In this document: one piece after another, positions 1 to 64,000 of the stretch | Layout of the letters: each line of letters opens with the position of its first letter | Numbering within the stretch: position 1 is the first letter of the stretch | Assembly (NCBI RefSeq): GCF_031851795.1 | Contig: NZ_CP134696.1 | Location: forward strand, 2,527,001-2,591,000 | From: Pontibacter sp. G13 | GTDB lineage: Bacteria > Bacteroidota > Bacteroidia > J057 | Length of the DNA: 64,000 nt | Direction of reading: 5' to 3' | Made by a program: the position numbers and the translations under genes | The notes under the pieces: generated by a model | The model's database searches: none | Told to the model about the DNA's origin: nothing | The model's input: only the letters and a program-made list of their open reading frames with translations

Positions 1-847
1 TCTGGACAATTCGACCCAGAAAAATTGGCTCGACCAGAAACTGGCCTCCATCGAGCAAAATGGATTGACCGGTTCATTCTTTCTGGCATTCAGCGGTGCC
101 CCGCGATTTCTTCCCAAAGGGCTTGTCCCATTCTCTGAATCGCAACTAGCTGATTTTGCCCACTCTGTGGAAAGCATACACCCCGAGCGGTGGACATTCG
201 CAGAAGCTGTCAGAATTCTTTTCCTGCTATCTCTCCCTCAAGAAGATCCTGAACAGTTCAAAGCTTCTATTCTCGAAGTTTTTGATACCGCAGATATGGG
301 CGAACAACGAGCCCTCTACCAATCTTTGCCTGTATTGCCACACCCAGATCAGTTTAGCTTATTCGCAGCTGAAGGGATTCGCACCAATATGACAACCGTG
401 CTAGAAGCTATTGTGCTCGACAATCCTTACCCAGCACAATACTTGAATGAAGGGGCGTGGAACCAGCTCTTCCTGAAAGCGGCATTCACGGATCGTCCTA
501 TTCACCGAATCGTTGAGGTCGATCGCCGTGCCAATGCCACGCTCGCTCGAATCGTCTCTGACTATGCGCATGAGCGCTGGTCGGCTGGACGTGTCGTGAG
601 TCCGGAATTGTGGCGAGTGGTCCCTCCGTTTGCCACTGAGCAATCCATTCGAGATGCTGAAGCCTTGTTTGCCAAACCGGAGAAACTCCAGCAAGTCGCG
701 GCCATGTTGATTTGCCAAGAATCCGATCTCCCCGAAGCCAAAAGCCTACTAGCTCAACACCCAAAATGGGCCGAAGCAGCTGAAGCAGGGGATTGGAATT
801 GGGACAAATTGGGTCAGCAGTGGGAAAACCACCTTCAAGAAGCCTGA
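1..847 (+). CDS. eboA: EboA family protein (5' end outside window)
   Basis: First gene of an ebo operon. The reading frame is open to the left edge (first full codon at position 2), so the start codon lies upstream and the TTG at 65 should not be taken as the start. The visible part is about 281 residues, soluble, helical and rich in Leu, Ala and Trp, with no signal peptide or membrane segment. The stretch FLAFSGAPRF resembles EboA proteins as I remember them. The family has no established biochemical activity. The assignment rests mainly on position: five genes that match eboB to eboF follow in that order and on the same strand, the first after a 66 bp gap. The family name is probable and the function unknown. 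Confidence 0.8.
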   Translation, partial: LDNSTQKNWLDQKLASIEQNGLTGSFFLAFSGAPRFLPKGLVPFSESQLADFAHSVESIHPERWTFAEAVRILFLLSLPQEDPEQFKASILEVFDTADMGEQRALYQSLPVLPHPDQFSLFAAEGIRTNMTTVLEAIVLDNPYPAQYLNEGAWNQLFLKAAFTDRPIHRIVEVDRRANATLARIVSDYAHERWSAGRVVSPELWRVVPPFATEQSIRDAEALFAKPEKLQQVAAMLICQESDLPEAKSLLAQHPKWAEAAEAGDWNWDKLGQQWENHLQEA

Positions 848-913
848 AGACCTTTTCGACCCCAAGGTCTGGATCGCCCAAGCCCTGAAGATTAATTTTC
901 AACAAATAAACAG

Positions 914-1837
914 ATGGATAAACCCAAACATATGTGGATTGACTCCCACATTCATATGACCTCGCGAACTACCGATGATTACGAAGCTATGGCCCGCGCC
1001 GGAATCGTAGCGATCATCGAGCCTAGCTTCTGGCTGGGACAGCCTCGAACAGAGGTAGGTTCCTTCAAAGATTACTACAGCAGCCTTGTGGGCTGGGAAC
1101 GCTTCCGTGCAAGCCAATTCGGGATCAAACACTATTGCACCATTGGCTTGAACTCCAAAGAAGCCAATAATGAAGCCCTGGCAGAGCAAGTCATGGAGCT
1201 ACTTCCCAAATTCCTGATGAAAGAAGGCGTGGTCGGAGTAGGAGAAATCGGATTCGACGACCAGACACCTGCCGAGGAGAAATACTTCCACGCACAGGTT
1301 GCCCTCGCCAAGGAAGCTAACTTGCCGATCCAAGTGCACACTCCGCACCGCGACAAAAAACAAGGCACTTCCCGCAGCATGGATCTTTGCGAAGAGCATG
1401 GGGTAGCACCAAACATGGTGGTCATCGATCACAACAATGAGGAGACCGTCAAGGAAGTGCTCGACCGTGGGTATTATGCGGCTTTCACCATTTATCCATT
1501 CACCAAGATGGGCAATGAACGAATGGTGGAAATCGTCAAGCAATACGGCCCAGAAAGAATCATCGTGGACAGCTCTGCCGACTGGGGAATTAGTGATCCG
1601 CTTTCAGTTCCAAAAACCGCCAAGCTCATGTTGGAGCGTGGGGTCCCTGAAGAACACGTCAAAATGGTCTGCTACCAGAATGCACTCGATGCTTATGGAC
1701 AAAGTGGCCAGTTCAATGAGGCGGACTGGATGGATCAATCCTTGGTGGATCAGCGCAACCTGTACAACGGAAACTCCATCCTCCGTGGACAGCAACCACG
1801 AATCGATACCGCGGATTCCAATATCATCGTCAACTGA
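914..1837 (+). CDS. eboB: EboB, TatD-like metal-dependent hydrolase
   Basis: 307-residue TIM-barrel amidohydrolase of the TatD-like type. The N-terminal metal motif is WIDSHIHM (His12 and His14). Later come a Glu in GVGEIGFDD (about residue 111), a His in IQVHTPHR, a His in VVIDHNN and an Asp in VDSSADWG. This is the usual order of two-metal ligands in the fold, so the enzyme looks intact. No signal peptide is seen, so it should be cytoplasmic. The substrate is unknown. Its stop codon overlaps the start of the next gene (ATGA), which points to translational coupling. The ATG at 914 is preferred; an internal Met at residue 7 is possible but would leave little sequence ahead of the metal motif. 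Confidence 0.9.
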   Translation: MDKPKHMWIDSHIHMTSRTTDDYEAMARAGIVAIIEPSFWLGQPRTEVGSFKDYYSSLVGWERFRASQFGIKHYCTIGLNSKEANNEALAEQVMELLPKFLMKEGVVGVGEIGFDDQTPAEEKYFHAQVALAKEANLPIQVHTPHRDKKQGTSRSMDLCEEHGVAPNMVVIDHNNEETVKEVLDRGYYAAFTIYPFTKMGNERMVEIVKQYGPERIIVDSSADWGISDPLSVPKTAKLMLERGVPEEHVKMVCYQNALDAYGQSGQFNEADWMDQSLVDQRNLYNGNSILRGQQPRIDTADSNIIVN

Positions 1838-2766
1838 TGCCCGAATCTCCATCTGAAACAGGAAAAACCATCCTGGGGTACCTACGACTTTTGCGTCCGC
1901 CCAATATCCTCACAGCTTGGGCGGACATTTTAGCGGGGACAGCTATCGCCGGCGCTTGGGCTGTCCATGATGGATGGCCCATCCTCGAAGTAGGCTCAAT
2001 CGGACAGATCTGCTGGCTCGTGCTGGCGACAACGGGGCTTTACGGAGGAGGAGTCGTCCTCAATGATTATTTCGATGCGGACCTAGATGCCGAGGAGCGT
2101 CCCGAACGGCCGATTCCCTCTGGAGCAGTCTCCAAACGAGGAGCCGGAATCTGGGGAGCTACATGGATGCTTACGGGAATATTCGCAGCATTTCAAGCGG
2201 GTATGATCAGTGGATGGATCGCGAGTATCATCGCATTGCTGGTCGTGCTTTATGATAGCTGGGGAAAACACCAACCCATCTTGGGCCCGATCAATATGGG
2301 GATGTGCCGAGGATTCAATCTCCTACTGGGCGTAAGTCTGGTCACGGCCGCTTTGATTCCCAAACTATGGATGGGTCTCATCCCAATTGTGTATATTGGC
2401 GCCATCACCCTCATCAGTCGAGGAGAGGTTCACGGAGGCAATCGACGACACCTCAATCTCGCTCTGGGGTTGTACGCTCTGGTCGTCCTGGCCATCTTCG
2501 GAATCGGAATTCAATCTGTTGCCCAGCCTTGGGCATTTGTCCCTTTCACCTTGCTATTTGCCTATTGGGTATTCCCTCCAGTCTGGAAAGCTCGACAAAC
2601 GCCAAATGCCGGCAATGTCATGAAAGCAGTTAAAGCCGGAGTCATTGCACTCATCATGCTCAATGCCGCTATCGCAGCTTGTTTTGCTGGTTGGATCTTT
2701 GCCCTCGGGATCTTGTTGTTATTGCCTCTGTCCATGGGCTTGGCGAGGCTTTTTGCCGTAACGTAG
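1837..2766 (+). CDS. eboC: EboC, UbiA-family prenyltransferase-like membrane protein
   Basis: 309-residue integral membrane protein with about eight or nine hydrophobic helices. It carries the first UbiA Asp-rich motif, NDYFDADLD (Asn76, Asp77, Asp80, Asp84), which binds Mg and the prenyl diphosphate. The second region reads YDSWGKHQPILG (Tyr139, Asp140, Lys144). UbiA enzymes attach prenyl chains to aromatic or other acceptors. Both motifs are present, so catalysis is possible, but neither the prenyl donor nor the acceptor can be inferred. The start overlaps the eboB stop by 1 base. In this operon it is the only integral membrane component, so it may anchor the complex or supply a lipid-linked intermediate (inference). 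Confidence 0.9.
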   Translation: MPESPSETGKTILGYLRLLRPPNILTAWADILAGTAIAGAWAVHDGWPILEVGSIGQICWLVLATTGLYGGGVVLNDYFDADLDAEERPERPIPSGAVSKRGAGIWGATWMLTGIFAAFQAGMISGWIASIIALLVVLYDSWGKHQPILGPINMGMCRGFNLLLGVSLVTAALIPKLWMGLIPIVYIGAITLISRGEVHGGNRRHLNLALGLYALVVLAIFGIGIQSVAQPWAFVPFTLLFAYWVFPPVWKARQTPNAGNVMKAVKAGVIALIMLNAAIAACFAGWIFALGILLLLPLSMGLARLFAVT

Positions 2767-2774
2767 GAATTTTG

Positions 2775-3947
2775 ATGAAGCGATCCATTCAACAGTCTTT
2801 TTCTGTCCCATTTACCTATCAAGTGTTGTTTGACCGTGATATTTTCAACCCTGAAAACCACACGCTCCAACAGCAGATCAACCGCCTTGCCAGCGTGCTC
2901 CCCGCCAAAGTTTATGTGGTCATAGATGAGGGAGTCGCACAGGCCAATCCGCTTTTGATCCCTCAAATTCTAGCCTATAGCTCCGAATTTCCCGATTCCA
3001 TGCAGCTGGTCGTTGAACCCATGCTGGTCACTGGCGGTGAAGCCATCAAAAACCAACCCGAGTGGGTAGACAAAATGCTGGCCGATGTGGATCAATATGG
3101 AATTGATCGCCACTCCTTCATCATTGGAATTGGCGGAGGGGCTGTGTTGGATACCGTGGGATACGCTGCTTCCATCGCTCATCGAGGCATCCGGCATATT
3201 CGCATTCCCACCACTGTGCTTTCCCAAAATGATTCGGGAGTTGGGGTCAAAAATGGCATCAACGCATTTGGCAAAAAGAATTTCATCGGAAATTTCGCCC
3301 CGCCTCATGCGGTCATCAATGACAGCCAATTTCTGGAAACCTTGGGAGACAGGGATTGGCGTGCCGGAATCTCAGAGGCAGTCAAAGTCGCACTGATCAA
3401 GGACCTCGATTTCTTCGAACAGATCGAGCAGGACGCTCAAGCACTGTTTGATCGTCAAATGCCCGAAATGGAATCCCTCATTTTCAGATGTGCTGAAATG
3501 CATCTGGATCATATCGCTAGTGGTGATCCCTTCGAAATGGGCAATTCCCGGCCCTTGGATTTCGGTCACTGGTCTGCCCACAAATTGGAGCAAATGACTG
3601 ATTATGCCCTGCGTCATGGCGAGGCAGTGGCGATCGGGATTGCCTTGGATGTCTGTTACTCATGGCGCTCCGGGAGAATTTCTGAGGAAGATTGCCGCAG
3701 AGTATTGAATACGTTCCAACTGGTGGGACTTCCCATTTTTCACGAAATGCTGCAAGCACGGGACAATCGTGGGGTGCTCCATGTACTCAATGGCTTGGAA
3801 GAATTCCGGGAGCATCTTGGCGGTCAATTGACCATCATGATTCTGGAAGCACTGGGCCAAGGGGTGGAAGTCCACGAAATGAATCCCATCTGGATCGAAG
3901 AAGCCATCCAGTATTTGCAATCCTACGAATTACAACCCACCACCTAA
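2775..3947 (+). CDS. eboD: EboD, 3-dehydroquinate synthase-like sugar-phosphate cyclase
   Basis: 390 residues. The ATG at 2775 lies 8 bases after the eboC stop; a longer frame from 2679 would overlap eboC by 88 bases and is disfavoured. The NAD-binding glycine motif is GIGGGAVLDTVGY (118-130). It is followed by RIPTTVLSQNDSGVG and the three expected metal ligands Glu201 (in SEAVK), His265 (in FGHWSAH) and His281 (in RHGEAVAIG). The active site therefore looks complete. The sugar-phosphate cyclase superfamily includes dehydroquinate synthase but also valiolone and deoxy-inosose synthases. Given the operon, a specialised product is as likely as shikimate supply. It should not be taken as the housekeeping aroB without phylogeny. 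Confidence 0.9.
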   Translation: MKRSIQQSFSVPFTYQVLFDRDIFNPENHTLQQQINRLASVLPAKVYVVIDEGVAQANPLLIPQILAYSSEFPDSMQLVVEPMLVTGGEAIKNQPEWVDKMLADVDQYGIDRHSFIIGIGGGAVLDTVGYAASIAHRGIRHIRIPTTVLSQNDSGVGVKNGINAFGKKNFIGNFAPPHAVINDSQFLETLGDRDWRAGISEAVKVALIKDLDFFEQIEQDAQALFDRQMPEMESLIFRCAEMHLDHIASGDPFEMGNSRPLDFGHWSAHKLEQMTDYALRHGEAVAIGIALDVCYSWRSGRISEEDCRRVLNTFQLVGLPIFHEMLQARDNRGVLHVLNGLEEFREHLGGQLTIMILEALGQGVEVHEMNPIWIEEAIQYLQSYELQPTT

Positions 3948-3955
3948 TCCGCTTC

Positions 3956-5167
3956 ATGCAGCTAGATTCGCCTTTTCAACTCACCTATTGCACCAATATT
4001 CATCCCGGCGAACACTGGGATGAAGTTTTTCAAAGCCTAAAAACCCATACACTCCCGATCAAGCAATCCGTTGCCCCTGATCAGCCTTTTGGAATTGGTC
4101 TACGACTATCCGATCTGGCTAGTCGCGAGATTCTAGCAGGAGATGCCCTCACAGAATTCAAAGCTTGGTTGGGGGAACACGATCTCTATGTCTTCACCAT
4201 GAATGGATTTCCCTATGGCGGATTTCATCATCAACGCGTGAAAGATGAGGTCCATGCACCGGATTGGACCACGCCAGAGCGATTGGCCTATACGATCCGA
4301 CTATTCGATATTTTGGGGGAATTACTCCCAGCGGGTATGGAAGGCGGTATTTCCACCTCGCCCATTTCCTACAAATATTGGCACAAGACCCCTGCAGATT
4401 TGGAGGCGGCAACTGAAAAAGGCATTCAGCACATGTTGGAAGTCGCTCGCCATCTGCATCACTGGGAAACCGAAAAAGGTGTATGGATGCATCTGGACAT
4501 CGAGCCGGAGCCGGATGGCATATTGGAAAATACACAGGAGGTGCTGGACTTCTATCGGGATCAACTCATTCCGCATGGTATCGCCAAATTTGGGGAATGG
4601 TTCGGATACAGCCCAGAGGAATCTGCCAAGCTCATTCGGAGATATCTCACCATTTGCTATGATGTCTGCCATTTCGCCGTAGCGTATGAGGCGCCCTCCA
4701 TGACATTCGCAGCATTTGAACAGGCGGATATTCCCATTGGCAAAATCCAGATCAGCGCAGCCCTCAAGGCCACATTTCCCCAAGACCCGCAACAACGCGC
4801 TCCCTGGGCACAAGCATTTGGGGCATTCAATGAATCCACCTACCTCCATCAAGTCATCGCCCGCACACAATCTGGTGACTTGGTCCAATATCCCGATCTT
4901 CCGCAAGCACTGGATCAGATCTTGCTTCCAGAAGTCGCGGAGTGGAGAACGCATTTTCACGTACCGATCTTTCTGGAGGATTATCATTTGCTCCAACCCA
5001 CCCAAGATGCCATCATCGCAACCCTGGAAGCCATTCAGCAGCGTCCCAATTGCCGGCATCTCGAAGTGGAAACCTACACGTGGGACGTGCTCCCCAAAGA
5101 TATGCAGACCGACCTGACCAGTTCCATCTCACGAGAGCTGGAATGGGTACTGAATCAATTCGCCTAA
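3956..5167 (+). CDS. eboE: EboE, xylose-isomerase-like TIM-barrel metabolite traffic protein
   Basis: 403 residues from the ATG at 3956, 8 bases after the eboD stop. The frame stays open far upstream inside eboD, but that extension is only a shadow. The N-terminal signature LTYCTNIHPGEHW is one I associate with EboE. The body looks like an AP-endonuclease-2/xylose-isomerase-type barrel, with acidic residues and histidines at strand ends, for example HLDIEPEPD, YDVCHFAV, KIQISAA and FLEDYHLL, which could bind metals. No signal peptide is present. In cyanobacteria the ebo cluster is needed to move the scytonemin monomer to the periplasm, hence the name metabolite traffic protein; the chemical role of EboE itself is unresolved. 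Confidence 0.88.
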   Translation: MQLDSPFQLTYCTNIHPGEHWDEVFQSLKTHTLPIKQSVAPDQPFGIGLRLSDLASREILAGDALTEFKAWLGEHDLYVFTMNGFPYGGFHHQRVKDEVHAPDWTTPERLAYTIRLFDILGELLPAGMEGGISTSPISYKYWHKTPADLEAATEKGIQHMLEVARHLHHWETEKGVWMHLDIEPEPDGILENTQEVLDFYRDQLIPHGIAKFGEWFGYSPEESAKLIRRYLTICYDVCHFAVAYEAPSMTFAAFEQADIPIGKIQISAALKATFPQDPQQRAPWAQAFGAFNESTYLHQVIARTQSGDLVQYPDLPQALDQILLPEVAEWRTHFHVPIFLEDYHLLQPTQDAIIATLEAIQQRPNCRHLEVETYTWDVLPKDMQTDLTSSISRELEWVLNQFA

Positions 5168-5180
5168 CGAATCCCCCGAA

Positions 5181-6551
5181 ATGAAGAAAACTGTCGTCAT
5201 CAACGTCGTAGGCCTGACCCCCGCGCTCATTGGCACCCATACGCCATTCATTGACATGTGGATCAAATCCGGTCACCTTCAGACAGTTGCACCTATCTTA
5301 CCAGCAGTCACCTGTTCCGCTCAGTCCACATACCTGACGGGAAAAATGCCACAGGATCACGGAATCGTAGCCAATGGCTGGTATTTCCGAGATGAATGCG
5401 AGGTGAAATTATGGCGACAGAGCAACCGATTGGTTCAGGCTCCCAAAATCTGGGAAGCTGCCAAAGAAGCTGACCCGACGTTTACCTGTGCCAACATGTT
5501 CTGGTGGTACAATATGTACTCATCGGTGGATTTCTCCGTCACGCCGCGGCCTCAGTATCGCGCCGACGGGCTGAAGTTGCCGGATGTCTATTCTGCCCCC
5601 GCTGCCTTGAGAGACGAACTGCAACGCGCTTTGGGGATGTTTCCATTGTTCAAATTCTGGGGACCAGCTACTTCCATCGAGTCCAGCCAGTGGATCGCGG
5701 ACGCCTCCATCTACGTGGATCGACACCACAATCCTACCCTCACGCTCATCTACCTGCCACATCTCGACTACAACCTCCAACGGATCGGTGTAGAGGGTCC
5801 AAGGATCGAGCAGGATTTGCGTGAAATCGATGGCGTCGTCCGTCAATTGGTGGAATACTACGAAGGGGAAGGCGCGTCCGTGATTTTGCTCTCCGAGTAC
5901 GGCATTACCCCCGTCAATGACCCCATCCACCTGAACCGCCTGTTTCGACAGAAAGGCTGGATCGCCACACGTGAAGAGGGCGGCAAAGAGCTGCTGGATG
6001 CCGGAGCTTCCAAGGTATTTGCCGTGGCGGATCACCAGATTGCCCATGTGTATGTGCAGGACGAATCACTGCTGGAGGAGGCCCGCAAACTCCTCTCCGA
6101 AACGCAAGGCGTGGAACTCGTACTCGATCGGGATCAACAGCAGGAATATGCAATTGCGCACGACCGGAGTGGAGAATTGGTCGCGGTGGCCGATGGAGAC
6201 TCTTGGTTCACCTATTACTATTGGTTGGATGATGAGCGAGCGCCAGATTTTGCAAGGACGGTGGATATCCATCGCAAACCCGGCTATGATCCGGTGGAGA
6301 TGTTTCTCGATCCAGAATTGGGGGTCCCCGAATTGAAGGTAGCCGCGAGAGTGCTACAGAAGAAGCTGGGATTCCGCTATACCATGGACGTGATTCCCCT
6401 AGATGCCACCCTCGTCAAAGGCTCTCATGGCCGCTTGACCGAAGATCCTGCACATCATCCTGTATTCATTTCCAAGCATCCCGATTCCGCCGAAAGCCTA
6501 ACCGCCACTGATGTCTATGGCAAGATTTGGGCACATTTGACCGACAAGTAA
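5181..6551 (+). CDS. eboF: EboF, alkaline-phosphatase-superfamily pyrophosphatase/phosphodiesterase-like protein
   Basis: 456 residues, alkaline phosphatase superfamily, NPP-like. The likely nucleophile is Thr44 in PAVTCSAQSTYLTG. Two later metal-ligand regions are recognisable: LPHLDYNLQRIG (Asp, normally DxxxH) and KGSHGRLTEDPAHHP near the C-terminus (His). Two canonical features are altered. The Asp that normally follows the first strand is replaced in INVVGLTPALIG, and the usual SDHGM reads SEYGI. It is therefore either an atypical hydrolase or a degenerate one; this may be normal for EboF, which I cannot check here. It starts 13 bases after the eboE stop and ends the operon. No signal peptide is seen. 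Confidence 0.87.
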   Translation: MKKTVVINVVGLTPALIGTHTPFIDMWIKSGHLQTVAPILPAVTCSAQSTYLTGKMPQDHGIVANGWYFRDECEVKLWRQSNRLVQAPKIWEAAKEADPTFTCANMFWWYNMYSSVDFSVTPRPQYRADGLKLPDVYSAPAALRDELQRALGMFPLFKFWGPATSIESSQWIADASIYVDRHHNPTLTLIYLPHLDYNLQRIGVEGPRIEQDLREIDGVVRQLVEYYEGEGASVILLSEYGITPVNDPIHLNRLFRQKGWIATREEGGKELLDAGASKVFAVADHQIAHVYVQDESLLEEARKLLSETQGVELVLDRDQQQEYAIAHDRSGELVAVADGDSWFTYYYWLDDERAPDFARTVDIHRKPGYDPVEMFLDPELGVPELKVAARVLQKKLGFRYTMDVIPLDATLVKGSHGRLTEDPAHHPVFISKHPDSAESLTATDVYGKIWAHLTDK

Positions 6552-6621
6552 AAGGCCCTCCTCCGAGATGGAAGAAGGCCAGTGTGTATGGTGTTCTGCT
6601 TGGAAGTTTGTTTGAGGATCT

Positions 6622-6873
6622 GGGCGTACCCCGGCGTGCTTGGCAAACGGGATCGCGCCTAAACTATGAGTCGCCGGGTCAGGCTGATCCATGGGTCCGC
6701 TACGCTCCCGTCTTCGTAGGTATGGGGGATTTCGAAGGAAACTTTCCGCTTCTGGGTAGATAGAGCTACTGGATTGCGATTTCCTCCCCTACTCAGACTG
6801 CTCCCCCAGCCTACACACGAATCCACTCGGGGTCGCACCATTCCCATCCTTTACGCCGCACAGAGCAGCCGCA
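6622..6873 (-). repeat. dispersed intergenic repeat, copy 1 (reverse orientation)
   Basis: Fills most of the 322-base gap between eboF and tesB. It starts with GGCGTACCCCGGCGTGCTT, passes through ATCCATGGGTCCGCTACGC, contains TCGCACCATTCCCATCC (6833-6849) and ends with a CCGCAC-like block right at the tesB stop codon. The same landmarks occur in the same order, reverse-complemented, at 21621-21784; the 17-base block is an exact match there. No coding potential is convincing. Confidence 0.7.
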
Positions 6874-7737
6874 CTATTCACGAAGCCGCATCAGACCTTC
6901 CTGCGCCACTGAGGCCACGAGTACCCCATCCGTATTGTAGATGCTTCCTCTCGAAAGTCCTCTCGCGCCATTGGCATTGGGACTGTCGATGTGATACAGC
7001 AACCACTCATCGGCCCGGAATGGACGGTGGAACCACATGGCGTGGTCGAGAGAAGCAATTTGCAATTTGGGGTCCAACCAAGAGATCCCGTGTGGCAACA
7101 AGGCGGTTGTGATGAAGTTGAAATCGGAAGCGTATGCCAAGGCGTTCCGGTGCATATTGGGATCATCCGGAAGCTGCCCATTGGTACGAATCCAGATATT
7201 GCGCTTGGCCGGATGCTTGTCTGGCTGAAACGGATTGAGGGGTTCCACCGGACAAAATTCTACCGGACGCTCACGATTGAATACCCTCCGGAGTCGGTCC
7301 GGCAACTGATCGATGGCCTGTTGCATCGCCGCCTGTACCTCAGTCAATTGATCGGGCGTAGGCACATCTGGCATCTCGATCTGGTGCTCAAGCCCTTCCT
7401 CCTCCACTTGGAAGGAAGCCGCCATGTGAAAGATGGCTTTTCCATGTTGGATTGCAGTCACGCGGCGAGTCGTAAAGCTCTTTCCATCTCTCGTGCGATC
7501 GACTTGGTACACGATCGGCGCCTGAATATCTCCCGGCAGGATGAAGTATCCATGCAGTGAATGTGCCAATCGAGGTTCTTCCACGGTTTGGGACGCGGCG
7601 CTCAAGCCTTGAGCCAGCACCTGCCCGCCAAACACATATTTACTTCCGATGTCTCGGCTATTGCCTCTAAAAAGGTTTTTCTCCAATCTTTCGAGTTGGA
7701 GGAGGCCGGGAAGCTCGGATATATTCGTAAGGTTCAT
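6874..7737 (-). CDS. tesB: acyl-CoA thioesterase II
   Basis: 287 residues, the typical size of TesB, a double-hotdog enzyme that hydrolyses medium and long acyl-CoAs to free fatty acid and CoA. The N-terminal half has FRGNSRDIGSKYVFGGQVLAQ and the C-terminal half ASDFNFI and SLDHAMWFHRPFRADEW. The Asp of ASDFNFI, the residues after SLDHAMWFHR and the Gln of VASVAQEG fit the Asp/Thr/Gln active site of E. coli TesB. It has no signal peptide and is cytoplasmic. Its 3' end abuts a dispersed repeat. It is transcribed towards the ebo operon and appears unrelated to it. Confidence 0.93.
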   Translation of the reverse strand: MNLTNISELPGLLQLERLEKNLFRGNSRDIGSKYVFGGQVLAQGLSAASQTVEEPRLAHSLHGYFILPGDIQAPIVYQVDRTRDGKSFTTRRVTAIQHGKAIFHMAASFQVEEEGLEHQIEMPDVPTPDQLTEVQAAMQQAIDQLPDRLRRVFNRERPVEFCPVEPLNPFQPDKHPAKRNIWIRTNGQLPDDPNMHRNALAYASDFNFITTALLPHGISWLDPKLQIASLDHAMWFHRPFRADEWLLYHIDSPNANGARGLSRGSIYNTDGVLVASVAQEGLMRLRE

Positions 7738-7834
7738 GATTTGAGATTTGGATCAGTGGGCCAAATATACGGGCGCAATCCCCAAAAGGATGATGATTTT
7801 CCATCAAAGGGGGACATGACTTTGGTTTTCAGCT

Positions 7835-8317
7835 TCAAATAAACTGCCCAGTTTCCATGTCTCGCCCGATTTCTCCCACCGACTTGAGGATTCCATGCAT
7901 GGCGAGATACACGCCCGAAGGTAAGGTTTGAACGCCCGCCAAAGCCATCCCGACATTCATGGGAGCATCGGAGTTGGCAAATCGCTCAGGCCGCATCGCT
8001 CCTGTCAGTATGATGGTTTTTCCCGCAATACTTTCCAGATATTTCCCCGTCTCCACCATCGTATCTGTCCCGTGTGTGATGACAAATCGCGTTTTGGCTG
8101 TCTCAAGAATAACCTCTCGGATTTTGCCGCGGTCATCATCCGTGAGTTCCAGGCTGTCCTTTTGTAGGAGCGGCACGATGTCATACGTGAAGGAAGGATT
8201 CAATCGTTCCATCAATCGGGCCACGGCAGGTGTGGTGATTTCAAATCCCGCACCTCGAATCAATTTTGGATAATCCTTATCAATGGTTCCCCCTGTCTGG
8301 ATGAAGGTGATGTGCAT
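7835..8317 (-). CDS. single-domain asparaginase-like protein
   Basis: 160 residues that match only the N-terminal domain of L-asparaginases, which are normally about 330 residues. The Thr loop is QTGGTIDK (Thr8, Thr11), the Thr-Asp pair is in THGTDTM (Thr84-Asp85), and TGAMRPERF is present. The C-terminal domain, which in the classic enzymes completes the neighbouring active site, is absent, and there is no sign of a downstream frameshifted remnant in the 98 bases before tesB. I recall stand-alone asparaginase-domain proteins of this length in other bacteria, so this is probably a real compact family rather than a truncation. Activity on asparagine is unproven. The start codon lies 76 bases from the divergent gene at 8394. 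Confidence 0.85.
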   Translation of the reverse strand: MHITFIQTGGTIDKDYPKLIRGAGFEITTPAVARLMERLNPSFTYDIVPLLQKDSLELTDDDRGKIREVILETAKTRFVITHGTDTMVETGKYLESIAGKTIILTGAMRPERFANSDAPMNVGMALAGVQTLPSGVYLAMHGILKSVGEIGRDMETGQFI

Positions 8318-8393
8318 GTTTTGGGCAAAATATCGGACTTTCTGGGGATATCAGCCATTGGAATCTACCCATAAACCTCCTATTTTTCTTCCT

Positions 8394-8837
8394 ATGCAAA
8401 TGAATGTCAAAAGTATCCTCCTCAGCGCAGTGCTAATGGTGTCATCGACCTCATGGGCATTGAGCCAACAATCCGTGACCTGGCAACAGCTCGCTCAAGT
8501 TCAATTGGTCACAAAAGCAGATCCTGAAGGTGGATTATATTCAGATATCGCATTTACCTCAGAGATTCTTGCGTTGGATGGTAAGGAAATTGAGATTCGG
8601 GGCTATGTCCTTCCTTTGGATGCACAGGGGGAGACCTATGCGTTGAGTGCTTTTCCATTTGCTGCGTGCTTTTTTTGCGGAGGTGCAGGCAAGGAATCGG
8701 TCATGATGCTATGGCTAGACAAACCCGGATATTCATTCACCCTAGACGATTTGAGGACCTTCCGCGGAAAACTGAAACTCGTCGAAGGCAAAGACAATCC
8801 CGCCTATATTTTGGAAAACGCCGCTCCCACTGATTGA
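8394..8837 (+). CDS. exported DUF3299-like protein
   Basis: 147 residues (145 if the ATG at 8400 is used). An N-terminal signal peptide with the core SILLSAVLMVSSTSWA predicts export. The mature part is short and beta-rich, with EIEIRGYVLPLD followed by FAACFFCGGAG, then hydrophobic strands. The order (a G-Y-V-x-P strand, then a Cys-containing turn) resembles DUF3299 proteins, which are thought to be small OB-fold periplasmic proteins. The C-F-F-C pair could bind a metal or form a disulfide. A frame open further upstream, to 8283, would overlap the divergent asparaginase-like gene and lacks a leader at its start. The function is unknown. Confidence 0.75.
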   Translation: MQMNVKSILLSAVLMVSSTSWALSQQSVTWQQLAQVQLVTKADPEGGLYSDIAFTSEILALDGKEIEIRGYVLPLDAQGETYALSAFPFAACFFCGGAGKESVMMLWLDKPGYSFTLDDLRTFRGKLKLVEGKDNPAYILENAAPTD

Positions 8838-8869
8838 GACCAGAGCCTGAAGGTTTGGCATAATCCTGT

Positions 8870-8877
8870 TATCTTTG
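8870..8877 (+). promoter_or_regulatory. candidate Bacteroidota -7 promoter box
   Basis: TATCTTTG fits the Bacteroidota -7 consensus TAnnTTTG. It ends four bases before the ATG at 8882, so it would give a nearly leaderless transcript. No good -33 TTG is found at the usual distance, so this is tentative. Confidence 0.4.
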
Positions 8878-8881
8878 CGCC

Positions 8882-9085
8882 ATGCAAGAGACGATCAACG
8901 ACATTGCCTACTTCTTTCTCCGCTCAGGCTGGGGAACCCTTCACATCATCATCATCTGCATGGTGGCGTATGTCGTATGGAAAGATTCGACCAAAACCCG
9001 TAAACAAAAGATCGGCTGGACGGCCTTGGTAGCGCTCCTTCCCATCATCGGGTTGGGGATCTGGCTGTTTAAAGACCGGAAGTAG
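8882..9085 (+). CDS. small PLDc_N-type membrane protein
   Basis: 67 residues with two hydrophobic helices: TLHIIIICMVAYVVW and a second around ALVALLPIIGLGIWLF, the latter ended by KDRK. This is the layout of the PLDc_N (phospholipase D nuclease N-terminal) family, which occurs both fused to phospholipase D-like enzymes and, as here, alone. The stand-alone forms have no known activity. The gene is separated by 44 bases from the exported protein upstream and may be co-transcribed with it or use the promoter-like box just ahead. Confidence 0.8.
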   Translation: MQETINDIAYFFLRSGWGTLHIIIICMVAYVVWKDSTKTRKQKIGWTALVALLPIIGLGIWLFKDRK

Positions 9086-9669
9086 GTCAATTTCTGCTTC
9101 ATCCCTCTTTATGTAAGATTTTTGACTGATTGCGAGAGCGCCCGTAATCCCCGTCTACATTTTCCCTACTTTCGGATTGTGGTCATAATTTCCTGCTGGA
9201 GTTTTGCATGGATGACCTCACCTTTCTGCCCACAACCCTCCTTTTTCCTCCATCATTTCTTAATCGACCGGATGACCTACATTGACATTCGAAAAATAGG
9301 GGCTACGCCAATCCGCGTTTGTTCCTTGCGATAGGCGCATCTCCAAAAACTTGTACTACACGCTACCTTTTGCGCGGACCATCCCATGTTGGGCATGGTC
9401 CGCGATGTTATTTGAGCCTCGCTATTTTCCCTGTATTCGAATGGCTCAGGCAATGGATTACCCCCCAAAAAGGTGATCGATTTCCTACAAATCCCCCTTC
9501 CCAGCCTCAAAAGGCCACTTCGCAGCGCAATTCCCGCAGGAATGCAACACCCTGCAACCTCTTCCCCTATTTGGAAATATCCATTTCCTGCGATTCCACC
9601 ATATTCGTACAGTACCAATCACCGCTATGAATCACGATTTCACCGTGTAGCCCAAACCACAGAACTACC
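9086..9669. other. 584-base intergenic region
   Basis: No convincing gene. Short open frames on both strands lack leader peptides, recognisable domains and consistent composition. The only clear structure is a strong inverted repeat near its middle (listed separately). The region must hold the promoter of the large surface protein that starts at 9670, but no TAnnTTTG box stands out. Confidence 0.5.
9373..9404 (+). other. strong hairpin upstream of the repeat surface protein
   Basis: CGCGGACCAT and ATGGTCCGCG form a perfect 10 bp stem, with an inner CCCA/TGGG stem. No run of T follows on the plus strand, so it is a weak fit to an intrinsic terminator. It may be a leader-RNA structure or a protein-binding site. 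Confidence 0.5.
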
Positions 9670-12600
9670 ATGTTGAACACACAATACGCTAGAATCTACT
9701 TTCGAATGAGGCAATTTGTCCATCACAACCATGAATCCACGTCATTCTCTGATCGCATCCATTCCAGCAGAATCAGAGGAAATACTTGGCGCATCCTCTT
9801 GATATGTTGTCTGCTCTTGACCGGGTCTTCCGCTTTCCTTACAGCTCAGACTGCCTGCGATTTTTGCACAGAGACCTTCGACATCAACGGGTTACCAACG
9901 TCCTACAACAAAACCCTTGTAGATAACGCAATAGGGGTCACAAGTACCGTAGCTGCTTCCAACGCAGTGACCCTTTCTGGAGGAAATTCCTTTGTCAGGA
10001 CTGCGAATGTCGGAGGGACGTTTGAGATCGACGCAAACTCGGGCGGAGGAACCGTGATCATCAGCGATGCGGCAACGATCGGCTCGGTCAACTTCCGGAA
10101 TATCAATACCAATGACCAGATCACATTGATCATTTATGGATCGGTGGGCAACTTCCCCAATACCGCCAACTGGGCAAGCCGGAACATCTCCATCTTTGTC
10201 ATGCCCGGCGGTTCTGCCACTTTCAACAATGGCATCACCACCAATGGTTCCAATTCAGGAGCCGATTTCGTCATCGAGAATTTGGGTACAGTGAATGTCA
10301 ATGGGAATGCCACATTCGGAGGCATCAATACCATCCGAAACTTGGCAGAGGCGACTTTCAATGTAAATGGTACGCTCAATGCCAACAGCAGCTCAACCTT
10401 TACCCTGGTCAACAACGGCCACTTCGATATCTCCCAGATCCTCAACAACAACGGTCAGAATATCTTCAACTGTGGGTACTTCGAAGTCCTCCAGGTAGAA
10501 AACCAAAGCGGAGGGTATATCCGCAACTGTTGCAAATTTGTGGTGGAACTCTTCATCCAGCAATTGGCACAATTGCACAACTATGGTCATTTCATTGCTG
10601 GGGGGGAATCAGATGGATACCTCAACAACCACAGCGGCAGTGGCAATGATGAAACCGTCCTGTTTGATGGGGCCATTCTGCAAACCAACAAACTCACTTG
10701 GGATCAGGGAATCAAGGTCGAAAATGGAGGGGAAGTACTCATCGCAATTACCGACACCGACGAGAGCGATATTCTCGCCAACTTCACGGCCAATGGAGGC
10801 GTCTTGCCATACAATGGTGGGGAAGGCACGCTCTATCTCTGTTATCCGGATGATCTGGACATCTCTATTTCTGAGCAAACCAAGCTTGACAATGAACCCA
10901 ATCTCGAACAGATCGACCTCGAAGAATGCGAAGAATTCATCTGCGAGATTGACGATGACGAAGGTTGTAAAGAGACCTGCGCACCATTTGAACTCATCGA
11001 TGACGATCCATGTACCGATGCATTCAGGACGTTGGATGTCACCATCTGTGATAACGAAACTCCCTATGCCTTCGGAGGCGAGCAGCTCACGATGACGGGA
11101 ACCTACAAGGACACCATTCCCAAAAACGATGGCTGCGATTCTATCGTCACGTTGAACCTCACGATCAATCCCACCTTCAGCAAAACCGATCAAGCGACCA
11201 TTTGTCAAGACGAAACGCCCTTCCAATTTGGGACCAAAAGCCTGAGTACCACCGGCGTATATACCGAGGTATTTACCGCTTCGAATGGTTGTGATTCTAC
11301 GGTGGAACTGACTTTGACGGTGAATCCAACATTCTCGGGGACGGATGAAGTAACCATCTGCGATCAGGAACTGCCTTACAGCTATGGAGATTCGAGCTTT
11401 TCTGAAGGAGGTGAATATTCCGTCGTATTCAGCTCCGAAAAGGGGTGCGATTCGACCATCAGTCTGACGCTGAATGTCAATACCTCGCTGAGCTCCAAAG
11501 ACACGGTGGAGATTTGCACAGATGAGACCCCTTACACATTCGGCACCCAAAGCTTGACGAGTACCGGTGTTTACGATGAAACATTTACCTCCTCAGCAGG
11601 ATGTGACTCTAGCGTTCAGCTGTTTTTGACGGTGCTTCAATCCTTCCAAAAGTCGGACAGCAAGACGATCTGTGACAGTGAATTGCCCTTCCAATTTGGA
11701 ACGCAATCGCTGACTTCTGCCGGGCAGTACATGGAGACCTTCACCTCTGCGGGAGGGTGTGATTCAATCGTTACGCTCCAACTCACGGTCAATCCTACCT
11801 TTGACGACAAGGACACGGTTCGCCTTTGTGCTGACGAGCTTCCATACACCTTTGGCACTCAAAGCTTGACTCAGGCCGGAGATTACAATGAGATCTTCAC
11901 CTCCAAAGACGGATGCGACTCGGCGGTTGCCTTGAATCTGATCATCTGGCCTTCCTACAATGAAAATGACGAGGAGACGGTGTGCGCCGCAGCTTTGCCA
12001 TTTCAATTTGGAACCCAGAGTTTGAACACGGCAGGAACGTATACGGAGACATTCCAATCCGTCAACGGATGCGATTCCATCGTGGAATTGAAGCTGATCG
12101 TTCAAGAGGCCGATACCTCCAGATTCTACGATCAGATCTGTGCGGATGAACTTCCTTTCACATTTATGGACTCAGTCTTCACGGCGCCTGGAGAGAAGCA
12201 TACGCTTCTCACGTCTTCCAAAGGGTGCGACTCCTTGGTCATTCTCACCTTGGCAGTGGCTGAGCTATACGACATCGACACCACCGTGGCGGTCTGCGAA
12301 TCCACGCTCCCCTATCCGTTCGACGGTCAAGAACTCTTTGCCGAGGGCGAATACACCAAGACGTTGATGAGCGCTGAGGGATGTGATTCGGTCGTGACAT
12401 TGACCCTCGTCATACATGAATCTTACGAATCGGAACAAACGGCTCAAGTGTGTGAAGAAGAGCTCCCATATGCGATCGGGGACTCAGTATTCGAAGATCC
12501 AGGGGTCTACACAGTGGAATTCACCACCCAAGACGGTTGCGATTCCGTGATCAACTTTACCCTGGAGCTCCTGCCAGAATACATTTGCGCTCAGGTGTGT

Positions 12601-13764
12601 GAGGACTACACCGATGGTGGTTCGATCATCGGCTACGAATCTTCCCCAGCAGCTTACGATCCTGATCCGATCCAAGGGGGAGAACTACCCGATGGAGGTG
12701 CCAGCCCATTGGAATACATGTGGCTGAAAACCACCGATCCAAGCACGCCTTTGAACCAATGGATGATCATTCCAGATGCCTTGGATGAATCCTACGATCC
12801 GGGTACCATCACAGAGACGACTTACTATGTGCGCTGTGCCAAAGCCATCGAGTGTGGAGACTGGGTAGAGTCCAATGTGGTCGTCAAAGAAGTCAATCCA
12901 GCGCTCAAAAACTTCTGGCTCGCCAAGGAACCCGGACAATCGGATTTCGTTTTCGAAGTTGCTAAAGGGAATCAGACTATCAAATACTTGCCTTGGGGAG
13001 AGCTATTGTATTCCCGCTACCGGGGGGATAGCCTGCTCATTCAAGGAACCTTGAGAAATCCTGATGACTCCGTAGACATCTTCTATCTGTATGCGGCCTT
13101 CAAAAACAAACAAGACTGGACCTCTTGGTTGGGCAGTGGTGGCACCTACTATGCTGGTCCTTATGCATCCAAGCACCCGGATTGGTCCTACTTCGAGATT
13201 GATTCTGTCCAGAGTAAAGTGGTAGGTTTTGCGGCCAATGCAGGACAATCCAACACTTTGAAACGCCTATCTGGAAACACCATTCACGGTTTGCAGAAAG
13301 GAAGGGGAGCCAATGGCATTCAGGAGAAAAAGAATGGTGGCTATGCAGAATTCATCTGTACGGGGAATGTGGTCGGTACCGCCAAGCTGGCTATCCAGAT
13401 TTATTCCCATGACAAATCTGGCAACAATGATGCAACCAATATGGATGGATCAACGCCTGAAGGAGCAGATCCTGTCATTGCGAAATCCATTTTCAATGAC
13501 GCTGAATTCTCTGTCGACACATGGCCAAATCCGGTATCGGGAATCTTGAACGTCAGGCTTATTGGCACGGATGAACTGGCAGATTTTGAAGCGCCGCAGA
13601 TGGTCGTTCGAGATCTAAGTGGACGTGAACTGATCCGCACACCCATGGATCAGGAAGCGTCACAGCAGCAGATCGACCTCTCCCAGGTTGCCAAAGGCAT
13701 TTATCGTCTTGAAATCTGGAACCAAGGAGAAATCCTCCACTCCGAGAATATCTCCAAAAGATAA
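9670..13764 (+). CDS. T9SS-secreted surface protein with ten Cys-containing repeats
   Basis: 1364 residues. A long basic N-terminus precedes a hydrophobic export segment (LLICCLLLTGSSAFLTAQ), so the true start may be the ATG at 9706 instead. Residues about 65-400 are Asn/Thr/Gly-rich with a regular beta pattern, probably a beta-helix. Residues about 458-971 hold ten tandem repeats (listed separately). A region of about 300 residues follows, with W-rich strands. The last ~80 residues are a Por_Secre_tail: WPNPVSGILNV, then VVRDLSGREL, then AKGIYRLEIW. The protein should be exported by Sec, moved across the outer membrane by T9SS and anchored at the surface or released. No catalytic motif is seen; adhesion or matrix formation is the likely role. 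Confidence 0.85.
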   Translation: MLNTQYARIYFRMRQFVHHNHESTSFSDRIHSSRIRGNTWRILLICCLLLTGSSAFLTAQTACDFCTETFDINGLPTSYNKTLVDNAIGVTSTVAASNAVTLSGGNSFVRTANVGGTFEIDANSGGGTVIISDAATIGSVNFRNINTNDQITLIIYGSVGNFPNTANWASRNISIFVMPGGSATFNNGITTNGSNSGADFVIENLGTVNVNGNATFGGINTIRNLAEATFNVNGTLNANSSSTFTLVNNGHFDISQILNNNGQNIFNCGYFEVLQVENQSGGYIRNCCKFVVELFIQQLAQLHNYGHFIAGGESDGYLNNHSGSGNDETVLFDGAILQTNKLTWDQGIKVENGGEVLIAITDTDESDILANFTANGGVLPYNGGEGTLYLCYPDDLDISISEQTKLDNEPNLEQIDLEECEEFICEIDDDEGCKETCAPFELIDDDPCTDAFRTLDVTICDNETPYAFGGEQLTMTGTYKDTIPKNDGCDSIVTLNLTINPTFSKTDQATICQDETPFQFGTKSLSTTGVYTEVFTASNGCDSTVELTLTVNPTFSGTDEVTICDQELPYSYGDSSFSEGGEYSVVFSSEKGCDSTISLTLNVNTSLSSKDTVEICTDETPYTFGTQSLTSTGVYDETFTSSAGCDSSVQLFLTVLQSFQKSDSKTICDSELPFQFGTQSLTSAGQYMETFTSAGGCDSIVTLQLTVNPTFDDKDTVRLCADELPYTFGTQSLTQAGDYNEIFTSKDGCDSAVALNLIIWPSYNENDEETVCAAALPFQFGTQSLNTAGTYTETFQSVNGCDSIVELKLIVQEADTSRFYDQICADELPFTFMDSVFTAPGEKHTLLTSSKGCDSLVILTLAVAELYDIDTTVAVCESTLPYPFDGQELFAEGEYTKTLMSAEGCDSVVTLTLVIHESYESEQTAQVCEEELPYAIGDSVFEDPGVYTVEFTTQDGCDSVINFTLELLPEYICAQVCEDYTDGGSIIGYESSPAAYDPDPIQGGELPDGGASPLEYMWLKTTDPSTPLNQWMIIPDALDESYDPGTITETTYYVRCAKAIECGDWVESNVVVKEVNPALKNFWLAKEPGQSDFVFEVAKGNQTIKYLPWGELLYSRYRGDSLLIQGTLRNPDDSVDIFYLYAAFKNKQDWTSWLGSGGTYYAGPYASKHPDWSYFEIDSVQSKVVGFAANAGQSNTLKRLSGNTIHGLQKGRGANGIQEKKNGGYAEFICTGNVVGTAKLAIQIYSHDKSGNNDATNMDGSTPEGADPVIAKSIFNDAEFSVDTWPNPVSGILNVRLIGTDELADFEAPQMVVRDLSGRELIRTPMDQEASQQQIDLSQVAKGIYRLEIWNQGEILHSENISKR
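11041..12582 (+). repeat. ten in-frame ~51-residue tandem repeats
   Basis: Ten units of about 154 bases. The consensus is I-C-x-x-E-L-P-Y-x-F-G-x-x-S-L-T-x-x-G-x-Y, then E-x-F-T-S-x-x-G-C-D-S-x-V-x-L-x-L-x-V. Each unit has two Cys, about 30 residues apart, that probably form one disulfide. Units 4 to 7 are most alike (F-G-T-Q-S-L in all four); unit 8 and units 9-10 are more divergent. This suggests growth by duplication in the middle of the array. Confidence 0.9.
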
Positions 13765-13801
13765 TCAGAACACTTTTCCAACAGAATCCATACGCTAGGA
13801 A

Positions 13802-13837
13802 GCGGCTGTCTCACCTGTGGGGCAGCCGTTTGTGTTT
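13802..13837 (+). terminator. intrinsic terminator after the surface protein
   Basis: CGGCTG/CAGCCG stem extended inwards by TCTC/GGGG wobble pairs and followed by TTTGTGTTT. It lies between convergent genes (13764 and 13869). Confidence 0.65.
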
Positions 13838-13868
13838 AGGGAAATGGGAACAGAACAGCATTCGTGGA

Positions 13869-14606
13869 TCAGGAAGGAAGTTTGGATCGATAAGCCGAGT
13901 AATGATCCACATTTCGAGTCCGCCTCGCAAATTGGCCATTGGGCATCAATTGGAATTTGGTCTGAGTGGAATCGAAGGTCATCCGATAATTGGCGCCACG
14001 AGCTTCCCACACGCGTTCAGATGAGTAGAATTGAAAAGCTCCAGGTTTCGTCCGCTTTCCTCCCTCGCGAATTTGCCACTGATCATCCCCACCTGTGACC
14101 GCTACACAAGCCGCGCTGAGTAGATTGTCTGTTTGATTGGACAGCGTGATAAAGAAAAGCGACAAGCAACACAGATCATCTTTGCGGATCACCGAGCAGA
14201 TTCGCATCCCTTCATGTTCCTCCACATGGTACAGGTAGTATTCAAGTCCTTGCTCTAGGGCTTGTGGAAATACCTCATCGAAATGCCCAGAGATCGGAAC
14301 TCCAGCCAGAAATCGCTCATAATGCAGCTCGTCGATGGGATGCAGCAGATCGAGATTCACCTGTTCCAAATCGAACTTTTCTACCTGCTTGATTCCGTGA
14401 GAAATGGCCCAATTCCAAGGGGAGGAGAAGGATGTGGGAACGTCTTGGGCACGGACTTCCACTTCGAAATGCGCCCTGATTTTGGGAGGATGACTGGCCT
14501 GGGCGGCAGATGCAGGCAACGACTTTCCACAATGCGAGAGCCCCCCAGTGGCGAGAAGGCCCCAGGCAATCCAAATCAGATATGCATAAAATCGAGTCGA
14601 AGGCAT
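13869..14606 (-). CDS. exported hypothetical protein
   Basis: 245 residues, not recognised. The start at 14606 is chosen because it opens a hydrophobic leader (YLIWIAWGLLATGGLSHC). The longer frame from 14720 would put 38 polar residues before it. The Cys at the end of the leader follows L-S-H, which is not a good lipobox, so lipoprotein status is doubtful. The mature part is mixed alpha/beta with a Cys-Cys pair (DDLCCLSL) and a C-terminal TMTFDSTQ-like basic tail (RMTFDSTQTKFQLMPNG). It has no visible catalytic motif. The neighbours give no functional hint. Confidence 0.6.
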   Translation of the reverse strand: MPSTRFYAYLIWIAWGLLATGGLSHCGKSLPASAAQASHPPKIRAHFEVEVRAQDVPTSFSSPWNWAISHGIKQVEKFDLEQVNLDLLHPIDELHYERFLAGVPISGHFDEVFPQALEQGLEYYLYHVEEHEGMRICSVIRKDDLCCLSLFFITLSNQTDNLLSAACVAVTGGDDQWQIREGGKRTKPGAFQFYSSERVWEARGANYRMTFDSTQTKFQLMPNGQFARRTRNVDHYSAYRSKLPS

Positions 14607-14834
14607 GTGCAAGCGGATAGAATCAGGTTGTCCCTGTATGGCCAATTTGTATGCCACGCCTGACGCAGTAAGTCTGACAAATTGCGCCTGAGTCATTTTC
14701 ATCACGGGTTTGAGCGGCATTTTCTGGCCACCAGATCAGCTTTCATTTTCCCGAAATTACTTCACCAACCGAAACCAATCACTCCCTCAAAACTTAGAAT
14801 CGCCTGAGCATGTGCATCTCTCAGTCCATTCCCT

Positions 14835-14842
14835 TAAATTTG
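14835..14842 (+). promoter_or_regulatory. candidate Bacteroidota -7 promoter box
   Basis: TAAATTTG matches TAnnTTTG 25 bases before the ATG at 14868. No TTG is seen at the expected -33 position, so this is tentative. Confidence 0.35.
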
Positions 14843-14867
14843 TCTAAAGGACAATGGCTTCTACTTC

Positions 14868-17855
14868 ATGGCGAAAAGTTGGATCATACTGCTACTGCTG
14901 TTTGCGGGAACCCTCATCGCGCAACCAGACTGGACATCCCGACAATTTGATTATCTCGGCGTTCCTCAAGGGCTTTCTCATAGTTCTGTGCATTGCATGG
15001 TCCAAGATGAGCATGGCTTCATTTGGCTAGGTACCGAGCACGGACTCAATTGGTATGACGGGTACAGGTGCCGCACCTTCCTCCCCGACAATAGCCCATT
15101 GACGGATGGAACGGTCTTTAGCCTGTTGCTAGATGGCGACAACTTGTGGATCGGGACCCGATTTGGGGGACTGAACAAGTTACATCTTCCCACCTTGACT
15201 TGGGAAAGCTTCGTCTACGATCCCGAAAACCCTGCCAGTGCGCCCAATTATCCCATCAGGGCGCTTTCACGAGATGGGCAGGGCAATCTTTGGATCGGTT
15301 CCGATGGCGGGGGAATCAGCCAATTTCATCCAGACAAACAACTGTTTTCCCATTTCCTCAATGGCCCGGAGGATGGTTCCGCAGCTTCGGTGATGGATCT
15401 GAAGTACGATCCAGCCCGAAATGCCTTTTGGGTGGGAACTGGCGCGACGGGAATTCATCAATTCGATCTGAATCGATATGCCTACCACGCATTTTATCCC
15501 GAGTCCGGAAGCCCACAACTGAATACATTCCGAAAATCATTACTCATGGATCCAGCAGGCAATCTCTGGATCGGGACTGACGGCGAGGGCCTTTTTCGCT
15601 TCAATCCCCGGACTCAGGAATTTGAGCAGTTCCACACCCAATCTTCTCCGGCACTTTCATCAAATCTCGTCATGGATGTGGCACTTTCCCCACATGGAGA
15701 AATAGTCATTGCCACCGACGGTGGGGGAATCAATGCACTCGATCCCGCCACTCGTCACATTTCGCAGAGCCAATACACCCCCGAACAACACAAATCCCTG
15801 AATACCAACGCCATTTACTCATTGCTTTACGATGAGGATGACAATCTCTGGGCAGGCACTTTCAACGGAGGTGCCAATGCCTTCAAAGCCCGTAAGCCCA
15901 GTTTTGAGCAATACACCCAAACGCCTTTGGGCGTGGAAGGCCTCAGTCACAAGTCTGTATTGGCCATGTTGGAAGACCGAAAAGGACGGATATGGATGGG
16001 CACTGATGGCGGAGGAATCAATCTATTCCATCCAGAAGACGGCACCTTTGAGCATTTTCTGCACGACCCCAAAGATCCCACCTCGATTCCTTCCAATGCC
16101 ATCACCTGGCTGCATCAAGACCAGGAAGGGAAAATCTGGATGGGGACATTCTCTGGAGGAATGGCCTATATCGACCCCGAGACCTATGTGGTCAAGCGAT
16201 TCGAAGCACAAAAAGATGTCCCGCACAAACTCTGGCACGTCAATGTCTGGACCATTCAAGAAGGTCCAACGGGAAAAATCTGGCTAGGGACGCTTGGAGA
16301 AGGTCTACAGGTATTCGATCCTGAAACGGGCTATTTTGAGCCTTGGCAACGCGCCACCAAATACGTCCCGGGTCTTCAAAGCCTACAAATCAAATTTCTG
16401 CATTGGGATTCTCAAGATCGCCTTTGGATTGGAACTGACAGTGATGGCATAGCATGTTGGAATTCCATCACGCGTAGGCTCAAGCATTTCAGGCATGATC
16501 CCTCGGACCCCACCAGCTTGAGTGGAGATGGAATCACCTATATCACAGAGGACCGCAAAGGACAGATCTGGATCGGGACCAGCAATCAAGGACTCAACCT
16601 GTTTCAGGGAGAAGACGGCTTTCGCAAGATTCCAGAATTTCAGCATGAAACCATTCAAGGCATCCTAGAAGATCAGGAGGGGAATTTTTGGATCACGACC
16701 TACTCGGCCCTTTGTCGCTACAATCCCACACAAGGAACGCGGATTTGCTTTGATCAGCGAGATGGCTTGGAGAGTCTTCCCTTCAATAGTCCCGCCACGC
16801 TTCAAACTCGCAGTGGACACATGTATGTGGGCGGAATCCATGGATTCAACAAGTTTCACCCAGATAGCATCGCGATCCAGAATTCAGTTCCAGAGGCATT
16901 GATCACCGATTTCCGGATTCTAGGGACCTCCATTTCCTATGGAGTGCCTTTCGACGAACGGTCTGTACTGAATGCCCATATCCTAGATGCCTCCATGGTG
17001 GATCTGACCTATGAAGACTACGAATTCACCTTTCAATTTGCCTCCAACGACCTCACCCTGCCACAGAAAGTGCAGTACGCCTATCAACTGGAAGGATTTG
17101 ACCAGACTTGGCGGTATACAGCTCCGGGCGAACACACAGCTACCTATACCAACTTACGAAGTGGCACCTATCCCTTCAAGGTCAAGGCTTCAGATCTTCA
17201 CGGCAATTGGGGCCAAATGGAGCATACCATCATGGTATCCATCCGGCCTCCATTTTGGGAACAGGCGTGGTTCAAAATTGGCGTAGCCGCCCTATTGGGG
17301 GTGCTTATATTCGTATGGGTCCGCCTCGTGATTGATCGTCAAGAAAAGCTCCATCAGAAAAAAGCCCTGGAGACGGAGCGGCAATTGCTGAAACTCAAAA
17401 ACGAGAAGCTACGGTCGGACAACATCTCCAAAACCACCCAGCTGACCACTTCAGCCATGGCCATTGCACACAAAAACCAAGTATTGAATGGCGTGAAGAA
17501 TAAGCTAGCGCCGATTATGGATCATTTGGCGGGAGACTCCCGAGTGGGTCTTCAAAGCATCATCCGGGGGTTGGATCAGGAGATTCGCGACGATGATTCA
17601 TGGACTCAATTCCAGATGCACTTTGACGAGGTCCACCAACATTTCATCCAAAAACTGAAGTCCCGTCATCCCCAATTGACAAGAAATGATCTTCGGATGT
17701 GTAGCCTCATTCACATTCATCTTTCGAGCAAAGAGATCGCCTCCATTCTGAATATCTCTGTCCGCGGAGTAGAGAAAAGCCGTTATCGACTCAAGAAAAA
17801 ATTGGATTTGGGACCTGATGACAACCTGACCGACTACATTTCCAACTTGGGATGA
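14868..17855 (+). CDS. membrane-spanning propeller/Y_Y_Y sensor with LuxR-type HTH
   Basis: 995 residues. A signal peptide (IILLLLFAGTLIAQ) is followed by about 14 reg_prop blades (W-I/L-G-T-x-x-x-G-L type, e.g. FIWLGTEHGLN and IWMGTDGGGIN) forming two beta-propellers, then a Y_Y_Y domain (YQLEGFDQTW). A single membrane helix near residue 810 (KIGVAALLGVLIFVWVRLV) leads to a cytoplasmic coiled coil and a C-terminal HTH (LSSKEIASILNISVRGVEKS). There is no histidine kinase or receiver, so it is a one-protein transmembrane transcription regulator. By analogy with related sensors the periplasmic propeller would bind a glycan. The GH3 lipoprotein 245 bases downstream on the same strand is a plausible target. 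Confidence 0.88.
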   Translation: MAKSWIILLLLFAGTLIAQPDWTSRQFDYLGVPQGLSHSSVHCMVQDEHGFIWLGTEHGLNWYDGYRCRTFLPDNSPLTDGTVFSLLLDGDNLWIGTRFGGLNKLHLPTLTWESFVYDPENPASAPNYPIRALSRDGQGNLWIGSDGGGISQFHPDKQLFSHFLNGPEDGSAASVMDLKYDPARNAFWVGTGATGIHQFDLNRYAYHAFYPESGSPQLNTFRKSLLMDPAGNLWIGTDGEGLFRFNPRTQEFEQFHTQSSPALSSNLVMDVALSPHGEIVIATDGGGINALDPATRHISQSQYTPEQHKSLNTNAIYSLLYDEDDNLWAGTFNGGANAFKARKPSFEQYTQTPLGVEGLSHKSVLAMLEDRKGRIWMGTDGGGINLFHPEDGTFEHFLHDPKDPTSIPSNAITWLHQDQEGKIWMGTFSGGMAYIDPETYVVKRFEAQKDVPHKLWHVNVWTIQEGPTGKIWLGTLGEGLQVFDPETGYFEPWQRATKYVPGLQSLQIKFLHWDSQDRLWIGTDSDGIACWNSITRRLKHFRHDPSDPTSLSGDGITYITEDRKGQIWIGTSNQGLNLFQGEDGFRKIPEFQHETIQGILEDQEGNFWITTYSALCRYNPTQGTRICFDQRDGLESLPFNSPATLQTRSGHMYVGGIHGFNKFHPDSIAIQNSVPEALITDFRILGTSISYGVPFDERSVLNAHILDASMVDLTYEDYEFTFQFASNDLTLPQKVQYAYQLEGFDQTWRYTAPGEHTATYTNLRSGTYPFKVKASDLHGNWGQMEHTIMVSIRPPFWEQAWFKIGVAALLGVLIFVWVRLVIDRQEKLHQKKALETERQLLKLKNEKLRSDNISKTTQLTTSAMAIAHKNQVLNGVKNKLAPIMDHLAGDSRVGLQSIIRGLDQEIRDDDSWTQFQMHFDEVHQHFIQKLKSRHPQLTRNDLRMCSLIHIHLSSKEIASILNISVRGVEKSRYRLKKKLDLGPDDNLTDYISNLG

Positions 17856-18100
17856 TTCTCCCCTGAATTTGGGAGGTTGTCTGGGCTTGTCTGGGTAAAA
17901 AACCTTCAATACGCGCAGAAATAGCGATTTTGCCGTTACTTGTCGTGCCTTTGTCGTATGGGATAATTTGAGGATTTGTCCTGATCGGAACATATTTGTG
18001 ATGCTTAGGATCAAGACAAATCCCACCTCTCCGGCGATCCTCAAAGAGTGAAAGTCGAGGGTGGTTTACTTCCATTCATTTATTACAGAAGCCAAAACCC

Positions 18101-20392
18101 ATGCTGAACCTTTCCCAAAAGGGCTGGCTACTCGGCACCGTTGCACTGCTGCTATCTGCCTGTTCCGTCCCGCCATCGGGATCGTCCACTTCTCCACAAG
18201 CTGATGCTCGTGTCGAGGAGATCCTCTCCCAAATGACTTTGGAGGAAAAACTTGGTCAATTGAATCTCGTCGTCGGAGACTTGTTCAATACCGGCCCTAC
18301 GGTCAACACCAATCCTTCCGATCGATTTGACGAACAAATCCGTCAAGGCCAGATCACCGGAATTTTCAATATTCATGGCGCTGAATACCTACATCGTCTA
18401 CAGAAGATTGCAGTGGAAGAAACCCGCTTGGGCATTCCCTTGATTTTCGGAGCTGATGTGATTCATGGGTTTCGCAGTGTTTCCCCTGTCCCCTTGGCTG
18501 AAGCCGCGAGTTGGGACCTGAAAGCCATTGAAGCCAGTGCGCGCGTGGCTGGCGAAGAATCTGCTGCTACCGGGATGCACTGGACATTCGCTCCTATGGT
18601 GGATATTTCCAGAGATGCCCGGTGGGGTCGTATTGCCGAAGGGGCTGGTGAAGACCCATACCTCGGTTCTCTCGTAGCTGCGGCGCGTGTCCGTGGGTTC
18701 CAAGGCGAAGATCTTTCTGCGCCCAACACCATCGCTGCCTGCGTGAAGCACTTTGCTGCTTACGGCGCACCTCATGGAGGCCGTGACTACAACACCGTGG
18801 ATATGTCCGAGCGCTTGTTGCGGGAAGTATTTCTGCCTCCTTACCGGGCCGCTATTGACGCGGGAGCAGCCTCCCTGATGACGTCTTTCAACGAATTGAA
18901 TGGCGTACCGGTAACGGGTAGCACTTGGTTGCTCCGCGATGTCCTACGTGAAGAATGGGGATTCAATGGAATGATCGTTTCCGATTGGCAATCCATCACC
19001 GAAATGGAGTACCACGGATTCGCCAAAGATCGCGCTCATAGTGGTCAAATCGGCATGGAAGCAGGCGTAGATATGGATATGATGGGTGCTACCTATCTCG
19101 AAGATCTGCCTGCTTTGGTAAAATCAGGAGATGTACCGATGGAGCTCATCGACCAAGCGGTACGCAATGTCCTCCAGATGAAAATGGATCTGGGACTCTT
19201 TGACGATCCATTCCGATACGGATCTGTGGACCGCGAAGCATCCGAAATCCGCAACGCCCAGCAGTTGGAGGCAGTTCGAGACATGGCTCGCAAGAGTATG
19301 GTGCTCCTGAAAAATGAAAAGAATCTACTTCCGCTTTCCAAGGATACCCGCAAGATTGCGTTGATCGGCCCATTGGCGCTGGAAAGCAACAAGGGAGAAT
19401 TCAACGGATGCTGGTCATTCTTTGGACAGCCAGGGGAAGTCGTTTCTGTCGAAGCTGCCTTCCGTGAGGCAATGCCTGCATCTTCCAAGCTCTTGGTTGC
19501 CGAAGGATGTGATCTCTACAGCGATTCTCAGGCTGGATTCAAGCAGGCCGTCAAAACCGCCAAGCAAGCAGACGTAGTCGTGATGGTACTCGGTGAAAGC
19601 GCCGTCATGAATGGTGAAGGTGCTTCTCGTGCCGATATCGGCCTCCCCGGAGAGCAGCTAGCATTGCTCAAGGCCGTACATGCCACCGGCAAGCCATTGG
19701 TCGTATTGACCGTCAGTGGCCGTCCCTTGGAGCTGAGCTGGCTCGACGAAAACGTTGGTACCATCCTGCACATTTGGACACCCGGATCTGAAACTGGCCA
19801 CGCTGTGACCGATGTGGTATTTGGCGACTACAACCCTGCCGGTAAACTCCCGGTTTCGTTCCCTCGACTCGTAGGTCAAGTGCCGATCTATTACAACTAC
19901 AAGGCGACTGGCCGGATGTACGAAGGTGATTACTCCGAGCATGGAAGCGAACGCGTCTACCGTTCTCGCTACCGTGATGTGGAAAACGGCCCCCTGTATC
20001 CGTTTGGATATGGCCTGAGCTACACGGAATTCGAATATGGTGAAATTCGCCTCGATGAGCCCGAAATGAGCATGAATGGCACATTGACTGCCAGCGTTTC
20101 TGTCACCAACACAGGCAAAGTTGCCGGCGAAGAAGTCGTGCAATTGTACATCCGCGATCTCGTAGGAACCGCCACCCGCCCAGTGAAGGAGCTGAAAGGA
20201 TTCCAGAAGATCTTGTTGGAGCCCGGAGAGTCCACTACGGTCAGCTTCGAAATTGGCACCGAGGACCTCGCCTTCTGGCATGATGACAATACTTGGTATG
20301 CCGAGCCCGGAGAGTTCCACCTCTTCATTGGCACCAACTCCGACGAAGCTCAGATGGTCAAGTTCCGGATCAAGGACGCTTCCGCCATCTAA
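18101..20392 (+). CDS. bglX: glycoside hydrolase family 3 lipoprotein, beta-glucosidase-like
   Basis: 763 residues. It is a lipoprotein: the signal peptide ends in the lipobox LLSAC (Cys21). GH3 N-terminal barrel: LEEKLGQLN near the start, FAPMVDISRDARWGR, CVKHFAAYG, and the nucleophile Asp295 in NGMIVSDWQS. The GH3 C-terminal domain and fibronectin-like domain follow (MVLLKNEKNLLPL, GSERVYRSRY, FPFGYGLSYTEFEYG-type end). It should cleave beta-linked glucosides or related oligosaccharides at the periplasmic face. Length and domain order match BglX-type enzymes; the exact sugar and linkage cannot be read from sequence. Confidence 0.93.
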   Translation: MLNLSQKGWLLGTVALLLSACSVPPSGSSTSPQADARVEEILSQMTLEEKLGQLNLVVGDLFNTGPTVNTNPSDRFDEQIRQGQITGIFNIHGAEYLHRLQKIAVEETRLGIPLIFGADVIHGFRSVSPVPLAEAASWDLKAIEASARVAGEESAATGMHWTFAPMVDISRDARWGRIAEGAGEDPYLGSLVAAARVRGFQGEDLSAPNTIAACVKHFAAYGAPHGGRDYNTVDMSERLLREVFLPPYRAAIDAGAASLMTSFNELNGVPVTGSTWLLRDVLREEWGFNGMIVSDWQSITEMEYHGFAKDRAHSGQIGMEAGVDMDMMGATYLEDLPALVKSGDVPMELIDQAVRNVLQMKMDLGLFDDPFRYGSVDREASEIRNAQQLEAVRDMARKSMVLLKNEKNLLPLSKDTRKIALIGPLALESNKGEFNGCWSFFGQPGEVVSVEAAFREAMPASSKLLVAEGCDLYSDSQAGFKQAVKTAKQADVVVMVLGESAVMNGEGASRADIGLPGEQLALLKAVHATGKPLVVLTVSGRPLELSWLDENVGTILHIWTPGSETGHAVTDVVFGDYNPAGKLPVSFPRLVGQVPIYYNYKATGRMYEGDYSEHGSERVYRSRYRDVENGPLYPFGYGLSYTEFEYGEIRLDEPEMSMNGTLTASVSVTNTGKVAGEEVVQLYIRDLVGTATRPVKELKGFQKILLEPGESTTVSFEIGTEDLAFWHDDNTWYAEPGEFHLFIGTNSDEAQMVKFRIKDASAI

Positions 20393-20412
20393 GCCTCATC
20401 TCACCCTCTTGG

Positions 20413-20455
20413 CAAGCGCTGTCGCCCTCATCGTCGTGATGGCGCTTGTCTTCTA
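20413..20455 (+). terminator. possible terminator after the GH3 gene
   Basis: CAAGCGC and GCGCTTG form a 7 bp stem with a 22-base loop, followed by TCTTCT. The long loop makes it weaker than the hairpin at 20541. Confidence 0.4.
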
Positions 20456-20540
20456 AGATTTTTGCGAGAATAGTAGCACTTCTCAGCAAGTTCAGGTGTT
20501 TCATCTGAATAGCCTTCCTGGATTATGAATAGGAAGCGGG

Positions 20541-20566
20541 ACCGCTCCAATTTTGGAGCGGTTTTT
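20541..20566 (+). terminator. intrinsic terminator before the dehalogenase gene
   Basis: ACCGCTCCAA/TTGGAGCGGT is a perfect 10 bp stem with a TT loop, followed by TTTTC. It insulates the dehalogenase gene from the GH3 gene. Confidence 0.85.
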
Positions 20567-20664
20567 CTATGCAATGAATTGAGATCCTGCCAATGGCTGG
20601 TTATCTTCTCCATACTACTTCTGATCTGGCCGAAACCTCCACATTCACCTCCAACTCTGCGAAC

Positions 20665-21594
20665 ATGCCATTGACAGAACTACCCGCGATTGAATTTCTA
20701 CGGACGCCTGAATCTCGATTTGAAGGAATCTCGGACTATCCCTTTTCGCCGCATTACGTCCAAGTTTCCAACGGACTGCGCATGCACTATCTGGATGAAG
20801 GGCCCAAAGATGCCCCCATCATCATGTTGTGGCATGGTGAACCCAGCTGGTCCTACCTGTACCGGACTATGATTCCCCCGCTGGTCCAGGCCGGATTCAG
20901 GGTGATGGCGCCGGATTTGATTGGATTTGGGAAATCGGACAAACCCATCCACATGGAAGACTATTCCTATGAGCGCTACCTCAACTGGATGTGGGATTGG
21001 ATGGATGCAGTATCTATCGAGCAGGCACATCTATTTTGCCAAGATTGGGGCGGTCTACTTGGGCTGCGAATGGTGGCGGACCAGCCCAATCGATTTGACA
21101 GGGTAATCGCTGCCAACACCATCCTGCCTACAGGCGACAATCCTCCCAACGAAGCCTTTCAGAAGTGGCAGAAATTTGCTGCAGAGGTTCCCGTCTTTCC
21201 GGTCAGCAACATCATCCAGCGAGCTACGGTCAGTGAGCTTTCGGCTGAAACGCTTGCAGCGTATGACATGCCGTTTCCAGATGAGTCCTACAAAGCAGGA
21301 GCACGGATCTTTCCTGCACTTGTGCCTGTCACCCCGGACGATCCACAGAGTCAGCCCAATAGATTGGCTTGGCAATCTCTGGCCCAGCGCACCCAGCCGT
21401 TCCTGACATTGTTCAGCGATAGTGATCCCATCATGAGTGGTTTGGAGAAGCTCTTCATCAAAATCGTCCCCGGCGCCAAAGGCCAGCCCCATACCACCAT
21501 TCCTCAAGGGGGGCATTTCTTGCAGGAAGACCAGGGGCCGCTGATCGCCGAGCACATCATTCAATTCTTGCAGCAACCTGCCAGTCAAAGCTAG
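20665..21594 (+). CDS. haloalkane dehalogenase (alpha/beta hydrolase)
   Basis: 309 residues from the ATG at 20665, which matches the usual N-terminus of the family; 24 further in-frame codons upstream look non-native. The oxyanion and halide-binding motif is HGEPSW (His57-Trp62), the nucleophile is Asp127 in CQDWGG with Trp128 beside it, an acid lies in FSDSDP (about 251-255), and the catalytic base is His284 in GGHFLQED. These fit subfamily I dehalogenases, which turn haloalkanes into an alcohol and halide in the cytoplasm. An epoxide hydrolase would normally have two lid tyrosines and a different HGxP context. The substrate is unknown and there is no pathway gene beside it. Confidence 0.85.
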   Translation: MPLTELPAIEFLRTPESRFEGISDYPFSPHYVQVSNGLRMHYLDEGPKDAPIIMLWHGEPSWSYLYRTMIPPLVQAGFRVMAPDLIGFGKSDKPIHMEDYSYERYLNWMWDWMDAVSIEQAHLFCQDWGGLLGLRMVADQPNRFDRVIAANTILPTGDNPPNEAFQKWQKFAAEVPVFPVSNIIQRATVSELSAETLAAYDMPFPDESYKAGARIFPALVPVTPDDPQSQPNRLAWQSLAQRTQPFLTLFSDSDPIMSGLEKLFIKIVPGAKGQPHTTIPQGGHFLQEDQGPLIAEHIIQFLQQPASQS

Positions 21595-21620
21595 CCAAGG
21601 TTTGGGAAGCATCCAGCTCA

Positions 21621-21784
21621 TGTGCGGATGGCCGGTGGGGGGTGAGGGATGGGAATGGTGCGACGTCAGGAGCAGTCCGGAGCCTTCAGCGGAGGACGGA
21701 GCGCCAGCGACCCATGGACAAGCCCGACTCGGCGACCGAAAAGCTGAGGCGGATACTACCTCTCAAGCACGCCGAGGCACCCCC
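21621..21784 (+). repeat. dispersed intergenic repeat, copy 2 (forward orientation)
   Basis: Begins TGTGCGGATGGCCGGTGGGG and ends GCACGCCGAGGCACCCCC. It contains GGATGGGAATGGTGCGA (21647-21663, an exact reverse-complement match to copy 1) and GCGACCCATGGACAAGC. Together with the terminator that follows, it fills the 293-base gap between the dehalogenase and the convergent glycosidase. Confidence 0.75.
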
Positions 21785-21826
21785 AAATCTTCCTTGATCT
21801 AATCTTCAATCATCCTATCATCGATA

Positions 21827-21858
21827 AAAGGGGCTGCCTCATCCGAGACAGCCCCTTT
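21827..21858 (-). terminator. bidirectional intrinsic terminator
   Basis: AAAGGGGCTG/CAGCCCCTTT is a perfect 10 bp stem between convergent genes. On the minus strand it runs into TTTTATC, just after the stop of the glycosidase gene. Confidence 0.85.
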
Positions 21859-21887
21859 GCTTGAATATGAATAAACGCCCAAATTCC

Positions 21888-23759
21888 TTATTGGAGGATC
21901 AATCTCTGCGTGTGGGATTGCCCATCTTGAATGAATTGGCAGAGGTAGGTTCCCGCTGGCAGGTGGCCGAAATTGAACTTGTAGAGACCGGGCCCCGCCA
22001 AGGATTGAGTGTCGAGTCTGCGTCCCTGCAAGTCGATGAGGTTCATCATACATGGCCCATCGGAAGTGATCTCCAGCTGTACTGCCCCGGAATTGGATGG
22101 ATTCGGATACAACTTGAAATGCTCTGTCTGATCGACCATTCTTCTAACAGGTGCGGCATTAGGTTGCCATTTGGTGTTATCACCTGTCCAGCTAGTCGGT
22201 CCGAGGCGGAAGTCCGAAGTACCATCCGGTTTGACATGTAGCCAGTTGCCGCTTTGGCGGTGTTCGAGGCGATGCCATCCACTCCCTGCGTCTACCCATC
22301 TCCACTGGGCGCTGTTGCTGGTGGTACTAGCGCCGACCAGCGAGAGCGAATATCCATCTGAGCTATTCAGCTTCTTGCCACTGGCGCGATGCACGAGGTA
22401 GAAATATCCATTGTTGGATTCCTCTTCGGACCATTGCACCCAAGTCCCTGTACTACCGGAACTCACGGTCGAAACCACCTCGGTATTGGGGTCAGCTCTG
22501 AGGCGGTAACCGCTGGAGTTGTGATCGATGAATGAATAAGTCGGAGCAGCGGCCAACCCACTCGCGGTGATGCGCACGTAGGTTTTGGCGGGAATCACCA
22601 CTTCCAGTTGTGCGCCGCCATTTTTGATGGTCGTGGTGACGGTACCGCCATAGGCTTGCTGAGCGGTGCTGGAAACGGTGTAGCCCTGCTGGAGATTGAT
22701 GTACATCGTGCGTTGGGTAGCGTCTACATTGCACAGATGCACATGCAAGTCAGTTCCTTCCTTGAAGGATGCCACGACTCCGTAGCGGCTATTGGTCTCC
22801 ACTTGACGAGCGGAACCTTTGCCTTTGGAGTAGTCGATCAGCTCCTTGGTGGCATTCCAATGAGTTGCGTTGCCACCATTTGCCCAGATCTGGCGGGTCA
22901 CGGTCTGATAGATGATCATCTTCTCGATCCCCACAGAGATGGGAGGCAGCATGTGGGCGATTCCTTCGGCAGTGCTTTTGGCAAACAACGTAGTCTCGGT
23001 GAACCATTCGGGCTTGCTACCGGCATTGGCGAAGTTCTGCCATTCGGTATAGGCATTCAGGAGATTGGGCGTACCGCTGGAGACGTAGTTGTGCGCCCCT
23101 GCCACGTCGATAGCACTGTTGACATTAGTATATCTCGCAGGTGCGGAACCCAGTCCCCAGACCTCGACGCCTACGACCGGAATACCGATATCGAGGCTGG
23201 TGTAGTCATTGAGGTATGCGCCATCTTCATTCCAAGGCCCGAGATAGTCGACGAGATTTGCGCCGATTTTGTCGTTGACGAGGATCTGCATCCAATCCTT
23301 GTACTTGTCGAGATTGACATTGTAGGTACCGGGATTGGCACAGCCATTACAGAGCATCCAGCTGGCGAATTTGTGGACGCCATGCCCATCGTCTAGGTCG
23401 CCGTTGGGCTTGAAGGTGCCATTGGTGTTGGCGACGCTCAAGAAGACATCCAGGCCTTGATTTTTGGCTTCCTGAGCAAAGTCTCGGACTTCCAGGTGAC
23501 GATTGTCCCCTGTTCCCCATTGGGCTACCATAGGAACCCGGACCAAGTCCATTTGCAGATCATTCTTCATCTTGCCGATAATCGAGGAATAGTCTGATGG
23601 ATCAATCCGGAACATGGTGAGCTTGACATCGGCACCATAGGTGACGCCGCTTCCAACGCCTGTCTTGGGCCAAATCTTGATGGTCTGAGCGAAGCCTCCC
23701 AAAGACATGGAACAGAGGCTCACGACGAGTAATAAAATGCGAAGGGTAGTAAAGTTCAT
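21888..23759 (-). CDS. secreted clan GH-A-like glycosidase with ricin-like and T9SS domains
   Basis: 623 residues. The signal peptide ends in GGFAQ. The ~370-residue N-terminal module looks like a (beta/alpha)8 barrel, with GPWNEDGAY (Asn-Glu, probable acid/base at strand 4) and PEWFTETTLF (probable nucleophile Glu at strand 7), the layout of clan GH-A, for example GH30 or GH39. About 90 residues of beta-sandwich follow, then a ricin-like trefoil with HRASGKKLNS and LEHRQSGNWLHV repeats, then a Por_Secre_tail (LYPNPSNSGAVQLEI, GTYLCQFIQ). It is therefore exported and handled by T9SS. The family and substrate are not certain; agarose-, glucan- or xylan-like polymers are all possible. Confidence 0.75.
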   Translation of the reverse strand: MNFTTLRILLLVVSLCSMSLGGFAQTIKIWPKTGVGSGVTYGADVKLTMFRIDPSDYSSIIGKMKNDLQMDLVRVPMVAQWGTGDNRHLEVRDFAQEAKNQGLDVFLSVANTNGTFKPNGDLDDGHGVHKFASWMLCNGCANPGTYNVNLDKYKDWMQILVNDKIGANLVDYLGPWNEDGAYLNDYTSLDIGIPVVGVEVWGLGSAPARYTNVNSAIDVAGAHNYVSSGTPNLLNAYTEWQNFANAGSKPEWFTETTLFAKSTAEGIAHMLPPISVGIEKMIIYQTVTRQIWANGGNATHWNATKELIDYSKGKGSARQVETNSRYGVVASFKEGTDLHVHLCNVDATQRTMYINLQQGYTVSSTAQQAYGGTVTTTIKNGGAQLEVVIPAKTYVRITASGLAAAPTYSFIDHNSSGYRLRADPNTEVVSTVSSGSTGTWVQWSEEESNNGYFYLVHRASGKKLNSSDGYSLSLVGASTTSNSAQWRWVDAGSGWHRLEHRQSGNWLHVKPDGTSDFRLGPTSWTGDNTKWQPNAAPVRRMVDQTEHFKLYPNPSNSGAVQLEITSDGPCMMNLIDLQGRRLDTQSLAGPGLYKFNFGHLPAGTYLCQFIQDGQSHTQRLILQ

Positions 23760-23946
23760 AATAGAAGTGTCCTGTTGAATGTTGAGCGATGTAGTGGTTG
23801 TGGATGAATGAAATTCTCAATTCCCACTTCACCAATCATCTCAAAGACCCCCTTCAAACGCCCATCTCAAGGGTCTATGGGTCTCATCTGACACTAGCAA
23901 TACATACTTGTACATCGAGACAAATCTTACCATTCCCCCAAAAACA

Positions 23947-23982
23947 ATGTCGCCCTATCCGAATAATCGAATAGGGCGACAT
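23947..23982 (-). terminator. intrinsic terminator after the PKD adhesin
   Basis: ATGTCGCCCTAT/ATAGGGCGACAT is a perfect 12 bp stem. On the minus strand it follows the stop of the adhesin at 24000 and is followed by TGTTTTTGG. Confidence 0.85.
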
Positions 23983-23999
23983 AATCTGCATATTCTGTA

Positions 24000-26900
24000 C
24001 TATCTGATCACGGTCACGGTACCTGATAGTGGTACTGCCGTTCCGTGATTGTCTTTGGCTTGAATGGAATAGATGTATGTTCCTTCGGGAACAAATTTAC
24101 CGGTATTCATCATTCGGCCGTTCCAGTGGTTAGTAGGACTCGTGCTTTCGAAGACCAATTGTCCCCAACGCGTGTAGACGGAAATCTGATACTCAGAAAT
24201 CAATTCTGAGACTCGAACGATAAACTCGTCATTGACACCGGATTCGTTAGGGCTAAAGGCATTGGGTACCAAGATCGCTTGGAACTCCTTCACCTCGATG
24301 GGCTGACTCAGGACATATTGACAACCGTTGGCATCGGTGAATTCCACTTCTGCGAGGAATAGCCCTCCGAATGGATATACATGAACGGGGTTGATCTCAG
24401 CGGATTTCAGGGCGTTGCCAAAGTCCCAACTAGCGCTGATGACCGGAATGTCCCCCGAGAGGGTAAAGGTCACATCACTTTGGGGAATCTCCACAACTTG
24501 ATCACTTGCAGTCATGGTGAAATTGCCATCTGGGAACACAGATGCGATCACCTCTTCACGTCCACTTTCGCAGCCATCCGGGGAAATGGCGCTGACGTAA
24601 TAAATCTCTTCCTGGGTCAATTCTGGTGTGATATAGGCATCTCCCGCATAGAAATAGCCGGGTGCTTCAGAATCGTAATGCCAGCGAAGTTCATCCGTAA
24701 ACTCATCGCCAATAGCCAAAATGGTTGCCGCATCTCCTACACAAGTGGTATCAGGTACCACTATAGGTCGATCAGGAATCGGGAAGGATTCCACCTCCCA
24801 AGTATAGGAGTCTTCACATCCGTAATTGGACACCGCCGTCAAAGTCACCGCGTACAATCCTTCCTGGGCAAACATGTGGTGGACAATCTCTCCACCTGCT
24901 TGGGTGGTTCCGTCTCCGAAATCCCAAGTCCATGACACGACCTCGTCATCCGTCAACGGAAGTGCCACCAACGATTGGTTCTGGAATTCAGCGGTATCCA
25001 GCTCACAGACTCGCTCCCAGCTGAATCGCGGGGAAGGAAGCGGGTGAATCAATACGGGTTGCGTGATGCTATCCACACATCCGTACTCGGTCGTGACGGC
25101 CAATCGGACATCGAAAATATCTACCGTCTGGTAGGTGTGGATCACTTCCTGTCCCACTGCAGAGGTTCCGTCGTCCAAGTTCCAGTCATACGCAAATATT
25201 CCGGAGCCATCAGGAACCAAGGAGCTACTGATCAGCGAGACATCTTCATTGAGACAAAGGCTATCGGCTTCGAAGGAGACCTCGGGCAAGGCACGCACGC
25301 GAGCGCCTTGGGTGAAGGTCGAAGCACATCCAAAGGAATCCGTCACCGTCAAAGTCACCGGGTACAGTCCCCATGCGTGGTACAAGTGGATCGGCGATTC
25401 AGCCATGCTGGTGCTGTCATCTCCAAAGTCCCAGAAGAAATCCACCAGCGGGTGATCTCCATCAATACTGAGATTTTCGAAGATGGTAGAATTCAATTCG
25501 CAGACCTGATCCGCATTGAAATCCGCCTCGGGAAGGACGTAGACTTCGGCGTTCAGCGTCATGCTATCTACACAACCTGCAGCAGTTGTACCAGTCAAGG
25601 TTACCGGATAGACTCCCGGAGTTCCATAGACATGGTTGGGCGCTACGGCTTTGGATTCATCTCCATCTCCAAATTCCCATCCGTAGATCGTTCCCGGCTT
25701 AAAGAGATTATCCATAAAGGAAGGAACCCCAAAACAGACCGGATCGACTGTAAAGTCAAGGGCTGGCAATGAATCCACCAAAATCGTGGTCTCTACCGTA
25801 TCGAGACATCCATAGACATTCTCCGCAATCAGCGTGACATCATGCTCACCGTGCGTAGGGAATAGATAAGAGGTATTAATAGCTGAATCGATCTTGGTCC
25901 CAAAATCCCAATCCGCATAGGCGACGATGTCCCAAAGTGGATTGGCATCAAAAGAGGTCGGAACTCCTAAACAAACGGTATCATGGATGATCTCGGCAAA
26001 TTGGGCAGGGATGACCACTGCCTCCAACGTATCTTGGAGGATACACAATCCGCCTAGCACCTCCACCTCCATGAAGTAAGCCAACGTATCTGGTGCCGTA
26101 CCGGGGTTGAGGAGAGACAGATCTACGATCGAATCATGATTGGTCAAAAGCCCAAGCGGTGGTCCCCAAGTGATGGTATCGATTGCCTGTACGATATTCA
26201 GTTGAAGCTGCGCGATATCTCCCGAACAAAGCGTCACGTCCTCCAATCGGTCCCAGATCACTGGATCTAAAATCTCCATGATGGCCGTATCGCGATAGAC
26301 GCCTGCACAGGTGGAATCCACATAGTACAGCTCGATGGTCTCGGTACCCTCAATCACACTATCCAGCAAAATCGTCACGGGGATGATCGCGGAAGTATCA
26401 CCGGGATTCAAGACCAGAGAATCCGGAATCGGAACATAATCCAAACCCGAGAAGGCCGTACCTCCCATCGTGAAGTGATAGGTCCGAGTATCTGTCAATG
26501 GTTCCGACAGGCTGAATTCGAAGTAGCCCTGATTCACACATCCCTCTACCGTCACATTTGCTCCGAGAAGATTGGAGTTGACAGCTTCGAGGGTCAACTG
26601 TGGAGTCACACACCCAATTCCGCCTGCTTCCAAGAATACCCCAGAATCCAAAATCCCATCACTGGCATCCGCAATGGCCAAGGTGATGTGGTAGGTGTTA
26701 CAAGGTTGTACCGCCGCTTGCGCAAGCAATGGCACGGTGAAGGCATCATACTCGACCGTTGTGCCACCGACATTGTCCACGAAGTAGGTACAATTGGTAC
26801 AAGGACCCGTAGACATGGTATTGGCTGGTGCGTACCCGTTATTGACTGTGGAGATGGAAACCGGAGTAGTCGTACCCGGAATCAGTGCAATATTCACCCC

Positions 26901-27422
26901 TGGCATACCCGGTGGATTGGTGTAGCCCGGGCCCGAGATGAAAAAGGCAAATACATCATTGATGCCACCGCCCGGAACCGTGGATACATACTCGTGGTAT
27001 TCCTCCGAAGCGAAAACGTACTGAATGCCCACACTATCACAAGTCGGATAAATGTCGAACTCGATCACACAGGCATCAAAGGTATTCTGCCCAGAAAGGG
27101 TCGTCAACGGCGCATAACCCGGATCGGCCAAGTTGGTACTGGTACCCGGAGAAGTATTGGGGCCGATCGCTTGGGACGCCTGTCCCGTACTGAGCAGCAC
27201 CCCTCGGTCCAATCCCAAATTGGAATTGGTACCATCAAACTCCCACATGGCCATCGTCGTGTCGCATGTGACGGTCAGATTGGACACTTGGACGCCACTG
27301 GCAAATAGCGTCTGAAGAAGAGAGAACTTGTCAAGCGAATCGGAAACCGTCAACTGTCCAAACCCCAAAACGGGCATGAGGACAAGCCAGCAGCATCCCA
27401 AGACGCGAATCATGAATTTCAT
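24000..27422 (-). CDS. large PKD adhesin with choice-of-anchor L and T9SS type B domains
   Basis: 1140 residues from the ATG at 27422, which opens the signal peptide FMIRVLGCCWLVLMPVLGFG; the frame continues 52 codons upstream without a leader. Residues about 25-280 resemble a choice-of-anchor L domain (FVFASEEYHEYV-type motif). A Calx-beta-like segment (FSGLDYVPIPDSLVLNPGD) is next, followed by about six PKD domains marked by WDFG, WEFGDG or WDFGDG. The end is a CHU_C / gliding-motility-associated type B sorting domain (VPNAFSPNESGVNDEF, RWGQLVFES). It is probably a surface adhesin. It is paralogous to the next gene upstream in the minus-strand direction and has its own terminator. Confidence 0.88.
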   Translation of the reverse strand: MKFMIRVLGCCWLVLMPVLGFGQLTVSDSLDKFSLLQTLFASGVQVSNLTVTCDTTMAMWEFDGTNSNLGLDRGVLLSTGQASQAIGPNTSPGTSTNLADPGYAPLTTLSGQNTFDACVIEFDIYPTCDSVGIQYVFASEEYHEYVSTVPGGGINDVFAFFISGPGYTNPPGMPGVNIALIPGTTTPVSISTVNNGYAPANTMSTGPCTNCTYFVDNVGGTTVEYDAFTVPLLAQAAVQPCNTYHITLAIADASDGILDSGVFLEAGGIGCVTPQLTLEAVNSNLLGANVTVEGCVNQGYFEFSLSEPLTDTRTYHFTMGGTAFSGLDYVPIPDSLVLNPGDTSAIIPVTILLDSVIEGTETIELYYVDSTCAGVYRDTAIMEILDPVIWDRLEDVTLCSGDIAQLQLNIVQAIDTITWGPPLGLLTNHDSIVDLSLLNPGTAPDTLAYFMEVEVLGGLCILQDTLEAVVIPAQFAEIIHDTVCLGVPTSFDANPLWDIVAYADWDFGTKIDSAINTSYLFPTHGEHDVTLIAENVYGCLDTVETTILVDSLPALDFTVDPVCFGVPSFMDNLFKPGTIYGWEFGDGDESKAVAPNHVYGTPGVYPVTLTGTTAAGCVDSMTLNAEVYVLPEADFNADQVCELNSTIFENLSIDGDHPLVDFFWDFGDDSTSMAESPIHLYHAWGLYPVTLTVTDSFGCASTFTQGARVRALPEVSFEADSLCLNEDVSLISSSLVPDGSGIFAYDWNLDDGTSAVGQEVIHTYQTVDIFDVRLAVTTEYGCVDSITQPVLIHPLPSPRFSWERVCELDTAEFQNQSLVALPLTDDEVVSWTWDFGDGTTQAGGEIVHHMFAQEGLYAVTLTAVSNYGCEDSYTWEVESFPIPDRPIVVPDTTCVGDAATILAIGDEFTDELRWHYDSEAPGYFYAGDAYITPELTQEEIYYVSAISPDGCESGREEVIASVFPDGNFTMTASDQVVEIPQSDVTFTLSGDIPVISASWDFGNALKSAEINPVHVYPFGGLFLAEVEFTDANGCQYVLSQPIEVKEFQAILVPNAFSPNESGVNDEFIVRVSELISEYQISVYTRWGQLVFESTSPTNHWNGRMMNTGKFVPEGTYIYSIQAKDNHGTAVPLSGTVTVIR

Positions 27423-27714
27423 AGAATAGGTTGATAGGTAATGATAGGAAGAAGTAAGCCAATTGCAGGGAAACAGATTCAATCCGTTGAAAACGTGCCT
27501 TTTCTGGCAATATGAGTCATATTCAACGTCTTGATCCCGAATCCAAAATAATCTATCATTGAATCTAATACATACCATTCGATTTATGAAAAATTCAAAA
27601 ATAATTAACCTCGCTTGATCCTCAGATTATGACTTTTTGATGATAGCTGGCCTTTTTGTGACAATTTTTCATTTGGCCTTTGCTTGTGAATCTTCCGATA
27701 GCTGACCTTGATTT

Positions 27715-27917
27715 GGGGGTGCCCCGACGTGCTGAAAATCTTCCTGCGCCGGGCTTCATCGTCGTCGGGTCAGACCCTTCCGGACTCCCTGACGGTCGGT
27801 CGGTGGAAGATGGTCCCAACTAGAAATACAGGGATAAAGAGATCTACTCCCCTTTTCATGCATGTCCCCACCGACTGAATCCTACAGGCTCTTCACCCCG
27901 CACAGGTCATCCGCACC
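27715..27917 (-). repeat. dispersed intergenic repeat, copy 3 (reverse orientation)
   Basis: Starts GGGGGTGCCCCGACGTGCTG and ends GGTCATCCGCACCCC. It contains CGACTGAATCCTACAGGC (27872-27889), an exact reverse-complement match to 39533-39550 in copy 4. The middle is divergent. Confidence 0.7.
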
Positions 27918-27919
27918 CC

Positions 27920-27956
27920 AAAAGAAAAAGGGCCACCCCGAAAGGCAGCCCATTTT
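27920..27956 (-). terminator. intrinsic terminator after the second PKD adhesin
   Basis: On the minus strand GGGCTGCC and GGTGGCCC pair (with two G-U pairs) and are followed by TTTTTCTTTT, 23 bases after the stop codon. Confidence 0.8.
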
Positions 27957-27978
27957 ATGATCTATGCTTGTTATCGCA

Positions 27979-30900
27979 CTATCGGATCAAACTGATCGTG
28001 CCCGAGTGAAGGACATCAGCTCCTGAGAAGTCTACGCCTTCTACTCGGTAGACATACACCCCTTCAGGAAGTTGTCCACCTCCCATCTTGGTCCCATCCC
28101 ACTGGAAATCGGGATTATCGGAAACAAAGACCAATTGTCCCCAACGATCATAGATTTCAATGTGGATCTGCTCCATGAGATTGGATCGCAGGAAGAAGTA
28201 ATCGTTCACGTCGTCCTCATTCGGAGAGAAGGCATTTGGCAACAAGACATTCATCAGGCGAGTCACCTCGATTTGGCTCATCAAGTCTACCACACATCCT
28301 GCTTCGGTGGTGACCTCCAACATGATGTTGAAGATACCGGGCGTCAGGTATTGGTAGTTTGGCTGTGATTCACGGGAATCATTGCCATCGCCAAATCTCC
28401 ACCAGTAGGACTGAGCACCTACGATTCCGGTAGCACCAAATGCTACGACTGAGTTGGGCACTTCCACCAAGGTATCAGATTGCAACAGTTCTGCTAGACT
28501 GAAATCGAAGACATCCGCCAAAACAGGAACTCTTTCACTTTCGCAGCCTTCTTCGGACACGGCAGCTGCGTAGTACATGAATGCCTCATCCAATTTTGGA
28601 GTCTGGAAAAGATCGCCCTGTACATAAGGGACCGTATCCGTCTCTGATTCAAACCAAGCAATGTGATCTGCCACCGCGTCCCCCATACCGAATAGCTCGG
28701 CAGGTTCGCCCGGACAGGTCGTATCAGCAATGGTCTCAGGCTGGGCAGGCGTCTCGTAGATATTCACCTGCTGCGTCAAGGTCTGTTCACATCCCTTATC
28801 AGAAATGGTAGTCAAGGTCACGGAGTACTCACCTGCATTGGCATAAGCGTGTTGAGGACTCTCCGTCCCAGAAGCGGAGGTACCATCCCCGAAGTCCCAA
28901 TTCCAAGTTTGGATGACATCACCCGTCGGCACTTCTTCGATCTGCGAAATACTCACAAATGACAAAGGTTGATCTTCACAACCATTCTCATAGCGGAAAA
29001 GCGCCTGTGGCAACGGATGGACGATCAATGGAGCCATGAACGTATCCTTACATCCTTCTGAAGAAGTAGCTTCCAAGAAGAGATCGTAGATGCCAGCTCC
29101 AGCATAGATATGCTCAGGATTTTCCAAATCGCTGGTCACACCATCTCCAAATTTCCAGTAGTAACTCGCAATCACACCCGGAGCAGGGATGGTAGAGTTG
29201 TTATTCAATACCGCTGCCGTTTCCATACAAATGGGTTCGATGGTCACATCGGGCTCAGGACGAGGATGGACCACGACCGTGGTATTGTAGGTATTTTGGC
29301 AGCCGAAGTTGTTCAAGATAGTCAGACCGACATTGTAGATACCATGTGTTGGATACAGGTGATCGGGGTCCATCTCGGTGCTGGTGGTTCCATCGCCAAA
29401 TTCCCAGAAGAAGTCAATCGGCTCCACTTGGTAGAAGGAATTGTTGAGGAATTCCATCACCTGTTCGTCGCAGATGCTCTCAGCTTCGAAATTGGCGATC
29501 GGCTGATCAAATACTGTGACAGATTTGGTGATCGTGTCGCGGCATCCATCCGAAGTCTCGGCGATCAGGGTCACATCGTAGGTACCCATGTCTCCGTAGT
29601 TGTAGATCGGATTCTGTACATTGTCAGAACCGCCTTCCCCAAAGTCCCAGAACCATTGGGCCAATGGACTGCGCACGTCGCTGGTAGAAAGATCCGTAAA
29701 TGGCATTCCCTGACCGAAGCAAACACTCTGGTTGGTGAAATTGGCCGTAGGCATAGGCTTCACCTCTACAGACTTGGTGAGGGTATTGGAACAACCGTTT
29801 GTATCCACTACCGCAAGCGTTACGCTCTTGATACCAGCAGTTTGATAAGTGACGTTGTCGGATTGTTGGATACTGACGAGTCCAGGTTCCCCAAAATCCC
29901 ATCCGTACCCCACCAGTGGGCCATCATCTCCCAAGAAGGTAAACTGGAAATCGTTTCCTACCAGACATTGGTCGGACGGATCGTTGAAGTCCAGCGTAGG
30001 GAGGGCATTGATATACACGGAAGCAGTCGTCGTATCAGACACACATCCGTTTTCCTCTACCCAAAGGGAAAGCTGCTTGAATCCAGTAATGTTCCAAGCC
30101 ACGGAATAGGGTCCTTGTCCTGCTCCCACGTTCAAAGAGGGTCCATCGAACTCCCAGTAATAGTTACCCGCAGGTGTACCAGTACCGGTGTAAACAATGG
30201 CTGCCGTTTCATTCAGACATTCCTCAGCTGGCGCCACAAAGGTCGAAGTCGGAATATCATGGACAATCATCGGCTGGATGATCGGGGTGTAGGTACAACC
30301 TGCCTGCCCGATATCAAGCGACACATTGTAAGTACCCGGTATATTCCAAGTCATTTCTACCGTCAGCCCTGTCCCAATCACGTCTCCCCCCGGAGCATCC
30401 CAACTCAGGATAGAACCTGCAATGGCATTTCCGGTGAAAGTTACCGTGGTGGTATCTCCGATACAGATGGCCGGAGGAGTCAAGGTAAATCCACCTGTTG
30501 GGGGTTGAATGACCGTGATATCGATGTTGTCAGAGTAGGTACACCCCGATGGATCGGTTGCATTGACAATATAGGTCTGCGAGATGGTCGGGGCGATCGT
30601 GATCGAATCCCCCAAGAATCCACCTGAATACCAAGTATAGCTCCAGCCAGGCTGGCCATCTACCCACAGCGAAATAGAATCCCCCAAGCAAAGCGTATCA
30701 GAACTTGCCATGGGGTTCAGATTCTGATCAGGCACTGTGAAGGTCAGGGTATCATTCATGATCCCTACATTGCCGCAGTTATCCAACACCGTATCCTGAA
30801 GGAAAATCCAATACTCACCCGCAGTCAAGGCAGGAGTGAAGTCAATGGTAAATTCATTTTCGAAGGTACCGCCATTGTTACAGTTGAATCCGGTAACGGT

Positions 30901-31599
30901 AGTGACAGGAAAAACAACACCACTGGTGTCCAGTACAAAGAAGTCAGTTGCCTGTACGGAGCTACAAACAATGTTTTCCGACATGGTTACGGTAACTACG
31001 GAACCGCAATTGACCTCTACTGTGTCGATAGCAGGAGGGATGATATCGAAAATGGTAGCGGTGGAGTTGGTGAAATCGAGCGTGTATCCAGAAGATGTCG
31101 AAGAAAAGTTACTCACATTGAGTACATAAGTCTCCCCCACTAAGGCTGGAATCACAGGCTCATTCTGTGCACCCGGCAACCCGTTTGCCCCAGTCACACC
31201 AGAGGTCCCTGAATAGTTACAGGATACCTCAAGAGCACCATTGGTAGCGATGTCTGAGCAGGGATTATTCGTCAGGTTGTACACTGCCCAGTCATAGTCA
31301 TCCGTCATGTTGACCGGAGTAATGGAAAAGTTGATATTTCCACTTGCCTGAACAGTCATGATGTACCATGTATCATTTTTCTCTCCAGATCCCAGACAAG
31401 AAATGGTGGAGTTAATCTCATTGGGATTCAGACCTTCCCCTTGATAGGAAGATGCCTGCACGAAGATATTGGAGCAGACCGGCAGGGCATTGATACAATC
31501 CTGTTCGGGTTGATTAGGGGGTAATTGGGCATGCATGGCAACAGGAAGTCCTAGCAAAAAGGCTAGAAACAGTACCATGAAGCGTAAATCCTTCGTCAT
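27979..31599 (-). CDS. large PKD adhesin with T9SS type B sorting domain
   Basis: 1206 residues. Signal peptide (MVLFLAFLLGLPVAMHAQ). The N-terminal ~170 residues form a beta-sandwich with Cys pairs (CINALPVCSNIF, CLGSGEKNDTWY), seen in other type B secreted proteins. Ig-like and PKD domains follow, at least six with a clear core: WDFGEPG, WDFGEGG, WEFGDGTTS, WKFGDGVTS, WDFGDGTSA and WRFGDGND. The end is a CHU_C sorting domain (LPNAFSPNEDDVNDYF, DRWGQLVFVS). Its domain plan and C-terminal third are close to the protein at 24000, so the two arose by duplication. It is a likely surface adhesin or gliding-associated protein. Confidence 0.88.
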   Translation of the reverse strand: MTKDLRFMVLFLAFLLGLPVAMHAQLPPNQPEQDCINALPVCSNIFVQASSYQGEGLNPNEINSTISCLGSGEKNDTWYIMTVQASGNINFSITPVNMTDDYDWAVYNLTNNPCSDIATNGALEVSCNYSGTSGVTGANGLPGAQNEPVIPALVGETYVLNVSNFSSTSSGYTLDFTNSTATIFDIIPPAIDTVEVNCGSVVTVTMSENIVCSSVQATDFFVLDTSGVVFPVTTVTGFNCNNGGTFENEFTIDFTPALTAGEYWIFLQDTVLDNCGNVGIMNDTLTFTVPDQNLNPMASSDTLCLGDSISLWVDGQPGWSYTWYSGGFLGDSITIAPTISQTYIVNATDPSGCTYSDNIDITVIQPPTGGFTLTPPAICIGDTTTVTFTGNAIAGSILSWDAPGGDVIGTGLTVEMTWNIPGTYNVSLDIGQAGCTYTPIIQPMIVHDIPTSTFVAPAEECLNETAAIVYTGTGTPAGNYYWEFDGPSLNVGAGQGPYSVAWNITGFKQLSLWVEENGCVSDTTTASVYINALPTLDFNDPSDQCLVGNDFQFTFLGDDGPLVGYGWDFGEPGLVSIQQSDNVTYQTAGIKSVTLAVVDTNGCSNTLTKSVEVKPMPTANFTNQSVCFGQGMPFTDLSTSDVRSPLAQWFWDFGEGGSDNVQNPIYNYGDMGTYDVTLIAETSDGCRDTITKSVTVFDQPIANFEAESICDEQVMEFLNNSFYQVEPIDFFWEFGDGTTSTEMDPDHLYPTHGIYNVGLTILNNFGCQNTYNTTVVVHPRPEPDVTIEPICMETAAVLNNNSTIPAPGVIASYYWKFGDGVTSDLENPEHIYAGAGIYDLFLEATSSEGCKDTFMAPLIVHPLPQALFRYENGCEDQPLSFVSISQIEEVPTGDVIQTWNWDFGDGTSASGTESPQHAYANAGEYSVTLTTISDKGCEQTLTQQVNIYETPAQPETIADTTCPGEPAELFGMGDAVADHIAWFESETDTVPYVQGDLFQTPKLDEAFMYYAAAVSEEGCESERVPVLADVFDFSLAELLQSDTLVEVPNSVVAFGATGIVGAQSYWWRFGDGNDSRESQPNYQYLTPGIFNIMLEVTTEAGCVVDLMSQIEVTRLMNVLLPNAFSPNEDDVNDYFFLRSNLMEQIHIEIYDRWGQLVFVSDNPDFQWDGTKMGGGQLPEGVYVYRVEGVDFSGADVLHSGTISLIR

Positions 31600-31824
31600 G
31601 AGCGCAGGTTTTTAGCTTTCAGACTTGATTGATAGGAAGCGTGTGTGTAACGGGCGTATCCTCGAAATCTTGGAGATCAAGAATACACGAAAGGGGGAAT
31701 ATAGTCATGAACCCATATCATGAGCAAATCCGCGATATCCTTTTTTCCAAACAGTAAAGTTCAACTAATGAAAATTACAGATTGACCAGCACACTAATTC
31801 TCTGAATCTATCTAGCTAACCTCC

Positions 31825-32478
31825 TCATTTGAACGCAGATTCGCGCAATTTGAAGTAATCACCTTTTATGGAAGGATAAATTTCCAATAATCCGAATCGA
31901 ACCAATTTTACCAATATTCCCGATACAATTCTTTTCCGCAATTTGACGAGCGCCTGAGCATGCTCAATGGTCAATTGGGGGTTCGTCTCCAGATAGGCCA
32001 AAATTGCCTGTTCATGTGGGCCTATGGAAAGAATGGTATCGGGTTTGCTCGCATGAAACTTGAGCAATTGCACCATTTCTCGGCTGGCACGGATACTCAT
32101 ATCCTCGACTCGCACAAATGATTTTTTGACGGATTCGGGGGATTCCCTAAGGAAATGCGGCCGAGCGGCACTTTCGGGAATGTAGTACTTGAGGACCTGC
32201 CGATGATAGGGAGCATCGATTCGCTCCACCGAAAAGGGGATCTCTGGGTATACGTGGGCCTGAAGGTAGGATTCCACCGCAAACGCCTCCTCATCAGGAT
32301 TTTTGCATCCGATGATATCCAAATTGTCCATGATTCCAATCAGAAGCGTACCGCCAGTGGAATTGGCAAAGGCAATGATCTCACGGGCAATCTTGTCCGG
32401 GTGATTGGCTTTGCGCTTGAATTCCAAATGCTGCCCTTCTCCTTGCTGGACAAGTCGCTTGAGCTGCTCAAAGGTCAT
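31825..32478 (-). CDS. AlbA_2 (Schlafen-like) domain protein with winged helix
   Basis: 217 residues. Residues 1-115 are an AlbA_2 domain: EGQHLEFKRKAN, then REIIAFANSTGGTLLIGI. This domain occurs in putative transcriptional regulators and in some defence proteins. The C-terminal ~80 residues look like a winged helix (LETNPQLTIEHAQALVKLRKR). The predicted role is DNA- or nucleic-acid-binding regulation in the cytoplasm. It lies alone between an adhesin and an OmpA protein and no target can be named. No catalytic residues are obvious. Confidence 0.8.
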   Translation of the reverse strand: MTFEQLKRLVQQGEGQHLEFKRKANHPDKIAREIIAFANSTGGTLLIGIMDNLDIIGCKNPDEEAFAVESYLQAHVYPEIPFSVERIDAPYHRQVLKYYIPESAARPHFLRESPESVKKSFVRVEDMSIRASREMVQLLKFHASKPDTILSIGPHEQAILAYLETNPQLTIEHAQALVKLRKRIVSGILVKLVRFGLLEIYPSIKGDYFKLRESAFK

Positions 32479-32524
32479 ACTGCTAAATTCCTAAACCTCG
32501 GCCCCTTTTTCCAAATATTTTGGT

Positions 32525-32532
32525 TAGTTTTG
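32525..32532 (+). promoter_or_regulatory. candidate Bacteroidota -7 promoter box
   Basis: TAGTTTTG matches TAnnTTTG, 27 bases before the ATG at 32560. No -33 TTG is evident. Confidence 0.35.
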
Positions 32533-32559
32533 ATCGTCTGAATACAAATTGCCACAAGC

Positions 32560-33585
32560 ATGGCCCGAAACTTCTGCTGGATGTTGCCTTTAGTCGGAAT
32601 GCTGATGTTCCTGACTATTTCCCCTCTACACGCTGGGGATTATCTCCTTTTGCAACAAAGACCCCAGAACCGGACCATCCCAAAATCCGCTTCAGCTCCG
32701 CGACCCGGCCAACAAACCCTGAACTCCTCCACGATTCAGATGAATGGCCAAACGCTCCAGCAGCAACGCACCCAACAGATCCAACAAAGGCGAGAGCAAC
32801 AAATTCAAGCCCAACAAGTTCCTGCTCAAGCATCTGCTCAAGAGGTCTCCAATCAGGATGAGGCCCGCGAACAGAAGCGTAAGGAATACTATGACATGAA
32901 AGCTCGGTTGGCGGAATTGGAAGCTGCAGAAGCCGAAGCCCGAAGAGCCAAACGAGAAGAGCGACAAAAACTCATCGAATCTGGCGAAATTCCCAATGAG
33001 CCGCCTGTCATCACCCGGAATCGCCGCAAACGAAATCAGACCCGAGAAGTAACCGGTTGGTACTCTACGACCTTTGCGGAGTACATGCCTTATGCTGACT
33101 ATGATGGGGACGGGATTCTCAATAAAGATGACAAATGTCCCGAACTGAAAGGAGACATTGCCTGGAAAGGATGTCCTGAAGGAGATGAGCGCGGCTTACC
33201 ACAGTCGGCGATTGCTCCCAAGCACTGGGAAGTAGATGCATTTGATCGACTGTATTTTCGGACCGGTAAATATTGGCTGACAGGGCAATGCCGGATCGCG
33301 CTCAATGGATTGATCCCGATCCTCAAAGCGAGCCCCTCAACAGCCGTCAAGTTGATGGGACATGCACATGACGTAAAAGGCAATAAGGCTTCTGACAACC
33401 TAGCTGAAAGACGTTGTTTGGCTGCACGCCAATACCTGATCAACATGGGAATCCCAGAAAATCAGATTCGAATCGAAAATTATGGGAATGATTTTCCGCT
33501 GCCTGCACCCGAAGATGATCCCATCAAGGATCGCAGGGCTCGGATCGATCTCGTCTTATTTGATCCCAACAACCCCGATTCCTAA
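32560..33585 (+). CDS. OmpA-family cell envelope protein
   Basis: 341 residues. The signal peptide (WMLPLVGMLMFLTISPLHAG) is followed by a Gln-rich, probably coiled-coil stretch (residues 55-110) and a basic/acidic helix. A calcium-binding thrombospondin-3-like motif (DYDGDGILNKDDKCPE) comes next, then a C-terminal OmpA domain with LMGHAHDVKGN, ENYGNDFP and DRRARIDLVLF, which binds peptidoglycan. It probably ties the outer membrane or a trans-envelope complex to the cell wall. It converges on the response regulator gene with only 4 bases between the stop codons and no obvious terminator. Confidence 0.9.
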   Translation: MARNFCWMLPLVGMLMFLTISPLHAGDYLLLQQRPQNRTIPKSASAPRPGQQTLNSSTIQMNGQTLQQQRTQQIQQRREQQIQAQQVPAQASAQEVSNQDEAREQKRKEYYDMKARLAELEAAEAEARRAKREERQKLIESGEIPNEPPVITRNRRKRNQTREVTGWYSTTFAEYMPYADYDGDGILNKDDKCPELKGDIAWKGCPEGDERGLPQSAIAPKHWEVDAFDRLYFRTGKYWLTGQCRIALNGLIPILKASPSTAVKLMGHAHDVKGNKASDNLAERRCLAARQYLINMGIPENQIRIENYGNDFPLPAPEDDPIKDRRARIDLVLFDPNNPDS

Positions 33586-33589
33586 CCAA

Positions 33590-33979
33590 TTAGGAAGCCA
33601 ACACGCCTACCGATTTGATGGACTCCATCAAGGCCTGCCTATTCACAGGTTTAGAGAAATATCTATCAAATCCGGCCTCTAGGAACTTTCGCTCATAGCC
33701 CGGTCCGGCATAGCTGGTAACCGCAAAGATGGGCAACTGAAGGTAGGTCGGATCCTTTCTCAGTTCCTGCATGATCTCCTCCCCATCCATGCTTTCCCCT
33801 CCCAGATTGATATCCATAAGGATGAGGGAAATCGGATGTTTATTCACCTCGGCAAAGGCTTCGTGATCATTTTTGGCCCACCGAGTGTCAAATTGAGCAT
33901 TGAGCATTTTTTGAAGAACAAGTGCATTGATCGGATTGTCTTCAACAATCAGGATCATCGGTCTTGGATTGGTGTTCAT
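33590..33979 (-). CDS. single-domain response regulator
   Basis: 129 residues, receiver domain only. The acidic pair is in VEDNPIN, the phospho-acceptor is Asp56 in LMDINLGG, the Thr/Ser switch is in AVTSYAG and the conserved Lys110 is in FSKP. There is no output domain, so it acts by protein contact or as a phosphate relay. Its ATG overlaps the stop of the kinase gene by 4 bases, so the pair is translationally coupled and the kinase is the likely partner. Confidence 0.92.
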   Translation of the reverse strand: MNTNPRPMILIVEDNPINALVLQKMLNAQFDTRWAKNDHEAFAEVNKHPISLILMDINLGGESMDGEEIMQELRKDPTYLQLPIFAVTSYAGPGYERKFLEAGFDRYFSKPVNRQALMESIKSVGVLAS

Positions 33980-35724
33980 GATTTGTAAACCTTGGAATGC
34001 TCCATCGATTGCCCTTCGTATTCATACAAGTTGTGAACAGGGTACTGAAGATGGACCGTCGTCCCTTTGCCGGGCTCACTCTCTATGTTGATGTGCCCCC
34101 CACATAGGGAAAGTATTTCATGGACAATCGAAAGCCCCAGACCTACCCCTTCGTATTTGCGGGCTTGGCCACTGCTTTCTTGTCTAAATTTTTCGAATGC
34201 TCCAGATTTCAAAAATTGTCTCGACATTCCCACTCCTGTATCTACCAGCCACACATCTAGCCCAAAGCTGCCGATATCCATTTTGGTGCGCGAAATCTTG
34301 AGAGACACCTTGCCTGCTTCCGTGAATTTGAAAGAATTGGACAACAAGGAATCCAGCACCTGCAGAAACAACTCCATGTCGATTCCCAAAGGAAACTCCA
34401 GCCCCTTCAATTCCCATTGGAACAAGATCTCTTCTCGGGACTCAAAGCGCTGCTCATAGGTTTCCAGGAGACTTCTGATCTTGGGTCTCACGTCTTCAAA
34501 CCGCAACGTAGGTTGATATGCTCGTGACTCTAGACTCGACATCTCAAGCACCGAAGCCAGCGTACCCAGCAGTCGATTGCTGGAATCCACCAACATATCC
34601 AGATAGGGTTTGAGATGATCTTCAGAGGCTTCCTCATCTATAATTTCCGCTAAGCCGATCATGCCATTGAGCGGCGTGCGGATCTCGTGATTCATGTTAA
34701 GGACCAGTTCTTCCAAGGCGTGTGAAGTGCGTTCTGCCTTCTCCTTGGCGGCGATCAATTGTTCCTGCGAACGTTTTAGGCTGGTGATATCCGTGATCCT
34801 TACCAGCAGCAACTCCTTTCCCTCGAATTCAAATGGAGATATCGCCACGGCACCCCAAAAAGGAATTCCTTCAAGGGTAGTGAATTGAACCTCTGTCAGC
34901 TTTGGGGACTCCACGAAGGTAATCTGTTGCCATTCACTCATTCGGTTGGGATGATCTTCCCATTTGAGTGTCCGAACATCTTTATTGAGCCAATCTTTGC
35001 CGGGGGGCATTGTGAATAGTTCCGCGGTTCTCCGATTGTGAAAATGCACCTTCATGGTATGGGCTTCCACTAGCAAGATCCCGTCAAAAGCATGCTCGAA
35101 AGCCGCGATCAATTGATTCCGGGTACGCTGAGCCATGTGATCGACCATCTGAGAAGTATATCGCTGGAGTCCTTGTACCACCAAGGTCAACACGCCCACA
35201 ACCATACTGATATTGACCAGATACAAAATGTCCACCAAAAGTGCAGGCAAGGGTCTAGTCCGAATGGTAGGGGAATCCCACCAAAACAACAACCCGATGG
35301 CTCCCAGCATGAAAGCCACCAATGCTCCCAGGACCCATGGCCCACGTTTGACCCAAGACACCCACAAGGAGAGTGAGAGCATCAGGAGCAGTACCAAAAA
35401 CCTACCGTGTTCATACCCCAAAAGCGTGACATGGGTAATGACCATAAGCCCCGCGCCGAACACGAGCATGAACCTAGCCACCTTCCTTCTTCCACGGCGA
35501 TTCAGTAGAATGACAGACAACAGCAAGAGCAGATTAAACCCTAACAACGCTGTCGTCCAACCATCGCCATGCCAAGCAAAAAACATGATCTGGATCATTT
35601 CAACGCCGATTCCAATGATACTGGCTTGGTTGATGATCCGAATTCTCTGTTCCTGTGCCGCGGTAAGATCAGTGGGTTTGGTCTGATGCAAGCTGAGATT
35701 CCAATTCGATGACAAACCCTTCAT
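33976..35724 (-). CDS. sensor histidine kinase with six membrane helices and PAS domain
   Basis: 582 residues. Residues about 33-185 contain about six hydrophobic helices and no large external domain, so the sensor is within the membrane. A PAS domain follows (about 200-318). The HisKA box is NMNHEIRTPLNG (His346), and the HATPase domain has LLSNSFKFT, VDTGVGM and GVGLGLSIVHEI. It looks like a hybrid-type kinase that passes phosphate to the one-domain receiver encoded just downstream. The signal is unknown. Its start codon sits beside an unusual set of inverted repeats. Confidence 0.93.
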   Translation of the reverse strand: MKGLSSNWNLSLHQTKPTDLTAAQEQRIRIINQASIIGIGVEMIQIMFFAWHGDGWTTALLGFNLLLLLSVILLNRRGRRKVARFMLVFGAGLMVITHVTLLGYEHGRFLVLLLMLSLSLWVSWVKRGPWVLGALVAFMLGAIGLLFWWDSPTIRTRPLPALLVDILYLVNISMVVGVLTLVVQGLQRYTSQMVDHMAQRTRNQLIAAFEHAFDGILLVEAHTMKVHFHNRRTAELFTMPPGKDWLNKDVRTLKWEDHPNRMSEWQQITFVESPKLTEVQFTTLEGIPFWGAVAISPFEFEGKELLLVRITDITSLKRSQEQLIAAKEKAERTSHALEELVLNMNHEIRTPLNGMIGLAEIIDEEASEDHLKPYLDMLVDSSNRLLGTLASVLEMSSLESRAYQPTLRFEDVRPKIRSLLETYEQRFESREEILFQWELKGLEFPLGIDMELFLQVLDSLLSNSFKFTEAGKVSLKISRTKMDIGSFGLDVWLVDTGVGMSRQFLKSGAFEKFRQESSGQARKYEGVGLGLSIVHEILSLCGGHINIESEPGKGTTVHLQYPVHNLYEYEGQSMEHSKVYKS

Positions 35725-36172
35725 AAGGTATATTTATACCTACATCAATAGGTATTCCTTAGTGATTCAATATACACACTTTGCCAAGTAAGAGAAAATT
35801 CATGTTATAAATAGAACCAATTTAGGACAATCTCTATTTAGACTCTGCGAACAATTTAGGGCTTGGCAAAAGTGGTCCGAGCATCCTGATGCCCACTATG
35901 ATTTCATGCATCTATATTCAACGATTCAAGGATGTACGATGCTCATCATCATTTAGCACAATTGGGCTATCCCGCGTCTGAAGGGAATTATTTCAGCCAA
36001 GCGAATAGACAGCAGGCGCTCCAGAGATCATTCTGAATTTCAATTCATTCAACGAGTCAGAAGATTATGCAAAAGCGATAAATTGATGATGATATTTTCC
36101 TGCTAGGTGGGTGGCTCATCAATATTTTCACTAATTTGCCCTTAGAAAATTTGCTAGGCGATACTATCTCTC
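35725..36172. other. 448-base intergenic region between divergent genes
   Basis: AT-rich, no gene seen. It must hold promoters for the kinase (leftward) and for the clamp-motif protein (rightward). The only notable structure is the set of overlapping inverted repeats next to the kinase start. Confidence 0.5.
35726..35755 (-). promoter_or_regulatory. three alternating half-sites at the kinase start
   Basis: On the minus strand the order is ATACCTAT, TAGGTATA, TATACCT, ending one base before the kinase ATG. The middle element can pair with either neighbour, giving two mutually exclusive hairpins, or the set could be an operator. The first pair has a 5-6-base spacer and the second a 2-base spacer. 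Confidence 0.45.
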
Positions 36173-36844
36173 ATGGTAGACCACTTGGATCCCATCGCAT
36201 TCCGTCCCTCCTCTGAAGAGGCGGCCAACAAGCCGTTGTCGGTAGACGTATGGATTCAGCAAATACTCCGACAGCAAGGCAGGCCTCGAAGACAAGCCAT
36301 TCAGGGGCTCACTTCCCAAATCCCCCCTCACACCGATATTTCTGCCTTTAGTGTGGCTGTGGTTCCCTTTCTGCTCCAAGCGATGGCGATGCCCAAAGCC
36401 ACTGATCAAGCTGCCATTCTCGCCCTGCTCCAGCGAATTCTCCTTTTGCTCAATGAGAAATGTCAGGAGATTGCCGATACCATCGGGATTGAATCCGCCC
36501 ATCAGAAATTCGAGTATGTCGTGGAGACGTACCGGAAGCGGATTGACGAAACGATGACAGAACCGGCAGCTCGACAATTCCACCTGTATCAATCAGAGGA
36601 ATTGCTTCGGGCATTTCACCAGTTTCAGCATGGGATTCATCTATTCGCCAAGATCGGAAAGGGACGCAGAGGCGCGAATCGCAAGGCAGCAAGAGCCCTC
36701 CTGACCACCCTTCATGCCAGCCAACCCATTGCGGATGCCTATCATCACTTGCTGGAAAAAACAGACAATCACCCCAATTGCAAGCCTCAGCTCAAGCTAT
36801 TCGAAGCGCCCGACGACTCCGATGAGCAGCTTAGTTTATTTTAG
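36173..36844 (+). CDS. hypothetical helical protein with two sliding-clamp-binding-like motifs
   Basis: 223 residues, not recognised. It is mostly helical, soluble and without a signal peptide. The C-terminal tail is polar and flexible and ends exactly in QLSLF (219-223), with a second copy QLKLF at 206-210, separated by acidic residues. The bacterial beta sliding-clamp-binding consensus is QL(S/D)LF, so the last five residues are a perfect match and the other a near match. This suggests a DNA replication or repair accessory factor tethered to the clamp. The body has a basic patch (KIGKGRRGANRKAARA) that could contact DNA or RNA. The motif reading is by eye, and the function is inference. Confidence 0.75.
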   Translation: MVDHLDPIAFRPSSEEAANKPLSVDVWIQQILRQQGRPRRQAIQGLTSQIPPHTDISAFSVAVVPFLLQAMAMPKATDQAAILALLQRILLLLNEKCQEIADTIGIESAHQKFEYVVETYRKRIDETMTEPAARQFHLYQSEELLRAFHQFQHGIHLFAKIGKGRRGANRKAARALLTTLHASQPIADAYHHLLEKTDNHPNCKPQLKLFEAPDDSDEQLSLF

Positions 36845-36969
36845 GCCTTTGCCAAGGGTTTCTGAAAACTTCCCGATTCTACAGGATGGATAATTGATCA
36901 ACTTCCAGTAAGTTGGAGCTCCTGCTCCAATTTTGTTGCGGGGTCTCCAAAACTACTACCCTATCTTTT

Positions 36970-38289
36970 ATGAATTTGATCATTGTTCTGCTGGGGGTGA
37001 TTGCCTTGATGCTACTGATTCTGGTAGTGAGGCTTCATACATTTCTGGCATTCATCTGTGTATCCCTCGGAGTCGGCATCGCCGTGGGTCTATCTCCACT
37101 GGACACGGTGGCCGCCATTCAACAAGGCATGGGCGACACGCTTGGCTTCATCGTCCTCATATTGGGATTGGGCGCCATGCTCGGGACGCTGGTTGCCGAC
37201 AGTGGTGCTGCCCAACGAATCACTGGAAGTTTGATCGAGGTCTTCGGGATGAAACGACTGCAAGCTGCCTTGGTATTGACGGGTTTTGTGGTCGGGATCC
37301 CCATGTTCTACAATGTGGGTTTTGTGGTCATGGTCCCACTCGTGTTTAGCGTGACAGCCATGACTCGTATGCCACTGGTGTATGTTGGGCTTCCCATGCT
37401 TGCCTCGCTGTCAGTCACTCATGGATTTCTTCCTCCTCACCCAGCTCCATCGGCCTTGGCTGACGCTTTTCAAGCCGATATAGGCCTCACGATGATCTAC
37501 GGTATTGCCGTTGCCATTCCTGCCATTATCGTAGCTGGGCCCTTGTTCTCGCGCCGCTTGTTGCACCTCAACCCTTCTCCGCCAGAAGCATTCAGCCAAC
37601 CAGAATTGAAGGCGCCAGAATCACTTCCGAGCCTCGGAATCAGTCTGACAGCCGCCTTGATGCCTGCCATCCTGATGGGAGTTGCCACGGTTTTGGGATG
37701 GTGGATAGATCCCACCTCCATGTTCGGAAAGACATTGGCATTTATTGGCAATCCCATCATGGCCATGTTGCTGTCAGTTCTCGTTGCCATAGTCCTGCTG
37801 GGTACGATGCAGGGAAAAGCCATGAAACCCCTGATGGAAGAAATGGCAGAGGGCGTCAAACGGATTTCCATGATCATGCTCATCATCTCCGGAGCAGGGG
37901 CGTTGAAACAAGTCCTGAAAGAAAGTATGGTCAGTCAAGAAATCGCAGAATGGCTGATCGATACGCCCTTCCATCCGCTATTGCTGGCTTGGGGAATTGC
38001 CGCAATCATCCGAGTGTGTGTGGGTTCTGCGACCGTGGCGGGCATGACTACAGCGGGGATTATTGCTCCTTTTGTGGCGAGTGCAGGTATCTCTCCTGAA
38101 CTCATGGTATTGGCAGTGGGAGCGGGTTCCCTGATGTTTAGTCATGTGAATGACAGTGGATTCTGGATGTTTAAGGAATACTTTGGTCTGACAGTGGGAG
38201 AAACCCTTCGATCTTGGTCGATCATGGAAACGCTGGTATCAGTCATGGGAATTGCCGGAATCATGGCGCTTCAATTCCTATTAGGCTGA
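36970..38289 (+). CDS. GntP-family gluconate/organic acid permease
   Basis: 439 residues, about 12-14 hydrophobic helices. The start at 36970 (NLIIVLLGVIALM) is preferred to the upstream in-frame ATG at 36913, whose extra residues are not membrane-like. The GntP signatures are present: LGLGAMLGTLVADSGAA, GIPMFYNVGFVVMVP, SVTHGFLPPHPAPSA and VGSATVAGMTTAGI, and the C-terminal FSHVNDSGFWMFKEY. It is a proton symporter for gluconate or a similar hydroxy acid in the inner membrane. No gluconate kinase or dehydratase gene is next to it, so the substrate is open. Confidence 0.93.
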   Translation: MNLIIVLLGVIALMLLILVVRLHTFLAFICVSLGVGIAVGLSPLDTVAAIQQGMGDTLGFIVLILGLGAMLGTLVADSGAAQRITGSLIEVFGMKRLQAALVLTGFVVGIPMFYNVGFVVMVPLVFSVTAMTRMPLVYVGLPMLASLSVTHGFLPPHPAPSALADAFQADIGLTMIYGIAVAIPAIIVAGPLFSRRLLHLNPSPPEAFSQPELKAPESLPSLGISLTAALMPAILMGVATVLGWWIDPTSMFGKTLAFIGNPIMAMLLSVLVAIVLLGTMQGKAMKPLMEEMAEGVKRISMIMLIISGAGALKQVLKESMVSQEIAEWLIDTPFHPLLLAWGIAAIIRVCVGSATVAGMTTAGIIAPFVASAGISPELMVLAVGAGSLMFSHVNDSGFWMFKEYFGLTVGETLRSWSIMETLVSVMGIAGIMALQFLLG

Positions 38290-38316
38290 TAAATGGATAA
38301 ATGAAGTTCCTTCATG

Positions 38317-38358
38317 CAGGGAGATTGTGTAAATTATCATATCTACGCAATCTCCCTG
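38317..38358 (+). other. 11 bp inverted repeat ending one base before a start codon
   Basis: CAGGGAGATTG and CAATCTCCCTG form a perfect 11 bp stem around a 20-base AT-rich loop. The right arm ends one base before the ATG at 38360, so in mRNA it would block the ribosome landing site. It might also serve as the gntP terminator, though no T-run follows. Confidence 0.6.
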
Positions 38359-38359
38359 T

Positions 38360-38944
38360 ATGTTTCAATTGAAAGTCGATCCGGATCTGGAACTTCGCAT
38401 GTTGTCCACTTTAGATGCCGAACCTCTCTTTGAATTGGTGGCGGCCAACCGTCAGTATCTCAAGCCTTGGATTCGGTGGCCGGATCAGATTCAAAGCGTG
38501 AACGACGCCCTCACGGCCATCATCAAAAACAGGAACGACTATCGGGTCCACAAATCACTTTTGACAGGTATCTTTTTTCGAGGGAATCTCGTGGGTGCCG
38601 TGGGACTCAACCATCTTGACTTGATCAATCAAAAGTCCGGGATCGGCTACTGGTTGGGGGAATCCTATCAGGGGAAGGGAATCATGACACGAGCAGTGAG
38701 AGCCCTTATCCGCTATGCCTTCATTCATCTTCGAATGAATCGGATCGAAATAGAATGCGCAACCAACAATCTATCTAGCCAAGGAGTCCCTGCCAGGCTT
38801 GGATTCCAACAAGAGGGAATCAGGCGACAATCAGAATATGTAAACGGTCATTTTGTAGACATGGTCGTATTCAGCCTCCTCCGCTCCGAATGGGCACAGC
38901 AAGCCCCAACCACCGTATCGGGTCATCCAGAGACCAATCTTTGA
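38360..38944 (+). CDS. RimJ/RimL-type GNAT N-acetyltransferase
   Basis: 194 residues. GNAT fold with the RimJ/RimL N-terminus (LELRMLSTLDAEPLFELV), KPWIRWPD, the acetyl-CoA loop IGYWLGESYQGKGIMTRA and NRIEIECATNN. Members acetylate the N-terminus of ribosomal proteins, but many close relatives have other targets. It lies 70 bases after the permease gene, beyond an inverted repeat. The C-terminal tail after SLLRSEW is short and not conserved. Confidence 0.85.
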   Translation: MFQLKVDPDLELRMLSTLDAEPLFELVAANRQYLKPWIRWPDQIQSVNDALTAIIKNRNDYRVHKSLLTGIFFRGNLVGAVGLNHLDLINQKSGIGYWLGESYQGKGIMTRAVRALIRYAFIHLRMNRIEIECATNNLSSQGVPARLGFQQEGIRRQSEYVNGHFVDMVVFSLLRSEWAQQAPTTVSGHPETNL

Positions 38945-39029
38945 TTGAGGAGAGGAATTGGTTCCTGTTGGAAAAAGTACGTAATTCATCTCCCCCCTCG
39001 ATCCATTCCACTTTACGATTAATCCTGAC

Positions 39030-39473
39030 ATGCAAATTGTACAGGCCACCTTGGCCGATCTGTCAGTCGTCGCGGATCTCTTTGATCAATATCGGCAATG
39101 GTACCGATGCGATGCTGATCTGAACGGAGCCGAACAGTATCTTCGTGCCCGTATGTCCCAATCCGAATCCGTCATTTTTCTTGCGAAAGACAAACAGGGA
39201 GCAGGAATGGGATTCACGCAATTGTATCCCATCTTTTCTTCCATCAACATGAAACGGATGTGGCTGCTCAATGATCTCTTCGTAGCCGAGGAAGCCCGAA
39301 AGCAAGGGGTAGGACAAGGGCTTCTAACAGCCGCACAAGGCCACGCCCAACAGACGGGTGCACATTCACTGATGCTGGAAACCGAGGTATCCAACCAACC
39401 CGCGCAAAAGCTCTATGAAGGGATGGGTTGGGTCCGTGCAGATGGATTCTACATGTATCACTTCAATGTGTAG
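39030..39473 (+). CDS. GNAT N-acetyltransferase
   Basis: 147 residues. Complete GNAT core: WLLNDLFVAEEARKQGVGQGLL is motif A with the acetyl-CoA pyrophosphate loop (R/Q-x-x-G-x-G/A), and LYEGMGWVRADGFYMY is motif B. The substrate is unknown. It follows the RimL-type gene by 85 bases on the same strand; the two are only distantly related in sequence. Confidence 0.87.
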   Translation: MQIVQATLADLSVVADLFDQYRQWYRCDADLNGAEQYLRARMSQSESVIFLAKDKQGAGMGFTQLYPIFSSINMKRMWLLNDLFVAEEARKQGVGQGLLTAAQGHAQQTGAHSLMLETEVSNQPAQKLYEGMGWVRADGFYMYHFNV

Positions 39474-39504
39474 GGGGATGGGAGAACGCAAGAACTCCAC
39501 TCCC

Positions 39505-39712
39505 TGTGCGGATGGCTAGTGGGGCGTGAGGCGCCTGTAGGATTCAGTCGGCAGGGGGCAAATGAGCCAAGATTCACTCATCAGTCGGTGCGAGTTCCCT
39601 AGCTCCGTATTCATGTTCCTACCGACCGAGCGTATAGCGAGTCCGAAAGGGTCCGACCTCGCGACTTTCATGCACGAGAGGTATGAATCTCCAACTCGCG
39701 AGGGCACGCCCA
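39505..39712 (+). repeat. dispersed intergenic repeat, copy 4 (forward orientation)
   Basis: Begins TGTGCGGATGGCTAGTGGGG, like copy 2, and ends CGCGAGGGCACGCCCAC. It contains the 18-base block shared exactly with copy 3. It fills most of the 325-base gap between two convergent genes. Confidence 0.75.
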
Positions 39713-39742
39713 CATACATATCCAGTCATACCCAAATAGAAC

Positions 39743-39772
39743 AGGGCTCACCCCAAATATCGAGTGAGCCCT
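39743..39772 (-). terminator. intrinsic terminator after the transglutaminase-like gene
   Basis: AGGGCTCAC/GTGAGCCCT perfect 9 bp stem, 26 bases after the minus-strand stop codon, followed by GTTCTATTT on that strand. Confidence 0.75.
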
Positions 39773-39798
39773 AAGATATGAGGAAAAAGGTCGATGGA

Positions 39799-41328
39799 TC
39801 AATATGCCACGACATTGGCCATCTGTCCATGCGTCTCGGGAAGCGACATCCCGTAATCCGCATTGATATAGGTCGGATCACAGATGGTGTATTTCTTGTT
39901 GCGGAACATCACATGATCCCCATTGACAGGTCCAGAGAACTTCACCGCAGTGGCCGCATGGCCCGGGTACATGAGGCCAATTACCTCCAGCCCGAGAATC
40001 TCCTGCACCAAATAGGCAAACAGCACAGAGCGGTCCTCGCAGTCGGAATATGGGAAGAACAACGTCTCCTCTGCAAATAGGTATTTCTCACCGCCAAACT
40101 GCTGATGATCGGTCTGATAAGCCAATCCCGTCTGAACAAATCTGAGGAGAAAATTCACGGACTCGGCCTCCTTGCTGCGGTTGCCGGTCGGCTGTAAATC
40201 TGCAACCGCCTCCTTGAGCGAGGCCACCAACGAGTTGCGGCAAGCCTCAGATACAGGCGCCGACATGTAGACGCTCAGATCCACAAACGGATAGGTCTTG
40301 TAGAATTCGAGTAAGTTGGCGTCTAGCTCGTATGGGATGTCATAGTTCTGGCCGGCGTATGAAAAGGAAACCGATTTGCGGATCGTCCGAGAAGCCAATC
40401 TGGGAGCAGCGGGCATACGCAGGTCCATGATCCGGTCGGCCTCAGGGTACTTCTGGGCGAACACTCGCGCTTGAATCAGGTCAATATCTCCTCCATCCAA
40501 ATCAATCGCATAGAACTTCTGGTCCTTGTTGCGAAGGAAAGTCTTGCCATAGAGAATCTGGCGAGTCGGCATCATGAGATACACATGGCCACCCTCGTAG
40601 GCAACGGTGGAAATGTACCCTGACTTGGAGAGCATAAACCACGAGAAGACCACGCGTTCGTTGGGTTGCGACGGGAAAATCTGGTGTGCGATCTGATTGA
40701 TCATTTGGGCGTACCCCCAATCGTTGACTTGGAGGCGAGCCGCTTCCCGGGTGATTTGGTACAGCAGCAATTCATACCGCGAATCTTCCAGCTGTTCCCA
40801 AGCGAGTGCGAGGGTTTTCTCATTGACCAATCCTTCCAGATCCACTTCCATTTCCGGATCGATCTTGAGTTCGAGGCTTTCGCCGAAATATGAGGCATTG
40901 GTCTCGGTCCCCAAATCTGTGAGCGCATCCGTTACAAACTCATCTTGCACAGGCTCCGGAACATCTGGGGCAGGGACCGCTGCTTTGGCAGCCAAAGGCG
41001 CCACATCCGATTGAGGAGAAAGGGGCACCACATCCAGTTGCCGCTCTTCGGGCGTTTCGCGGATGTCATTGGCGGGCTCGTAGACAAATGGCACATCGGG
41101 ATCTTGCCCTTCGGGGAATTCTCCTTCTGTGAAGCTCCTTTTGAGCCACATCCGCCGCATTTGATTGGCGAACCGTATTTCTACCCGTTGGTCTTGGGCT
41201 TGTTGTTTTTGCTTGACGCGTTCTTCTTGCTCGCGGAGCATTTCTTCCCACGTTTTTTGCGCGAAGGCATTGGGGCCGACAGTTGTCAAACCCAAGAGAC
41301 ACACGAGCGATATCCACCAGTACTTCAT
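39799..41328 (-). CDS. exported transglutaminase-like protein
   Basis: 509 residues. Signal peptide (WWISLVCLLGLTTVGPNAFAQ), then a Glu/Gln-rich helix, a Pro/Ala-rich linker (80-140) and two ordered regions. The C-terminal domain has a Cys-His-Asp triad in the transglutaminase order: Cys430 in YSDCEDRSVLF, His457 in PGHAATAV and Asp484 in ICDPTY. Proteins of this superfamily in bacteria act as peptidases or amide-forming enzymes. It is the last gene of a four-gene minus-strand cluster of exported proteins (caspase, LPP20-like, DUF4384, this one). The gap to the preceding gene is 60 bases. Activity is plausible because all three residues are present. Confidence 0.8.
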   Translation of the reverse strand: MKYWWISLVCLLGLTTVGPNAFAQKTWEEMLREQEERVKQKQQAQDQRVEIRFANQMRRMWLKRSFTEGEFPEGQDPDVPFVYEPANDIRETPEERQLDVVPLSPQSDVAPLAAKAAVPAPDVPEPVQDEFVTDALTDLGTETNASYFGESLELKIDPEMEVDLEGLVNEKTLALAWEQLEDSRYELLLYQITREAARLQVNDWGYAQMINQIAHQIFPSQPNERVVFSWFMLSKSGYISTVAYEGGHVYLMMPTRQILYGKTFLRNKDQKFYAIDLDGGDIDLIQARVFAQKYPEADRIMDLRMPAAPRLASRTIRKSVSFSYAGQNYDIPYELDANLLEFYKTYPFVDLSVYMSAPVSEACRNSLVASLKEAVADLQPTGNRSKEAESVNFLLRFVQTGLAYQTDHQQFGGEKYLFAEETLFFPYSDCEDRSVLFAYLVQEILGLEVIGLMYPGHAATAVKFSGPVNGDHVMFRNKKYTICDPTYINADYGMSLPETHGQMANVVAY

Positions 41329-41388
41329 GAGGTCAAATTATTGCTGGACTAAACAAGGAATTCGATTAGATAGCCACGTAGGTTGAGT

Positions 41389-42333
41389 CTACTCCTTCCG
41401 AATGGTAATGTCTACCCGCTGAATTTGGAGATCGTCGTTATACACACGTTGCGAGGCCATCCAAGCTTGGAACTTGGTATTGGACAGCTGCATGGGCATT
41501 TCGTAGGTTTTGTCATTACCTTCCACGACGAATGCCTCATCATCCCGGGCTTCCAGGAGTGGTTTGGTGATCTCCTTCTTGCTGAAGATGACATACATGG
41601 CGTTCAGCTCTTCGGGTTCGAAGGCGTACATTTCGTATTCATCGACATAGGCCTTCAGACGTTCAGGGGCTTGATCTTTGGAGAAAAGGAAATAGGTTTT
41701 ATCGCCTTTTACCGGAAATCCATTGTACATTCCACGGGGCATCTCACGATAAGGAAGAATCCGTTGGGAGATTTCCTGATCGGCTAGATAAATGGAAATG
41801 AATCCGTCTACGGGAGCACGGAAAGCCACATAAAAGGATTCTCCATCCTGAAATACCGTAGTGGCACATTGGGCGCTTTCGCAATCCAAGGGTTGGATAT
41901 CTAGCGTAATCTGAGGCTGTACAAATTCTTTGACTCGGCCTTTGATCTCGCATTGTACCCAAAGCTCATCATCCACAAACTTTCGGTCGCAAGATTCATC
42001 GAGCGTTTCGATCCATTCTCCGTTGACAAACGTTTCCGCCATCATATTGAAGATCTGGGTGGTCTCGGTCATCTCTCCAGTATCCACATTCTTGATGTAG
42101 GTGGAATTGCCTTGAATGATCACTTGACCAAATGCCTTTTCAATGGCATCGATCATGGCGATCCTTTTGCATTGGTCACAAGCATCGCCATAGGTCATAT
42201 CGTCCTCGATCCGCATTTGATATTTGGCTTGGGACTTTTTGACTTTTTGTGCTTGCACGGCAGGAAGAGAGAGACAGATCATGGCCAAGAGTGCCAGCAA
42301 GCGATTTCCGAAAGGTAGGTTGATATGTATCAT
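41389..42333 (-). CDS. exported protein with FlgT-like N-terminal and DUF4384 domains
   Basis: 314 residues from the ATG at 42333, which opens the leader LLALLAMICLSLPAVQAQ; twelve upstream codons are in frame. Residues about 30-140 resemble the LPP20/FlgT N-terminal fold (KRIAMIDAIEKAFGQVI, FVNGEWIETLDE). Residues about 165-240 match DUF4384 (FYVAFRAPVDGFISIYLAD, RILPY). DUF4384 often occurs in the same proteins or operons as caspase-fold domains in bacteria, and a caspase gene lies two genes upstream here. The role is unknown, possibly scaffolding in the periplasm. Confidence 0.75.
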   Translation of the reverse strand: MIHINLPFGNRLLALLAMICLSLPAVQAQKVKKSQAKYQMRIEDDMTYGDACDQCKRIAMIDAIEKAFGQVIIQGNSTYIKNVDTGEMTETTQIFNMMAETFVNGEWIETLDESCDRKFVDDELWVQCEIKGRVKEFVQPQITLDIQPLDCESAQCATTVFQDGESFYVAFRAPVDGFISIYLADQEISQRILPYREMPRGMYNGFPVKGDKTYFLFSKDQAPERLKAYVDEYEMYAFEPEELNAMYVIFSKKEITKPLLEARDDEAFVVEGNDKTYEMPMQLSNTKFQAWMASQRVYNDDLQIQRVDITIRKE

Positions 42334-42617
42334 GAGCACAAAAAAATCACGCCTGAGTAATATGAACAAATCCCAAAATCGGAACGCGCAGAAAGATTTC
42401 CTATCCTAGAAGCTGGTAGGCCCTTTCTTGCGATGGCATGAGATGGATTCCAGCTTCGTACACACTTAATCCCGACAGGATGAAATAAAGAATGGGAATG
42501 AACGGCAGGTGAAACGACATAGGCCGATCGACACATGACCATCCATTCCCATTGCTGGGCCCTCAAACGAGAGCAGGTTCATTTATGCTGAGTGATTTTC
42601 AATCACTTTGGGCGTTC

Positions 42618-43334
42618 CTAGCGGTCGAAGAGACGGTTGATCTCGTCGATCAAGTTGTCAGCTTCGTCTTCCAATTGAGCGCGAGCCTGAGCTTCCATCG
42701 CACGTTCAGCAGCGGCATAAGCTTCCTCAGAGTTGTAGTACAATTTGAGGTTGACTTCGATGTCCTTGCGGCCAACGTTACGCATCACTTTGAATCCAGG
42801 GCGAACGTATCCGAGGTGCTGTACGATGTAGTTTTTGCTTCCCAATACAACTTTGGTCAAAGACTCACCGGTTTCGCGGTCGATCTGTTCGTTGGCGATT
42901 TTGGACTCGATGATGGCGTTTACTTCGTTGGAGATTTGGCCAGCCATTTGAAGCTTGGCTACTTCCATCGCTTGCAATTCAGCAGCAGACTGCGTTTTAC
43001 CTACACCGTTTCCATCCGCGAAGATGTAAACTGGAGATCCATCAGGATTTTCTTGCAATTGCTTCACCCAGATTTTCTCGAGCTGCTTGTCCATCGGCAA
43101 GCTACCGGGGAAAATCACATAATCCGCTTTGCGGTACTTTTTGGCTTCTTTGCGAGCTTCTTTGACGGCCTTGCTGCGAACTTCTTTCAGCAGGGACTTT
43201 TCCTCCTTATTCCAAGCTTTGCGGACCTTTTTGGGGTTCTGGCGCTCAGGAGAACTCAATTGTGCGTAGGTATTGCTAACGGCGAAAGTCATCATGGCCA
43301 CCAGCAGGAAAGAAAGAAGGTTCTTGATTTTCAT
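42618..43334 (-). CDS. exported LPP20-like protein
   Basis: 238 residues. Signal peptide (LLSFLLVAMMTFAVSNTYAQ) without a lipobox Cys. A Lys/Arg-rich helix (residues 33-70) follows. The ~130-residue core has the LPP20-like pattern, with GVGKTQSAAELQAMEVAKLQMA and a C-terminal acidic helix (EDEADNLIDEINRLF). The GVGKT stretch resembles a Walker A motif but lacks the preceding strand and other P-loop parts, so nucleotide binding is unlikely. It sits between the caspase gene (83 bases away) and the DUF4384 gene (284 bases away). Confidence 0.7.
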   Translation of the reverse strand: MKIKNLLSFLLVAMMTFAVSNTYAQLSSPERQNPKKVRKAWNKEEKSLLKEVRSKAVKEARKEAKKYRKADYVIFPGSLPMDKQLEKIWVKQLQENPDGSPVYIFADGNGVGKTQSAAELQAMEVAKLQMAGQISNEVNAIIESKIANEQIDRETGESLTKVVLGSKNYIVQHLGYVRPGFKVMRNVGRKDIEVNLKLYYNSEEAYAAAERAMEAQARAQLEDEADNLIDEINRLFDR

Positions 43335-43417
43335 GACTCCAAGTTTAGAAGTTGATCAGTTGGTTCAATGTTAAATGTAAGTCTGTCAGAATCCAGATAT
43401 TCACTGGTTGGCCGATC

Positions 43418-45964
43418 TTAGTAAGACAAGATCACCCGGGAATCTCTTCCGTACACTTCCGGCGTTTGGGTTCGATTTTTCAATCGTCGGGCCATGGACG
43501 GTACCTCTTCGTAGAGGTAAGATTTCAATTCGTATAACGTCAGTTGACGGTCTCGATTCGCATTAGCTGCTCCCTGCAAACCCTTCAAAAAGTAGTAAGT
43601 GAAGAGCGAGTGCCGCTGGGCTGGATACCAGGAGGCGATCTGAGTTCCCGTAGCGGAGGTGAATACCATCGCATTTGGGTCGCTCAACACTCCGGTTTCC
43701 GATTTGATCCGCACCAGAGATGCAGCAGGGATCAGGGTTCCCTTATCCGAAGTTCCGCTAAAGCAGGCGTCGATCACGACAGTTAGTTGCTTGTAAGGGA
43801 TCTTCGCTAGGTTTTCGTACAAGGTGTTGATCGCATAGCCGTTGAATCTCACCAAGGTAGGATCGCAGTCGACTGGCACGAAATACCCTTCTTCTGTACT
43901 CAAATCAGGTGAACCGTGTCCACTGTAGAAGATAAAGACCTCTGATTCCTCAGGCTTCACCAGGTTGTACAATCTCGCCTTGTGGTCGCCTTTGGTACCG
44001 AAAATACCGTTGAAATCTGCTTGGGTTGCATTGGGTACGAAAATGATATTTTCCTCCATAAACCCGAAACTTTCGACCAAATATTTCCGCATGCTCGCAG
44101 CATCTTGCAAGGCAAAATCTACAGGGGGAACGTCACGGTTCTCGTAATCTCTATTTCCAATGATGACAGCAATGGCGTTTTCTCGGCGACGGATCGCTCT
44201 TGGAAGGCCCATGTCTACATCACTTGTCAGTTGTATCTCTTGAATGTCCTCCGCCTCAATAGGTGCGGCATTGATCACGACCCGATCCGCCAACTCCAAT
44301 TGTTGGTTGATGGAAACAGACATGACCTTTTCCGAGCCATACTGGCCTGTTTGATCCTTGATCACTGCCTTGATGGGCACCATCTCGCGATCATAGCGGC
44401 GGTTGGTAAAGAATTCGAAGTCAATGATCCGGCTTTCTCCGGCAGACAAACTGCCCAATTGGAACATATCATCCGCAGCGGGGAAGACATTCTGAGGGAG
44501 CATCATCTGGACCTGCACATTCTCGGCAGTTCCACGGCCTGTATTCTGAACTGCGAATTTGACCGTAATCGGTACTCCGAGTTGCATGCGTCCTCCGGAG
44601 TGGGAACCAAATTGGTGATCCACGACTTCCAATGCAGGAGGCTGATATGCCAAGGTTGGAATGCTGATTCGCAGTACGCCCGCATCAAACCCAAATTTTT
44701 CACGGACCTGAATTTCAAATTCTGCTTGACCTGTCTCAAGCTGATTGCCACCTGTTACCCGGATTTTTACATCCTGATATCGATTTGGAGGCAAAGTCCC
44801 GAGTTGTCTTTCCGCCTGGAATTCCAATCCACGCAATCCACTGGTTTCTGACACTTGAACTTGCAGTTCTTCTGCGTATCCGGGGCCTTCATTTTCCAGT
44901 CGGAACACGATATAGGTAGATTCACCCGCGTCGATCTGATTGTTGCCATTGACATCCTCAAAGCTGAGTCCCTGTCCTGACAATCTCGTTGGGCTTGAAG
45001 GACGACCACTTGGATTGAGGTCAGGCTCTACATCTTCGAAAATATCCCAATATCCTCCCCAGTCGTCATCTTGCCCTTGCTGAGGCGTTTGAGTGACTTC
45101 CGGCCATTCACGATCGGGAGTTTGGCGAGGAGCAGAAGCGGCCCCTTGTCCCAATTGGTAGCGAATGCCACGCTTGGCGAGCAACGCCTGAAAAGAATGG
45201 GTGTGGGAGATGGGGATGAAATTGATGTCGCGCTCTAGCCAGTGATAGGTGCGATATCCCATCTGGAATGCTTTTTCCAAATAATGGACGGCATTTTCGG
45301 TATCCCCAATCAGGCCATAAAGTCCAGCTACGTTGTACAAGATTGCCGCGTGATCTTTCCGATTGGATGAACCAGAAGCATGCAAGATGTTCTTGGTCAC
45401 TCGAACTGCACTCTGTGTTTCGTTCATCAGCAGTTTGGCGAACGCAGATTGGATCGAATTGGAATTGGTCAGGCGTAGCACCTCTTGCAGATCCCGGTGT
45501 GCGAGGTTGCGTTGGCGGAAAACCATCTTGCGGATTTTGCCACGGAAATACCACGAATCAGGGATATCGGAGCGGTATCCGATGGCAGCGCTGAAATCTT
45601 TGACCGCATAGTCATACTCTTGCAGAATGTAGAAGCACAAACCACGCTTGTAATAGATGCGCGCCAATCTCGAAGCACTCGGTGAGTCGTAGTACTTCAG
45701 GGCCTTGGTGTAATCCTCAATGGCCTGTTCGTATTGCCCTGCCGAAAAGTAGGCAGATGCACGGTTGTTGTAGGTGGTCCCACTGCGGGGATTTAAGCGC
45801 AGATGCCGAGAATATCTCGAAATCAGCTGCGGGCTACTCTCTCCTGTTCGAGCTTGGGAGAAACCAGTCTCCTCGTAGGAAGCCCGTCCAATTTGAGCAT
45901 GAACAGGCAAGGTCAAAATCAGCAGAATAGCAAGTTGAAACCAGGCGTAAAACGGCTTTTTCAT
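43418..45964 (-). CDS. exported TPR-caspase (peptidase C14-like) protein
   Basis: 848 residues. The ATG at 45964 opens a signal peptide (AWFQLAILLILTLPVHAQ); a frame continuing to 46135 has none. Order: TPR repeats (about 45-230, e.g. NNRASAYFSAGQYEQAIEDY), a linker, two or three CARDB-like beta-sandwich domains (330-560, EDVNGNNQIDAGESTYIVF), then a caspase-fold domain with the catalytic dyad His683 in YSGHGS and Cys734 in DACFSG. The peptidase looks intact and, being exported, would act in the periplasm or at the surface. The specificity pocket cannot be read. It is the first gene of the four-gene cluster. Confidence 0.88.
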   Translation of the reverse strand: MKKPFYAWFQLAILLILTLPVHAQIGRASYEETGFSQARTGESSPQLISRYSRHLRLNPRSGTTYNNRASAYFSAGQYEQAIEDYTKALKYYDSPSASRLARIYYKRGLCFYILQEYDYAVKDFSAAIGYRSDIPDSWYFRGKIRKMVFRQRNLAHRDLQEVLRLTNSNSIQSAFAKLLMNETQSAVRVTKNILHASGSSNRKDHAAILYNVAGLYGLIGDTENAVHYLEKAFQMGYRTYHWLERDINFIPISHTHSFQALLAKRGIRYQLGQGAASAPRQTPDREWPEVTQTPQQGQDDDWGGYWDIFEDVEPDLNPSGRPSSPTRLSGQGLSFEDVNGNNQIDAGESTYIVFRLENEGPGYAEELQVQVSETSGLRGLEFQAERQLGTLPPNRYQDVKIRVTGGNQLETGQAEFEIQVREKFGFDAGVLRISIPTLAYQPPALEVVDHQFGSHSGGRMQLGVPITVKFAVQNTGRGTAENVQVQMMLPQNVFPAADDMFQLGSLSAGESRIIDFEFFTNRRYDREMVPIKAVIKDQTGQYGSEKVMSVSINQQLELADRVVINAAPIEAEDIQEIQLTSDVDMGLPRAIRRRENAIAVIIGNRDYENRDVPPVDFALQDAASMRKYLVESFGFMEENIIFVPNATQADFNGIFGTKGDHKARLYNLVKPEESEVFIFYSGHGSPDLSTEEGYFVPVDCDPTLVRFNGYAINTLYENLAKIPYKQLTVVIDACFSGTSDKGTLIPAASLVRIKSETGVLSDPNAMVFTSATGTQIASWYPAQRHSLFTYYFLKGLQGAANANRDRQLTLYELKSYLYEEVPSMARRLKNRTQTPEVYGRDSRVILSY

Positions 45965-46547
45965 GTAGCAACAGGTTAGGTAGATGCTCGGACGTTCATC
46001 GTATTGATCATCTTGTCGCCTCCGGTGGGGAATTAGCGGGGTCGATTCCTCGCCCGAAAGACCAGCCGCCCTATGGGGGGTTGCGTCTGTTTTTCGCTTT
46101 TTCCTCGGTTGCACAAGTGCGTGGTTTGCATCCATAAGTGTCGGGAATCTTTCCTAACTGACTACGGTTACGGTGGCAGGGCAATGGGGATCACCAGCCT
46201 TGAAGGTCCGTGGACAATCTTCCAAAATCCGTGCATGCCAGAGGATCAACGGCTTCTTGGATGGAGGAATGAGCGGAAACATGAATAAACGCAAATGGAT
46301 GGGCGGTCAATTCAGAATTTATGGGGAAAGCCCCGAAGATACAACCAAATGATTTGATCTACCCAAACATTCGCAGACTAGGACATCCCGAGCGGGGATT
46401 TTGATTGGTGAGGGAGATTGCAGGAAGCAGGTCAATGAGATATTGGCAATTTTGACAGGGATAAAGAGGGGAATCCATCAAATATTCTCTAAAAGCCCTC
46501 AGGATGTAGATCTCTACCAGTCCTGAGAGCTTTTTAAAGGTTTTCTA
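45965..46547. other. 583-base intergenic region
   Basis: No gene seen. It holds the promoter of the caspase cluster at its left end and the terminator of the LamG gene at its right end. The rest shows no repeat or hairpin that I can support. Confidence 0.5.
46494..46536 (-). terminator. intrinsic terminator after the LamG gene
   Basis: CTCAGGA/TCCTGAG stem extended by an AAGC/GCTT pair; on the minus strand it is followed by GGGCTTTTAG, 11 bases after the stop codon. Confidence 0.65.
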
Positions 46548-47573
46548 CTAGCGCTTCACCAGCATCCTGTGCAGGATCTGATCTTCGATTTGAAGAGTCA
46601 AATGATAGGGACCATCAGGCCATGCTTCGCCGTCTAACAAGATTTCTGAAGTGCCAGCGGGCACTCGTTCCTCAGAAACCATCCTTCCATTCAGGTCGAA
46701 TACTTGGATCTCCGCCTGGACCATTTGTAGCAGTCGTACCCGGAAGGTTTTCTGGAAGGGATTGGGAAAAATCTCAATTTGGTCGGAGGTCAAATGTGAA
46801 AGGCTGGTTGTATTCACTTTGGCTACGGCCTGTATCTTAGCTTCGGTCAATGCCTTTCGAATGAGATACAGATCATCGATCAATCCCTCCCAGCTTTTGC
46901 CGAGATTGCCGCTAATATGACCGCCGACGCGAAATCCTCCTTGGCTTGCCTCGAATGCATTGGCGGCTGTGGTGGAATTATCAAACCTTCCGTTGACATA
47001 AAATCGAAAGGATTGATCTGCGGGATTGCCTACAATAGCGATATGCGTCCATTCCCCCCGGATAATCGGAGTTGCACTAGACCGCTTATCTCCTCCAACG
47101 AAAGTTCCCACCGCCAAAGGAACCCCAATGGTAGAGGTATTCAGTCCCAGAAAATATCGACTCGCTCCTGACTCATCGATATTTTTGGATTGATGCAGAA
47201 CGATATGTTCAGAACCGTGGTTTGGACTGCTGGTATTTTTCACCCAAGCACAAACGGTATAGGCAGATATCGAAGGATCCAGTAATCCATATTCGACCAA
47301 AGACAAATATTGAGCTCCATTCAACGAAAGCGCCTGTCCAAAAAATCCCTCCTGATCGAAGGCAAATCCATTCCCCAAATTGTCCACCAAAGCACCAGCT
47401 GTTCCTGAATCGTTGTTCAGATTCCCTTCGAAAGCATAATGGAAAATAGTATCACTCTGACCAATTACCCTTGAGGAAATTGTGCTAAAGAGCATAAAGA
47501 GAAAGATACCTCCCCATACGCTCAATCGAGCAGCCCTTAAGTTCGGATTAATGAGAAACAGTAAATTTTGCAT
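46548..47573 (-). CDS. LamG-domain protein with T9SS type A tail
   Basis: 341 residues from the ATG at 47573; the upstream continuation lies inside the sulfatase gene. The leader (GGIFLFMLFSTISSRVIGQ) is preceded by a basic stretch. The LamG/concanavalin fold domain spans about 40-250, with AYTVCAWVKN, RYFLGLNT, EWTHIAIVGN and GLIDDLYLIRKAL. A Por_Secre_tail follows (IFPNPFQKTFRVRLL, GPYHLTLQI). It probably binds glycan at the cell surface. It is paralogous to the protein at 49597. The start overlaps the sulfatase 3' end by 26 bases, so the two are translationally coupled. Confidence 0.85.
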   Translation of the reverse strand: MQNLLFLINPNLRAARLSVWGGIFLFMLFSTISSRVIGQSDTIFHYAFEGNLNNDSGTAGALVDNLGNGFAFDQEGFFGQALSLNGAQYLSLVEYGLLDPSISAYTVCAWVKNTSSPNHGSEHIVLHQSKNIDESGASRYFLGLNTSTIGVPLAVGTFVGGDKRSSATPIIRGEWTHIAIVGNPADQSFRFYVNGRFDNSTTAANAFEASQGGFRVGGHISGNLGKSWEGLIDDLYLIRKALTEAKIQAVAKVNTTSLSHLTSDQIEIFPNPFQKTFRVRLLQMVQAEIQVFDLNGRMVSEERVPAGTSEILLDGEAWPDGPYHLTLQIEDQILHRMLVKR

Positions 47574-49506
47574 AATAGACCTTTTGACTATTTTCAACTT
47601 GAAGGACATACACCCCATTGCCGAGTGAAGCAGTCGGAATTTGAACCAAACTCGATTGGATCTTTGCGCGACTGATCTGCTTTCCAGCCAACGACCGAAG
47701 GGTAATGGTACTCTGGCCATGAATTTGATTGAGTCTCAAAGTCCGATAAAGATCATGAGATTCTCCCAACACCTGAATTCCCGTCCATTCAAAGTCAGCG
47801 TCTAGGTTCGTCGACACAATGGTCAATAGTCGGTTGTTTGGCACCCCCACCTCTTGGGCCTTAGTATTCCAAGCGATCATCATTTCCTGCAATCGCAAAG
47901 GTTCTACAGTAGCGAGATTATTCAGCTCGCACGGATCAGTCCCCATGTTGTAAAGTTCGAGTTCATGAGCCGGCGAGCTTCCGTCTGAGAATGCAAAATT
48001 TTTGGTGACAAACTTGTAGTTGTCCTTGAACAGAGCTCGGTTGGACTCGTGTTCCTGAAAAATCTGGCGTTCAGGGATTTGCCCACCTTGGAAGTGCGGG
48101 ATCAAGCTTTCTCCCTCCATAGGTAGGACTGGATGACTTTCGAAGGTACTAGGGTATTGAGCTCCGATCAATTCCACGATGGTAGGCACCACATCGATCA
48201 GATGCGTAGGCTGATCTTCCCAGCGTCCGGGGTTTTGAATGCCCTGTGGGTAAAAGAAGATTGCAGGAGAACGGATTCCCCCTTCATGCACAAAATGCTT
48301 ATACAATCGGAAGGGGGTATTATTTACATTAGCCCAGCCGCTTCCGACATTCACTCTAGGAAAGGAGGCGGGATCATTCGGTTGCCCCATGACGGCCAGA
48401 TCCGACTCCTCGCGTGCATCCGGATTCCCGAAAAGACCGCCTTCGTAATTGCCCCCATTATCCGCTAGGATGATGATCAGTGTGTTGTCAAGTTGATGGG
48501 TTTGATTCAAGAGATCAACGACCTTTTTGATGTTGTCATCAATCTTTTCCACCATTGCTGCATACAGAGCCATCCTCCTAACTTGATCCTTTTGCCGTTT
48601 CAGATCGAGGGTTTCCCAAGCAGGAATTGGCGTTTGGGCAGGAGCCACTGCATCTCCCCGCTCAGACATTTCATATTCCCCCGTAATCGCACCTATCGCC
48701 AATTGCTTGTTCATGCGAAAACGCCTAGTCGAATCCCAGCCTACCTCATATCGAAACACATCCACATCTGCGGTATCGGAGTCGCCCACATCGGTATATT
48801 TGTCCGCGACATCAGCAGGTGCATGAATCGGCCAATGCGTCGCATTGAAGGCCATGTAGAGGAAGAAAGGCTTGTTGTCGTTTTTGCCATTGTGATGTTG
48901 GATGAAATCTACGCTATAGTCTCCGATCGCATCTGTCTGGTAAAATTGCGTTCCAGTATAAGGATCCCATGGTATTTCATTGTTGAGGGACTTCAGGCCG
49001 TATTCGTTGATGTCCCAAAAGCTTTTGATATTGGCACCGTCCACATTGTTACCCATACCAAACCCATGTTGAAAGCCTCGATTAAAGGGATCTCGTAAGG
49101 TATTAAGTTTGCCCAGATGCCACTTCCCAGATAAATAGGTCCGATATCCATTGGCACTCAATAGCTCAGCCAAGGTCAGATTGTTGTCCGTGCGAAGATT
49201 GGGCAAGGATTGGGCAGGATTGACAGCAACTTGGTGGGTGTAGAGTCCTGTCAGGAGGGCACATCGTGTGGGCGAACAACGAGCAGCGTTGTAAAATCGT
49301 CGGTACCGAAGGCCTTGAGCAGCGAGACTATCCATAGTGGGCGTATGAATTTCGCTCCCGTAGCATCCAAAATCCGCATACCCAAGGTCATCGACCAAGA
49401 TCAGGACCACATTGGGCGGAGTTTGAGCCCGCACCCTGAGAATGCTTGAATTCCACATCAGCAGGCAGGCACCGATGATTGCCAAAAAGTAGGATTGATG
49501 TTTCAT
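47548..49506 (-). CDS. secreted type I sulfatase with T9SS type A tail
   Basis: 652 residues from the ATG at 49506 (leader YFLAIIGACLLMWNSSI). Metal-binding Asp pair in LILVDDLGYADFG (Asp39, Asp40). The formylglycine motif is CSPTR (Cys77-Arg81), which becomes formylglycine and forms the sulfate hemiacetal. SGKWHLG and FLYMAFNATHWPIH are further family landmarks. The last ~80 residues are a Por_Secre_tail, so the enzyme is exported across the outer membrane. It removes sulfate esters from a polysaccharide; the sugar is unknown. It lies between two LamG genes in a polysaccharide-utilisation locus. Confidence 0.93.
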   Translation of the reverse strand: MKHQSYFLAIIGACLLMWNSSILRVRAQTPPNVVLILVDDLGYADFGCYGSEIHTPTMDSLAAQGLRYRRFYNAARCSPTRCALLTGLYTHQVAVNPAQSLPNLRTDNNLTLAELLSANGYRTYLSGKWHLGKLNTLRDPFNRGFQHGFGMGNNVDGANIKSFWDINEYGLKSLNNEIPWDPYTGTQFYQTDAIGDYSVDFIQHHNGKNDNKPFFLYMAFNATHWPIHAPADVADKYTDVGDSDTADVDVFRYEVGWDSTRRFRMNKQLAIGAITGEYEMSERGDAVAPAQTPIPAWETLDLKRQKDQVRRMALYAAMVEKIDDNIKKVVDLLNQTHQLDNTLIIILADNGGNYEGGLFGNPDAREESDLAVMGQPNDPASFPRVNVGSGWANVNNTPFRLYKHFVHEGGIRSPAIFFYPQGIQNPGRWEDQPTHLIDVVPTIVELIGAQYPSTFESHPVLPMEGESLIPHFQGGQIPERQIFQEHESNRALFKDNYKFVTKNFAFSDGSSPAHELELYNMGTDPCELNNLATVEPLRLQEMMIAWNTKAQEVGVPNNRLLTIVSTNLDADFEWTGIQVLGESHDLYRTLRLNQIHGQSTITLRSLAGKQISRAKIQSSLVQIPTASLGNGVYVLQVENSQKVYYAKFTVSH

Positions 49507-49522
49507 GTGGTAGGGTCTGAAG

Positions 49523-49570
49523 AAAAAAAGACATGATATTTCTCCAGATCGGAGAGATATCATGTCTTTC
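49523..49570 (-). terminator. strong terminator between LamG gene and sulfatase
   Basis: AAAGACATGATAT pairs with ATATCATGTCTTT, with an inner TCTCC/GGAGA stem. On the minus strand it is followed by TTTTTTTC. It lies after the stop of the LamG gene at 49597 and before the sulfatase start, so the sulfatase either has its own promoter or depends on read-through. Confidence 0.9.
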
Positions 49571-49596
49571 AGTATCATGAATCCAAAACGAAAATA

Positions 49597-50598
49597 TTAG
49601 TTCTGCTTAATGAACTTTCTGATCGCTTGCGCGTTCTTGGCTTGCAATTTCAACGTGTACACGCCAGTAGGCAGATTGGACAGGTCGAGTTGAGTAGTTC
49701 CTCCATAGAAGGAGTGATCCATGACGAGCTGACCGATTTCGGAGTAAATGTATATCCGAGCAGAAGTCGCATTGGGCAAATCCACATGAAGTAGGTCAGA
49801 GGTAGGATTTGGGTAGACGTTGATGGGAAGCTCAACAGGTTTGAGGACAGAGCTGTTGTTCAATCCTGCCACAGCCATCAATTCATCCTCATTCAATGCT
49901 TTGCTGATGAGATACAAATCATCTATCAAGCCTGGCCAAGTAGCCAATTTCTTTTGGTTGGTTCCTCCTTGGTGTCTTCCTACTTGAAACCCTCCGGTTG
50001 AGGCTTCAAATTCATTTACCTTCACTACAGTATCCAACACGCCATCCACATACAGGCTGATGGTCGAATCCTGGTATTTTCCGACTGCAGCTACGTGATA
50101 CCACACATCTCTTTCTAGCATCATCGTTCCTCTTGCGGCCGCTCCGGAAACAAATGATCCAGCCACCAAGGTATCGCTGAGGTTGACTCCAGTGTTATTT
50201 CCAATAAAGGCCAAATAGTAACGCGTAGCTCCGGTTCCACCTTTTTGGTGCAATACGATATGCTCAAATTGCTTGTCAAGCGCACTTTTGTTTTTCAACC
50301 AAGCGCACACAGTAAAATCGCTCGCAACAGGCTCAAACAACCCCTCTTGCTGAATGGTAAGGTGCGTATTGCTTTCGCCACTCAACGCCAGCGCATTCCC
50401 ATGCACCCCTACAGAGTCGACGCTCCAGAAATCGTTACTAGCGGAAATGGTATCTTCAAGTAGCACATTGTTTCCGCTGACATCATTCAGGTTTCCATCA
50501 AAGGAAAAGTGAAAGATGGTGTCATTCTGCGCGGAAAGGGACATGCTGATACATGCAAATAAAGCAGTCAGCACCATGTGTAAAGGTCTAGTAGTCAT
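49597..50598 (-). CDS. LamG-domain protein with T9SS type A tail
   Basis: 333 residues. Signal peptide (MVLTALFACISMSLSAQ). LamG domain with FHFSFDGNLNDVSGN, DFTVCAWLKN, VWYHVAAVGK and GLIDDLYLISKAL, then a Por_Secre_tail (VYPNPTSDLLHVDL, GVYTLKLQA). It shares many blocks with the protein at 46548, which shows duplication on either side of the sulfatase. Probably a surface glycan-binding protein. It is transcribed away from the regulator gene at 51359. Confidence 0.88.
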   Translation of the reverse strand: MTTRPLHMVLTALFACISMSLSAQNDTIFHFSFDGNLNDVSGNNVLLEDTISASNDFWSVDSVGVHGNALALSGESNTHLTIQQEGLFEPVASDFTVCAWLKNKSALDKQFEHIVLHQKGGTGATRYYLAFIGNNTGVNLSDTLVAGSFVSGAAARGTMMLERDVWYHVAAVGKYQDSTISLYVDGVLDTVVKVNEFEASTGGFQVGRHQGGTNQKKLATWPGLIDDLYLISKALNEDELMAVAGLNNSSVLKPVELPINVYPNPTSDLLHVDLPNATSARIYIYSEIGQLVMDHSFYGGTTQLDLSNLPTGVYTLKLQAKNAQAIRKFIKQN

Positions 50599-51358
50599 AA
50601 ATTTGTCTTAAAAAAAACAGATGGGTTAGCGGCTCCGGGACACGTGTATCTCTGTGTTATTAAACTAAAGGCACATAGATCGGAAGTCCTCTCTTTGAGG
50701 AGGGAACCAGAAATGTTTCGAGCTTACAGGATGTCGAATAATTCGAATCATGATTGCTTAAAACATCGGATTAAAAGTAGACCAAGGCCGAAACGATCCA
50801 TGTAAAGTTTGTCCAGAACATTGGGAATAAGGTCCATACATGAGGTAACTGGACCAATGTAACCACCTAATTGACAAGCCACTCCGTATTCACGCCCCTC
50901 CTTGATTATGTTAGGTGATTATATGCCTCCTATGGAACGGGACGGTTTTTCATCAGCGGAAATCCAGTCCATTTTATTTTCCTTTTTTGGGACTGATCCC
51001 ATTGATCGTGCGCATCGAATGCTTTTCGCTGATGAATGATCAGGAATGTGATGATTTGCGGATCAACCAATTTTCTAAATCATTCCAATGAAAGAAGAAG
51101 CTAGAACTGGTATAGAAAAGGTGCAATTGACTGTGCTTTTGGTTTCCTGGCTCCTTTGGTAGAGACATCCTCTTCCAATTCATTCACGACCTCAAGGAGG
51201 AATCAAAAAAGATGAATAGTATCCATCAAGTACTATTCTGATTTTCGTAAATACACACCTGGATTCACGATTTGGTTCCTCGTTCCCAATAGGTTCAGCT
51301 GAATAATATTCTTATTTTCAAGACAATCACTACTCCTACTCTCCAAGAATCTTCGGTT
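50599..51358. other. 760-base intergenic region between divergent locus genes
   Basis: No gene. It holds the promoters of the LamG/sulfatase genes (leftward) and of the hybrid regulator (rightward). The near-perfect 13-base palindrome TCGAATAATTCGA (50734-50746) and a TCCTC/GAGGA inverted repeat are candidate control elements, but neither matches a site I can name. Confidence 0.45.
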
Positions 51359-54300
51359 ATGAGACTGCTACTGTTATCCTTTATTCTCACTACCTGCCTA
51401 GCTTCTCAGGCTTGGGCCCAACAGGTAGATTTTGAAAAGATCACCACACAAGATGGACTTTCCCACAGCACCGTATTTTCAATTTGTCAGGACGGTGCTG
51501 GCTATCTGTGGTTTGGTACTAGAGATGGGCTCAATCGGTACGATAGTTATGATATCCAAACCTACTACCAAGGAGATCGAGGATTGCTCCATGATGAAAT
51601 CATCGCGCTAGAAGCTGTAGGAGATACAGGTCTGTATATTGGCACTCCGAAGGGCGCTAGTTATTACGACTATGCGAGAGACACTTTTCTGACCATTTCC
51701 TATAACCAAAAATCCCTGGGTCGAGTCAATGACATCAAAGTCATCGATCCTTTCGGAGTATTTATTTGCACCAAAAATGGAGTTTACCGGGTCTGGGGAG
51801 CTGATTCGGTCACATTGGTTACTGATAAATTCTCGGCCCAACGGATCGCAAGATTTGAAGCAGGCCTAGTGTGGGTCGCCCGAAACAACGGCAGACTGAT
51901 CCTTATGGATCACCAAGGCCAGATCGTACGGCGCTTGTCCCCACAGAAAAATGGGTCCAATAAATCTCGCGTACCGCAGCTGAGATTAAATGCACTATAC
52001 ACAGATGCGGAAAACCGTACTTGGCTAGCCACTAATCAGGGTTTATGGATATACTCCTTAGAAGCGGATAACTTTGTGAAAGTGGACTGGAATCCAGGCG
52101 GGAACGAGCTAGAAAGTCAATTTATCCGGTCGTTGACTTCTGACGAAGATGGTGACCTATGGATAGGGACAGAAGCTGGGTTGTACATTTTCAACCCGAA
52201 TTCGGGAAAGACCGAGCACTACAATCAAGGATTTTCCAACCAGCCCAGCACGCTCAGTGACAAAGCGGTTTATAGTACCTATCGAAGCCGAGAGGGGATC
52301 ATCTGGATCGGCACCTATTTTGGCGGGGTCAATTATTCGAAGCCTTCTGAGAAGACCTTTCACAAAATGATGGCCGATGGAGGGATCAACGGTCTCGGCG
52401 GGAAGGCTGTCAGCGATATGATCATGTCAGCCAAAAATCAGCTGTGGATCGGCACTGAAGATGGAGGAATCACCATCATCGACCCAAAGACCCAACAGAA
52501 GCGATATCTGAAACATGATCCCCAAGACCCCTACAGCCTCTCATCCAACAATGTACTTTCGCTTCATCAAGATCGACAAGGAAATGTATGGGTAGGCAAT
52601 TTCATAGGAGGTTTGAACCGTTATGACCCTTCCTCAAAGCGATTTTATCACTACCTCCCACAAGGCAAATCCCATCAGCGCATGAGTAAGGACGTTTTTG
52701 CGCTGTTTCAGGACCAACAAGATCGAATGTGGATAGGCACCCGAGGAGGACTATTTCAATACGATTACGATCAGGATACTTTGATGCCCGCTTGGCCCAA
52801 GATTTTTGGAAAAAGATTCATTCAGGACATTGGCCAAGATCGCTCCGGAGATTTATGGTTTTGTACCCTTGGAAGGGGATTGTATCGGTATGTCCAGTCA
52901 CAGGACACGATGATTCTTTACCAGAAATCGGCATATCCCGGATTAAAGACCAACATGCTCCTCAGCTTTTTCGAAGATAGCCGAGGCCAAATTTGGCTAG
53001 GAACCTCCAGAGGGGGAGCTGTCGTATTCGATCCTCAACAGGAGGAATTCACCACTTATGGGGTAGAGGAAGGACTGACTGACAACAATGTGCACCAAAT
53101 TCAGGAAGATAAACAAGGCCGGATATGGCTCTCCACCAATCGGGGATTATTCATTTACAGCCCTGACCTGGATCGGTTTTCATCCGCCAACATGAGCTAC
53201 AGCCTCCCTAGTCATCAATTCAACCTCAGGTCCTCTCTTTCGCTAGATGATGGAACCCTCATGTTCGGTACAGTCAACGGTCTCTGCTACTTTCACCCAG
53301 ATAGCATTTCTCTCGCCCAAAGTGAGCCAAATCTCCACTTCACAGGACTCCGATTGTTTTCGGAACCTATCTCCCCCCAAGCTGACGGAATCCTCCAACA
53401 GCATATCGATTTCACGGATTCATTGGTGGTCGGATATTCACAAAACGTATTGGGGTTTGACTTCACAGCAATCGATCACCTTTCCCCCGGTAATTTGCAC
53501 TATGCATATTATTTGGAAGGATTTGAGAATCAATGGAATTACGTGGCAGATGAACGAAAAGCCACGTACACCAATCTCTCACCCGGTCAATACATATTGC
53601 ATCTACAAGCAAGCCTGAATCCAAAAGGGGATGCGATCGCTCAAAGAAGCCTCGTGCTTACGGTCCTTCCCCCTTGGTGGCTGACTCGGTGGGCCATTTG
53701 GGGATACATCCTCTTGTTGGGTTTGATTCTATTCGCCTATGCCCGCTTTTCTCGATTTTTGAATCAGCAACGATTGAATCTCAAGGTCGAACGAATGGAA
53801 AAGGAGCAAGTCAAAGAATTGAATCAGCATAAAATCAACTTCTTTACCTACATCACGCACGAATTCAAAACCCCTCTGACGCTCATCATTTCTCGACTGG
53901 ACAAAGTCTTGGATGTCGAATCAGATGAACATGCGCGCAGCCAAATCATCCCAATCAGACGTCAAGCCGCCCGACTTCAGCATTTGATTACTCAGCTGAT
54001 GGAATTCAGAAGGGTTGAATCCGACCATGCACAGGTCCGATTGGCACAGGGAGATTTGGTCCTGTTTGTCAGGGATACAATTGAGGCGTTTACTCCCCTG
54101 TATGTTCAAAAGCAGATCAACTACCGGTTTGAATGCTCACTAGATGTTTTTCATGCCTATTTTGATGCGGATAAATTGACCAAAATCCTGACCAATATTT
54201 TGTCCAATGCCATCAAGAATACCGGAGAATTGGGCGAGATCAACGTGTTGATGCGCATTGAACAAGATTCAGATCAATCTCAAGCGGCAAGTTGCTCCAT

Positions 54301-55459
54301 TGAGGTGTTGGATACGGGAATAGGGATGGTACAAAGTGAATCCGACAAAGTATTCATGCCTTTTTACCAAGCAGATCCAACCACGAATAAGGGTTCTGGC
54401 ATTGGCTTGGCCTTGGTGAATACCCTCATCAAATTATTGAAAGGGAAACTAACCATCGAAAGTAGTCCCGAACAAGGCACCCTAGTTCGTATTGAGCTAC
54501 CGATTCAATTATCCCAAGGTCAGGAGCCTTTCGGAACTGGGATGATTCGCGGCAATAAATCACTAGTGATCGATGAAGGTCTGTTTGAGGAAGAGGTTCT
54601 GCTCCCCGCCACCTCGGAAAAATCCAAACCGGAGATCTTAATTGTTGAGGACAACGAAGATTTGCTACGGTTTCTAGCGAGTCACTTTGGCGCTCAATAC
54701 CGTGTACAGACAGCTTCCAATGGGAAGAAAGCGCTGGAAAAAATCGCGAAACAACATCCCGATTTTATTCTGAGCGATGTCATGATGCCTGAGATGGGAG
54801 GTCTGGAATTGTGCCAAAAACTCAAGGAAAATGAAGCGACCTCTCATATTCCATTGGTCCTGCTCTCTGCACAGTCAGAGGTTGAGTACAAATTGAAAGG
54901 ACTCAATCAGGGAGCAGATGCCTATCTCCCAAAGCCGTTCAATTTGCGCGAAGCAGAGTTGATTATCAAAAACCTGCTAGCTACTCGTCAAAGTCTCAGA
55001 GAGTTTTTCCTACAATTTGGGCATTGGCATGGAGACGAAATTCCCACCAACAACCGGGATCAAGCCTTCCTCAGAAACATCCTGTCCCATGTCAAAAGCC
55101 ATTTCAGCGATCCGGATTTTACTGTTGCCAAACTCGCGAAGGAGGTCGGGATTAGCCGTTCGTTGCTCCATCAAAAATTGAGGAAAATTGCAGATATGAC
55201 GGCTTCTGATCTGATCAAGACCATCCGCCTTCAAAATGGTGCCCGACTCTTGGCAGATGGATACAATGTATCTGAAGCGGCTTATGATTCAGGATTTTCC
55301 GATCCCGGATATTTTGGCAGATTATTCAAGAAGCACTTTGGGATCAATCCTAGCGAATATTCCAAAGAAGGGGCCCACACAGCCTTGCGAGATATTCCCA
55401 TCATTGAATCCGCTGACTCCCTGCTGAATATTCCTTCCCCTTTGCAAGAAAAATCCTAA
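51359..55459 (+). CDS. hybrid two-component system regulator (HTCS)
   Basis: 1366 residues. Signal peptide (LLLSFILTTCLASQAWAQ). About 14 reg_prop propeller blades (WFGTRDGLNRY, LWIGTEAGLYI and so on), then Y_Y_Y (YYLEGFENQWNYV). A membrane helix (WAIWGYILLLGLILFAYA) is followed by HisKA with His834 in ITHEFKTPLTLI, an HATPase with DTGIGM and GSGIGLALV, a receiver with phospho-acceptor Asp1140 in ILSDVMMPEMGG, and an AraC-type HTH (FTVAKLAKEVGISRS, DSGFSDPGYFGRLF). It is the single-chain sensor-regulator typical of Bacteroidota polysaccharide loci. It should sense a periplasmic oligosaccharide and activate the neighbouring genes, including the SusC/D pair. Confidence 0.95.
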   Translation: MRLLLLSFILTTCLASQAWAQQVDFEKITTQDGLSHSTVFSICQDGAGYLWFGTRDGLNRYDSYDIQTYYQGDRGLLHDEIIALEAVGDTGLYIGTPKGASYYDYARDTFLTISYNQKSLGRVNDIKVIDPFGVFICTKNGVYRVWGADSVTLVTDKFSAQRIARFEAGLVWVARNNGRLILMDHQGQIVRRLSPQKNGSNKSRVPQLRLNALYTDAENRTWLATNQGLWIYSLEADNFVKVDWNPGGNELESQFIRSLTSDEDGDLWIGTEAGLYIFNPNSGKTEHYNQGFSNQPSTLSDKAVYSTYRSREGIIWIGTYFGGVNYSKPSEKTFHKMMADGGINGLGGKAVSDMIMSAKNQLWIGTEDGGITIIDPKTQQKRYLKHDPQDPYSLSSNNVLSLHQDRQGNVWVGNFIGGLNRYDPSSKRFYHYLPQGKSHQRMSKDVFALFQDQQDRMWIGTRGGLFQYDYDQDTLMPAWPKIFGKRFIQDIGQDRSGDLWFCTLGRGLYRYVQSQDTMILYQKSAYPGLKTNMLLSFFEDSRGQIWLGTSRGGAVVFDPQQEEFTTYGVEEGLTDNNVHQIQEDKQGRIWLSTNRGLFIYSPDLDRFSSANMSYSLPSHQFNLRSSLSLDDGTLMFGTVNGLCYFHPDSISLAQSEPNLHFTGLRLFSEPISPQADGILQQHIDFTDSLVVGYSQNVLGFDFTAIDHLSPGNLHYAYYLEGFENQWNYVADERKATYTNLSPGQYILHLQASLNPKGDAIAQRSLVLTVLPPWWLTRWAIWGYILLLGLILFAYARFSRFLNQQRLNLKVERMEKEQVKELNQHKINFFTYITHEFKTPLTLIISRLDKVLDVESDEHARSQIIPIRRQAARLQHLITQLMEFRRVESDHAQVRLAQGDLVLFVRDTIEAFTPLYVQKQINYRFECSLDVFHAYFDADKLTKILTNILSNAIKNTGELGEINVLMRIEQDSDQSQAASCSIEVLDTGIGMVQSESDKVFMPFYQADPTTNKGSGIGLALVNTLIKLLKGKLTIESSPEQGTLVRIELPIQLSQGQEPFGTGMIRGNKSLVIDEGLFEEEVLLPATSEKSKPEILIVEDNEDLLRFLASHFGAQYRVQTASNGKKALEKIAKQHPDFILSDVMMPEMGGLELCQKLKENEATSHIPLVLLSAQSEVEYKLKGLNQGADAYLPKPFNLREAELIIKNLLATRQSLREFFLQFGHWHGDEIPTNNRDQAFLRNILSHVKSHFSDPDFTVAKLAKEVGISRSLLHQKLRKIADMTASDLIKTIRLQNGARLLADGYNVSEAAYDSGFSDPGYFGRLFKKHFGINPSEYSKEGAHTALRDIPIIESADSLLNIPSPLQEKS

Positions 55460-55496
55460 TCCAACCTTGGTGATCTGCTCAACGATCTGGACATGA

Positions 55497-55530
55497 AAAA
55501 TCCCGAGGAATAGCACCTCGGGATTTTTTT
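55497..55530 (+). terminator. bidirectional intrinsic terminator
   Basis: AAATCCCGAGG/CCTCGGGATTT perfect 11 bp stem with a 7-base loop, followed by TTTT on the plus strand; a run of A precedes it, so it also serves the minus-strand gene ending at 55556. Confidence 0.92.
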
Positions 55531-55555
55531 ATGGGGGTAGAACCGTATTTGACGG

Positions 55556-58066
55556 CTATTCATTCACAAAATCGAGAGTTTGAACAAAAGGGACCCCGTC
55601 CTCACTAATCCCTTCAACCTGAATGGTATAGGAAGTAGATTTGTCATCTGTGAAGAAAGAAAGCTCTGCTTGACCTTCCTCATCGAAATAAATACAAGGC
55701 TCCCAATGCAAGGTTATTCTCCGATCGGGACGGTTCGTCTTTGATGCTTGTGGCTCATAGACCGGCTTGTAGAATTCCTTGGCTACCCAGAAGCCGGGGT
55801 GTTTGAGGCCGTTGATTCCACGGACGACAGAACCTCCATAATCACCTCCTTCTTTGGTGTATAGCATGATCGCTCCATTGGGAGTAGCTGTAGAGGAAGC
55901 CCCAATGGGAGAATTGAGCACCTCAATCACACCAATAGAAGCAATGGGAATGGTCTTGGCATCCTGCTCGGTCAACTGAAATCCATCCAACCAAACCGGC
56001 AAAAAGTTGGCTCCTCCAAACCCAGAAGATCCCGATGAGCTCGTTTCATCATCCTCAAGTCCTAAGCCCAGTCCGATCTGTGTCTCCTCCACATCTCGCA
56101 TGATGGAATAGGTCTCAGGATCAATCGTAAGATATTCCCAGATCGTACCAATGTTTCCTCCGGGAATGGAATCCAAAGATGCCCGGTACTGCAAATCGGC
56201 AGATTCACTGCTGTAGACTTCATTTGCGGTAGCCGTGATGGAGACAGTATCTAGACTGATGTCAAAACTAAAAGTCCTCCTAATCTGGTCCAGTATTTTT
56301 TGTTCGCGGACATAATCCGCTGTAGAACCTAGGGCAAATGCCGTATTCGGATCTACTCGCGGAAGGGGGATCACTTTGGGCGGAATTTGCTCCAACAAGA
56401 TCAGACTTACATTTCGGTTTTGTGTGGCTTTCTGACGCCGATCGTTGTACTTGTAGGCCTGAAACACCAAATTCACCGAATCAAAAAACACCATGCCCGT
56501 GAAGGCAAATTTCCCACTATCAGAAGTGATGACCTCATTGTATTGGAAACTCCCCTTGGTGGAAATCATCGTTACTTTGGACTTTTGGATCTTAGCTTGA
56601 TTGACGAGCCCACGGGTTTCTCCTGATATGGTAATTCCTTTTTCGGGAATGTGCATGAAGCTTCCAGAAAAGGATTTAAGATCTTCGAGCCAATGATGAT
56701 TTCGCCATCCTTGCGTCAACATCAGGTGGTCAAGCGCTTCTCGCTTTTGATCGTCGTAGTTACGAAAATACCAACCTGGAGTCTCTATCTCACCTTTTAA
56801 CTCTGGAGAGATTAGGAGCTCGGAAATGATATTGTAGGACTTACTCCCCATTTTCACCAATTGATTGTCCACTACAGCCAGCGATGCCTTTCCCTTCAAT
56901 GCCTGCCCTCGATGATCCGTGAGAGAAAGTGTCAGTTCCACCTTTTCTCGGGATTTGTAGGTAGCCGCATCAAGACGCAATTCAGCAGCAGGTTGGTGAT
57001 AACAGAAGAGGAGTCGTTCTGCAAGAGGCCTATCCAGATGATCGAACAGAATAAATCTCACGATTCCCTCTCGAACTTGATCTAAAGGAACATCAATCTT
57101 GTGTGCAGCTCTCCCTGATGGAATGGCCACTCGACCAATCACTTGTTTTCGAGAGACAATGAGTAAGCTTCCTCCTTGATTTTGTGAAGCTGCACCAAAC
57201 GAGATGGTCGCCTGAGCCACCTGATCCTCCAAGTTGAGAAGCGTCAATGTCCCACCTGTAGGAGTACTGGCTGGCAAAGAATACTTCTGCCCAGCCTGGT
57301 CCCCATCTCCATCTTGGAGCAGTACATAGTACCCCGAAAGATATTCCGGGGTGAAGGAAAAGCTTCCCATGCCCAGCTTGTTGCCTTCCAAATGAAGCAC
57401 TTCTTGGCCGAGTGAATCAAACAAGGTGGCATGAAAAGCAGCTCCATATCCCGAAGGTTCGAGCAGCTTCACCCCCACCCTACAAGGAATCCCGAGAACG
57501 GAGGTTCCCCCTTCTGGAAAGAACTGGACATCTGGGGCTTCTGATGCAGCTAAAGGATAGTTGTTGAGAGAGTCATTCGAGGCTGAAATTGCTGAAGCTC
57601 CCGTCCTTTCTGGGGTAGTCAATGGATAAACGCGGACTTCCTGTTCGAAAAAGTATGAATCTCCATAATTCCTCAACCATGAAGTGTATCCCCTCAATCG
57701 ATATCTGCCGGGCGGAGATTTTTTGGACAACTCAAAATTGCCATGACAATGGGTTGAATCTTGATAAAGATTTCGTGTTTCCAAAATTTTCCCATCAGGG
57801 TCGATCAGTTCCACATACAGAGATTGGCTAATTCCACTCTTTTGGAGCGTATATGAATCTCTGAGATACGTAGAAAACCAAAGAGTATCTCCCAATACAT
57901 AATAGGGTTTGTCTGTATGGATATAGACCTTTTCAGTCCGGAATAAGTCTCGATATTCATCCAACCAAACGGACAGTTGACCAGGAGACACACCAGCACC
58001 AATCTGGCCAAAAGATTGGAGGGAAATACCGAATAAGCCAATCAATAAGGTGAAACATACTCGCAT
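55556..58066 (-). CDS. MG2/TonB-plug-domain protein without a barrel
   Basis: 836 residues. Signal peptide (FTLLIGLFGISLQSFGQ). Residues about 45-150 resemble an MG2 macroglobulin-type domain (KVYIHTDKPYYVLGDTLWF, PPGRYRLRGYTSWLR). Several beta-sandwich segments follow. Residues about 640-740 resemble a TonB receptor plug (NFLPVWLDGFQL, IEVLNSPIGASSTATPNGA), and the end is another beta-sandwich. No outer-membrane barrel follows the plug. Proteins of this plan are common in Bacteroidota next to SusC/D genes. Their role is unknown; an outer-membrane or periplasmic assembly or surveillance function is possible (inference). Confidence 0.75.
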   Translation of the reverse strand: MRVCFTLLIGLFGISLQSFGQIGAGVSPGQLSVWLDEYRDLFRTEKVYIHTDKPYYVLGDTLWFSTYLRDSYTLQKSGISQSLYVELIDPDGKILETRNLYQDSTHCHGNFELSKKSPPGRYRLRGYTSWLRNYGDSYFFEQEVRVYPLTTPERTGASAISASNDSLNNYPLAASEAPDVQFFPEGGTSVLGIPCRVGVKLLEPSGYGAAFHATLFDSLGQEVLHLEGNKLGMGSFSFTPEYLSGYYVLLQDGDGDQAGQKYSLPASTPTGGTLTLLNLEDQVAQATISFGAASQNQGGSLLIVSRKQVIGRVAIPSGRAAHKIDVPLDQVREGIVRFILFDHLDRPLAERLLFCYHQPAAELRLDAATYKSREKVELTLSLTDHRGQALKGKASLAVVDNQLVKMGSKSYNIISELLISPELKGEIETPGWYFRNYDDQKREALDHLMLTQGWRNHHWLEDLKSFSGSFMHIPEKGITISGETRGLVNQAKIQKSKVTMISTKGSFQYNEVITSDSGKFAFTGMVFFDSVNLVFQAYKYNDRRQKATQNRNVSLILLEQIPPKVIPLPRVDPNTAFALGSTADYVREQKILDQIRRTFSFDISLDTVSITATANEVYSSESADLQYRASLDSIPGGNIGTIWEYLTIDPETYSIMRDVEETQIGLGLGLEDDETSSSGSSGFGGANFLPVWLDGFQLTEQDAKTIPIASIGVIEVLNSPIGASSTATPNGAIMLYTKEGGDYGGSVVRGINGLKHPGFWVAKEFYKPVYEPQASKTNRPDRRITLHWEPCIYFDEEGQAELSFFTDDKSTSYTIQVEGISEDGVPFVQTLDFVNE

Positions 58067-58090
58067 AGGAGGGTAGCAAAATTTGGGTGA

Positions 58091-59494
58091 TTATTGCTCG
58101 AAATGCTGCCCCTTTTTTTGTGCGTTGAAGGCAGCCTCAGTATCTATCAAAGCACCGGGATCTCCTTGTTCGGTCATCCACAATGCCAATGCCCGGGCTA
58201 GGCGGTTCTGAATGACTTGATAGGATGGTTCGCCTGCCAGGTTATTTCTTTCATATTTGTCGCTAGCGTGAACATATAGCTCTTCTCTCTCACGGATCAT
58301 ATAGCCTGATACGATCTGGAAGTTCTCATCACTTTTGGTAATGTTGAACATCCACGATGGCCAATAAGCGGAGTGATTGGTTTTACCCATCAAGTGCTTT
58401 TCGACATACATCTGCTCGCTATTGAGATTCAAGATGTAGTGATTTTCCCCGTCAGTGATGGAGCGAATGGGATAGGGCGGACCTTCAGGCCAGTTGTTGT
58501 GCATGAAATAGGCATAATCGCGGTGCTCATCTGTTTCTCCCTGAAGCACAGGCAAGAAACTTGTCCCATCAAATCCTTCTGAATCAGCTCCTATCGCATC
58601 CAACAAGGTAGGGAGCACATCGCAATATTGAACCAATGCATCGGTACGACTACCCGGCTGAGTCACTCCCTTCCAACGAACGATAAAAGCCGTGTGCACA
58701 CCATTGTCGTAATTGGTCCACTTGCAGTAAGGAAATTGCGCTCCTTGTTCCGAGGTGAAAATCACGATCGTGTTGTCATAAGCACCCGCCTTTTTAAGCA
58801 TTTCAATGGTCTTCCCAACCTGCTCGTCCAATACCTCGATTTCAGCCAGATACTTGGCATAGGCTTTCCGCGTCTCTTTGGTATCGACCAAATATGGAGG
58901 CAACTCCAATTCTTCCGGCTTGAAATGCGAAGGATCTCCCACCGTCCAAGGTGCATGCGGAGTCGTGAGGGCCGTCACCAAACAAAAAGGCTGATTGCGG
59001 TCCCTGGTGACAAAGTCATACATGCCTTGAGGATCGTAGTCTGAGGTTTCGCTGACGCAATTTCGCTCAACCCCCGGAACCATCTCGAATGGAAAGGTTT
59101 TTTTGGGCTTGATATGTGTTTTTCCCGCTATTCCCGTACGATAGCCCATCTTTGCCAAATGCTGCACCATACTCTGGGTTCCCGTTCTTGCGCGGGCATG
59201 ATTCCAACAAACGCCGTTGTGTGCAGGTTGCATTCCGGTGTACAATTCCGAGCGACTCGGGGTACACATGGACATAGTTACATAGGCTTTATTGAAGGTA
59301 AGCCCCTCTGTAGCAAGCTGATTGATGGCGGGAGTCCGGACATTTTTACCCCCGTAAAGCGACAAATCGCTGTGGGTACAATCGTCTCCGATAATGATCA
59401 GAATATTAGGCTTGGAATTCGTCTGGGCGAAACTCAAGTGAAGAGTTCCCAGCAACAAGCAGGTTTGGAGTAGAATGGAAATGAATCCTTTCAT
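58091..59494 (-). CDS. type I sulfatase, periplasmic (no T9SS tail)
   Basis: 467 residues from the ATG at 59494 (leader ISILLQTCLLLGTLHLSFAQ). Metal pair in LIIIGDDCTHSD (Asp37, Asp38), formylglycine motif CTPSR (Cys77-Arg81), then GIAGKTHI and ALTTPHAPW. It resembles heparan N-sulfatase/sulfamidase-type enzymes more than arylsulfatase A, but the substrate is not determined by these motifs. It has no sorting domain, so it should stay in the periplasm and act on imported oligosaccharides. It lies between the plug-domain protein and SusD on the same strand. Confidence 0.92.
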   Translation of the reverse strand: MKGFISILLQTCLLLGTLHLSFAQTNSKPNILIIIGDDCTHSDLSLYGGKNVRTPAINQLATEGLTFNKAYVTMSMCTPSRSELYTGMQPAHNGVCWNHARARTGTQSMVQHLAKMGYRTGIAGKTHIKPKKTFPFEMVPGVERNCVSETSDYDPQGMYDFVTRDRNQPFCLVTALTTPHAPWTVGDPSHFKPEELELPPYLVDTKETRKAYAKYLAEIEVLDEQVGKTIEMLKKAGAYDNTIVIFTSEQGAQFPYCKWTNYDNGVHTAFIVRWKGVTQPGSRTDALVQYCDVLPTLLDAIGADSEGFDGTSFLPVLQGETDEHRDYAYFMHNNWPEGPPYPIRSITDGENHYILNLNSEQMYVEKHLMGKTNHSAYWPSWMFNITKSDENFQIVSGYMIREREELYVHASDKYERNNLAGEPSYQVIQNRLARALALWMTEQGDPGALIDTEAAFNAQKKGQHFEQ

Positions 59495-59718
59495 TATTAA
59501 AATGTTTGAGGGGTGTTTTGCTGCGAATAGATCAGCACGGAAAAGGGAAATTCGTTGGCATTTTAGCGATACACATTCCCGATTGTCCATATCGCCCAAA
59601 TTGTCCAGCAATGGCGATTCGAACTGGGAAAAATCTCCAAAGAGTTGGGCAATGCGTCAAATTTCTCCTTTTGACGGGGATGAAACCGGTAAAATGGAAA
59701 GTTTGAATCGACATAAGG

Positions 59719-59754
59719 AAAGCGAGCCTTTCCCAATTGGAAAAGACTCGCTTT
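59719..59754 (-). terminator. probable intrinsic terminator after susD
   Basis: AAAGCGAG/CTCGCTTT with an inner TTTCC/GGAAA stem. On the minus strand it follows the SusD stop codon by about 23 bases and runs into TTTCC. Confidence 0.7.
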
Positions 59755-59776
59755 TAGTTACTCAATAAGCCATTTA

Positions 59777-61387
59777 TCAATAACCTTCGTTTTGCACAAA
59801 ATCGTTTTGCGCCACGTCCATCTCCTGCTGGGGAATCGGGAAAAGCGCGTGATGCTCGCGAATATTCACCGGGGAGAACAATTGGCGATTGACGGGTTGA
59901 GCATTGTTCAAGTCCACATACGCCTGAGTAGGCATCAGATTCTGGACCGTTGGGACCAATCTCCCCCACCGGATGAGGTCAAATCTCCGATGACCTTCAT
60001 AGCAAAGCTCCCACGCACGTTCCCAGAAAATCGCTTCTCTAAATCGATCTTGCTCGACATTCAGATCAATCCCAGCATCCTCCGCTTGATATTCTGGATA
60101 CAGTTCGGAGAAATTACTCGCCGTCAATGGCGTGATCTTGACACGCTCCCGCACACGATTCAGCATTTCATAGGCCAATTCTGTCGGTCCGTTGACTTCA
60201 TTTTCAGCCTCTGCCAGCATCAGTAATACGTCGTCATACCGCAGTATAGGCGTATTGTGAGGCGACTGGAAGGAGACATATTCGCCATTGATTTCGAAGC
60301 TATTGAATTCTGGTCGGAATTTCGCGATCGAATATTGGGTTGGGTTGGTCCGAAACTTTAGCGCCCCATTGGCATTCACGAAAGAGTCCAGGATATTCCA
60401 ATTTTGGCGAATGATATCCTCCACACTGTAGGAATCATAAAAACTCGGAACGGCTTTCGGCGCTCCATTACTCGCGAAGTCAATATCATTTTGAGGGCCG
60501 TCCCAACCGCCCCATTTTCCCCAACGGGTTCCCTCTTGAGGGCCCGCGATGGCCTGCACATCAAAGACGATCTCTGCATTGTTTTCATTGATCTCAGAGA
60601 AGATGGATGGATAGTCGTCCAACAGTTCATAGGGATAGGCTCCAGCAACCACGCTGTCTTCAAACGATATCGCTTCCTGCAGCGCCAACTGATAATGCGA
60701 CATGCCTTTGTTGAGGGGTTGGCCAGCCATCGTCAGGTAGGTTTTTACCAACAATCCATGAGCGGCTCCACGGGTGGCTCTTCCTTTTTGTGCTTGAATC
60801 ACCGGCAAAATCTCCTTGGCACGTTGCAGGTCATTTAGGATCGCGGTGTACACATCCTCAGTAGCATCACGCGTGTAAATCTGGGACAGATCTTCAGCTC
60901 CAACGGTATCAAGGGGAACATCCCCGTAGGTCCGAACTAGATTGAAGTACAGAAGCGCTCTGATAAAATACGCCTCCCCCAAATATCGCTCAGCGACAGC
61001 AGTTCCGGCAAACTCGGAGTTCTGAACGCCTTTGATGTAAAAATTGCATCGGGCAATTCCGCGATAATTGGACACCCACCATATGTTGCCAATGTTCATG
61101 TTAGAAGTAAAGGAGTACCGGTCCAATTCTTCGAAGGGCACAAATCCCCCATTGTGGGTCCAAATATCTGCACCTAGATCGCCCACAAGGCTGATCGTAT
61201 GTCCATAGAGATTATTGGAGTTCAAGATGTCATACAGACCTGTACTCCCAAATCTCAGATCCTCTTCGGTTTCAAAAAAGGTTTCCGAAGACATTTGTCC
61301 CAACGGAGCTTCGTCTAGAAAACCGTTGCAGGCACTCAGGAATATCAAGCAAGCACCTAAAAAGTATGAAAAACTATATTTTTTCAT
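59777..61387 (-). CDS. susD: SusD/RagB family outer-membrane glycan-binding lipoprotein
   Basis: 536 residues. Lipobox LSAC (Cys20) in the leader FLGACLIFLSAC. SusD landmarks: CNGFLDEAPLGQ, the FFETEEDLRFGSTGLYD region, AYFIRALLYFNLVRTYGDVP, the helical mid-part, and the end with ERAWELCYEGHRRFDLIRWG and LFPIPQQEM. It forms the lid of the SusC transporter and captures glycan. It starts 35 bases after the SusC stop, so the two are one unit. Confidence 0.95.
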   Translation of the reverse strand: MKKYSFSYFLGACLIFLSACNGFLDEAPLGQMSSETFFETEEDLRFGSTGLYDILNSNNLYGHTISLVGDLGADIWTHNGGFVPFEELDRYSFTSNMNIGNIWWVSNYRGIARCNFYIKGVQNSEFAGTAVAERYLGEAYFIRALLYFNLVRTYGDVPLDTVGAEDLSQIYTRDATEDVYTAILNDLQRAKEILPVIQAQKGRATRGAAHGLLVKTYLTMAGQPLNKGMSHYQLALQEAISFEDSVVAGAYPYELLDDYPSIFSEINENNAEIVFDVQAIAGPQEGTRWGKWGGWDGPQNDIDFASNGAPKAVPSFYDSYSVEDIIRQNWNILDSFVNANGALKFRTNPTQYSIAKFRPEFNSFEINGEYVSFQSPHNTPILRYDDVLLMLAEAENEVNGPTELAYEMLNRVRERVKITPLTASNFSELYPEYQAEDAGIDLNVEQDRFREAIFWERAWELCYEGHRRFDLIRWGRLVPTVQNLMPTQAYVDLNNAQPVNRQLFSPVNIREHHALFPIPQQEMDVAQNDFVQNEGY

Positions 61388-61422
61388 TTCGAAAGTTCTT
61401 TATTCGTCCAAACGAGCAATGA

Positions 61423-64000
61423 TTAGAAGTTGACTTGGATTGTTCCCATGATGTTCCTATTTCTAGGATATGGGCTCCAGTCTACTCCTCTGACCAATCC
61501 ATTGGCCCGAGCGATATTGACATCTGGGTCAAAACCGGAGTAATTGGTCCACACGAAAATATTGTTGGCGTTTACCCCCAATTTGATATCACTGACTCGC
61601 ATGGCTTTCGCGAACGGCAAAGTATAGGTAAGGGTGATATTCTGAAGGCGGATATAGGAGCCATCTTCGACGAATTCATCGTAGGTGACATTTCGGTCTT
61701 GTCTACCAATCATGGGCAGATCTCCATCAGGATTCGCAGGGAAAATGACCGTTCCGTTTGGTGTTACTACATCCTCTGGGAAGAAGGTTCTTTCCAGCAT
61801 GTCATTGGTTCGCGTACCACCGGGCTCATCATATCGCTGCAATCTGGTGCGGTTGGTGTTGTAAATATCGTGTCCCACTGCGTATTCGAAGAAAATACTC
61901 AAGTCAATCCCTTTGTAGGAGAATCGGTTGGTAATCCCGCCGAAGAAATCAGATTGAGAGTTTCCGATAATCACGCGGTCTTCTTGATTGATGAGACTGT
62001 CCCCATTTTGGTCCACGAAGTTCCAATTCCCCACTGAAATGCCTTCGTAGAATGGAGCATTGGCAAGCTCTTCCTCAGATCTAATGATTCCATCTGTCTG
62101 TAGTCCATAGAAATTGCCGATTTCTTCTCCCGTCTCGTATCTGACCATGTCGCCGAATTGGCCACTCCCAATCCCCACATTAAAGGCACCCAATGCGCCG
62201 AGATCTGCCAATTCATTCCGAATAAAGGAAATGTTGAAATTGGTCGACCAAGAGAAATCGTCCGTGCTGACATTGACTGTTCTCGCACTGATTTCCAATC
62301 CACGATTGATGATGACTCCGACATTTTGACGCGGGTTGTTGTTTACCCCAACGACTCCTGAAACAGGGACTGCCAAGAGGACGTCAGATGCTCGTTTGTG
62401 ATAGGCATCAACAGTGAAAACCAATCGGTCATTGAAAAGGCCCATATCCAAGCCCAAATCCTGCTGAACCGTGGTTTCCCACCGGAGATTGGTATTGGCC
62501 AATTGGGAAAAAGCAACCCCTGAAACCAATTCACCCCCATAGCTATAGGTAACTGTGTTCAACAAGCCAATCGAGCTGTAAGGAGGAATCCCCTGATTTC
62601 CAGTCGCGCCAATTGAGTAGCGAAGCTTGAGTTCTGAGAATACGTTGGACTTTCTCAAGAATTTTTCGCGATCGATTTTCCATGCAAATGCTGCGGAAGG
62701 GAAAAAAGCGTATTTGCTTCCTGCCGGGAATTTGGATGATCCATCCAGACGCGCATTCAAGGTAACCAAGTATTTTCGGGCGAAATTATAGTTGATTCTA
62801 CCCAAATAGGAATCCAATGCGAAATCAGTCAGATTGATTTGCGGGGTGATCAATTCTGTACCAGCGCCGATGTCGTAGACCCCCAAGTTGTCAAATTCAA
62901 ACCCTTGGTTTCGCACCCGTAGCACTCTCCGCTGGTTTTGCTCAAAGGTGTGCCCAACGACAGCTTGAATATTGTGCTTATTGATGCGGGTTCTATATCG
63001 AATCAAATTCTCCACCAAATAGTTGCTGACATCTGTATGGATGATATTGGCGATCCCATTCAATCGAAAGCCGGCACGTGTGGTATATCGAGGGTAATAC
63101 ACATCCTCGATATTTTTGACGGAAGTTCCGCCCAATCGCATCGTCACCTCTAACCCATCCAAGATCTCGTACCTCAGATTGATATTTCCGGTCATGCGGG
63201 TATTCTGCTGATTTCTGGTGCTGGTAGTAGCAAACAGCAAGGGATTGGATTCTAGCCCAATTTCATCTTCCAAGAATTCGTCATCGAGCAGTACATCATC
63301 GGGTCCGATAGCTGGCCAGGTATTGTATGCCTTCCAAATCACCCCTGTGTAGTCATTGTTAGGGCCCCCTCCAGAGGCAATCGCTCCTGATTTTTCACTT
63401 CTAGAAAAGTTGAGACGCGTACTCATTTTGAGCTTCCCCATGTTGGAGTTTAGGTTCACTTGGCCTGAGTACCGTTGAAAGTCGCTATTGACGATGACTC
63501 CCTCCTGATCGAAATATCCCAAAGATGCGAAGAAGGTGGTCTTATTGGCGCCTCCTCGAAAATTGATCTGATGTCTCATGATGGACGCGGCATCTCTCGT
63601 TACCTCATCTTCCCAGTTGGTTCCACCTTCGACAAAAGGAATAGAATCTGGATGGACATAGTATCTCAGCGTGGAATCCTTGAAGAGTCCATCATTGGAA
63701 TCTAGGGCATAGCGATACCGGTAAAACCCTTCAGAATCAATCAAATCGGTAGGTCGAGTACGCCAAGAGGTTCCGATAGATCCCGTGTAGCTCATTTGCA
63801 GGGCGCCTTCTTGACCCGATTTGGTGGTGATGAGTACCACGCCATTTGCGCCCCGTGAGCCATAAATGGCGGTAGCAGATGCGTCTTTCAGCACCTCAAT
63901 TGACTCGATGTCATTGGGATTGAGGCCTGCAAGAGGATCGCTTGTGATTTCGCCAACCAAGCTGTTGTCCGTTTCTCCTACGAGATTGTCCTTTTGAAGC
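61423..64000 (-). CDS. susC: SusC-type TonB-dependent receptor (N-terminus outside window)
   Basis: Runs off the right edge; about 858 residues are visible, of a usual ~1000. The signal peptide, carboxypeptidase-like domain, TonB box and start of the plug are missing. The visible plug part has [21 protein letters not shown] and [13 protein letters not shown], the SusC hallmark. A 22-strand barrel follows, ending in [23 protein letters not shown] with the terminal aromatic typical of barrels. It transports an oligosaccharide across the outer membrane with SusD. The locus encodes two sulfatases, so a sulfated glycan is the likely ligand. Confidence 0.95.

What the first reader, a model, noticed from the sequence alone, without database searches (positions are those of the whole stretch)
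39799..45964. Four-gene exported cluster: caspase, LPP20-like, DUF4384, transglutaminase-like
Four minus-strand genes, all with signal peptides ending in AQ, encode a TPR-caspase with an intact His683/Cys734 dyad, an LPP20-like protein, a FlgT/DUF4384-like protein and a transglutaminase-like protein with an intact Cys430/His457/Asp484 triad. Two different Cys-based catalytic folds in one exported module, with two envelope-type scaffolds, suggest a periplasmic proteolytic or cross-linking pathway. I know of no described system with this composition.
Basis: inference. Interest (0 to 1): 0.74.

Follow-up and report, generated by a model that had tools for sequence, protein, structure and literature searches.

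The report
Conserved exported caspase four-gene module
Four neighbouring genes for exported proteins (a caspase-like protease, a second cysteine enzyme resembling the periplasmic protease LapG, and two envelope-type proteins) form a conserved set seen again in distant Bacteroidota, so they probably work together as a cell-envelope protease system that I could not find described.

Summary
Observation confirmed. Four minus-strand genes (39799-45964) encode a TPR-CARDB caspase (His683/Cys734), an LPP20-fold protein, a DUF4384-type protein and a LapG/transglutaminase-fold protein (Cys430/His457/Asp484). All have signal peptides; the 'AQ' ends are the phylum-wide Bacteroidetes Q-rule. The order caspase-LPP20-DUF4384-TG recurs in 8 of 13 family genomes (one copy cut by a contig end). 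A scan of ~85,000 genomes with the LPP20-like profile gave 52 loci, mostly uncultured Bacteroidota: 40 also hold DUF4384, 38 a caspase, 20 the TG-like gene, 13 all four. Cluster caspases largely form one lineage, but N-terminal scaffolds are swapped (TPR-CARDB, WD40, CARDB). The LPP20 assignment rests on a predicted structure (nearest Tip-alpha, HP1454, Lpp20); the TG-like enzyme is closest to LapG; 'FlgT' is weakly supported. The TG-like gene also occurs alone in ~15% of sampled Bacteroidota genomes, so it is an associated part, not obligatory. Best reading: an envelope proteolysis module with an Arg/Lys-specific orthocaspase and a LapG-like enzyme on an LPP20/DUF4384 platform. Cleavage, substrates, order of action and phenotype are inferred. 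The composition was not found in open-access literature.

The parts
43418..45964 (-). Exported caspase homologue, 848 aa: signal peptide (..PVHAQ), TPR region, CARDB-type Ig-like region, C-terminal Peptidase_C14 domain; His683/Cys734 dyad, Asp621 and Asp732 of the predicted basic-residue pocket
42618..43334 (-). LPP20/Tip-alpha (SHS2/dodecin-like) fold protein, 238 aa, signal peptide ..TYAQ (no lipobox), basic N-terminal helix 38-72
41389..42333 (-). DUF4384-type protein, 314 aa, signal peptide ..VQAQ; N-terminal half of uncertain relation (FlgT_N/LPP20 hits only marginal)
39799..41328 (-). LapG/transglutaminase-fold cysteine enzyme, 509 aa, signal peptide ..AFAQ; Cys430, His457, Asp484
39742..39773 (-). 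Terminator-like stem (12 pairs, 7 G-C) and T-rich tail just after the last gene; no minus-strand terminator-like site between the four genes
   Evidence: consensus scan only; 3 sites found against 6.3 expected, so weak

Best explanation
The four genes encode one cell-envelope (periplasmic or outer-membrane-associated) regulated proteolysis module. SHOWN: conserved co-localisation, signal peptides, intact catalytic residues, folds as predicted. INFERRED: the LPP20-fold and DUF4384 proteins, which occur together in the relatives, form the platform; the caspase is the signal-triggered protease, cleaving after Arg/Lys, with its N-terminal TPR/CARDB or WD40 scaffold recognising the trigger or client; the LapG-like enzyme is a second protease acting on envelope or surface proteins. 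The Lys/Arg-rich N-terminal helix of the LPP20-like partner is the most obvious candidate caspase site inside the module. The likely result is release or remodelling of envelope or surface proteins on a signal, as LapG does for adhesins, rather than a cytoplasmic death response.
For: Same order and strand in 8 of 13 family genomes (one contig ends inside the TG-like gene). LPP20-like and DUF4384-like genes occur in the same 11 of 40 genomes. In 52 LPP20 loci: DUF4384 in 40 (median gap 30 bp), caspase in 38, TG-like in 20, always on the LPP20 strand; only these four families recur widely among the neighbours. Against about one TG-like gene per 24 Mb in the phylum sample (my estimate), chance gives well under one TG-like gene in the 586 kb of loci. 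Of 42 cluster caspases, 37 fall in one clade with two others. Scaffolds differ within one cluster type: WD40 in L066, TPR-CARDB in the window. Asp621 and Asp732 are invariant in 13 of 13 rows and fit the two Asp that hold basic residues in metacaspases (PMC6426788). LapG match Z 10.7. LPP20 helix 38-72 is 36% Lys+Arg against 13% for the rest, in 55 homologues.
Against: No expression, localisation or activity data. A 280-bp gap separates LPP20 and DUF4384 genes in the window. The TG-like gene stands alone in many genomes, with no LPP20, DUF4384 or caspase neighbours in 20 loci read. Some module loci carry additional caspases on the other strand or degenerate caspase domains. The basic helix may simply bind peptidoglycan, lipid or a partner. 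The LapG match covers about 143 residues at 4.1 A and 12% identity; no LapG substrate or LapD partner was looked for systematically.
Confidence: 0.5

Rival explanations
1. Programmed envelope lysis or anti-phage device: the caspase, once triggered, activates an LPP20/DUF4384 assembly that damages the envelope and kills the cell.
For: Prokaryotic caspases are often proposed for programmed cell death (PMC3501461); patchy distribution (11 of 40 relatives, 1 of 296 phylum genomes); swapped N-terminal scaffolds would suit sensors.
Against: All parts have signal peptides, unlike the described cytoplasmic caspase defence effectors (own knowledge); only a weak generic caspase match in PADLOC (1.9e-6); flanking genes in the window are metabolic, sulfatase and regulatory, not a defence island; strict order in the family argues for stable retention.
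Confidence: 0.15
2. Envelope assembly or cross-linking machine: LPP20/DUF4384 proteins form a structural ring or disk and the TG-like enzyme cross-links proteins, with the caspase as a maturation protease.
For: FlgP, Lpp20 and FlgT share the SHS2-like fold, and FlgP and FlgT form envelope rings (PMC12222027); the TG-like model also matches transglutaminases (Z about 8).
Against: Best match is a protease (LapG, Z 10.7); the insertion after the main helix in the LPP20-like model is helical (residues 153-173), not the ring-forming beta-hairpin described for FlgP.
Confidence: 0.15
3. Neighbouring but functionally independent genes: LPP20-DUF4384-caspase is one unit, and the TG-like gene is a separate, widespread Bacteroidota envelope gene that merely sits beside it in some lineages.
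For: TG-like gene in 45 of 296 genomes and in 20 loci without the others; LPP20-DUF4384-caspase without TG in G017 and G021.
Against: TG-like genes are found beside LPP20 in several different arrangements in distant loci (LPP20-TG-DUF4384 in L102/L106, LPP20-TG in L104/L118/L127/L129, DUF4384-x-x-caspase-TG in L119/L121/L125), always on the same strand (20 of 20), which points to repeated association.
Confidence: 0.2

Closest known systems
Prokaryotic caspase homologues (orthocaspases / bacterial metacaspases, Peptidase_C14)
   Same: Peptidase_C14 domain with His/Cys dyad and the two pocket Asp; WD40 and DUF4384 as companion domains are reported in cyanobacterial orthocaspases (PMC7475262); operons with metacaspases are described (PMC3501461)
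   Different: Exported, TPR-CARDB or WD40 scaffold, and tied to separate LPP20-, DUF4384- and LapG-fold genes; that operon type is not in the papers searched
LapG periplasmic cysteine protease of the Lap adhesin system
   Same: Best structural match (4u65_E Z 10.7, 143 residues, rmsd 4.1; 4fgq LapG Z 9.4); Cys-His-Asp triad; exported
   Different: About 350 extra N-terminal residues, 12% identity, no LapD/LapA genes in the cluster; neighbours are caspase, LPP20 and DUF4384 genes
Tip-alpha / Lpp20 / HP1454 of Helicobacter pylori; FlgP and FlgT of flagellar motors (SHS2/dodecin-like fold)
   Same: Predicted beta-alpha-beta-beta-alpha core; the first seven rows of the structural list are this group (Z 6.7-7.8)
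   Different: Pfam LPP20 does not match; mostly signal-peptidase-I rather than lipoprotein; long basic N-terminal helix; helical instead of beta-hairpin insertion; no flagellar context
DUF4384 proteins (PF14326)
   Same: 26 of 44 family members match the Pfam model, best 2.2e-6
   Different: Window protein itself is below threshold; separate exported protein, not fused to a caspase or kinase

Membership tests
Peptidase_C14 caspase homologue (orthocaspase type) | Peptidase_C14 domain over curated cut-off | tested here: met
   58.7 bits against cut-off 21.4
Peptidase_C14 caspase homologue (orthocaspase type) | Catalytic His and Cys | tested here: met
   H683 and C734, 13 of 13 rows; 44 of 50 and 45 of 48 aligned domains in distant loci
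Peptidase_C14 caspase homologue (orthocaspase type) | Two acidic residues of the basic-P1 pocket | tested here: met
   D621 and D732 invariant in 13 rows; correspondence to TbMC2 Asp95/Asp211 is by motif position (PMC6426788), not by structure
Peptidase_C14 caspase homologue (orthocaspase type) | Proteolytic activity after Arg/Lys | not testable with these tools
   needs recombinant protein
LPP20 lipoprotein family (PF02169) | Pfam model match | tested here: not met
   no hit in P0002 and LPP20 not among the 25 families listed for the 55 members
LPP20 lipoprotein family (PF02169) | Lipobox cysteine | tested here: not met
   window protein ends its signal peptide in YAQ; 44 of 55 homologues show a signal-peptidase-I/Gln pattern by a crude motif scan, a few (L101, L141) look like lipoproteins
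SHS2/dodecin-like fold group (Tip-alpha, Lpp20, FlgP, FlgT) | Fold | tested here: met
   model pLDDT 90; 3guq Z 7.8 (rmsd 3.9, 130 residues), 5ok8 Z 7.3 (4.7, 110), 4kzs Z 6.7 (2.3, 81), ahead of unrelated rows at 5.4 and lower; Z under 8, so fold only
DUF4384 (PF14326) | Pfam model match | tested here: inconclusive
   window protein no hit; 26 of 44 homologues match at E up to 0.1, best 2.2e-6
FlgT | FlgT_N domain match | tested here: inconclusive
   1 of 44 members at 0.034
Transglutaminase-like / LapG superfamily | Papain-like fold with Cys-His-Asp triad | tested here: met
   model pLDDT 87.5; LapG entries Z 9.0-10.7, TglA 8.9, PNGase 8.7, TG3 8.3; triad conservation; Transglut_core in 7 of 42 members, best 0.0016
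Lap adhesin-release system (LapA/LapD/LapG) | LapD receptor and LapA-type adhesin genes beside LapG | tested here: not met
   the flanking window genes scanned by Pfam and the recurring neighbour families show none next to the module; the rest of the genome was not searched
Known anti-phage caspase systems (PADLOC) | Defence-system model match | tested here: inconclusive
   only the generic caspase model at 1.9e-6; other three proteins none or chance-level
Type IX secreted proteins | C-terminal sorting domain | tested here: not met
   no T9SS tail in the four proteins, while the neighbouring LamG proteins have Por_Secre_tail

The most novel reading that the evidence does not exclude
An undescribed bacterial envelope system in which a signal-sensing caspase and a LapG-like cysteine protease form a periplasmic proteolytic cascade on an LPP20/DUF4384 platform, with exchangeable recognition scaffolds, spread across uncultured Bacteroidota: a caspase pathway that works outside the cytoplasm.
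Probability: 0.25. Interest if true: 0.85.

Novelty: new variant of a known kind. Interest (0 to 1): 0.62.

Why it matters
Functions of prokaryotic caspases are mostly unknown and are usually discussed as cytoplasmic cell death or defence. A caspase lineage kept together with the same exported partners across Bacteroidota gives a concrete, testable set of partners and candidate substrates, and suggests that one branch of bacterial caspases works in the cell envelope. It would also give DUF4384- and LPP20-type proteins of unknown role a functional context.

Tried and rejected
Chance adjacency: rejected by order conservation and by recurrence in distant loci. AQ signal-peptide ends as a special shared export signal: rejected, this is the Q-rule (PMC5837995). 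LPP20-like and DUF4384-like proteins as paralogues: hhalign aligned only the signal-peptide region (probability 34%). Type IX export: no C-terminal sorting domain. Defence island: not supported by flanks. Sequence search of PDB with the LPP20, DUF4384 and TG profiles gave nothing useful. Neighbours of stand-alone TG-like genes gave no shared partner beyond close relatives. Family PF02169 searched in the own genome and controls rang nowhere, so it says nothing.
Full report
Observation. Gaps are 83, about 280 and 60 bases. A terminator-like stem (39773-39742) follows the last gene and no minus-strand one lies between the genes, but such sites are no more common than in shuffled DNA. Flanking genes are GNAT acetyltransferases, a GntP permease, a sulfatase and LamG proteins with T9SS tails.

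Domains. The caspase has TPR, CARDB and Peptidase_C14 regions. His683 and Cys734, and also Asp621 and Asp732, are identical in all 13 aligned rows; the two Asp sit where metacaspases hold basic substrate residues (PMC6426788), so Arg/Lys specificity is predicted. The LPP20-like protein has no Pfam LPP20 match, but an AlphaFold2 model (pLDDT 90) finds Tip-alpha, HP1454 and Lpp20 of Helicobacter first (Z 6.7-7.8, below the level at which a fold match is firm by itself, but ahead of unrelated rows). FlgP and FlgT share this SHS2/dodecin-like fold (PMC12222027). In FlgP the ring is built by a beta-hairpin inserted after the helix; here the insertion is helical, so ring formation is open. The DUF4384 assignment rests on 26 of 44 homologues; FlgT is marginal. 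The TG-like model (pLDDT 87.5) is closest to the periplasmic protease LapG (Z 10.7), then TglA, PNGase and transglutaminases. Cys430 and His457 are identical in 42 of 42 rows, Asp484 in 36 with Glu in 5.

Signal peptides. The common 'AQ' ends follow the Bacteroidetes Q-rule, which applies to most signal-peptidase-I substrates of the phylum (PMC5837995, PMC10653852), so they show export, not a shared special route. None of the four carries a T9SS sorting domain.

Close relatives. Among 40 related genomes, LPP20-like genes occur in 11 and DUF4384-like genes in the same 11 (plus one marginal hit). Eight of 13 family members, the window's genome included, have caspase-LPP20-DUF4384-TG contiguous on one strand, at roughly 42-64% identity for most pairs; one of these contigs ends inside the TG-like gene. 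In three other-family genomes and in a second copy in G006 the LPP20-DUF4384 pair occurs without TG; its caspase is adjacent in all but G019, where the nearest caspase lies on another contig.

Distant relatives. One scan of genome contigs with the LPP20-like profile gave 52 loci, nearly all metagenome-assembled Bacteroidota. DUF4384 is present in 40 (median gap 30 bp), a caspase in 38, TG in 20 (always on the LPP20 strand), all four in 13, although many contigs are short. Arrangements differ: LPP20-DUF4384-WD40 caspase; LPP20-DUF4384-x-x-CARDB caspase-TG; LPP20-TG(with beta-propeller)-DUF4384; LPP20-TG with caspases opposite. Only these four families recur widely among the neighbours, which marks the limits of the module. 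In an even sample of 296 phylum genomes the LPP20-like gene was found only in the window's genome, so the module is patchy and concentrated in uncultured lineages.

Caspase lineage. In a tree of 55 caspase domains, 37 of 42 cluster caspases share one supported clade with two others: the window genome's own paralogue and the G019 caspase. The outsiders are opposite-strand or degenerate copies. The comparison set is small and was found by similarity, so this shows clustering, not exclusive descent. N-terminal scaffolds change within that lineage, even within the same four-gene cluster (WD40 in L066, TPR-CARDB in the window).

The TG-like gene alone. It is found in 45 of 296 phylum genomes, and 20 such loci show no LPP20, DUF4384 or caspase beside it. 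It is an associated component with an independent life, not an obligatory part.

Mechanism. The best-supported reading is an envelope proteolysis module: a platform of LPP20-fold and DUF4384 proteins, a scaffolded caspase as the regulated protease, and a LapG-like second cysteine enzyme. LapG itself releases surface adhesins (PMC4694147, PMC3032545), which is the model for the output. The LPP20-like proteins carry a helix with 36% Lys+Arg (13% in the rest) in 55 homologues, a plausible target for a protease with Arg/Lys preference. Co-localisation, export signals and residues are shown; cleavage, order of action, platform and output are inferred.

Literature. Metacaspase operons were surveyed in 2012, with 70 of 217 operons of unknown function and 28 metacaspases in Haliscomenobacter (PMC3501461); DUF4384 and WD40 are known companions of orthocaspases (PMC7475262, PMC6426788). 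No paper found combines caspase with LPP20 and DUF4384 or describes this module. Only open-access text was searched.

Noticed in passing
L108:11256-12149, L125:10604-11428, L131:5034-6098, L146:8087-8833: Exported proteins beside the module share an N-terminal region of about 100 residues ('NVDF..VITYDL'), joined to different C-terminal parts (an FGE-sulfatase-like domain, a DUF5683-like tail) and also linked to some caspases; a possible fifth component in distant loci.
   Followed up: partly
L111:8737-10416, L131:8603-10279, L136:6250-7977, L124, L128: Proteins with two caspase segments next to the LPP20-like gene; the first domain has Lys in place of the catalytic His, so it looks like a pseudo-caspase.
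   Followed up: partly
L102:5602-8223, L106, L118, L127, L129: Long TG-like proteins (about 875 aa); two scanned ones (L102, L118) carry a C-terminal SBBP beta-propeller region.
   Followed up: partly
L117, L122: LPP20-DUF4384 loci filed under Thalassobius and Thalassovita metagenome bins with 32-37% GC; probably mis-binned Bacteroidota.
   Followed up: no
window 51359-55459: A 1366-aa hybrid two-component system protein (Reg_prop propeller, Y_Y_Y, histidine kinase, receiver, AraC-type HTH) next to the sulfatase/LamG genes.
   Followed up: no
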